From: an uncultured Acidobacteriota bacterium
Lineage (GTDB): Bacteria > Acidobacteriota > Thermoanaerobaculia > Multivoradales > SZUA-115
Reading direction: 5' to 3'
Length of the DNA stretch: 34,699 bases
Assembly: GCA_937867335.1 (NCBI GenBank)
Contig: CALMKX010000209.1
Coordinates: 1 to 34,699, forward strand
Shown: positions 1-34,699 of the stretch, piece by piece
How the letters are laid out: every line of letters starts with the position of its first letter
How positions within the stretch are numbered: the first letter of the stretch is position 1
Notes under the pieces: model-generated
What the model was told of the DNA's origin: nothing
Database searches by the model: none
What the model saw: the letters and a program-made list of their open reading frames with translations, nothing else
Translations under genes and position numbers: made by a program

Positions 1-2480
1 GCCCCGAGCCCCAGCTCCGCCGCCATCGAGCGCCGGGCTTCCTCCCCCACCCGCCGGGCGAGCTCGCGGTCGTCGAAAACCCGCCGCATCTGTAGGGCGG
101 CGTGGTCCACATCGGCGTCCGCCCACTGCATGCCGCGGGCGTAGGGGCCGGCATCCTCGGCGATCTCCACCAGCCGGTAGCCCACGGGGAAGCTGTTGGT
201 GGGGGTCATGAAGTCGGTGTTGCCGGAGTAGCCCGTGGCGACGACCGGCTTGCCCAGGGCCATGGCCTCGGCCAGGGTGAGGCCGAAGCCTTCGCCCCGG
301 TGGAGCGAGACGTAGCAGTCCACCGAGGCCATCAGCTGCGACACCTCGGCCTTGCTCAGGTAGTCCTCGTAGAAGCGCACCGGCCAACCTTCGGCCGCAC
401 TGCGCAGCCGCGCCGCTCCCTCGGCGTTCCAGTTCGAGTTGACCGTCTTGAACAGCAACAAAACCTTTTCTTCCGGGCGGAAAGCGCGTTTGAAGGCCTC
501 GAGGGTGGCGAAGGGGTTCTTGCGCTCCAGGAAGGAGAGGAAGTCGAACACGAAGAGGAAGACGAAAGTGCCCTCGGCGAGGCCGAAGCGCGGGCGGTCC
601 GGCGCGGGGGACTGCCCCACTTCGACCGGATAGGGCATGCGGATCACCGGGATGGGCGAGGCCGAAGCGATCGCTCCCTGGCTGAAATGGGTGGCGGTCC
701 AGATCTCGTGGAAGTAATCGAACGAGGGGTACCACTGGGCTGGAAACTCGGCGAGTTCCCAGGACCAGAAACCGATGTTGTACTTGCCGCGGAAGCGCTC
801 GCGCCCGAGGTGTTGATAGATCACCGGGGATTGATCGGCGTTGACGAAGAAGACGTTGATGTCGTAGTCCGCCGCAGCCGTGAAGCCGCTGAAGGAGCGG
901 TCCTCCCGCCGCGAGACCACGCCCAGCTCCACATTCTGGAGCGAGATCGGCACGTCGGCCGCCTGGAGAATGCGCACCAGGGCGCGGGTGCCCTCGCCCA
1001 TGCCGCTCTCGGTGGTGAGGTAGCCGGCGACGTTGACGCCGAAACGGCTGATGGCGAGCCGCGCCACCGGGTCGATCACCACCGGACCGCCCTCCACCTC
1101 GCGAGTGCCGAAGAGCCGCTTCTTCCAGGCCTTCGCCCGCTCCTCACCCAAAAACTGCTTGGCCCGCTCCTTGGTCTTGCGAGCCAGCTCCGAGGTCCAC
1201 ACGCTCCTGGCCGCCCGGCGTACCTCAGAGACCGCCGCGGCCGGCAGCGAAACCGGGCGGGCGGCCAGCGGTGCCAGCCCCTCGAGGTACGCCCCCGACA
1301 GGCCGTATTCGCGGGCGCCGCCTTCCATCAGCCAGTCGTAGAAGCGGCGCAGATCCTGGCCGAAGAGGTCCGGAAAGGCCTGCAGCAGGTCGTCGCGCTC
1401 GCGGTAGAGATGCTCGAGCAAGCGCGAAACGTAGGGCGCTCCCGCAGCGCCCTCCTTGGCCGGGGCCTGCAGCCAGGCGAAGAACGAGCGTTCCGCGGCG
1501 GTGGCGAAGGGGTTGCCGAAGCGCTTCCGGCCTTCGGCGAGCCGGTAGTAGAGATCCCGCGCCACATCGGGAATCCGCTCGCCGTTGTCGAAGCGGGCGA
1601 AGGTGTAGGGCCAGCTGCGGGCCTGCTCGAAGCCTTCGGCGAGCAGGGCATCGCGGTAGCGCATCAAGAGGGGTTTGAGGTCCGGCCTGGAGGCCAGGGT
1701 GAAACGGTTCTGGTGCTTGGAGATGCGCGCTGGATCCCGCGGGTCGAAGCCGCTGGCGTGGAAGAACACCAGGGGCTCGCCGTTCACCCGCGGCTCGGGG
1801 CTCAGGGCGAGCTCGCGCTCGTGGAAGTTCCAGTAGGCGAAGTTGTAGCCCGGGTGGCGCAGCACATGGGCGCCGGGGAAGAGACCCGGGGCGAGATCCA
1901 TCCACTTCTGGTCCACGAACAGGCCGCGCTCGAGGTCCACCACGCAATGCTCGAGCATCCGCTCCTGCCACCAACGGAGCAGCGCGAGCGTCGCCTCGCC
2001 GGGCCGGAAGGCGAAGAAGCCCAGGTTGTACGAGCCGGATTGCAGGATGGCGAGTTCGCTCGGGTGGCGATCGTCCTCGATCGGCGCGGTCAGGTGCGGC
2101 GTCAGCACGTAGGCGTGCTCATCGAGCAGGCCAAGCAGCACGTCGAGGGGCGAAACGATCAGGATATCCGGGTCGAAATAGATCAACTTCTCCGCCCCGG
2201 TGCGCTCGAGCAGCCATTCGAGAAAGAACGGCTTTGCCGCGGTGTTGATCTCGAGCAGCGTGTACTTGAAGAGAAAGGGCTGGAGGTCCGGGATGTTGCC
2301 CAGCGCCTCGATCTCCACCAGCTCGAAGGGCTCGGCGGCCGGATTGAAGGCGCCGTCCACGCGATCCACCAGGAGCACCCAGAGCCGGGCCCCGGGGTGC
2401 TCGGCCGCGAGCGATCGCGCCAGGGTGCGGGCGAAGGGCAGGTAGTTCTTCGAGACGATGGTGCAGGCGACGAAGCTCAA
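1..2480 (-). CDS. Two-domain glycosyltransferase (GT8-like N-domain plus GT4 C-domain), 3' end cut by window edge
   Basis: The frame is open from the TTG at 2480 to the left edge, about 826 codons, and has no end in the window. The first ~330 residues look like a GT-A nucleotide-sugar glycosyltransferase: an opening VACTIVSKNYLPFA strand, an acidic FDPDI motif near residue 103 (the metal-binding DxD), and an FVDQKWMD segment. From about residue 480 a GT4 (GT-B) domain begins with VAGYLTTESGMGEGTRAL. Its glycine-rich RGEGFGLTLAEAMALGKPV segment near residue 730 carries the EX7E motif. It probably builds surface polysaccharide or glycoprotein glycans using two activities in one chain. The TTG follows the TGA of the upstream GT4 gene directly and in the same frame, and no other start precedes the domain. 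Sugar specificity cannot be read from the sequence. Confidence 0.85.
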   Translation of the reverse strand, partial: MSFVACTIVSKNYLPFARTLARSLAAEHPGARLWVLLVDRVDGAFNPAAEPFELVEIEALGNIPDLQPFLFKYTLLEINTAAKPFFLEWLLERTGAEKLIYFDPDILIVSPLDVLLGLLDEHAYVLTPHLTAPIEDDRHPSELAILQSGSYNLGFFAFRPGEATLALLRWWQERMLEHCVVDLERGLFVDQKWMDLAPGLFPGAHVLRHPGYNFAYWNFHERELALSPEPRVNGEPLVFFHASGFDPRDPARISKHQNRFTLASRPDLKPLLMRYRDALLAEGFEQARSWPYTFARFDNGERIPDVARDLYYRLAEGRKRFGNPFATAAERSFFAWLQAPAKEGAAGAPYVSRLLEHLYRERDDLLQAFPDLFGQDLRRFYDWLMEGGAREYGLSGAYLEGLAPLAARPVSLPAAAVSEVRRAARSVWTSELARKTKERAKQFLGEERAKAWKKRLFGTREVEGGPVVIDPVARLAISRFGVNVAGYLTTESGMGEGTRALVRILQAADVPISLQNVELGVVSRREDRSFSGFTAAADYDINVFFVNADQSPVIYQHLGRERFRGKYNIGFWSWELAEFPAQWYPSFDYFHEIWTATHFSQGAIASASPIPVIRMPYPVEVGQSPAPDRPRFGLAEGTFVFLFVFDFLSFLERKNPFATLEAFKRAFRPEEKVLLLFKTVNSNWNAEGAARLRSAAEGWPVRFYEDYLSKAEVSQLMASVDCYVSLHRGEGFGLTLAEAMALGKPVVATGYSGNTDFMTPTNSFPVGYRLVEIAEDAGPYARGMQWADADVDHAALQMRRVFDDRELARRVGEEARRSMAAELGLG

Positions 2481-3578
2481 TCAGACCTCACGCAAGGGAG
2501 CGCCGCCGCGATAGACCTCGATCAGGGCGAACGCGGTTTTCTGCCAGGAGAAGAGCCGGGCACGCTCGAGCCCGGCCTCGCGCAAACGCTGCTGCAGCTC
2601 GGCGCTGCCCAGAAGCCGGGCCAGGCCGTCGCGAATCGATTCGATCCGCTGGGGATCCACCAGAACCGCGGCCTCCCCCACCACCTCCGGCAGCGAGGAG
2701 ACCTCGGAAGTGAGCACCGGCGTGCCGCAGGCCATGGCTTCGAGCGGCGGCAGGCCGAAGCCCTCGTAGAGCGACGGGTAGGCCAGAGCGGTGGCTCCGG
2801 AGTAGAGAGCCGGGAGATCGCCCTCGACTACCTCGCCCAGCCAGCGGAGCTCCTCACCCAGCGCCCGGGCCTCCGGCCAGCTCTCCGGGCCCTCGTCGAG
2901 CCAGCCTCGCCGGCCCGCCACCACCAGCTGCTGCTCTCGGCGAAGGGGCTCCGGCAGCTCGGCGAACGCCCGCAGCAGCCGGCGCAGGTTCTTGCGCGGC
3001 TCGAGCACACCCAGGGCCAGCAGATAGGGCTTGCCCAGGCCCAGCCGGGCCCGCAGAGCTGTCACTTCCGAGCCGTCGCGGGGGCGGAATTCCGTCCTGG
3101 CCGCTCCCGGGATCACCCGCACCTGCTCCGGGGGCAGGGCCAGCCGCGCGAGGGCGTCGCGCCGGGTGCTCTCGGAGACCGCCACCAACCGGGCCCCCTG
3201 GGCGAGGGCCCGGCTGAGCCCTTCGAGGCAGAGCAGGCGGTTGCCCAGGGTGTGGAGCTCGGGGTGGGAGAGGAAGGTGAGGTCGTGGAGGGTGAAGACC
3301 ATCCGGGTGCCCGGAAGGCGGGGCAGCTGGTGGGCCGGGGCGTGGAACACGTCCACTTCGCCGGCCCGCGGCGGCCCCGGGGGCATCAACTCGAAGCTCG
3401 CCGGCAGGGGGCCCACCCTCGCCTCGAGGGCGGCCCGTTCCACCGTCGCCGAAAGGCCGTAGAGCCGGAAGCTCTCCGGGGAATCGGCCTGCGCCAGACC
3501 GGCGAGCAGGCCCGCGGTGTAGGTGGCGATGCCGTCTGGCGGGCCCACCGCCTTGGCGACGTCGATGCCGATCCTCAT
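2481..3578 (-). CDS. GT4 family glycosyltransferase
   Basis: This 365-residue GT-B glycosyltransferase transfers a sugar from a nucleotide donor to a glycan or lipid-linked acceptor, most likely at the cytoplasmic face of the membrane. Visible marks are the N-terminal MRIGIDVAK strand with a glycine-rich GIATY turn, the FTLHDLTFL segment of mannosyltransferase-like GT4 enzymes, the VLEPRKNLRRLL loop near residues 191-202, and the donor-site motif YEGFGLPPLEAMACGTPV. In that motif Glu272 and Glu280 form EX7E. Its length is normal for the family. It lies 15 bp downstream of the coiled-coil gene and is separated from the next glycosyltransferase only by its own stop codon. The three genes look like one operon for surface glycan synthesis; that role is inferred. 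Confidence 0.9.
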   Translation of the reverse strand: MRIGIDVAKAVGPPDGIATYTAGLLAGLAQADSPESFRLYGLSATVERAALEARVGPLPASFELMPPGPPRAGEVDVFHAPAHQLPRLPGTRMVFTLHDLTFLSHPELHTLGNRLLCLEGLSRALAQGARLVAVSESTRRDALARLALPPEQVRVIPGAARTEFRPRDGSEVTALRARLGLGKPYLLALGVLEPRKNLRRLLRAFAELPEPLRREQQLVVAGRRGWLDEGPESWPEARALGEELRWLGEVVEGDLPALYSGATALAYPSLYEGFGLPPLEAMACGTPVLTSEVSSLPEVVGEAAVLVDPQRIESIRDGLARLLGSAELQQRLREAGLERARLFSWQKTAFALIEVYRGGAPLREV

Positions 3579-3593
3579 GCCCTTGGCGCCGAG

Positions 3594-3971
3594 TCAGTCG
3601 CGCTCGGCGAGCTCCGCGCCCAGCCGTGCCAGCTCGGCCTCCAGGCGGGCGGCGGTCTCGGCGCTCACTTTGCCGGTGGCGAGGGCCTGCACCAGCTCGG
3701 CGCGGCTCTCCACCAGATCCGCCCGCCGGGCGAGCCCCGCGAGCAGGGGCTCGAGCCTCGAGTCCAGCCGCTCTTCGAGGCGGGCGGCGCGCAGGGCGAT
3801 CTGGTCCTGCTGGCTGCGCAGCTCGGTGAGCTGCCGCTGGGTGAGCTCGACAGCTGCGAGCAGCGTCTGGTAGCGAGCCTGGAGCGCTTTCCGGGCGCGG
3901 TTCATTCCCCAGGCTCCTGCGAGGGCGAGAAGAACGAGGGCGACGACAGCCAGTAGAAGGGGGAGTGCCAT
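3594..3971 (-). CDS. Membrane-anchored coiled-coil protein
   Basis: This 125-residue protein has one N-terminal membrane segment (residues 2-20, rich in Leu, Val and Ala) followed by a charged helix. The Gln, Glu, Arg and Leu spacing from about residue 25 to the end predicts a long coiled coil. I chose the ATG at 3971 because the membrane segment starts there; the frame stays open to 4118, but that extension is Arg/Pro-rich and not protein-like. No enzymatic motif is visible. As the first gene ahead of two glycosyltransferases it could scaffold or regulate them, in the manner of chain-length or assembly factors, but nothing in the sequence proves this. Confidence 0.65.
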   Translation of the reverse strand: MALPLLLAVVALVLLALAGAWGMNRARKALQARYQTLLAAVELTQRQLTELRSQQDQIALRAARLEERLDSRLEPLLAGLARRADLVESRAELVQALATGKVSAETAARLEAELARLGAELAERD

Positions 3972-4125
3972 GGCAACCGCCGGAGGCGCTGCAGCTCGAG
4001 GTGGCCGGGGCTCACAACCCCGTCGCTCCAAGCCCTCTCCGGGTGGCAAGGAACCTACCACAGCTCGCCGAGAGCTCGAGGCGAGGGCGAAGGAGAGGAG
4101 ACGCCTTGGCCTCCCCAAGCCTGGT

Positions 4126-4155
4126 CCCGATTGTATTCCATACGATACAATCGGG
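4126..4155. promoter_or_regulatory. Perfect 11-bp inverted repeat, likely toxin-antitoxin operator over the promoter
   Basis: CCCGATTGTAT (4126-4136) and ATACAATCGGG (4145-4155) are exact inverted repeats with an 8-base spacer. The right arm contains TACAAT (4146-4151), a good -10 box. It ends 6 bases before the GTG at 4158, so the toxin message could be leaderless. The left arm gives the same TACAAT on the minus strand, facing the gene starting at 3971. Antitoxins of this kind usually repress their own operon by binding such palindromes. Confidence 0.65.
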
Positions 4156-4157
4156 CG

Positions 4158-4447
4158 GTGGTCGAGATTCGCCAGACGGAAGCGTACGCTCGCTGGTTCA
4201 GCTCCCTCCGAGACAGGTTGGCCCGCGCTCGGATCGACGTGCAGCTCCGCCGGGCGTCGCTGGGCAACCCTGGAGACGCCAAGCCGGCCGGAGAGGGTGT
4301 ATCTGAGCTACGAATCGACCATGGCCCGGTTATCGAGTCTATTTCGTCCAGAGAGGCTCCAAGCTGATCGTTCTGCTCGGGGGCGGCGACAAGGCTTCAC
4401 AGAAAGCAGATATCCGCAAGGCGAAAGCTCTGGCGCGTGAGCTCTAG
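4158..4447 (+). pseudogene. HI1419/Gp49-like RelE-superfamily toxin, broken by a one-base frameshift
   Basis: The N-terminal part, from the GTG at 4158, reads VVEIRQTEAYARWFSSLRDRLARARIDVQ and continues to SELRIDHGP. This is the classic start of RelE/ParE-superfamily toxins found upstream of HI1420-type antitoxins, which cleave mRNA at the ribosome. After Pro (4326-4328) the frame turns into an unrelated tail that stops early. The +2 shifted frame from 4331 reads YRVYFVQRGSKLIVLLGGGDKASQ and then an Arg/Lys-rich helix ending ALAREL with TAG at 4445-4447, exactly the expected C-terminus. One missing G next to 4328-4330 would restore a roughly 97-residue toxin. It is either a real inactivating deletion or a sequencing/assembly error. 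A TTG at 4131 also opens the frame but lies inside the operator. Confidence 0.8.
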
Positions 4448-4468
4448 GAGGTTCGCACGGCCAAGACG

Positions 4469-4762
4469 ATGACACTACCCTGGGATCCGGCCGAGCACTT
4501 GAAGTCCGAGGAGGACGTCGCGGCCTACCTCGAAGCGGCTCTTGCAGTGGGCGATTCCGCCCTGGTGGCCGCGGCCCTAGGAGACATCGCGCGAGCGCGA
4601 GGGATGACCCAGCTCGCCCGCGACGCGGGGCTTGGGCGAGAGAGCCTCTACAAAGCTCTCTCACCCGCCGGCAATCCTGAATTCGCCACCATCCTGAAGG
4701 TTATCGAGGCCCTCGGCCTTCGCCTGGTGGCCGTCCCGGCGGGCGCCAAGGGCAACACCTGA
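4469..4762 (+). CDS. HI1420-family antitoxin (HTH addiction-module antidote)
   Basis: This 97-residue protein has the family signature: PWDPAEHL at the start, an AAYLEAAL helix, then a Cro/CI-type helix-turn-helix (about residues 50-90; GMTQLARDAGLGRESLYKAL followed by SPAGNPEFATILKVIEALGL). Such antitoxins bind and neutralise the upstream RelE-like toxin and repress the operon. A strong AGGAGG (4446-4451) overlaps the toxin stop codon but lies 17 bases from the ATG used here. Reading upstream in frame gives VRTAKT from GTT at 4451, so the original start may have been further up and lost. The 3' end overlaps the opposite radical SAM gene by 102 bp. It looks intact although its toxin is broken. 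Confidence 0.85.
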   Translation: MTLPWDPAEHLKSEEDVAAYLEAALAVGDSALVAAALGDIARARGMTQLARDAGLGRESLYKALSPAGNPEFATILKVIEALGLRLVAVPAGAKGNT

Positions 4763-6163
4763 GTCACTCTCGGGAGCCAGGGGCGAGAGCACGGCCTCGA
4801 GCAGGGGTCTCATCTGGGCGAGCTGGCGCAGGCGGATCACCAGGTCCCAGGCGGGCTCGAATTTCTTCCAGCCGGCGCTGTAGAAGAAGTGCTTGAGCCG
4901 GTGCCGGAGCTGGGCGTGGGCGCTCGCCGCGCGGGCGATCGAGCTCCAGCGGTAGAAATCCTCGTAGGCCCGGTGGTAGCCGCGCTCGAGCTCCTCCGGG
5001 GAAAGCAGCGCCGGGCGGTAGACCACGTGGCGGGTGTCGTAAAGGTCCCAGTCCCGGCTCGTGATGCGGCCTTGGGCTTCCATCTGGGCGTGGAGGGCCG
5101 TGCCCGGGTAGGGCGTGAGGATGTGGAACGTGGCCGTGGTGATGCCGCTCGCAACCGCCCAATCCACCGTGCGGGCGAACACGTCGCTCTCGTCGCCATC
5201 GAGGCCGAAGACGAAGCTGCCGTTGATCATCACTCCCAGAGCGTCGAGCTTCGCCACCACTTCGCGGTAGCTGCGGCCCAGGTTCTGGCGCTTGCCCGCG
5301 CTCTCGAGGCTGCTCTCGGAAAAGGTTTCGAAGCCGACGAAGAGGCTGCGCAGCCCGGCTGCGGCGGCTTCTTCGATCAAGTCGTCGCGGAGGATCGAAT
5401 CCACCGTGGCCGCGGCCTGGAAGATCCGCCCCATTCCCCTCATGCCGCGGAATAGCGCGCGAGCGAAGCGGCGATCGCCCAGCAGGTGATCGTCCAGGAA
5501 GTAGAGGTGCCGGCCCGGTAGGCGGGAGATCTCGGCGAGCGCGGCGTCTACCCGCTGGGTGTAGAAGGAGCGGCCGCCCGTGAAGAAGGCGTCCTTGTAG
5601 CAGAAGGTGCAGTGGTGCGGGCAGCCCCGGGAAACCACGATCGAGTTCGGCACCAGGTAGCGGTGGCGCTGGATCAGATCTCGCCGTATCGGTGGCAGAT
5701 CCACCAGAGTGCGCACGGGCGAGGCGTAACGGGGCTTGGGCGAGCCGGCGACGAGGTCCGCCAGGAACTGCGGGAAGGTGTGCTCGCCGGGCCCCAGGAA
5801 GAGGCTGTCGGCGTGCGGCGCGGCCTCCTCCGGCAGCGAGGTCACGTGCAGGCCGCCCAGGGCCACGTAGGCGCCGCGGGCCCGGTAGTGGTCCGCGAGC
5901 CGGTAGGCCCGATAGGCGTTGGTGATGTAGACCTGGATCACTACCAGATCCGGCTCGTCGTCGAGGCGAAGCGGCTGCACGTGCTCGTCCTCGAGGCTCA
6001 CCTCGAGCTCCGGGTCGAGGTAAGCGGCCAGGGTGGCCAGGCCCAGGGGCGGGAAGAGCGAGTACTTGATCGGCCGCCAGAACGGGCTGGTGGCTTCCGT
6101 CAACGCCGGCAGCACGAACTTCGCCCGGCGAAGGGGCCGGCGAAGAGAGCGACTCCGCTCCAC
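4661..6163 (-). CDS. B12-binding-domain radical SAM protein
   Basis: This 500-residue protein has an N-terminal cobalamin-binding-like Rossmann domain (about residues 14-145, with LFPPLGLATLAAYL, LEDEHV and ALGGLHVTSLPEEA). A radical SAM domain follows, whose 4Fe-4S cluster is held by Cys181, Cys185 and Cys188 in RGCPHHCTFC. Later segments FVGFETFSESSLESAGK and TPYPGTALHAQM are typical of this class. Members methylate or rearrange unactivated carbons in lipids, hopanoids, cofactors or natural products; the substrate here is unknown. The GTG at 6163 is the only usual start before the domain. The last ~34 residues are coded opposite the 3' end of the antitoxin gene and look unlike a folded domain, so the original C-terminus may have been near LSPLAPES. 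Confidence 0.88.
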   Translation of the reverse strand: MERSRSLRRPLRRAKFVLPALTEATSPFWRPIKYSLFPPLGLATLAAYLDPELEVSLEDEHVQPLRLDDEPDLVVIQVYITNAYRAYRLADHYRARGAYVALGGLHVTSLPEEAAPHADSLFLGPGEHTFPQFLADLVAGSPKPRYASPVRTLVDLPPIRRDLIQRHRYLVPNSIVVSRGCPHHCTFCYKDAFFTGGRSFYTQRVDAALAEISRLPGRHLYFLDDHLLGDRRFARALFRGMRGMGRIFQAAATVDSILRDDLIEEAAAAGLRSLFVGFETFSESSLESAGKRQNLGRSYREVVAKLDALGVMINGSFVFGLDGDESDVFARTVDWAVASGITTATFHILTPYPGTALHAQMEAQGRITSRDWDLYDTRHVVYRPALLSPEELERGYHRAYEDFYRWSSIARAASAHAQLRHRLKHFFYSAGWKKFEPAWDLVIRLRQLAQMRPLLEAVLSPLAPESDSGVALGARRDGHQAKAEGLDNLQDGGEFRIAGG

Positions 6164-6227
6164 TTCGCGGCTTAGAAACGGAAACGAGAGCTTGGGCGGG
6201 ATGCCATGAGGGAATGGTATCGCACGC

Positions 6228-6257
6228 CCGGTGCCGAGCCCACAGGCCCGGCACCGG
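6228..6257 (-). terminator. Terminator-like hairpin without T-run
   Basis: CCGGTGCC (6228-6235) pairs exactly with GGCACCGG (6250-6257), with a 14-base loop that can pair further (GCC/GGC). It sits 17 bp downstream of the stop of the secreted Cys-rich gene on the minus strand and ahead of the radical SAM gene. No T-run follows, so it may act with Rho or only protect the message end. Confidence 0.45.
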
Positions 6258-6274
6258 TGAGCTTCAGGGGTGGC

Positions 6275-7117
6275 TCACGTCCCCTTACGACCGCAGACCG
6301 GGTTCACGCAGTGCGGGTGCTGGTCCGGGTTGGTGAAGTTCTTGTGGCAGTGAGTGAGGGAGGCGAACTGGGTCCAGCAGTCCAGTCCGTCGGTGGCGCA
6401 GCCACGGCCGGGGAAGAAGTTCGAGTTCGGGCCCAGGCACAGCGTGGCGTCGTTCTCGCAGTCGCAGTTGTCGTCCACGCCGTAGGCCATGCGCACCACG
6501 TTGTCCCCCGGACCGGGGCGATAGCACCAAGGGGTCTTCTCGACATCGAACGCGATGTGCTGGGGCAGCGGGCCGGCCTTGGCGCCAGTATCGGCGCGGG
6601 TGAAGTTCAGGCAGATGTTGAGCGCCAGCTGGCCGCTGAAGGAGCCGCACTGATCGCATTCCAACCGGGCCTGGATGGTGGTCTTGGGCTGCTTGCCGCA
6701 CAGGCAGGCCTCCACGAACCAGCGCGTGGGGCCTTCGCCGGGGCATTCCACCGTAATGGCATCGACTCCACGCAGGCCGATCGCTCGCACCACCAGGTCG
6801 ATCGTGGCCACACCACCGGAGAACACGCCATCGGTCAGGCGCTCCACCACGGTGTCGGCATCTCCCAACACGCCCGGAGGGCTGGTGGTCAGGGGGCGGC
6901 CGGCGAGGTCCACATCGCCGGTGAACGGCGGCGAGTTGGCGCAGAAGAAGCCGGCAGGGATGGGGTTGGCCGCAAAGCTGATGCGGGTGCCGTTGCCGGC
7001 CAGGGTGCGGAACTGGTCAGTTCCGCGGTAAATGGTGGGCTGCGCGACGGCAGCGCCTGCCAGGACCAGAGCCAGCAGGCAGACCAAGGGAACGAGCAGA
7101 GCTGTGCGGAATCGCAT
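6275..7117 (-). CDS. Secreted Cys-rich protein of unknown function
   Basis: This 280-residue protein begins with a clear signal peptide (MRFRTALLVPLVCLLALVLAGAAVAQ, cleavage after AVAQ or AVA). The mature part is rich in Gly and Cys, with paired cysteines in CLCGKQ, ECDQCGS, DNCDCEN and CVNPVC, which suggests an exported, disulfide-bonded fold. I do not recognise a named domain. I chose the ATG at 7117 because a GGAGG lies 7 bases upstream and the signal peptide starts there, although the frame is open to 7159. It is divergent from the DUF4214 gene across an AT-rich promoter region, and both encode exported proteins, so the two may be expressed together. A terminator-like hairpin follows its stop. 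Confidence 0.8.
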   Translation of the reverse strand: MRFRTALLVPLVCLLALVLAGAAVAQPTIYRGTDQFRTLAGNGTRISFAANPIPAGFFCANSPPFTGDVDLAGRPLTTSPPGVLGDADTVVERLTDGVFSGGVATIDLVVRAIGLRGVDAITVECPGEGPTRWFVEACLCGKQPKTTIQARLECDQCGSFSGQLALNICLNFTRADTGAKAGPLPQHIAFDVEKTPWCYRPGPGDNVVRMAYGVDDNCDCENDATLCLGPNSNFFPGRGCATDGLDCWTQFASLTHCHKNFTNPDQHPHCVNPVCGRKGT

Positions 7118-7215
7118 GGAGGCCTCCAGTTCAGAACGTGGACCCCGAGTTGGGCCCAATCAGGGACGATGGCAACCACTGCCGGATCAGCGGTTGGGCG
7201 GGAAAGATCACAGGA

Positions 7216-7260
7216 ACCGTACGCTATTGCACCTGAGTTGTCAAGTGCATATCGGCACTT
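7216..7260 (-). promoter_or_regulatory. Putative promoter and operator for the secreted Cys-rich gene
   Basis: On the minus strand a perfect -35 TTGACA (7244-7239) is followed after 17 bp by a weak -10 TACGGT (7221-7216). AAGTGC (7243-7248) and GCACTT (7255-7260) form a perfect 6-bp inverted repeat with a 6-base spacer. The left arm overlaps the -35 by two bases, the placement expected of a repressor or activator site. Confidence 0.4.
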
Positions 7261-7380
7261 TAGATTTATATTTTTAATACGCCAGAACTGGATCGGGATT
7301 CGCCGTTTTCCTTGCCTTGAGCAAGCATTTCGATCGGCCTCCTACACGGTTTCGAACCCCTGTCCGCTGGCCGCAGCGAC

Positions 7381-7410
7381 TTGAAAATTTTTCATGGCTA
7401 TTGCTAAATG
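7381..7410 (+). promoter_or_regulatory. Putative sigma70-type promoter for the DUF4214 gene
   Basis: TTGAAA (7381-7386) matches the -35 consensus at five of six bases. After 18 bp comes TAAATG (7405-7410) preceded by TG at 7402-7403, an extended -10. The start codon at 7462 lies about 50 bases downstream, leaving room for the GGAGG ribosome-binding site at 7449-7453. Confidence 0.45.
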
Positions 7411-7461
7411 TAATCAGTGGGCCAGCTGTCCTGCTGGCTTCCTTCCATGGAGGTCCAAGCC

Positions 7462-9033
7462 ATGAAATCTCGCCTCCTGCCGTTCGCCCGGCTGGGCCCC
7501 GGGCTGCTCTTCGCCCTCGTCGCCTCGAGCCCCGCTCTCGCCGCCGTACCCCATCAATTCATCGCCAAGATGTACACCGAAGTCCTGGGGCGGATTCCGG
7601 ACCAGGGGGGTTGGCAAGGCGGGGTGAACTTCTTCACCGGCAATGCCTGCAACCAGGCCAACTTGAGGAACTGGGGCCGCGGGGTGTACCTCTCCGCGGA
7701 GTACGACGGCCTGGGCTACGACAACGCCGCCAAGGTGCTCACCGCCTACCGCGGCATCCTCAACCGCGAGCCCGACTCCGGCGGCTTCAGCAGCTGGAAA
7801 AGCCAGCTCGACAGCGGCACTTCGTTCGCCACCGTGGTGGACGCCTTCTTCAACTCCACGGAATTCGCCGGGCTGGTCACCGCCATCTGCAGCAAGGACA
7901 GCTACAGCTTCGGCGGTGCCGCGGTGATCGCTCTACCGGTGACCACCGGCGGCTTCCAGGGCACCCAGGCCCAGCTCCAGACCACCTTGAACGGCACTCC
8001 CTCGGGCGGGGTGGTGGAACTCGCCCAGAAGGCGGTGGTGAAGCTCACTTCCACGCTGACCATTCCCGCCGGCGTCACTCTGCGCACCATCGGTACCCCC
8101 AACCACCAGCACTACGCCTTGATGGGCCGGCTGGTGCGGGACAGTCTCTTCAACGGCACGGCGGTGCGCTTGAACGCCGGCGCCAAGTTGATCTCGGTGT
8201 GGGTGGACGGCTCGGGCGGACGCCTGGGGCACAACCACAACAGCCAGTCCGTGCAGCTCTTCGGTGGCAACGCCACCACCGTCTCGCAATGCCTGATCAA
8301 CAACCCCTCGGGCTGGTCCAACCTGCAGACGTTGGGCACCGCCGAGGGCTGGCCCTGCGCCGGCAACCAGATCGACCACAACCTGGTGACCGCCTACTCG
8401 AGCTGCCATTTCCGCCGGCCCTCGTGCACGGACCCCGGCTGCGAGCTGTGGGCGGACGGGCTGTCGCTCGCCTGCGAGAACACCACCGCCGAGTTCAACG
8501 AGACGGTGGACGCCACCGACGTGCACATCGTGGTGTTCCGCGCGGGCGGCGCGACCCAGCGCTCGCAGGTGCGTTTCAACACGGCGCTGGCGGCCGGCAA
8601 CGCCTGCTACGGCGGCATCGTGGCGGATGGGCTCTCCCCGGCCGGCACCACCTACGACTTCACCGGCACCTCGGTGCACGACAACACGCTGTGGTCCGGC
8701 CGCGGGCACTACGACATCGTGCTCTCGGTGGGCACCCGAGCCTGGTTCGACGGCAGCTCGGCCAACGGCACGGGCGCTTCCTTCACCGCCAACACCACCG
8801 GTAGCCAGGCGGCGGTCGCGGATGTGGGCATCGGCGTCTCCGGCATGCTGAACGCCGCCGTGCAGAGCAACTCGCTCTCGCTTGTCGCCAACAACTCCGG
8901 AGGCTGCCCCAACGGCGGCACCACGGCGGCCATCGATGTCTCCCCGGGCTACAACTCCGGCAACATCCAGGGCCCCTTCTCCACCCTGCCGCTCGACGGC
9001 TGCATCGGCCACTCGGCCAGCTGCCCCCCGTAG
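7462..9033 (+). CDS. Secreted DUF4214 / right-handed beta-helix protein
   Basis: This is a 523-residue exported protein. The signal peptide covers about residues 1-27, ending PALAAVPH. A DUF4214 domain follows (about residues 30-140), with the paired repeats MYTEVLGRIPDQGGWQGGV and AYRGILNREPDSGGFSSW and the FFNSTEF ending. From about residue 150 the chain is rich in short Asn/Gly/Val strands (HNHNSQSVQLFGGNATTV, CENTTAEFNETVDAT), as in parallel beta-helix proteins such as pectate lyases and adhesins. No catalytic set is evident. It is probably a cell-surface or secreted binding or polysaccharide-acting protein. A GGAGG 8 bases before the ATG at 7462 fixes the start over the longer frame from 7417. 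A strong hairpin follows the stop. Confidence 0.82.
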   Translation: MKSRLLPFARLGPGLLFALVASSPALAAVPHQFIAKMYTEVLGRIPDQGGWQGGVNFFTGNACNQANLRNWGRGVYLSAEYDGLGYDNAAKVLTAYRGILNREPDSGGFSSWKSQLDSGTSFATVVDAFFNSTEFAGLVTAICSKDSYSFGGAAVIALPVTTGGFQGTQAQLQTTLNGTPSGGVVELAQKAVVKLTSTLTIPAGVTLRTIGTPNHQHYALMGRLVRDSLFNGTAVRLNAGAKLISVWVDGSGGRLGHNHNSQSVQLFGGNATTVSQCLINNPSGWSNLQTLGTAEGWPCAGNQIDHNLVTAYSSCHFRRPSCTDPGCELWADGLSLACENTTAEFNETVDATDVHIVVFRAGGATQRSQVRFNTALAAGNACYGGIVADGLSPAGTTYDFTGTSVHDNTLWSGRGHYDIVLSVGTRAWFDGSSANGTGASFTANTTGSQAAVADVGIGVSGMLNAAVQSNSLSLVANNSGGCPNGGTTAAIDVSPGYNSGNIQGPFSTLPLDGCIGHSASCPP

Positions 9034-9053
9034 AGCGATCGAGCCACTCCTTG

Positions 9054-9082
9054 CCGGGCCGGTGGTAGGCTCACCGGCCCGG
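9054..9082 (+). terminator. Terminator-like GC hairpin
   Basis: CCGGGCCGGTG (9054-9064) and CACCGGCCCGG (9072-9082) form a perfect 11-bp stem with a 7-base loop, 20 bp after the DUF4214 stop. No T-run follows. It separates that gene from the SRPBCC gene. Confidence 0.55.
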
Positions 9083-9119
9083 ACCCGAGGACCCCTCGGC
9101 TTGCCATGGAGAGAGCCCG

Positions 9120-9656
9120 ATGCTCAAGAAGATCGCCCTCGCCCTCGTGGTGGTGATCGCCGCCATCCTCGCCTACGCTGCCACCCGGCCAGACACCTTC
9201 CGCGTGGAACGCTCGACCACCATCCCCGCTACGCCGGAACGGGTCTTCGGCCTGGTGAGCGACTTCCACAACTGGCCCTCGTGGTCGCCCTGGGAGAAGC
9301 TCGATCCGGCGATGAAGAGGAGCTTGAGCGGAGCCGAGTCCGGCCAGGGCGCGGTCTACGCCTGGGAAGGCAATGACAAAGTGGGCCAGGGTCGAATGGA
9401 GATCCTGGAAGCCACCTCGCCTTCGAAGCTGCGGATCCAGCTCGACTTCCTGAAGCCCTTCGAGTCCCACAACTCCACGGAGTTCACCTTCGCCCCGGAC
9501 GGAGAAGGCACCCGCGTCACCTGGGCCATGACCGGCAACAACAACTACATCGGCAAGGTGATGACGCTCTTCTTCGACATGGACAAGATGGTGGGCAAGG
9601 ACTTCGAGACCGGCCTCCAGAACCTCGGCGCCGAAGCCCAGAAGCCGGCAGCCTAG
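9120..9656 (+). CDS. Membrane-anchored SRPBCC (polyketide cyclase-like) protein
   Basis: This 178-residue protein starts with one hydrophobic segment (about residues 4-21) followed by a START/SRPBCC ligand-binding fold. Landmarks are VERSTTIPATPERVFGLVSDFHNWPSWSPWEKLDPAM at the front, a central GNDKVGQGRMEI strand, and GEGTRVTWAMTGNN near the end. These helix-grip proteins hold hydrophobic ligands; many are of unknown function, and this one gives no catalytic clue. GGAGAG lies upstream of the ATG at 9120. It is convergent with the GT2 gene, whose stop lies 10 bp away. Confidence 0.85.
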   Translation: MLKKIALALVVVIAAILAYAATRPDTFRVERSTTIPATPERVFGLVSDFHNWPSWSPWEKLDPAMKRSLSGAESGQGAVYAWEGNDKVGQGRMEILEATSPSKLRIQLDFLKPFESHNSTEFTFAPDGEGTRVTWAMTGNNNYIGKVMTLFFDMDKMVGKDFETGLQNLGAEAQKPAA

Positions 9657-9666
9657 CCCGAGCGGC

Positions 9667-10443
9667 TCAGCCCTCCCGCGATGCCCGCCAGGCGGCCACC
9701 CTCCCCTCCCAGGGCGGGCGGTGGCGGGCGTAGTACACCGCCTGGCTGGCGCGGTAGGCGGCTCTCAAGGCGGGAGCCCCCGTGCCACCCCGGGCATGGA
9801 AGGCGAGCGCCCGGGGCTCCTCACCGAGCCTCCAGCCGGCCCGGCGGAGGCGCTGGCAGAAGTCGGCGTCCTCGAAGTAGAGGAAGTAGCCCTCGTCGAA
9901 GCCTCTTACCGCCTCGAAGGCCTCTCGACGCACCAGCAGGCAGGCCCCCGTAAACCACACCGGGCCGAGCAAGAAACGCAGCAGCCGGCCGTGGCTCCAG
10001 GCCCGGCCCTCCAGCCGGTTGCGCAGCTTCTGCACGGCCTCGCCGGCCACGCTCACCTCGGGGGCCCAGCTGGTCTGCGGCTGGCCATCCGGGTAGGCCA
10101 GCCGGGGCGCCGCGAGGCCCCACCGCGGCTCGCTGCGCAACCGCGCCGCGAGGCTCGCGAGCGAGCCCTCGGCCAGCCAGGCGTCCGGGTTGAGGAAGAG
10201 CAGGAGCTCCCCCTTGGCCAGCGCGGCCCCGCGGTTCGAAGCCGCGGCGAAACCGAGGTTCTCGCCCAGGGCCTCGAACCGGGCGCGCGGAAAGAGGCGC
10301 GGCAGCTCTCGGGCCGTGGCGTCGGTGGAGGCGTTGTCCACCACCACCACTTCCACCTCTTCTCCCGCCGGCAGAGCCAGGCTCGAGAGGCAGCGAGGCA
10401 GATGCTCCAGGGCGTTGTAGGAAACCACCACCGCCGAAATCAC
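9667..10443 (-). CDS. GT2 family glycosyltransferase (rhamnosyltransferase-like)
   Basis: This is a 258-residue GT-A enzyme. It opens with ISAVVVSYN, then VVVVDNASTD (nucleotide-binding Asp), ENLGFAAASNRG, and LLFLNPDAWL, in which NPD takes the place of the DxD metal motif as in rhamnosyl- and galactofuranosyltransferases. GFDEGYFLYFEDADFCQRLRRAGW is the acceptor/catalytic ED segment. The GTG start at 10443 overlaps the TGA of the upstream GT4 gene (shared GTGA), which indicates translational coupling. A longer frame reaches 10971, but the extra part is a shadow of the GT4 gene. It likely adds a deoxyhexose to a surface polysaccharide; the sugar is inferred from family only. Confidence 0.9.
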   Translation of the reverse strand: MISAVVVSYNALEHLPRCLSSLALPAGEEVEVVVVDNASTDATARELPRLFPRARFEALGENLGFAAASNRGAALAKGELLLFLNPDAWLAEGSLASLAARLRSEPRWGLAAPRLAYPDGQPQTSWAPEVSVAGEAVQKLRNRLEGRAWSHGRLLRFLLGPVWFTGACLLVRREAFEAVRGFDEGYFLYFEDADFCQRLRRAGWRLGEEPRALAFHARGGTGAPALRAAYRASQAVYYARHRPPWEGRVAAWRASREG

Positions 10444-11552
10444 GGGGCCACCGCCCGTTCGAGCTCGGCCTGCCAGAGCGTCGCCGCGTGGGCCCAGGTG
10501 AGAGCGGCCACCCGCCGCCGCCCTTCTTCGGCAACGCCACCGAGCCAGGCGGAGTCCGCGGCCTGAGTGACCACCTTCTGGACGGCACCGACCGAGAGTT
10601 CGGCCGCCCGCAGGGGGTATCCCGGCCAGAGGTCGTCGAGAGCCAGGCCGGGGCCCACCACCACGGCAGTGCCCGAGGCCAGCGCTTCGAGCGGCGGCAG
10701 GCCGTAGCCCTCGTACTCGGAGAGGTAGAAGGCGAGCTCGGCACCGCGATAGAGGGGCAGCAGGCTCCCTTCCGGCACGTAGCCGAGGGCCTGCACCCGA
10801 CCGCCGAGGCCGAGTGCTTGGACCTGCTCGCCCAGGCTCTCCGGCCGGCGCAGTCGGTTGGCGCCGGCCAGCACCAGCCGGAGCTCGGGGCGCTGGGCGG
10901 CCACCGGCGCCAGAGCGGCCAGCACCAGGTCCAGCCGCCGGCGCTCGAGGAGCGAGCCGAGAAACAGCCAATAGGGCGGCTCCACACCGAGGGCGAGCAG
11001 CTCCCGGCGATCGGCTGCCGGGTCGTGCGAGGGCTGGAAGCGAGCGTCGACGGCGAGCGGCACCACGCCGATGCGCAATCGGGGCAGGCCGTAGAGAGCG
11101 GCGACCTCCCGGGCGATCGCCGCCTGATCCACCAGCACCCGGGCGGCCCGGCGCGCGGCGCTCCGGGCCAGGAGACGCCGCCGCCAGCGCTCCCGCGGCC
11201 CGAACTCCCCGGGCAGACGCTCGAAGGAGAGGTCGTGCAGGGTGACCACCCCGGGCTCCCGCAGCCGCCCCGGCAAGCTGTAGGCCGGAGAGAACACCAG
11301 GTCCAGGGAGTGCTGGGCGAGAAGCTCCGGCAGCTCAATCTGCTCCCAGAGCCAGGGGCGGCCCTCCCGGCCGGCGAACTGAGGCTCGACGTCCGGCCGG
11401 TCGAAGAGCGGATGCTCGAAAGGGCGGCCGTGGCAGAACAGCCGGAACATCCAGTCGGCCGAGGGGCTCACCCCGGAGAGCAGCCCCTCGAGGTAGCGGC
11501 CGACACCCGTCGCCTCCCCCTCGAGCTCATAGGCCACGACTCCCACTCGCAT
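10440..11552 (-). CDS. GT4 family glycosyltransferase
   Basis: This 370-residue GT-B glycosyltransferase starts with MRVGVVAYELEGEATGVGRYLEGLL, the N-domain strand and glycine loop that contact the acceptor. The central segments VVTLHDLSFERLPGEF and FLGSLLERRRLDLVLAAL are followed by the donor-binding EX7E in YEGYGLPPLEALASG. I chose the ATG at 11552 because homologous GT4 proteins begin at this strand; the frame is open to 11654 but codes nothing recognisable there. Its 3' end overlaps the GT2 gene by four bases, and 22 bp separate it from the unknown gene upstream. The pair resembles the glycosyltransferase cluster at the left edge, so the genome has at least two such loci. Confidence 0.9.
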   Translation of the reverse strand: MRVGVVAYELEGEATGVGRYLEGLLSGVSPSADWMFRLFCHGRPFEHPLFDRPDVEPQFAGREGRPWLWEQIELPELLAQHSLDLVFSPAYSLPGRLREPGVVTLHDLSFERLPGEFGPRERWRRRLLARSAARRAARVLVDQAAIAREVAALYGLPRLRIGVVPLAVDARFQPSHDPAADRRELLALGVEPPYWLFLGSLLERRRLDLVLAALAPVAAQRPELRLVLAGANRLRRPESLGEQVQALGLGGRVQALGYVPEGSLLPLYRGAELAFYLSEYEGYGLPPLEALASGTAVVVGPGLALDDLWPGYPLRAAELSVGAVQKVVTQAADSAWLGGVAEEGRRRVAALTWAHAATLWQAELERAVAP

Positions 11553-11574
11553 CGCGCCCGATGCTAGCAGCCCC

Positions 11575-12528
11575 TCAGCCTGGATCCTCGAGATCGCCGG
11601 CCGCCCCGGCGCTGTACTCGGCCAGCAGCTCCTCCACCAGCGAAGAAGTGCCACCGCCGCGCAGGGACTCGATCAGTTGCCGGCTGCCCTCGTCCACTTC
11701 GGGCACCAAGGCGAGGTTGCCTTCGCGGGCAAGAGCGGCGACGTCGTGCCTCGACTCATCGATCCACCGGGCCGCCCGGGCGAGGGCCAGCCCCCGCCCC
11801 ACGGGCCGCCCGAGGGAGAGCCAGAGCTCCGAGGCCAGCAGCAGCGCTCCCGCCAGGCGGCGGTTGGAGGCGCCGCTCCAAGGCGGCCGAGGGAGAGGCC
11901 GCGGGAAGAACGGAGCGAGGCCATAGCCTGCGGCCACGCGGGCGAAGCTGCGCTCCGGCGGTGCCGGGCGGTGGAAGAGGGCGAAGAAGGCGCTCTCCGG
12001 AGCGAGCTCGGCGAGCCGCCGCCGCTCCGCGGGTGAGGGCGCGAGGGCGAAGGACTGCACCACCTCGATTCCAGCTCTGGCGAGGCGCGCGCAGCCCTCG
12101 TGCCAGAGCTCGGGATCGTCCGAAATGCCGGGCACCAGCGGCCAGGCGGCGATGGCTCCCGCCGGAGCCGAATCGAAGGCCTCGTGGTCGCCACGCACCA
12201 GGGCACCCAGGAGGTCGAAGACGACGGTCGCCTCGAGAGCCGGCAGCGGCTCCCCGGGCAGCAGCTGGAGCAGCAGGGGAGTGCCCCGTTCGAGGTGGCG
12301 CCCGGCCACTTCTTCCCGCCAGGTGGAGAGCTCGGCAGGCACCGGCGGCAGCACCAGCAGATCCTCGAGCACGCCGGAGGGCTCGACCGGCGTCGAGCCA
12401 TCGCCGAAGACCGGCTGGGCTCGAGCCAGGTCGCTCCAGAGCTGCCCGGCCGGGCCGCCCCACTCGCGGGGGGCGAAACGGATCCAGAAGCGCGCCGGAT
12501 CGGGCTGGAAGCTCGCCGGGCGGCCCAT
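11575..12528 (-). CDS. Conserved-looking protein of unknown function
   Basis: This 317-residue protein is one I do not recognise. It is soluble, rich in Leu, Ala, Pro and Glu, with no signal peptide or membrane segment. Alternating short strands and helices (TPLLLQLLPG, ATVVFDLLGALV, IAAWPLVPGISDD, GIEVVQSFAL) could form a TIM-barrel-like or Rossmann-like fold. A conserved-looking WIRFAPREWGGPAGQLW block lies near the N-terminus. The ATG at 12528 follows the ribE stop after one base; a GTG at 12540 is an alternative. It sits between riboflavin and glycosyltransferase genes in what looks like one transcript, so its context does not indicate a role. Confidence 0.7.
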   Translation of the reverse strand: MGRPASFQPDPARFWIRFAPREWGGPAGQLWSDLARAQPVFGDGSTPVEPSGVLEDLLVLPPVPAELSTWREEVAGRHLERGTPLLLQLLPGEPLPALEATVVFDLLGALVRGDHEAFDSAPAGAIAAWPLVPGISDDPELWHEGCARLARAGIEVVQSFALAPSPAERRRLAELAPESAFFALFHRPAPPERSFARVAAGYGLAPFFPRPLPRPPWSGASNRRLAGALLLASELWLSLGRPVGRGLALARAARWIDESRHDVAALAREGNLALVPEVDEGSRQLIESLRGGGTSSLVEELLAEYSAGAAGDLEDPG

Positions 12529-12529
12529 C

Positions 12530-13150
12530 TCAGGGCGCACCGGCCGGCCGGCCGTAGACCTCGAGGGCGGCCAGCACGTACTTGGCGAGCACGTCCGCCT
12601 CGAAATTCACCCGTCCTCCCGGCTCGAGATCCCGCAGGGTGGTGACTTCCAGGGTGTGGGGGATCAAGGCCACCTCGAAGCTCTCGGCCAGGCGGCGGGA
12701 TACCGTGAGGCTCACGCCGTCAATCGTCACCGAGCCCTTCTCCACCACCCAGGCGCCGAAGCTCGCCGGCAGGCGGAAGCCCAGCTCGAGATGGGCACCG
12801 AGGTCCCGCCGCTCGACCACCTCGAGCACGCCGTCCACGTGACCCTGCACCCAATGGCCGCCGAGCGCTTCGGAGGCGAGCAGCGCCGGCTCGAGGTTCA
12901 CTTCCGCTCCGTCTCGAAGCTCCCCGAGCGTGGTGCGGGCGAGCGTCTCGGGGGAAAGCTCCACCTCCGAAAGCTCCGGATCGTTGCCCAGAACCGTGAG
13001 GCAGACACCGGCGACGGCCAGGCTCGCGCCCGGCCCGAGGCGCGCGCCCAGGGCCCGGCTGTGGGCGATCGCCAACCGCTTCCCGCCCTGGCCGGAGGGC
13101 TTCGGCGCCCCTACCAGCCGGCCACGCTCTCGGACAAGCCCGCTAAACAT
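12530..13150 (-). CDS. ribE: Riboflavin synthase, alpha subunit
   Basis: This 206-residue enzyme dismutates two molecules of 6,7-dimethyl-8-ribityllumazine into riboflavin and the pyrimidine precursor. It starts MFSGLV (the family MFTGIV start). It has two lumazine-binding barrels: the first at about residues 1-97 with VAGVCLTV, the second at 98-200 with HWVQGHVDG, SVTIDGVSLTV and IPHTLEVTTL. The two repeats and the length are normal. The start overlaps the end of ribD by 40 bp, so translation is probably coupled. No FMN riboswitch precedes the pair, because ribD itself overlaps ftsY. ribBA and ribH are not in this window. Confidence 0.95.
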   Translation of the reverse strand: MFSGLVRERGRLVGAPKPSGQGGKRLAIAHSRALGARLGPGASLAVAGVCLTVLGNDPELSEVELSPETLARTTLGELRDGAEVNLEPALLASEALGGHWVQGHVDGVLEVVERRDLGAHLELGFRLPASFGAWVVEKGSVTIDGVSLTVSRRLAESFEVALIPHTLEVTTLRDLEPGGRVNFEADVLAKYVLAALEVYGRPAGAP

Positions 13151-14298
13151 CCTGGTCGATACCCCCAGAGCAGTCGATCCGGCCCCATGCGCCGGCTACC
13201 CGTCCGTTCCAGGCGCGGCGCGGCGGCGAGGGATCTCTCGCCGGCGCCCCCGACCGGCCCGGGAGCCCCCAGGCCGCCGATCAGCAGGGGAGCGGCGACC
13301 ACCAGCACACGATCGTAGCAGCCGCTCTCGAGGAAGGCGGCATGAACGCCGCCCCCGCCTTCCACCAGAACGCTCCGCACCTGCTGTCGCTGCAACTCGG
13401 CGAGCACGGCCTCCGGGGTGACCCGCTCGAGCACCACCACCTCCGCCCCGGCCCGCTCCAGGGCCCGGCGCGGCGCAGAGTCCGTGGACTCGGTGTAGAT
13501 CACCACCGCGCCCGGCTCGGTGAACAGGCGGGCCGTGGCAGGAGTGCGCAGGCGACGGTCCAGCACCAGGCGGCGGAAGGGCCCGCTCGCCCAGCCCAGG
13601 CGGCGAGTGAGCTGGGGATCGTCCGCCAGAACGGTGCCGCTACCCACCAGGATGGCATCGTGCTCCTCCCGGAGCGACAGCGCCCAGCGGCGGGCCGCAG
13701 GAGAGCTGATCCACCGGCTCTCGCCGCCCACGGTGGCGATCTTGCCGTCCCAGCTCATCGCCCATTTGAGCGTCACCGCCGGCCGCCCGAGAAGCTGGGG
13801 CGCGAGATAGGCGAGGTTCAAGGCGAGAGCCTCCTCGGCCAGCAGCCCCACCTCCACGGCCACTCCCGCCGCGCGCAGGCGGCTGAAACCCGCGCCTCGC
13901 ACCCGCAGATCAGGATCCCCATGGCAGGCCACCACCCGGGCCACACCCGCGGCCAGGATGGCCTCGGTGCAGGGCGGGGTCCGGCCATGGTGATCGCAGG
14001 GCTCGAGAGTGACATAGAGGGTGGCCCCTCGAGCCCGCTCGCCGGCGGCCTCGAGGGCCAGAGGCTCGGCATGGGGCTCGCCGGCCCGGCGATGGTAGCC
14101 CTCCCCCACCACCTCGCCGCCTCGGGCCACGAGGGCCCCCACCTTCGGATTGGGAGCAGCGCTGTACCGCCCGCGGGCGGCCAGGGCCAGAGCCCGCCGC
14201 AGCAGGCGCCGGTCGAGGGCCCGCCCCTCAGCCGAGGAGGGCAGCCGCGAACTCCTGGGGGCGGAAGTCCACCAGATCCTCGGCGGTCTCGCCCACAC
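13111..14298 (-). CDS. ribD: Bifunctional riboflavin deaminase/reductase
   Basis: This protein catalyses the second and third steps of riboflavin synthesis: deamination of the pyrimidinone, then reduction of its ribosyl side chain with NADPH. The deaminase domain has the zinc motif HAEPLAL followed by TLEPCDHHGRTPPC, and NPKVGALVA ahead of it. The reductase domain runs from AVTLKWAMSWDGKIA through ESRWISSPAAR and SGTVLADDPQLT to VEGGGGVHAAFL. The start is uncertain. GTG at 14298 is the only usual start codon before the domain and would overlap ftsY by 71 bp. The homology-based beginning (near LDRRLLRRAL) has no ATG, GTG or TTG, so a CTG near 14242 is another possibility. Confidence 0.93.
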   Translation of the reverse strand: MWARPPRIWWTSAPRSSRLPSSAEGRALDRRLLRRALALAARGRYSAAPNPKVGALVARGGEVVGEGYHRRAGEPHAEPLALEAAGERARGATLYVTLEPCDHHGRTPPCTEAILAAGVARVVACHGDPDLRVRGAGFSRLRAAGVAVEVGLLAEEALALNLAYLAPQLLGRPAVTLKWAMSWDGKIATVGGESRWISSPAARRWALSLREEHDAILVGSGTVLADDPQLTRRLGWASGPFRRLVLDRRLRTPATARLFTEPGAVVIYTESTDSAPRRALERAGAEVVVLERVTPEAVLAELQRQQVRSVLVEGGGGVHAAFLESGCYDRVLVVAAPLLIGGLGAPGPVGGAGERSLAAAPRLERTGSRRMGPDRLLWGYRPGCLAGLSESVAGW

Positions 14299-15193
14299 CG
14301 AGATAGAGCACCGGCAGCTTCAGCTCGCGGGCGATCGCCACCACGATGCCGCCCTTGGCGGTGCCATCGACTTTGGCGAGCAGCACGCCGTCCACCTTGG
14401 CCACCTCCAGGAAGCGCCGTGCCTGGGCGAGGGCGTTCTGGCCGGTGGTGGCGTCGAGCACCAGCAGGGTGCGCTGGCGGTAGCCGGCGCCCTCGCGGTC
14501 CACCACCCGGCGCACCTTGGCGAGCTCGGCCATCAGGTTTTCCTTGGTGTGGAGCCGGCCGGCGGTGTCGATCAGCACTTCGGTCGCTCCCCGGGCACGG
14601 GCCGCCTGCAGGGCGTCGAAGACCACCGCCGCCGGATCCGCGCCGGGGCCCTGGCGGATCACTTCGACGCCCAGCCGCTTGCCCCACAGCTCGAGCTGAT
14701 CGATCGCCGCAGCGCGGAAGGTGTCCGCCGCGGCCATCAGCACCTGCTCACCGGCCAGCTGCGAGCGGCGCGCGAGCTTGGCGATCGAGGTGGTCTTGCC
14801 GACACCGTTGACCCCCACCACCAGGGTGATGCGCGGCCCCGCGCCCTCGGCGGGCTGGGGCACGGCGGAGAGCAGACCGGCGATGTCGGCCGCCAGCTGC
14901 TGGCGAAGGGCGGCGCCGCTGGCCTCGCCCTTGCGGGTGCCCTTGCGCAGCTTCTCGACCAGCTCGGTCGAGGCCACCACACCGAGATCCGCCTGGATCA
15001 GCACTTCCTCGAGGTGCTCGGCAGTGGTGGCGTCGAGCACTTCGCGGCCGCTCATCGCCGCCCCGAGGCGGTCGATGATCTCGGTGTGGGTCATCAGCAG
15101 GCCGCGGCGGAGCGTCTTCCAGAAACCCTTTTCCGCTTCGTCGGCCCCGGGAGCCGTCTCGGGCGCCAGCTCGAGCCCTTTGCTGCGTTCCAT
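14228..15193 (-). CDS. ftsY: Signal recognition particle receptor FtsY
   Basis: This 321-residue SRP GTPase docks ribosome-nascent chain-SRP complexes at the membrane for co-translational insertion. The N domain covers about residues 25-115. The G domain has GVNGVGKTT (127-135, P-loop), DTFRAAA (157-163, insertion box), DTAGR (209-213), AKVDGTAKGG and the closing GVGETAEDL. The long acidic A domain of E. coli FtsY is missing; only about 25 residues precede the N domain, as in many other phyla. The ATG at 15193 has AGGA upstream. It is 33 bp downstream of the roadblock gene and heads the ribD-ribE string. Confidence 0.96.
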   Translation of the reverse strand: MERSKGLELAPETAPGADEAEKGFWKTLRRGLLMTHTEIIDRLGAAMSGREVLDATTAEHLEEVLIQADLGVVASTELVEKLRKGTRKGEASGAALRQQLAADIAGLLSAVPQPAEGAGPRITLVVGVNGVGKTTSIAKLARRSQLAGEQVLMAAADTFRAAAIDQLELWGKRLGVEVIRQGPGADPAAVVFDALQAARARGATEVLIDTAGRLHTKENLMAELAKVRRVVDREGAGYRQRTLLVLDATTGQNALAQARRFLEVAKVDGVLLAKVDGTAKGGIVVAIARELKLPVLYLGVGETAEDLVDFRPQEFAAALLG

Positions 15194-15226
15194 GCCAGGT
15201 CCTAGGTGGGTTCGGTGGAGGGTGGC

Positions 15227-15604
15227 TCAGCGACGCGGCTGGGGAAGTACCTCGGCGGCCATCTCCTCGGCGGCTCTCAGGAGCTGCTTGCGAGCCACGG
15301 CGAGGGCCCCGCTCGAGCGCTGAAGAAGCGCCATGGCATAGCCGTCGGGCAGCGGCACCGCGAGGATGTTGAGGCCCTCCTGCTCGATCTCCAGGAGCTG
15401 TGCCTCGCCCAGGCGGTTCGCGACCAGCATGCGATCGAGCTGACGAAGGTGGATGCCGAGGTAAGCGCCCAGGATGCGGACCTGATAGGGCGAGAAGTCG
15501 GTGATGGCGAAGTCGATCATCTCGCCGGTAGGGTCGAGGAAGAGCGCTCCGACCGCGCTGTCCGTACGCGCCAATAAATTGGCGAGAATGTACTGAAAGG
15601 CCAT
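15227..15604 (-). CDS. Roadblock/LC7-like domain protein
   Basis: This 125-residue cytosolic protein looks like a single roadblock/LC7 fold: an N-terminal helix (FQYILANLLARTDSAVGALFLD), two central strands, the FSPYQVRILGAYLGIHLRQLDRM helix and a final LPDGYAMALLQRSSGALAVA strand-helix unit. Bacterial members of this family partner with small Ras-like GTPases and often act in polarity or surface processes. No partner GTPase is adjacent except FtsY, which belongs to another GTPase class. GGGGGAG precedes the ATG at 15604. Assignment is from overall pattern and is less certain than for the enzymes here. Confidence 0.6.
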   Translation of the reverse strand: MAFQYILANLLARTDSAVGALFLDPTGEMIDFAITDFSPYQVRILGAYLGIHLRQLDRMLVANRLGEAQLLEIEQEGLNILAVPLPDGYAMALLQRSSGALAVARKQLLRAAEEMAAEVLPQPRR

Positions 15605-15626
15605 TTCTTAGCTCCCCCGGGCCAGC

Positions 15627-15658
15627 CGCCCGGGCTGCCAGATCTTACAGCCCGGGCG
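15627..15658 (-). terminator. Perfect 11-bp hairpin between two minus-strand genes
   Basis: CGCCCGGGCTG (15627-15637) and CAGCCCGGGCG (15648-15658) pair exactly around a 10-base loop. It lies 51 bp downstream of the TPR gene stop and 22 bp upstream of the roadblock gene start on the minus strand. There is no T-run. It likely ends or attenuates the TPR transcript before the roadblock-ftsY-rib string. Confidence 0.55.
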
Positions 15659-15709
15659 CGAGAAAGGGGAAGGAGTCCGAAGGGGCGAACCGAACGCTTG
15701 GGCTCACCC

Positions 15710-17152
15710 TCAGTGCGCCATGCCCGGGCCGCTGGCGAGATGGGTCAGCTCGATGAACTCTGGATCCTGGTGCAGGCTGGCGAACATGTAGTCGTCCCGC
15801 GCTTCCTGCATCTCCTGCCGGCGCACCGCGTCGAAGCGCTCGTACTCGTAGAAGTGCCGGCGCAGCAGCTCCATCGCCTTCTTGCGGTCGCCCACCTGGG
15901 CCCACAGCGCCGCCAGGTTGTAGCTCGCCGCCAGCACCTTCTCGTTCTCGCGGGCGATCCGGATCGCTTCTTCCTTCTTGCCCGCCGCCGCCAGGTAGAC
16001 CGCCCCGAAGATCTGATTGTAGCCGTCGTTCGGGTCCAGGGCCAGCGCCTGGCGCATGTAGCCCGCCGCCTTCTCCGCCTGCTTCTCGGAGAACCAGTAG
16101 ACCGCCAGGTTGCGGTAGGTGATCGCCAGCGGGAACGTCTCGATCGAGCGCTGGAACATCGCGAGGCCGTCGGCGAACCGGCCGGCGTGGATCGTCATCT
16201 TGCCCATGCCGTGGAGCGCCACGGCGCGGGCGATCGGGTCCGCCGGCTGGGCCAGCAGCTGCCCGAAGACCTCGCGGGCCTTGTCCCACTCGCCGACGTG
16301 GTGCCGGTAGAGCTCGCCCAGGAAGCGCAGCGGCGTCGCATCCGCGGGGTCGAGAGCCGCAGCCTGGCGGTAGAACTCGCCGGCATCCAGATAACGCGCC
16401 GCGAGCTCCGCTTGGAGTCCCTTGCGCAGCGTCGGCTCCACCTGCGAGTGGGCGTTCTTCACGTCCGGATCCGCCAGCCCCTCCGGCCCGAGGCCCAGAA
16501 GCGCCGCCTCCTCCACCGCCACCCCCAGCTTCTTCAGGGCCTTCGCCGCCTTCTTGCCGTAGCTCGGGAACAGACACCGCTCGGCCCACACCTTCTGGTA
16601 ATCCGCCACGGCGCCGTCACGATCCGTGCTCGCCTTCTTCTCGGCGCCCTTGAAGAGCTCCTTCAGCGCATCCTCCCGGCGATCGAGCTCGCCGATCAGG
16701 AGCCTCTCCACCTCGTGGGTGTCGAGCCGGCCATTCTGCGCCTTCACCCGCCCGAGTTCCCCGCCGGCGCCGTCCACCAAAACCGCCAGAGGCTCATTTG
16801 CCGGCGCCTGATAAGCGTTGTGCACGGCGGCATGATTCGGCGGCACGATCACCGTCGCCACGCAACGCGCGCCGGCCAGCGCCAGAGCCCGAGAAGTCTG
16901 GAGCGACGAGCCTCGTGCCTCCTCCGGCGAGGTCGGGAACCAGAGCACCGCGAGCGACGCCTCCGGAGCCTTCGGCACTTCGGCGCCCGGCGCCAGCACC
17001 TTCCAGGACACCCGGTAGACCTCCGGCTGGCCGGCATCCGGGGCCACACCTCCCACGCCACCCCCGCCACCGCCGCCGCAGGTGGCCAGCGCCGGCCGGG
17101 CGGCCAGCAGCACGAACGCGAACGAGACGAATCCCTTGATCGACTTTCTCAT
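15710..17152 (-). CDS. Secreted TPR-repeat protein with Gly-rich N-terminus
   Basis: This 480-residue protein begins with a signal peptide (MRKSIKGFVSFAFVLLAARPALA) followed by TC and a run of seven glycines. Residues about 35-140 form an alpha/beta region with a thioredoxin-like pattern (LAVLWFPTSPEEAR, LAGARCVATVIVPP, PLAVLVDGAGGELGRVKAQNG). At least five TPR-type helix pairs follow between about residues 225 and 440 (AGEFYRQAAALDPADATPL, AAGYMRQALALDPNDGYN and others). It is probably periplasmic and protein-binding. The start at 17152 is set by the signal peptide and a GGAGC site just upstream; the frame is open to 17191. A Cys right after cleavage suggests a lipoprotein, but the -1 Thr does not fit a lipobox. 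Confidence 0.82.
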   Translation of the reverse strand: MRKSIKGFVSFAFVLLAARPALATCGGGGGGGVGGVAPDAGQPEVYRVSWKVLAPGAEVPKAPEASLAVLWFPTSPEEARGSSLQTSRALALAGARCVATVIVPPNHAAVHNAYQAPANEPLAVLVDGAGGELGRVKAQNGRLDTHEVERLLIGELDRREDALKELFKGAEKKASTDRDGAVADYQKVWAERCLFPSYGKKAAKALKKLGVAVEEAALLGLGPEGLADPDVKNAHSQVEPTLRKGLQAELAARYLDAGEFYRQAAALDPADATPLRFLGELYRHHVGEWDKAREVFGQLLAQPADPIARAVALHGMGKMTIHAGRFADGLAMFQRSIETFPLAITYRNLAVYWFSEKQAEKAAGYMRQALALDPNDGYNQIFGAVYLAAAGKKEEAIRIARENEKVLAASYNLAALWAQVGDRKKAMELLRRHFYEYERFDAVRRQEMQEARDDYMFASLHQDPEFIELTHLASGPGMAH

Positions 17153-17375
17153 CGGAAAGCTCCGTAGCCTGGTTGAGGGGTGGCGAGCCAAACCGTTGCT
17201 GGTTCCCGGCCGCTAGCATGCCACAAGCCGGCCCCGCCCCGTTGGGTAGTTCCTCTCCCACCCCGAGACGTTCAACCGCCCCCGCCCTGGGTTGGCGGCT
17301 GAGTCTCCCGGCCGGGCGGAAACTAGCCATTGTTCCGGCTTGACAGCTTCTGAGGATTGGCAAAGAAGATTGGCC

Positions 17376-17543
17376 ATGAACAGTACTCGCGAAGTTCCTG
17401 ACCCACCCGTCGACCCAGCCCCGTACGCCTCCGAATGCGGCGCCGTACACACCGATTGCACCAGTACCTGGCAGGGTACCTGCGATCGGCCGGCGGGGCA
17501 CGACGGCTCGCACAGCTGCAACCGCTGCCGAGCCCTTTTCTAG
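17376..17543 (+). CDS. Possible 55-residue Cys-rich small protein
   Basis: From the ATG at 17376 a short frame encodes a 55-residue polypeptide. Its second half has a regular Cys/His pattern: ECGAVHTDCTSTWQGTCD, then PAGHDGSHSCNRCRALF at the very end. CxxC plus GH and SH suggests a zinc- or disulfide-stabilised mini-domain. The N-terminal 20 residues are Pro-rich and soluble. Supporting evidence is the strong Rho-independent terminator 46 bp downstream on the same strand, which no other plus-strand gene needs. Against it, the ribosome-binding site is weak (AAAGAAG) and the promoter unclear (a TTGACA at 17340-17345 lacks a good -10). No signal peptide is visible from this start. Confidence 0.45.
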   Translation: MNSTREVPDPPVDPAPYASECGAVHTDCTSTWQGTCDRPAGHDGSHSCNRCRALF

Positions 17544-17807
17544 AGCTCCGACAGCTAGCAGGATCCATCGTTCCTAGTTCCCCGACCACGCCCGGCCCCA
17601 CCCCCTCGGCGGCCGGGCCTTTTTTTCTCCCTCCTCCCCAGCGGATCCTCCGTCGGCAAATTTCCACGGCCGAATAAGACTTCGGGCCAGTTCCGGCGTC
17701 TAGCTCACTGAACCGGGCATCACGTCGGCCGACCGGTTCGCAGCCAGCCTTCGCTGGCGCGGACAGCCCAGAAGCGGAAGCCACCGAGCTTCAAAAAGGA
17801 AATCACC
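17544..17807 (+). other. Intergenic region upstream of the secreted hydrolase
   Basis: This holds the terminator at 17590-17626, a short AT-richer stretch at 17655-17675 that may contain the hydrolase promoter (no convincing -35/-10 pair), and a leader of about 100 bases. GCCAGC (17743-17748) and GCTGGC (17753-17758) form a small hairpin around CTTC, a UUCG-type loop. AAGGA (17796-17800) precedes the ATG at 17808. No known riboswitch pattern was seen. Confidence 0.45.
17590..17626 (+). terminator. Strong intrinsic terminator
   Basis: GCCCGGCC (17590-17597) pairs with GGCCGGGC (17611-17618) and a run of seven T follows (17620-17626). This is the clearest Rho-independent terminator on the plus strand. 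The only candidate transcript it can end is the one covering the small Cys-rich frame at 17376-17543, or a small RNA from the same region. Confidence 0.85.
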
Positions 17808-20684
17808 ATGAATCGCCTTCGTTTTCGGATGGGCCTCGCCTGGGGTGCGCTCGCGCTTGCCGCAGCCAGCTTCGGGCCCAGGGCCCTCTACGCCCAACCC
17901 GACCCGATTCCCTGGCTCTATGCCGTTGGAGACGACGACAGCAGCACTACCCAGCTCGAAATCGGCGACTCGCTGCGCGTTGCTGCGCGCAGCCTCGCTC
18001 CCAACACCCTCTACGAGCTGCGTATGACCGTGGGCCGTGAGCCGGCGGACTCCCTCAAGCAGGCCACCAGCTTCGCCCGCACCACCAGCAACGCCGCCGG
18101 CGACCTCTCTCCGGTGTTCCTGTGGTACCAGTCCGGTGTGGTGGGCTGCTCTGAACGCGCCTACGAACGCCTGCGCCTGCCCTGGACCTTCCGCACCTTC
18201 GAGGAAGCCGACCGGGCTCTCGAAGGCCAGACCCTCACCGTCACCATCCACCCCGTGGCCCGAGACACTTCCGGTCGCACTCCTCCGATGAGTCTCGAAG
18301 TGGGCAAGGCCGTCGCCCAGCTGCAACTGCCTGCGAACCGCCGCATCCGGCCCCTGCTCTACCCGGCCGATCGCAACGGCTGCCTGGCCAACAGCTTCGA
18401 AGTCGGGCGGGACAGCCTGTACATCCGCGGCACCGGCTTCCGCTCCGGCTCGCTGCTCAACCTGGCGGTGGTGCCCAACCAGCGCCGCTGGCGGGTAGGC
18501 GACACCATCACCGACATCTCCGGCTCCAACTTCGGCCCCAGCGGCAGGCGCGTCGAAGTGAACAGCCGAGGCGAATTCCTGGCCGAGGCATGGCTGCCGT
18601 CCGACCAGCGCTACGGCGCCTACGACGTGATCGCCTACCAGAACTCCACCACCTCGCCGCCCAGGCTGGGTTCCGCCGACGTCTTCTCCTACGGCTCCGA
18701 CACCGCCGCGGTGTTCTACCTCTACTACCCGATCGGCGGTCCCCTGATGGACATCGCCGGCCGGCCGATCAACAGCGGCTACCCGTACTACGAGTTCGCC
18801 GACTCCTTCGCCAAGACCAACGACCCGGTCTGGGGCGCCGTCGACCCCACCTACGTGCCGGTGGGCCATCCCGGCGGCACCTACGCCGCCTACTACGTGG
18901 TGAACCACAAGAGCGTGGCCGGCTGGAATCCGATGATGGGCGGCAATACCAGCTTGAACGACGTCTCCGGCAACATCGAGATCCACCCGGTCAAGGCCGG
19001 CTGCGTCAACGGCACCGACGTGATCATCTGGGACTCGCCGCTCTCGGTGGGCAAATACGACGTGGTGGTGGACTTCGGGCCCAACGCCGCGGCCACTCCC
19101 GGCGACTACGTCACCGACCAGAACTACGACGAGAGCGTGGACTTCCTCGACGGCGCCTCCCAGATCGGCTTCCAGGTGGCCGCGGACCCCTACGACCTCG
19201 GCACCTTCGCGATCGGCCAGGGCAGCTACAGCCAGGACGACTACTTCGCCACCCTGGGCAGCCGGCAGAACGTCGACCTCCGGGCCGTGGTGCGCTACCC
19301 GGCCACCGCTCCCGGCCTCAACCAGCCGGTGGCCGCCGGTACCCACCCGATCTTCATCATCGAACACGGCAACCACAGATCCTGCAACGTCGCCGGCTTC
19401 GACTTCGACCCTGCCTACGACGCGATCCACACCGGCTGCCCCCAGCGCACGCTGAATCACATGGGCTACATGGGCCTGCTCGATCGCCTGGCGAGCCAAG
19501 GCATCATCGCCGTCTCGATCGACGCCTACGATCTGACCGGCCATGTTCCCCAGCTGATCCCCGAACGCTCCCAGCTGATCCTCAAGCACCTCGAGCTGTG
19601 GTCGCACATGAACGATCACGCGACCTTCAACACCTACCCGGACTTCTTCGGTGGCGCCTTCGTGGGCCACGTCAACATGAACAAGATCTCGGTGTCCGGC
19701 CACTCGCGCGGCGGTGAAGCCTCCGTGGGGGCCTACATGTTGAACGGCGGAGTGTTCAACATCGGCTCGGTCTCCTCGATCGCGCCGGTCGACGGCCAGA
19801 GCTACGTGCTGCCCGACGTGCCCTACTTCGTCATCCTGCCGGCCGGTGACGGCGATGTCTCGACGCTCTCCGGCCAGCGCATCTACGACCGCGCCGGCAG
19901 CGGCATCGGCGACGCCACCACCAAGAGCGGCATCGACGTCTACGGCGCCAACCACAACTTCTTCAACACCGTCTGGGCGGTCGACGGCGACGACAGCGTG
20001 GGCAACCGGCCCGACTACATCGCCGCCGCCGAGCAGCAGAAGCTGGGTGAGGCCTACCTCGCCGCTTTCGCGCGCGCCAACCTGAACGGCGAGACGGTGT
20101 ACGACGACATGCTGCGCGGACGGCTCACCTTCCCGTCCTTCGCCGGCAAGAAGATCTACAACTTCCGGCACGAGAAGGATCACTCGAAGCTCGAAGACGG
20201 CCTAGGGACCCTGGCGGTGGCCAGCAACGGCGCCAACGCGGTCTCCGTGAGCAACCCAGCCCCCCACTCCACCAAGGCGCTCAAGGTGAGCTGGCTGGGC
20301 GCCACCAGCCGGGTGGTCTACTCCGTGCCGCTCGCCCAGCAGGACACCACCGGCTTCGAGGTGCTCTCGTTCCGCGTGGCCCAGACCACCTCGGCTTCGA
20401 ACCCGGTCTCCGGCAGTCAGGATTTCGAGGTGGAACTCTCCGGCGGCGGCCAGACCAAGGCCACCCACGCCGGCCGCTTCTTCCCGATCCCCAAGCCCTA
20501 CGACCGCGCCTCCGTGGGCCTCGGCGCCAACCAGACCGTGATGACCACCGTGCGGATCCCGCTGCACTCCTTCATCATGAACAACTCCGGCGTGGACCTC
20601 TCGGCCATCGACACCCTCACTTTCCGCTTCACCAACCCCACGCAAGGAGAGATTTATGTCGACGACGTCGAATTCTCCCGTTAG
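17808..20684 (+). CDS. Large secreted alpha/beta-hydrolase (esterase/cutinase-like) with accessory domains
   Basis: This 958-residue exported protein has a signal peptide of about 29 residues (ending RALYAQ). Residues ~30-300 are two Ig/IPT-like beta domains (LEIGDSLRVAARSLAPNTLY; DSLYIRGTGFRSGSLL). From about 460 an alpha/beta-hydrolase of the lipase/PET-hydrolase type follows. HPIFIIEHGNH marks the oxyanion region, SGHSRGGEA carries the nucleophile Ser633, PAGDGDVS offers Asp681 or Asp683, and GANHNFF carries His716. The last ~180 residues look like a jelly-roll binding domain (VLSFRVAQTTSASNP, LTFRFTNPTQGEIYVDDVEF). It probably cleaves an ester in a polymer or lipid outside the cell. AAGGA lies 7 bases before the ATG. 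Its 3' end overlaps the next gene by 29 bp. Confidence 0.85.
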   Translation: MNRLRFRMGLAWGALALAAASFGPRALYAQPDPIPWLYAVGDDDSSTTQLEIGDSLRVAARSLAPNTLYELRMTVGREPADSLKQATSFARTTSNAAGDLSPVFLWYQSGVVGCSERAYERLRLPWTFRTFEEADRALEGQTLTVTIHPVARDTSGRTPPMSLEVGKAVAQLQLPANRRIRPLLYPADRNGCLANSFEVGRDSLYIRGTGFRSGSLLNLAVVPNQRRWRVGDTITDISGSNFGPSGRRVEVNSRGEFLAEAWLPSDQRYGAYDVIAYQNSTTSPPRLGSADVFSYGSDTAAVFYLYYPIGGPLMDIAGRPINSGYPYYEFADSFAKTNDPVWGAVDPTYVPVGHPGGTYAAYYVVNHKSVAGWNPMMGGNTSLNDVSGNIEIHPVKAGCVNGTDVIIWDSPLSVGKYDVVVDFGPNAAATPGDYVTDQNYDESVDFLDGASQIGFQVAADPYDLGTFAIGQGSYSQDDYFATLGSRQNVDLRAVVRYPATAPGLNQPVAAGTHPIFIIEHGNHRSCNVAGFDFDPAYDAIHTGCPQRTLNHMGYMGLLDRLASQGIIAVSIDAYDLTGHVPQLIPERSQLILKHLELWSHMNDHATFNTYPDFFGGAFVGHVNMNKISVSGHSRGGEASVGAYMLNGGVFNIGSVSSIAPVDGQSYVLPDVPYFVILPAGDGDVSTLSGQRIYDRAGSGIGDATTKSGIDVYGANHNFFNTVWAVDGDDSVGNRPDYIAAAEQQKLGEAYLAAFARANLNGETVYDDMLRGRLTFPSFAGKKIYNFRHEKDHSKLEDGLGTLAVASNGANAVSVSNPAPHSTKALKVSWLGATSRVVYSVPLAQQDTTGFEVLSFRVAQTTSASNPVSGSQDFEVELSGGGQTKATHAGRFFPIPKPYDRASVGLGANQTVMTTVRIPLHSFIMNNSGVDLSAIDTLTFRFTNPTQGEIYVDDVEFSR

Positions 20685-21159
20685 GCCGGCGGTCCGCTGG
20701 CTGCTCGCCCTGGCCCTCGGGGCCGCGGCGATCGGCCAGGCTCCGTCCGCCCTCGCGGCCACGGCAAGCCCCGGAGAGCGGGCCGCCGCCGTCGACCGCA
20801 CCGAACTCACGGCCAGCGTCGAGCTCAGCTCGGTGCAGTTGGCCCGGCTGGACAACGAGGTGTACCGCAACATGGCCGGCCCCAAGTTCCTGTCCGAGGC
20901 CCGCGAGCCGGTGGTGTTGGAGGTTCGCACTGCCGTGCCCCACAGCGGCGTGATCCGCGACAGCTCGCCGGTGATCGTGCTCAACGGCAAGGTGCTCGAG
21001 AACACCTGGGCCCTGCTGCCTGACCGCCTCGTCGCCTTCCTGCCGGACCGCACCGGCCTCGGCGCGGACAACAAGATCGAGGTGGTCTGGGTGGGCAATG
21101 AAACCGCCACCCGCACCCGTGCGCCACTCCACCTGCGAGGCGACCAGCCTCTGCCTTGA
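20656..21159 (+). CDS. Small secreted protein coupled to the hydrolase
   Basis: This 167-residue protein has an N-terminal signal sequence (about residues 1-34, hydrophobic core WLLALALGAAAIG, ending ALAA). The mature part is a single beta-rich domain (VVLEVRTAVPHSG, SPVIVLNGKVLENTWALLPDRLVAFLPD, NKIEVVWVGNE). I do not recognise a family. AAGGAGAG lies just before the ATG, inside the last codons of the hydrolase gene, and the genes overlap by 29 bp in different frames, so translation is likely coupled. The pairing and shared export suggest a partner, chaperone or inhibitor of the hydrolase; that is inference. A 14-bp hairpin follows its stop. Confidence 0.78.
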   Translation: MSTTSNSPVRPAVRWLLALALGAAAIGQAPSALAATASPGERAAAVDRTELTASVELSSVQLARLDNEVYRNMAGPKFLSEAREPVVLEVRTAVPHSGVIRDSSPVIVLNGKVLENTWALLPDRLVAFLPDRTGLGADNKIEVVWVGNETATRTRAPLHLRGDQPLP

Positions 21160-21170
21160 GCTCTTGCCCG

Positions 21171-21204
21171 GCCGAGGGACGCACGGTAGCGTGCGTCCCT
21201 CGGC
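21171..21204 (+). terminator. Perfect 14-bp hairpin after the hydrolase operon
   Basis: GCCGAGGGACGCAC (21171-21184) and GTGCGTCCCTCGGC (21191-21204) pair exactly around the loop GGTAGC. The stem is very stable and begins 11 bp after the stop of the small secreted gene. No T-run follows, so it is a terminator or message-end stabiliser. Confidence 0.6.
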
Positions 21205-21220
21205 GCCCCCTGGTTTCCAC

Positions 21221-21250
21221 CGCCGAGCCCCGTCTGCAGCGGGCTCGGCG
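21221..21250 (+). repeat. Second perfect inverted repeat, 10-bp arms
   Basis: CGCCGAGCCC (21221-21230) and GGGCTCGGCG (21241-21250) form a hairpin with a 10-base loop, 13 bp before the ATG of the TPR gene at 21264. It would lie in the 5' leader of that gene and could affect ribosome access, or be part of a tandem terminator with 21171-21204. Confidence 0.5.
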
Positions 21251-21263
21251 TCGTACTTGAAGC

Positions 21264-22964
21264 ATGAGTCTCCACCTCCCGCTCTCCCTCGCCCTGTTCG
21301 CCGCCCTGGCCGGACCGTCGCTCGCCCTGGCCCAGCCCATGCCCGCCTGCGCCGGCGGCCATGCCATGGGCTCAGCACCTGTCGAGACCGACGCTCTGCC
21401 GCCCCTCTTCGACACTCTCGGCAACTGGCACCGCGACATCGCCACCCTGGTTCCGGACGCGCAGCGCTACTTCGACCAAGGCCTGCGACTGGTCTACGCC
21501 TTCAACCACGGCGAGGCGATCCGCGACTTCGAGGCGGCCGCCAAACTCGACCCCGCCTGCGGCATCTGCTACTGGGGCGCGGCCCTCGCGAACGGCCCCA
21601 ACATCAACTTCGGCATGGAGACAGCGGCCGGCAAGGCCGCCTGGGAGGCGCTCCAGCAGGCCCTGGCCCATCGCGACGGCGCCACGCCGCGGGATCGCGC
21701 CTTGATCGAGGCCCTGGCCCAGCGCTACCGCCCCGAAGTGCCGGAAAGCCGCGCCGACCTCGATCTCGCCTGGGCCAACGCCATGCGCGAAGTCGTCCAG
21801 CGCTTTCCCGACGACCTCGATGCCGCCACGCTCTTCGCCGAGTCGCTCCTGGACTTGAACCCCTGGGGCCAGTGGGACCGCTTCGGCCAGGCCAAGGACC
21901 CGACCATCCTCGAGGCGATCCAGGTGCTCGAATCAGTGCTGAAGCGAGCCCCCGAGCACCCCGGCGCCAACCACTACTACATCCACTCCGTCGAGGCCTC
22001 CGCCCATCCGGAGCGGGCGCTCGGCTCGGCCGAGAGGCTCCCCGGGCTGATGCCGGGAGCCGGCCACCTGGTGCACATGCCGAGTCACGTCTACATCCGT
22101 ACCGGCCGCTACCCCGAGGCGGCCGAGGCCAATCACCGGGCGATCGCCGCCGACCAGGCCTTCTTCACCCGGGCCTCGAAAGACAGCGCCTACGCAAGCG
22201 ACCTCGCCCCCCACAACCTGGACTTCCTGCGCGCCGTCGCCGTCTTCCAGGGGGACTCGGCCACGGCCCTCGAAGCCGCCCGCAAGAGCGCCGCGGAGAT
22301 CCCGCCCGAGATGCTCGCCGCCCTGCCGGGGGCGATGAGCGACATGGAGGTCGTCACCGCCGCGCCGCTCTACATGGAAGTGGCCTTCGGCCGCTGGCAG
22401 GAGATCCTGGCCGAGCCCGGGCCGCCGGCTGCCTGGCCCTTCACCCGCGCCAGCTGGCACTTCGCTCGCGGCATCGCCCTCGCCGCCGGCGGCAAGCACC
22501 GAGAGGCCACTCGCGAGCTCAAGGCCCTCGAGAAGATCGCCGCGGCCGTGCCGGCGGATCACACCACCGGCTGGTTCTACACCACCCGCGAGCTCCTGGC
22601 AGTGGCCCGCTTCGAGCTCGAGGGCGAGCTCGCCGCCCGTGCCGGCCGCTTCGACGAGGCGATCGCCGCCTTCACGGAGGCGGTCGATCTGCAGGACGCC
22701 CTCCAGTACAACGAGCCGCCACCCTGGTACCGGGCGATCCGCACCGCCCTGGGCAAGGCCCTGCTCGACGCCGGCAGGCCCGCCGATGCCGAGGCCGTGT
22801 ACCGGGAGGATCTGCGCGTGAACCCCGAAAACGGCTGGTCCCTCTTCGGCCTCGCCCAGGCTCTCCGCGCCCAGGGCCAGGAAGCCGAAGCGGCGGCCAC
22901 CCGGGCCCGCTTCGAGAAGGCCTGGGCCAGGGCCGACGTGCTGCTCAGCGCCTCGGCTTTCTGA
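21264..22964 (+). CDS. Secreted tetratricopeptide-repeat protein
   Basis: This 566-residue protein starts with a signal peptide (about residues 1-23, ending LALAQ). The first TPR-like unit reads YFDQGLRLVYAFNHGEAIRDFEAAAKLDPACGICYWGAALANGPNINF. This CxxCYWG block with the GPNIN turn is typical of a TPR family common in environmental bacteria. Helical repeats cover most of the chain, with a central HPGANHYYIHSVEASAHPERAL block and further units near the C-terminus (RAGRFDEAIAAFTEAVDLQ; AGRPADAEAVYREDLRVNPENGWSLFGLAQAL). The role is unknown, probably protein-protein binding in the periplasm. The CxxC could be redox-active or bind metal, but there is no CxxCH haem motif. The start has a weak ribosome site behind a hairpin. 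Confidence 0.85.
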   Translation: MSLHLPLSLALFAALAGPSLALAQPMPACAGGHAMGSAPVETDALPPLFDTLGNWHRDIATLVPDAQRYFDQGLRLVYAFNHGEAIRDFEAAAKLDPACGICYWGAALANGPNINFGMETAAGKAAWEALQQALAHRDGATPRDRALIEALAQRYRPEVPESRADLDLAWANAMREVVQRFPDDLDAATLFAESLLDLNPWGQWDRFGQAKDPTILEAIQVLESVLKRAPEHPGANHYYIHSVEASAHPERALGSAERLPGLMPGAGHLVHMPSHVYIRTGRYPEAAEANHRAIAADQAFFTRASKDSAYASDLAPHNLDFLRAVAVFQGDSATALEAARKSAAEIPPEMLAALPGAMSDMEVVTAAPLYMEVAFGRWQEILAEPGPPAAWPFTRASWHFARGIALAAGGKHREATRELKALEKIAAAVPADHTTGWFYTTRELLAVARFELEGELAARAGRFDEAIAAFTEAVDLQDALQYNEPPPWYRAIRTALGKALLDAGRPADAEAVYREDLRVNPENGWSLFGLAQALRAQGQEAEAAATRARFEKAWARADVLLSASAF

Positions 22965-23018
22965 GCGGCGGTGAGCGCGCCCCGAGGACCTGCACTGGCG
23001 GTCCGCTGCGCTCTGTGC

Positions 23019-23054
23019 TACATTGAGTCAGTCTCTTTTGAGATCGCGTCTCAA
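23019..23054 (+). promoter_or_regulatory. feo promoter with Fur-like operator
   Basis: An extended -10 (TG at 23016-23017, TACATT at 23019-23024) is followed by TTGAGATCGCGTCTCAA (23038-23054). Its arms TTGAGA/TCTCAA are perfect inverted repeats. The core TGAGATC-G-CGTCTCA has the 7-1-7 geometry of Fur boxes and keeps their outer TGAGA/TCTCA bases. It lies 12 bp before feoA, so bound repressor would block transcription when iron is sufficient. A DtxR-type repressor is an alternative. Confidence 0.5.
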
Positions 23055-23066
23055 TAACGACTGCCA

Positions 23067-23330
23067 ATGCCGACCGCCAACCTCCCTGTGCTCGACCCGG
23101 CTCCCCGGCCGTTGACGGAGCTGGCCCCGGGCTGTTGCGGTCGCCTCCACGATTGTCTTCTGCTTTCCGAGGAGGCCAAGCTCCTGGCCGCCCTCGGGCT
23201 GGGCACCGGTTGCCGATTCCGCGTCTGCCGCGCCGGAGACCCTTGGATCCTCGAGGTGAAGGCGACCCGGATCGGGCTGGCGGATACCGTCGCGGCCCGC
23301 TTGATGGTACTCCCCGAGCCCGTGGGCTGA
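23067..23330 (+). CDS. feoA: Ferrous iron transport protein A
   Basis: This 87-residue cytosolic SH3-like protein works with FeoB. The core reads PLTELAPGCCGRLHDC, then LLAALGLGTGCRFRVCRAGDPWILEVKATRIGLADTVAARLMV, matching the FeoA pattern (L-G--PG, G--PG--, R-G-PI-----G-R-ALR---A--I-V). It starts 12 bp after the Fur-like palindrome and ends 4 bp before feoB. Several cysteines (C23, C24, C30) are unusual for FeoA and might sense metal or redox state; that is only a suggestion. Confidence 0.9.
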   Translation: MPTANLPVLDPAPRPLTELAPGCCGRLHDCLLLSEEAKLLAALGLGTGCRFRVCRAGDPWILEVKATRIGLADTVAARLMVLPEPVG

Positions 23331-23334
23331 GCCC

Positions 23335-25377
23335 ATGCCCCAGCCTCGGGCCTTGCCGGCTTCGCGCCCGCAGCCTCGCCCCACCGATCGCCAGCCCCTG
23401 CCTCGAGGCCCGTTGCGGATCGCCCTGATCGGCAACCCGAACACCGGCAAGACCACCCTCTTCAACCGCCTCTGCGGCCTGCGGGCCAAGACCGCCAACT
23501 TCCCCGGCACCACCACTGACGCCCGGGTCGGCCGGCTGCAGCTCGGACCGGGCGAGGAAGCCGAAGTCTTCGACCTGCCGGGGCTCTACCGCCTGAGCCT
23601 GGACTTGCCGGAGTCGCGGGCCTGCCGGGCGGTTCTCGAGGGCGAGGGGCTCTACCGGCAGCCCGAGGTGGTGGTGGCGGTGCTCGATGCCACCAACCTG
23701 GCCCGCAACCTCTACCTGCTGGGCGAGGTGCTGGCGAGCGGGCTGCCCACGGTGGTGGCCCTCAACATGGTGGACCTCGCGCGGCGCCGCGGGCTCACCC
23801 TCGATGCCGCCCGCTTGGCCGCGGAGCTCGGCTGCCCGGTGGTGCCGATCATGGCCCGCAAAGGCGAGGGCGTCGCCGAGCTGCTCGCCGCCGTGGCGCG
23901 TAAAGCGCAGCTGCGCGGTGCTCCCACCCACCCGGCCCGCGCCCTGGCCGACCCGAGCGATTTCGCGGCTCTCGAGCGCTGGGCCGAAGAGGTGGTGGAA
24001 GCGAGCGTGGGCGGCCCCCAGGCCGTGGGCGCCGCTGCCGACACTCTGACCGAGCGGCTGGACCAGGCTTTCACCCATCCGGTGGCCGGAGTGCTGCTCT
24101 TCGTGGCCGTGATGGGCGTGCTGTTCTGGACCATCTTCGCCCTCGCCACCGTGCCGATGGACCTGATCGAGGCCACTTTCGGGGTGCTGGGCGGCTGGGT
24201 GCAGAAGGCGCTGCCGGAAGGGGCCCTGCGCGACCTGGTGGCCAACGGAGTGCTCGGTGGCATCGCCGGCACGGTGGTCTTCCTGCCCCAGATCTGCTTG
24301 CTCTTCTTCCTCATCAGCCTGCTCGAGGACACCGGCTACCTGGCCCGCGCGGCTTTCGTGATGGACCGCATCCTCTGCCGCTTCGGGCTGCCCGGCCACG
24401 CCTTCGTGCCACTGCTTTCCAGCCACGCCTGCGCGATTCCGGGCATCCTCTCCTCGCGGCTGATCCCGGACCGCCGGGACCGCCTCACCACCATCCTGGT
24501 GGCTCCGTTCATGTCCTGCTCAGCCCGGCTGCCGGTCTACGTGCTCTTGACCGGCCTGCTCTTCGCCGGCAGGCCTCTCCTGGCCGGCTGGGCCTTCGCC
24601 GGCTGCTATCTGCTGGGCGGCGCGGCCGCCCTGGTGAGCGCCTTCGTGGCGCGGCGAACTCTGCTCAAGGGCCGCTCGCGGCCGATGGTGCTCGAGCTGC
24701 CCTCCTACAAAGTGCCTTCCCTGCGCACTGCCCTCTTCGTGGCCCTCGACCAGGGCAAGGACTTCCTGCGCAAGGCCGGCACCACCATCATGGGCATCTG
24801 TGTGCTGATGTGGTGGCTCTCGGCCTATCCCCATACGCCGCCTCCGCCCCAGGCGGCCGAGCTCGAGCAGAAGGCCGCGGCGGTGGAGGCCACCGCCCCG
24901 CAGCAAGCCGCCGCCTACCGTGCGGAGGCGGCCGAGGCGGTGGCGCGCTCGGCCCAGGCCGGTAGCTTCGCCGGCCGGCTGGGACGGCTGATCGAGCCGG
25001 TATTCCGCCCCCTCGGCTACGACTGGCAGCTCACAATGGGAGTGCTCACCAGCTTCGTGGCCCGCGAGGTCTTCGTCTCGACGATGTCGGTGCTGCTGGT
25101 GGGCGAAGCCGAGGCGGACGTCGCCGACCAGGGAGTGCTCGACCGCCTGCGCCACGCCACCCGACAGGACGGCTCGCCGCTCTTCACCACCGCCGCCTCG
25201 GCCAGCCTGCTGGTGTTCTTCGTGCTGGCGATGCAATGCCTGCCGACCCTGGCGGTGACCCGCCGCGAGGCCGGAGGCGTGCGCTGGGCAGCCCTCCAAT
25301 TGGGCTACATGAGCTCGCTCGCCTATCTGGCGGCTTTCCTCACCTACCGTGTGCTGCTAGCCTTGGGAGTGCCATGA
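23335..25377 (+). CDS. feoB: Ferrous iron transporter FeoB
   Basis: This 680-residue inner-membrane Fe(II) transporter has a cytosolic GTPase domain at about residues 28-190: GNPNTGKTTLFNRL (G1), DLPGLYRL (G3) and NMVD (G4). The membrane part follows, with two Gate regions (ILSSRLIPDRRDRLTTILVAPFMSCSARLPVY; later FVAREVFVSTMSVL) and about eight to nine hydrophobic segments. It is somewhat shorter than E. coli FeoB (773) because of a compact middle. A charged Ala/Glu-rich loop (about residues 500-545) sits between membrane segments. The TGA overlaps the ATG of the following Cys-rich gene. Import fits the Fur-like control upstream. Confidence 0.96.
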   Translation: MPQPRALPASRPQPRPTDRQPLPRGPLRIALIGNPNTGKTTLFNRLCGLRAKTANFPGTTTDARVGRLQLGPGEEAEVFDLPGLYRLSLDLPESRACRAVLEGEGLYRQPEVVVAVLDATNLARNLYLLGEVLASGLPTVVALNMVDLARRRGLTLDAARLAAELGCPVVPIMARKGEGVAELLAAVARKAQLRGAPTHPARALADPSDFAALERWAEEVVEASVGGPQAVGAAADTLTERLDQAFTHPVAGVLLFVAVMGVLFWTIFALATVPMDLIEATFGVLGGWVQKALPEGALRDLVANGVLGGIAGTVVFLPQICLLFFLISLLEDTGYLARAAFVMDRILCRFGLPGHAFVPLLSSHACAIPGILSSRLIPDRRDRLTTILVAPFMSCSARLPVYVLLTGLLFAGRPLLAGWAFAGCYLLGGAAALVSAFVARRTLLKGRSRPMVLELPSYKVPSLRTALFVALDQGKDFLRKAGTTIMGICVLMWWLSAYPHTPPPPQAAELEQKAAAVEATAPQQAAAYRAEAAEAVARSAQAGSFAGRLGRLIEPVFRPLGYDWQLTMGVLTSFVAREVFVSTMSVLLVGEAEADVADQGVLDRLRHATRQDGSPLFTTAASASLLVFFVLAMQCLPTLAVTRREAGGVRWAALQLGYMSSLAYLAAFLTYRVLLALGVP

Positions 25378-25577
25378 ACCCGGCCACTCTGCCCTTGACC
25401 GACTGGCAATTCTGGGCCACCAGCGCCCTCGCTCTCGGCGCCGCCTGGTGGGTGTTGCGCCCCTTCTTCTCTCGCCGCCGGGCCCAAGGCCCGGGCTGCC
25501 CCGGCTGCGGCAGCTGCGAGGCCGCCTCCCGGGACAAGATCGTCCGCCTCGGTTCGACCCGGCCCGCCGGCCGCTGA
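25374..25577 (+). CDS. FeoB-associated Cys-rich membrane protein
   Basis: This 67-residue protein has one membrane helix (residues 11-30, WQFWATSALALGAAWWVLRP), then a basic RRR turn and a cytosolic CPGCGSC cluster (Cys42, Cys45, Cys48). Small proteins of this kind are found after feoB in many phyla and may chaperone iron or sense redox state at the transporter exit. The ATG at 25374 overlaps the feoB stop (ATGA), so it is translationally coupled. It is the last gene of the feo operon; valS starts 94 bp downstream. Confidence 0.85.
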   Translation: MNPATLPLTDWQFWATSALALGAAWWVLRPFFSRRRAQGPGCPGCGSCEAASRDKIVRLGSTRPAGR

Positions 25578-25671
25578 CGGCCTCCTCCAACCCCTCAGGC
25601 CGCTTGTCGCCGGCTTCGTTCTCGGGGGATGATCGCCCGTCATAGCGGGCTGCCCCAGGAGAGCGAGAGCG

Positions 25672-28341
<2,670 letters not shown>

Positions 28342-28347
28342 CGCGTT

Positions 28348-28536
28348 CTAGGTGTCTCGGGCGGGCCGAGCCGGCCTGCGGGTAGCGCCTTCCAATGGTA
28401 CGAAAACGCCGTGACTGTAGGGCGGGTCGAACTCGTTGGTAGCCTGGGCGAGGTCGAACCACAGGTCCCAGGCCCGGTCCAACTCCTCCCGGCTCATCTC
28501 TCGAAGGTTGAGGTCATCCTCGCTCAGGAGCTGCAT
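28348..28536 (-). CDS. Small partner protein of the nucleotidyltransferase-like gene
   Basis: This short acidic protein is about 62 residues. LLSEDDLNLREMSREELDRAWDLWFDLAQATNEFDPPYSHGVFV forms a compact helical unit with conserved-looking Trp, Asp, PPYSHGVF and a charged tail. No known domain is named with certainty. The ATG at 28536 has GGAGG 6 bases upstream; a second ATG at 28539 directly before it is an alternative. The start lies inside the last codons of the nucleotidyltransferase-like gene, in a different frame, so the two are coupled. An acidic small protein behind a nucleotidyltransferase fits a toxin-antitoxin-like or regulatory pair, but order and lengths differ from classic MNT/HEPN or AbiE modules. 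Confidence 0.7.
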   Translation of the reverse strand: MQLLSEDDLNLREMSREELDRAWDLWFDLAQATNEFDPPYSHGVFVPLEGATRRPARPARDT

Positions 28537-29323
28537 CATCGACCTCCGGGAAGGGGTTCGGCGGCAAGAGGCGCTCGGCCAGCCTACAGAGGCTCTCATG
28601 AGCCTGGAAGAGCGGGAGGTCCCCTAGCCTCTGGCGAACGAACTCTTGGAGGTAGCCGAAGGACGCGTCCTGATAGGCAGCCAGCCAAACACGATCGGCT
28701 TGCTGAAGGCGATCCGCTTCTCGGGCGAGCGCCACCACGACCTCCTCTCGCGCCCCGCCTTTCGTTGCGGTCTGCACGGCTGGGCGTTTCGAACCCTCAG
28801 CGTAGAGCGGGGCGAGCTCGAGGAGTCGATCCGGGTCCGTGGTGAACTCGAGCTCGCGTTCTGGCGGCAGGAGCCTCGCAAGCTCGCCGATCACCGGGTA
28901 GTCCTTGGCCCTCTGGGTTCGCTTCATGCGAATCAAGGACTCGAGATCGACCACCGGGAGCGAGCCTTCTCTCGGGGGTCGGCCGAAGCAGATCTCCATC
29001 TCCGCGAGGTCGACCCGAGGAGGCCGAGTTACGAAATCGCAGCGGATTCGCCGCCCCTCGGCGTCGAGAAACTCGAAGTGACTCGACCAGCCTCCGCAAA
29101 GCCACCGTACGTCCAGCGGCGCCCCGGGGCGGTAGCCGGCCCCATGCCTTGCCAGGACCTCGAGCACTCGCCCGCACGCTTCCGGAGTCTCCCTGAGGAC
29201 CCAGTCCCCGTCTTTGCTCATCATTGCGAGCCGGTAATAAACCACGGCCTGGCCCGAGGCGAGCAGCGCGATCGTGCCTTGGGCGTTGAACTCTTCGGTA
29301 AGAGCGAAGTAGAGGTTCTTCAT
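28514..29323 (-). CDS. Nucleotidyltransferase-fold protein (possible toxin-antitoxin or modification enzyme)
   Basis: This 269-residue protein appears to have the polymerase-beta-like nucleotidyltransferase pattern. LLASGQAVVYYRLAMMSKDGDWV would supply the glycine and the DxD metal pair (DGD). About 50 residues later RIRCDFVTRPPRV would supply the third Asp. The LESLIRMKRTQRAKDYPVI segment resembles the helix that closes AbiEii/DUF6036-like NTase domains. The C-terminal half is helical (DRLLELAPLYAEGSKRP, VVALAREADRLQQADRV). I chose the ATG at 29323; a GTG at 29389 in the same frame is possible and neither has a strong ribosome site. It is divergent from the SUI1 gene and its end overlaps a small acidic gene. 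Substrate and toxicity are unknown. Confidence 0.65.
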   Translation of the reverse strand: MKNLYFALTEEFNAQGTIALLASGQAVVYYRLAMMSKDGDWVLRETPEACGRVLEVLARHGAGYRPGAPLDVRWLCGGWSSHFEFLDAEGRRIRCDFVTRPPRVDLAEMEICFGRPPREGSLPVVDLESLIRMKRTQRAKDYPVIGELARLLPPERELEFTTDPDRLLELAPLYAEGSKRPAVQTATKGGAREEVVVALAREADRLQQADRVWLAAYQDASFGYLQEFVRQRLGDLPLFQAHESLCRLAERLLPPNPFPEVDDAAPERG

Positions 29324-29437
29324 GCTACGGAGTCCAGGCTCCCAGCCCTGACGCCTCAGAATACCCGATCGGTGCATCAGCTCTTGCACTTCGGGCCCGC
29401 TCCGAGATAGGAAGCGATCTCAACGAGGGTACCGAGG

Positions 29438-29806
29438 ATGACCACCAAAAGGAACGCGGCCCGGCCCGGCGTGGTGTATTCCACCCAGCATGGGCGGGTT
29501 TGTCCGCGTTGCGGTTGGCCGGTGGATCGCTGTGCCTGCAGCCAGCCAGCGGCCAAGCCCAAGGGCGACGGCATCGTGCGGGTGGGGCGCGAAACCCAGG
29601 GCCGCAAGGGCAAGGGCGTCACCGTGGTCAGCGGCGTGCTCCTTGCCGAGGCCGAACTGGGCGAGCTGGCGAGCGAGCTCAAGCGACGCTGCGGCTCGGG
29701 CGGCACGCTGAAGGACGGGGTGATCGAGATCCAGGGCGAGCACCGGGACCTGCTGGTGGAGCTCCTCACCGCCCGCGGCTTCAAGGTGAAGCGCTCCGGC
29801 GGCTAG
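29438..29806 (+). CDS. SUI1/YciH-family translation initiation factor-like protein
   Basis: This 122-residue protein has an N-terminal Cys4-type knuckle (CPRCGWPVDRCAC, residues ~22-34). An SUI1/eIF1-like domain follows (about 45-120), with RVGRETQGRKGKGVTVVSG, LKRRCGSGGTLKDGVIEIQG and LLVELLTARGFKVKRSGG, the canonical YciH ending. Bacterial YciH can bind the 30S subunit and affect start selection. GAGGGT and GAGG lie just before the ATG at 29438. The gene is convergent with pheA (16 bp between stops) and divergent from the nucleotidyltransferase-like gene. Confidence 0.9.
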   Translation: MTTKRNAARPGVVYSTQHGRVCPRCGWPVDRCACSQPAAKPKGDGIVRVGRETQGRKGKGVTVVSGVLLAEAELGELASELKRRCGSGGTLKDGVIEIQGEHRDLLVELLTARGFKVKRSGG

Positions 29807-29822
29807 GTCGGGGCGCCCGCCC

Positions 29823-30671
29823 CTACTCGCCGCGCCGCAGCAGCCAGAAGCGCGTGGAGTTGCCCGGCTGGTCGGCCACGTCCTCGGCGAGCACCACGAG
29901 GCCATAGCGCTGCGCGGCCTCCCGGCTGGCAATCGCGGCCGTACCCGGATCTCCGGCCTCCGCCACCTCGCGGGCGGCACCGGCGGTGTCCCAGGCTGGT
30001 TCCACTTGCCACTCGGAATGGGCAGCGAGGAACTCCCGGCATTGCGCCAGCGCCTGAGGGTGCGAACGCACTCTGGCGACATCCGCAAGCGAGGTGGAGG
30101 CGAAGCCGAGCAGGCAATGGCGGATCTCCACCGTCGCTTCCGCCAGGCATTCGAAGGCGTGCCCTCGCAAGGCGGCGAGCGCCGGCTCGATCGGCCCGCA
30201 GCGGCTGTTCTCGACGGGTACCACGGCAAGCTCCACCGCGCCCGCCTCGAGGCTCGCCACCACGGTTTCGAAGTCCGGATAGCCGCGAGGGTCGGCCTGC
30301 CAACCCAGCCGAGCCAGCAGTCGCTCGGCCGCGAGCTCGCTGTAGGCCCCGGCGGTGCCCTGGAAAGCCACGCTGCGCGGGGGTGCGGCGGCAAGGCTCC
30401 CCAGCCGCTCGAGCTGGCGCGCCACGGACTCCGCGATCACCCGGCAGAAAAGCTCGCGCACGAACGGCTCGGCCAGGCCGAGCTCCGCGGCCCGGCGGCT
30501 CAGGCGCTCGAGGATCTCGGCCTCGCGGGCGGGGTCTCGCACTTCGCGGCGGTGGCGGGCCTTCACTTCTACCACCTGATCCACCAGGCTGTGGCGATCG
30601 GCCAGCAGCTCGAGCAGGCGGTCGTCGATCTGGTCCAGGCGGTCGCGCAGTCCTTCCAGGGCATCCGGCAT
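29823..30671 (-). CDS. pheA: Chorismate mutase/prephenate dehydratase without ACT domain
   Basis: This 282-residue bifunctional enzyme converts chorismate to prephenate and then to phenylpyruvate for phenylalanine synthesis. The chorismate mutase domain (residues ~1-92) is an AroQ helix bundle: LRDRLDQIDDRLLELLADRHSLVDQVVEVK with R11, R26 and K38 as candidate active-site residues. The dehydratase domain (~98-278) has VAFQGTAGAYSELAA, VVPVENSRCGPI, SHPQALAQC, GTAAIASREAAQRYGL and NSTRFWLL (TRF 273-275). The chain ends seven residues after TRF, so the C-terminal ACT regulatory domain with its ESRP motif is absent, and the SUI1 gene occupies the space behind. Feedback by Phe at the enzyme is therefore not expected. 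The ATG at 30671 has GAGAGG upstream. A leader peptide and terminator precede it. Confidence 0.95.
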   Translation of the reverse strand: MPDALEGLRDRLDQIDDRLLELLADRHSLVDQVVEVKARHRREVRDPAREAEILERLSRRAAELGLAEPFVRELFCRVIAESVARQLERLGSLAAAPPRSVAFQGTAGAYSELAAERLLARLGWQADPRGYPDFETVVASLEAGAVELAVVPVENSRCGPIEPALAALRGHAFECLAEATVEIRHCLLGFASTSLADVARVRSHPQALAQCREFLAAHSEWQVEPAWDTAGAAREVAEAGDPGTAAIASREAAQRYGLVVLAEDVADQPGNSTRFWLLRRGE

Positions 30672-30723
30672 CGGTCTCGATCCTCTCGGTCGCCGGACTG
30701 TCTGGGGAAGGAGCTCAGCCCGG

Positions 30724-30804
30724 AAAAGCAAAAAACCCGCCGCGTCGGCGGCGGGTCAGATGGCGATTCGGGGCCTTTTTCGGGCTGAACGCTATCCGCC
30801 GCCG
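30724..30804 (-). terminator. pheA attenuator: competing antiterminator and terminator hairpins
   Basis: On the minus strand ACCCGCCGC (30756-30748) pairs with GCGGCGGGT (30743-30735) around a 4-base loop, and a T6 run follows (30735-30730), an intrinsic terminator 53 bp before pheA. Just upstream, CGGCGGCGG (30804-30796), at the end of the leader frame, is exactly complementary to CCGCCGCCG (30754-30746) inside the terminator's first arm, giving an antiterminator. CCGCC (30814-30810), right after the Phe codons, can instead pair with GGCGG (30803-30799) and so favour the terminator. Confidence 0.8.
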
Positions 30805-30935
30805 GCGCTGGCGGTGGTAAACGAGAAGGCGAAAAAGCGCCGGGCAGCGGCCGAGAAGAAACGAGCTCCCCGTCGCCCTTGCGGGCAGCCGGGCGAGGCG
30901 AGCCTCGAAGCTCGGGTGGACTTCTCGGTCAGCAT
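30792..30935 (-). CDS. pheL: Phe-rich leader peptide of pheA
   Basis: A 47-codon frame with an ATG at 30935 and a TAG at 30792-30794 ends in RFFSAAARRFFAFSF followed by TTASAGGG. Six Phe codons lie between 30860 and 30819; the front half is ordinary and contains none. The last Phe codon is 3 bases before segment 1 of the attenuator, and the stop codon abuts segment 2, as ribosome-stalling control requires. When charged tRNA-Phe is scarce the ribosome should halt on these codons, free segment 2 to pair with segment 3 and allow pheA transcription. An internal start is possible. The gene symbol is used by analogy with enteric pheL. Confidence 0.75.
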   Translation of the reverse strand: MLTEKSTRASRLASPGCPQGRRGARFFSAAARRFFAFSFTTASAGGG

Positions 30936-30942
30936 TCCGGAA

Positions 30943-30951
30943 AGTGTACCA
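30943..30951 (-). promoter_or_regulatory. Putative extended -10 promoter of the pheA leader
   Basis: TGGTACACT (30951-30943) fits an extended -10 (TGnTACACT). No -35 is evident. The ATG of the leader peptide lies 7 bases after the box, so the transcript would start at or next to the start codon (leaderless). The box lies 44 bp upstream of the 5' part of the leader's Phe codons and just after the membrane glycosyltransferase stop. Confidence 0.4.
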
Positions 30952-30987
30952 CCGGGAATCGAGCTGCGGAGCTCCCGGCTCCCCTTC

Positions 30988-32508
30988 TCACTCGAAATGG
31001 CGCACCTCCGGCCAGACTTCGCTGGCAAGGGGCCGGCGCAGGCGGTGGCAGATCCAGATCGGCCGGTGGTTCTCGTAGGGCATGCACAGGCCGCAGTCGA
31101 TGGTTCCCGCCGCCTCCACCTGCTCGAAGGAACGGCCGAGGGCCTCGGCGGTCTGCCCGAGCACGATCAGCACTTCCCCGTCCCAGCCCCTCGGCCCCCA
31201 GAACCAGTAGTTGTTGTGGCCGGAGATCGCCGGCGGCAGGCCGTGGGCGGGGCCGAAGAAGTCCACCGCGCCGGCCAGGCCATAGTTCGGGGCGTAGATG
31301 CGAGCCCGGGAGCGCTCCTCCGGCGGCAGCTGCTGGTAGGCCTTGGCCACCGCCTCCACAGCTTCCGGCCAGCCATGCATGTCGGCAAAGAACTGGCCGA
31401 GGGCTCCCAGCTCTTTCTTCTCCTCGGTCTCGGGCGCCAGCCCCAGGGCCTTGGCGTAGCGCAGGTAGGTCTCGACCGGCAGCACAGGCATGGCGAGCGG
31501 TGCCGCCAGGGCGCCGCCGGCGAGGAGCAGCCCCACCCCCAGGCCCAGCAACGCCGGCCGCAGGCGCAGCAGGCGCGGCGAGCCCAGCCAACGTTCCAGA
31601 GCCACGCTACCGGCGGCGAACAGCCAGCCGTAGGCGGGAGCCAGGTAGGCGCCCCGGCTCGAGCCCGAGAGGGCGAGAATGGCGAGGGGCGTCAGGTACA
31701 GCCAGGCGAGCAGGCGAAACGGCCGGGCCTCCCGGGCCAGCAAGAGGTAACCGAGGCCGGCGAGCCAGAGGGGCAGGGAGAGCGGCAGGAGGATCTTCGC
31801 CTGGTTGGCCAGGAAGTCGAGCGGCGCCACCTTGGCCATTTTGCTGCCGGTGGCGTTCTTCATGAACTCGAGCGTGGGCCAGCCGTGGGCGCTTTCCCAC
31901 AGCAGATAGGGCGCGAAGAGGGCGATCGCGAGCCCCCCCGCCAGCCAGGGGCCCCGGGTGGCGAGCCAGCGGCGCTCGGCGGTTAGGAGCAGCCCCACGG
32001 CGAGCCCCGCTCCCAGCCAGAGCACGCTGATCTTGTTCTCGAGCCCTAGGCCCAGCACCGCTCCCAGCGCCAGCCAGAGCCGGAGGCTTCGACCCTCGAC
32101 TGTCACCAGGCGGATCAGCAGGTAGGCGGCGAGGGTCCAGAAGAAGAGATCGAAGGCGTTCATCGAGTAGAAGTGGTCGAGAGCCAAATACACCGGCGCC
32201 GCCATCGCTGCGGACATTGCCAGGGCCTGGGCCCAGCGCCCACCGCCGAGAGCTCGGGCCGAGAGCCCCACCAGCGCCACGGTTCCGGCACCCAAGAGCG
32301 CCGGAACCAGCCGCAAGGCAAGCAGCGAGTCTCCCAGGGTGTGGTGCACCAGCCAGAGCACCAGCACCGAGAACGGCGGCTGGTCCACGTAACCCCAAGC
32401 CAGGTGGTCGGCGCAGGCCAGGTAGTAGAGCTCGTCGCGGAAGTAGCCGTAGCCGGAGCTGGTGGCGAGATGGAAGAGGAGCTTCACCAGGGCGAAGACG
32501 ACAATCAT
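30988..32508 (-). CDS. ArnT/PMT-type (GT39/GT83-like) membrane glycosyltransferase
   Basis: This 506-residue polytopic inner-membrane protein has about ten to twelve hydrophobic segments over residues 1-370, then a periplasmic C-terminal domain. The first periplasmic loop carries GYFRDELYYLACADHLAWGYVDQPP. Its Asp-Glu pair is the catalytic acidic motif of this GT-C family, which takes sugars from polyprenyl phosphate and transfers them outside the cytoplasm, to lipid A, proteins or glycans. Other family marks are YLALDHFYSMNAFDLFFW and LENKISVLW. The start ATG at 32508 follows GGGAGGG. It lies 22 bp downstream of the glutaminase gene and just upstream of the pheA leader. The acceptor is unknown. 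Confidence 0.9.
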   Translation of the reverse strand: MIVVFALVKLLFHLATSSGYGYFRDELYYLACADHLAWGYVDQPPFSVLVLWLVHHTLGDSLLALRLVPALLGAGTVALVGLSARALGGGRWAQALAMSAAMAAPVYLALDHFYSMNAFDLFFWTLAAYLLIRLVTVEGRSLRLWLALGAVLGLGLENKISVLWLGAGLAVGLLLTAERRWLATRGPWLAGGLAIALFAPYLLWESAHGWPTLEFMKNATGSKMAKVAPLDFLANQAKILLPLSLPLWLAGLGYLLLAREARPFRLLAWLYLTPLAILALSGSSRGAYLAPAYGWLFAAGSVALERWLGSPRLLRLRPALLGLGVGLLLAGGALAAPLAMPVLPVETYLRYAKALGLAPETEEKKELGALGQFFADMHGWPEAVEAVAKAYQQLPPEERSRARIYAPNYGLAGAVDFFGPAHGLPPAISGHNNYWFWGPRGWDGEVLIVLGQTAEALGRSFEQVEAAGTIDCGLCMPYENHRPIWICHRLRRPLASEVWPEVRHFE

Positions 32509-32530
32509 CACAAGCCCTCCCGGGGCGACC

Positions 32531-33478
32531 CTACACCGCGAAGTGCCAGCCGGTTTCACGGGCGAGATCCGAGAGGATCCGATGCCCCCTCACGCTGCCG
32601 CCCTTGGCGTTCACCCGAGGGCTCGCCACGGCGATGCCGGCCCGCCCCTGGGCCACGGCGAGGATCACTCCCGAGACCCCGCTCTTGGCCGGCAGGCCGG
32701 TTTCGAGCAGATAGGTGCCGGATTCGTCGTACATGCCGCAGGTGGCCATCAACGCCACCACCGAGCCGGTGGTGCGGCGCGAGAGCAGCCGTTCGCCCCC
32801 TCCCCCCGGCGCCAGCCCGCCCTGGGCCAGCACGGCGCCCAGCCGAGCCACGTCGGCCACGCCGGCCTCGAAGGAGCAGAGGGTGAAGTAGGCCTCGAGG
32901 ATCTCGTCGACGTCGCCCTGGAGAATGCCGTGGGAGCGCAGCAGGAAGGCGATCGCGCGGTTGCGGTCGCCGGTCTTGCGCTCGGAGGCGAGCACCCGGC
33001 TGTTCACCGGCAGCCGGCGGCCGTAGAGGCGCTCCACCCAGCTCTCGAGCCAGCCCAGACGGGCCGGCAGATCGCCCGGAATCACCGAGCAGAGGGCGAT
33101 GGCGCCGGCGTTGACCAGCGGGTTGGCCGGCTTCGGGCCGTCGGTTTCGAGCCGTGCGATCGAGGCGAAGGAGGCGCCGCTCGGCTCGGCGCCCACCAGC
33201 GAGAACACCCTCTCCGCACCGAGCTCCTCGAGCAGACCGGCGAGCAGCACCACTTTGGCCGAGCTCTGGAGGGTGAAGCGGTGATGGGCGGCATCGCCGG
33301 CGGTGAGTAGCTGGCCGTCCGCCAGCACCATCGCGGCGCTGGTCGCCTCCGGGTCCACCTGGGCCAGCTCGGGGATGTAGCGCGCCGGGAAACCGCCCCC
33401 GTCGGCGCGTGCGTTCGCCACGGCGCGGTCGAGAATGTCCGCCAGCAGGCCCGGCTCGAGGATCGGCTCTTGCCACAT
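32531..33478 (-). CDS. glsA: Glutaminase
   Basis: This 315-residue serine-dependent, beta-lactamase-like enzyme hydrolyses glutamine to glutamate and ammonia. Motifs are QSSAKV, with the SxxK nucleophile Ser72 and Lys75; KPANPLVNAGAIALCS, the conserved NPxxNAGAI; ASERKTGDRNRAIAFLL; and the C-terminal ETGLPAKSGVSGVILAV. The Gly-Val-Ile variant replaces the usual Gly-Gly-Ile. The start ATG at 33478 is chosen because homologs begin here; the frame is open to 33538 with no conserved content. A short hairpin with a T-run precedes it, and the membrane glycosyltransferase follows 22 bp downstream. No link between these neighbours is evident. Confidence 0.95.
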   Translation of the reverse strand: MWQEPILEPGLLADILDRAVANARADGGGFPARYIPELAQVDPEATSAAMVLADGQLLTAGDAAHHRFTLQSSAKVVLLAGLLEELGAERVFSLVGAEPSGASFASIARLETDGPKPANPLVNAGAIALCSVIPGDLPARLGWLESWVERLYGRRLPVNSRVLASERKTGDRNRAIAFLLRSHGILQGDVDEILEAYFTLCSFEAGVADVARLGAVLAQGGLAPGGGGERLLSRRTTGSVVALMATCGMYDESGTYLLETGLPAKSGVSGVILAVAQGRAGIAVASPRVNAKGGSVRGHRILSDLARETGWHFAV

Positions 33479-33491
33479 CGCAGCAGCTCGG

Positions 33492-33512
33492 AAAAAAGTC
33501 CGGACGGGGACT
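33492..33512 (-). terminator. Short intrinsic terminator
   Basis: On the minus strand AGTCC (33512-33508) and GGACT (33501-33497) form a 5-bp stem around a 6-base loop, and six T residues follow (33497-33492). It lies 37 bp after the regulator stop and 14 bp before the glutaminase start. The stem is short, so termination may be partial. Confidence 0.5.
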
Positions 33513-33548
33513 GTAGCAGCTCTATGAGGACCTCCCAAGAGCCGCCGG

Positions 33549-34699
33549 CTATCCCATCAGGCGGTGGAACTCGGCGCTGGTCTCCGGCAGCGGCTCCACC
33601 CCTAGCTCCTGGCGCAGGATGGAGCTCAGGCGGTCGTATTGGCTGCGCACCAGGTCGCGCCTGGCCTGGCGGGCGTAGATCTGCATCACCGCCAGGTGGA
33701 CCCGCTCCTGCAGCGGGTCCGCCGCCAGGGCGGCGCGATAGGCGTCCAGCGCGGTCGCCGCTTCACCGCGCTCGAGATAGAGGTCCCCCAGGCCCTGGAG
33801 CAGCTGCAGGTAGGCGCGCTCCAGGAGTTCGCGCCGGGCGAACACCCAGGCTTCGTCGAAGCCGTCCAGAAAAGGACCGCTGTAGAGGCGCCAGGCGGCC
33901 TGCCAGAGCTCGATGGCGCCCTCGGCGTCGCCGGCTGCCAGCCGCCCTCGGCCGCGCTGGGAGAGGCTCTCGAACTCCACGATGTCGATATGCCAGTCGA
34001 GGGCCGGGTTCAGGCGGTAGATCCCGCCCTGGAAAAGCAGCGCCTGCTCCCCGGACTCCTTGCCGGCGAGGGTTCGCCGCAGGTGTGTGAGCGTGGGATG
34101 GAAGTTGCCGGCGATCGACTCCTCGGGCTCGTTGCCCCACACCGCTTCGATCAGCTGGTTCCGGCCGGCCGCGCGCTCGGGCTGGGAAGCCAGGAAAGCG
34201 AAGGTCTTGAGCGCTCGCTTGAGAGTCCAGGAGAGCTCCTGGCGGCTCCCACCCTCGAGCCGGAACACCACCGGCGAACCGAAGAAACGGACGTGGAAGG
34301 CCTGGGCGGCCTCCTCCTGGGGGCCGCGGAAGCTGGCGGCGCTGAAGCTGTCCGGGCTCAGGCGCAGCAGGCCCGAGGTGGCGAAGGCGGCGAGGTGAGC
34401 CACCAGTGGCGCTGCCGGCAGTGGCGGGGCTGAGCCCTCCCGGGAGAGCCCCTCGACGGCGGTGATCAGCGTCTCGAGAGCCGCCGGTTCTGGCGCCAGG
34501 CCCGCCAGCTCTCGCCTCGCCAGAGCCGCCACCTCGGGGGCCGAGCGCACACTGCGCACGGCAGCCAAGGCCAGCCGGCTCGCTGCAGCGAGGGCCGGGT
34601 CCTGGCCGATGAGCTCGCCTCGCCAGCCCTCGATCGTGGCCGCCACGGCCAGTTCGTTGAGCTCCAGGCTCCCTTCGCCGACGCCGGTCGTGCCGTCGG
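33549..34699 (-). CDS. BTAD-domain (SARP-like) transcriptional regulator, 5' end beyond window
   Basis: The frame is open to the right edge, so the true start may lie outside; GTG at 34646 would give 365 residues. The visible chain has about 110 N-terminal residues of helical, Ala/Leu-rich sequence. A winged-helix-like DNA-binding domain follows (RALKTFAFLASQPERAAGRNQLIEAVWG and SIAGNFHPTLTHLRRTL, about residues 140-195 from that GTG). A BTAD helical-repeat domain (about 215-360) contains FESLSQRGRGRLAAGDAEGAIELWQAAWRLYSGPFLDGFDEAWV and TALDAYRAALAADPLQERVHLAVMQIY. The order winged helix then BTAD is that of AfsR/SARP activators, but here it is at the C-terminus. Targets are unknown; the glutaminase gene lies just downstream. 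Confidence 0.8.
   Translation of the reverse strand, partial: DGTTGVGEGSLELNELAVAATIEGWRGELIGQDPALAAASRLALAAVRSVRSAPEVAALARRELAGLAPEPAALETLITAVEGLSREGSAPPLPAAPLVAHLAAFATSGLLRLSPDSFSAASFRGPQEEAAQAFHVRFFGSPVVFRLEGGSRQELSWTLKRALKTFAFLASQPERAAGRNQLIEAVWGNEPEESIAGNFHPTLTHLRRTLAGKESGEQALLFQGGIYRLNPALDWHIDIVEFESLSQRGRGRLAAGDAEGAIELWQAAWRLYSGPFLDGFDEAWVFARRELLERAYLQLLQGLGDLYLERGEAATALDAYRAALAADPLQERVHLAVMQIYARQARRDLVRSQYDRLSSILRQELGVEPLPETSAEFHRLMG

Follow-up and report, generated by a model that had tools for sequence, protein, structure and literature searches.

The pheA locus and the elements of a putative attenuator

Amino-acid leader attenuation is textbook knowledge, mainly from Proteobacteria and Actinobacteria, and in Enterobacteria ribosome stalling on pheL controls pheA. 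Does a comparable device govern pheA in Acidobacteriota? The question is raised by a stretch of 34,699 nucleotides (the window), a complete contig of the 5.56 Mb draft genome of an uncultured member of the Acidobacteriota (Thermoanaerobaculia), in which a preliminary description had placed a ribosome-mediated attenuator directly upstream of pheA. Our analysis, which is computational throughout, supports this reading, with revision only of the placement of one pairing segment (segment 1). Judged from the sequence, the leader very probably controls transcription by ribosome-mediated attenuation, tying pheA expression to how much charged tRNA-Phe is available. The elements of the locus, in window coordinates, are as follows.

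30943-30948, minus strand: possible -10 hexamer TACACT, 7 nt upstream of the leader ATG
30935-30792, minus strand: leader ORF MLTEKSTRASRLASPGCPQGRRGARFFSAAARRFFAFSFTTASAGGG*, 47 codons from ATG at 30935 to TAG at 30794-30792
30819-30860, minus strand: control region, six Phe codons beginning at 30860, 30857, 30836, 30833, 30827 and 30821
30836-30850, minus strand: segment 1 as revised here, predicted to form 14 bp with segment 2 with one bulge, the loop holding Phe codons 4-6
30796-30809, minus strand: segment 2, 5' strand of the antiterminator, core CGGCGGCGG at 30804-30796, within the last leader ORF codons
30746-30756, minus strand: segment 3, core CCGCCGCCG at 30754-30746, able to pair either with segment 2 (9/9 across the core) or with segment 4
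30735-30743, minus strand: segment 4, closing the terminator hairpin from the 3' side; stem of 8 G-C pairs plus A-U, loop CGAC
30730-30735, minus strand: T6 run of the intrinsic terminator
30681-30687, minus strand: Shine-Dalgarno-like GAGAGGA of pheA, read from the sequence
29823-30671, minus strand: pheA, 282 aa, chorismate mutase (PF01817) and prephenate dehydratase (PF00800), no ACT domain

The leader frame was found where the preliminary description had put it, with six Phe codons clustered within 14 codons in its last third and pheA downstream. Among the 318 ORFs of 15 or more codons in the window, it is the sole one with at least six Phe in 14 codons, and the Phe content of the genes neighbouring it is 3.6%. 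Its stop codon directly adjoins the 3' side of segment 2, again as described. Between the leader ORF and the structural gene, 59 nt upstream of pheA, sits the intrinsic terminator ACCCGCCGCCGACGCGGCGGGTTTTTT (30756-30730, minus strand), and segments 3 and 4 form it together with the T6 run at the positions originally given. No second terminator of equal strength was found in the window on either strand. The earlier judgement that chance is an unlikely source of the arrangement is borne out by the uniqueness of both the Phe density and the terminator strength.

We also searched for promoter elements using the E. coli consensus. No -35 element matched at the leader, and the whole of 30600-31150, including the stretch from the terminator to pheA, gave no promoter-like site. 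The preliminary description had held that its reading would fall if transcription of pheA began downstream of 30730; by the same consensus, no promoter-like site is present there. In five other loci (L167, L220, L258, L262 and L263) TATACT, TATAAT or TAAAGT precedes the leader start at a nearly equal spacing of 6-7 nt. Hexamers resembling a -10 element so close to start codons suggest that some leader transcripts are leaderless, and the window transcript probably starts at or next to its ATG as well.

Predicted folding favours a switch set by ribosome position

The cores of segments 2 and 3 were both located as proposed and are complementary at 9 of 9 positions. The proposal for segment 1 fared less well. 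The motifs CCGCC (30814-30810) and GGCGG (30803-30799) are present, but their predicted pairing probability is near 0.01. As the former stretch was hardly used in the folds, we replaced it with 30850-30836, whose helix with 30809-30796 has a predicted pairing probability of ~0.99 in the isolated stretch and is not exceptional compared to shuffles for such G+C-rich RNA (z -0.95). The folds make 30850-30836 the more likely segment 1, and a 14-bp protector helix between 30850-30836 and 30809-30796 is plausible.

The preliminary description had recommended that the leader be folded. We used a footprint model, in which the RNA left exposed by a ribosome is folded for each position of the ribosome on the leader. 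With the modelled ribosome stalled on any of the Phe codons F1-F6, segments 2 and 3 paired with a probability of 0.78-0.89 before segment 4 was made. With the ribosome at the end of the leader ORF or its stop codon, this pairing fell to 0 and the 3:4 terminator formed fully. For full-length RNA at equilibrium, the model found the terminator more stable even with a stalled ribosome. The switch must therefore be kinetic and depend on the order of events, as is normal for known attenuators.

From these elements we infer the following course of start, stalling, termination and readthrough. Transcription would begin just before 30935, and a ribosome would translate the leader behind RNA polymerase. 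When Phe-tRNA is ample, the ribosome would reach the stop codon at 30794 and cover segment 2; segment 3 would thus pair with segment 4, and transcription would end near 30730. When Phe-tRNA is scarce, the ribosome would stall on Phe codons 3-6 and cover segment 1; segment 2 would then be open to pairing with the emerging segment 3, so that the terminator would be pre-empted and pheA read. In an untranslated leader the 1:2 helix could form, favouring termination.

The layout recurs before pheA across the Acidobacteriota

Conservation in relatives was the principal check that the preliminary description had suggested. We scanned pheA upstream regions from the class and the phylum, with fixed thresholds, for a Phe-rich ORF ending no more than 150 nt before an intrinsic terminator. 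An alignment-based search of genome contigs gave named loci, and a single-sequence search gave none. Of 149 non-redundant Acidobacteriota loci, 17 showed the layout on the sense strand; the rate is approximate because the thresholds were made stricter following an initial, more permissive scan. By comparison, the antisense strand of the same loci yielded 0 of 149, and control DNA 0 of 126 segments (203 kb) on either strand. The majority of the scanned pheA genes showed no such leader. The layout occurs in about ten families (f1, f2, f3, f14, f27, f36, f38, f39, f43 and f88), and the distance from stop codon to terminator is 24-49 nt in all 17 loci. Phe-rich leaders, terminator and antiterminator are thus kept before pheA while the sequences diverge, as the following leaders illustrate; none of the genomes compared has a close orthologue of the window leader itself.

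L007, same order as the window: leader MTDRFAFPTFAFTADSGSPIDV*
L021, same order as the window: leader ..FALIALFVLFTTLFTTLSGSPHAI*
L057, same order as the window: leader MRATFTSSFFFFADASPKSGAATG*
L072, same class as the window: leader MISASLRFFAFFSAGRAGSVTV*
L085: leader MRHTAFPFVFTFAGFTAGREAV*
L192: leader MFTATFAFTRAFRRFTRRGRELG*
L208: leader MNFAKDQFFAFYFSGFYYSAL*
L235: leader MNQRTGFTFSPYFYFFPCGERA*

In a tree of PheA made by a quick method, with the window on a long branch, leader-bearing genes cluster, yet at least five changes are needed on the starred branches. An F-rich leader with a terminator was also sought at pheS of the relatives, and none was found. At three loci of family f14 (L067, L072 and L073), the attenuator precedes a pheA that appears to encode the dehydratase alone, the chorismate mutase part being absent, indicating that the leader tracks the function of the gene and not its domain make-up.

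In nearly all 17 loci the leader ORF ends in codons complementary to the 5' arm of the terminator, and the complementary stretch begins 2-19 nt past the last Phe codon. Across the 17 loci, three of which are close relatives, the 2:3 complementarity exceeded that of dinucleotide shuffles of the leader end, with a combined p of 3e-10; L176 and L192 showed no excess. The terminator arms also paired more strongly with their own leaders than did the arms of other species (-22.5 vs -17.2 kcal/mol). The window's own 2:3 complementarity was not significant (p 0.088) because the region is very G+C-rich; the candidate antiterminator is supported by its 9/9 pairs, the footprint model and this phylum-wide test.

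Covariation, which the preliminary description had asked for in segments 2/3 and 3/4, was computed not on the window leader but on the 13 alignable leaders of family f39 (alignment A2). RNAalifold predicted the terminator and, upstream, a hairpin that in most rows carries the last Phe codon in its loop; two-sided changes occur in both helices. Together these two helices had 14 cells with two-sided changes vs 4.2 in shuffles, and a covariation of 0.228 vs 0.089; the counted pairs exceeded both shuffles and slid controls. The expectation of covariation thus held for the terminator (3/4), and more weakly for the antiterminator (2/3), which had less support than the upstream hairpin and the terminator.

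Other explanations for the Phe-rich frame and the terminator

The hairpin could simply terminate the upstream mannosyltransferase-like gene (30988-32559), a Phe-rich frame overlapping it by chance. This gene runs in the same direction and stops ~50 nt short of the leader ATG, and 30756-30730 is the first terminator after it. However, no other ORF in the window packs six Phe into 14 codons, Phe leaders of uniform geometry recur at this place in about ten families and were seen nowhere else, and a plain terminator gives no reason to expect a segment 2 complementary to its arm. We regard this explanation as improbable.

Still less probable is a leader peptide that acts chiefly on translation, for example by reinitiation or by unmasking the pheA ribosome-binding site. 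Many phyla, Acidobacteria among them, commonly have leader ORFs close to genes (PMC4833913), but in the same paper those for reinitiation peak at 10-16 bp, whereas here the stop codon precedes the pheA ATG by ~120 nt and a complete intrinsic terminator separates the two. We give the least credence of all to a T-box or another riboswitch binding a ligand or tRNA. In Firmicutes such genes are under T-box control, and sensors are known to pass between clades (PMC2965389), yet no Rfam family reached threshold in the window, and a permissive search of the leader returned chance-level matches, none of them a T-box. T-box and Rfam leader families were rejected on these grounds. Among the Rfam amino-acid leader families, none matched at the curated threshold, and the best permissive match was Leu_leader at 19.9 bits vs a threshold of 50; the leader is invisible to Rfam because its sequence is not conserved. 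A ribosome-mediated attenuator remains by far the preferred reading.

The window PheA lacks an ACT domain

In known enzymes, feedback by Phe acts through the ACT domain. The window PheA stops directly after its dehydratase domain. Of 75 Acidobacteriota P-proteins, 74 run at least 94 residues past the dehydratase domain into an ACT-like region, the exception being the window PheA; an ACT Pfam match is shown for the PheA of L007. The ACT region of L007 PheA had no match anywhere in the window organism's draft genome, which is 97% complete and holds one prephenate dehydratase gene. In the same search, an ACT match lay directly behind the dehydratase in 9 of 9 other relatives with a dehydratase. 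Other leader-bearing pheA genes keep ACT. With the domain lost from the window enzyme, attenuation may be the main control by Phe or carry more of it. The lineage may thus have exchanged allostery for attenuation, as suggested, short of proof, by one case in a draft that is 97% complete.

No close orthologue of the window pheA was found among members of its family. In one of these (G002), pheA (L358 / L075) is a divergent copy with an ACT domain that lies directly behind an scpB-like gene; a leader and terminator were looked for at this copy, and none was found.

Relation to known attenuators and to other leaders in the group

The window locus shares with pheL-pheA of E. coli and Salmonella a Phe-rich leader ORF, a predicted upstream hairpin, an antiterminator and a terminator before a bifunctional pheA gene, and presumably also the logic by which a ribosome stalls on Phe codons. 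It differs in that its leader is longer (47 codons vs the 15 of E. coli pheL) and without an Rfam match, segment 2 lies inside the last ORF codons, the start is likely leaderless, and the controlled enzyme has no ACT domain.

Outside the Proteobacteria, the accessible text of PMC9723704 describes a structured 5' element before pheA in Flavobacteriaceae and clues to leader-peptide attenuation before amino-acid operons. That pheA element is likewise conserved and unmatched in Rfam, but it belongs to another phylum and the mechanism at pheA is not stated in that text. In Acidobacteria, premature terminators or attenuators with unknown sensors were predicted, almost none with an assigned function (PMC2965389); these share the phylum of our locus, but pheA is absent from the main text of that paper. 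Actinobacteria have leader-peptide attenuators (e.g. PMC1262725) that are likewise ribosome-mediated and outside Proteobacteria, in another phylum and with other sequences. Lopatovskaya et al. 2010, a comparative survey of attenuation known to us through its citation in PMC4833913, may contain candidates outside Proteobacteria. The preliminary description knew of no account for such an organism; this agrees with our search, in which none of the papers open to searching linked Acidobacteria to a Phe leader. The mechanism is already known; what appears to be new is its location, its sequence and how widely it occurs in the phylum.

Leaders for other amino acids were seen in the same group. In G002, of the window's own family, a Trp leader MPRRSMPKGSSIPAATLSGWWWLSHIHWTGV* (L356, minus strand; ORF end at 726) with TATACT 7 nt upstream of its ATG precedes a strong terminator that lies immediately ahead of trpE. 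Four loci of the window's order carry His-rich leaders with a strong terminator upstream of the hisG region: ..AHLHHLHHGHRR.. in L298 (minus strand, near 863), ..RWHHHGLS* in L301 (minus strand, 226), ..GHWHHHVN* in L307 (minus strand, 215) and ..VHHHHGMS* in L318 (plus strand, 223).

We tentatively propose, with confidence a little short of even, that Acidobacteriota broadly use leader-peptide attenuation, partly leaderless, for Phe, Trp and His synthesis, and that the ACT-less pheA of the window lineage relies on feedback through the attenuator and not on allostery. Attenuation of pheA in many Acidobacteriota families would make the mechanism wider than annotation suggests and provide concrete test cases, and the loss of ACT from the window PheA would represent a natural experiment on swapping allosteric control for attenuation.
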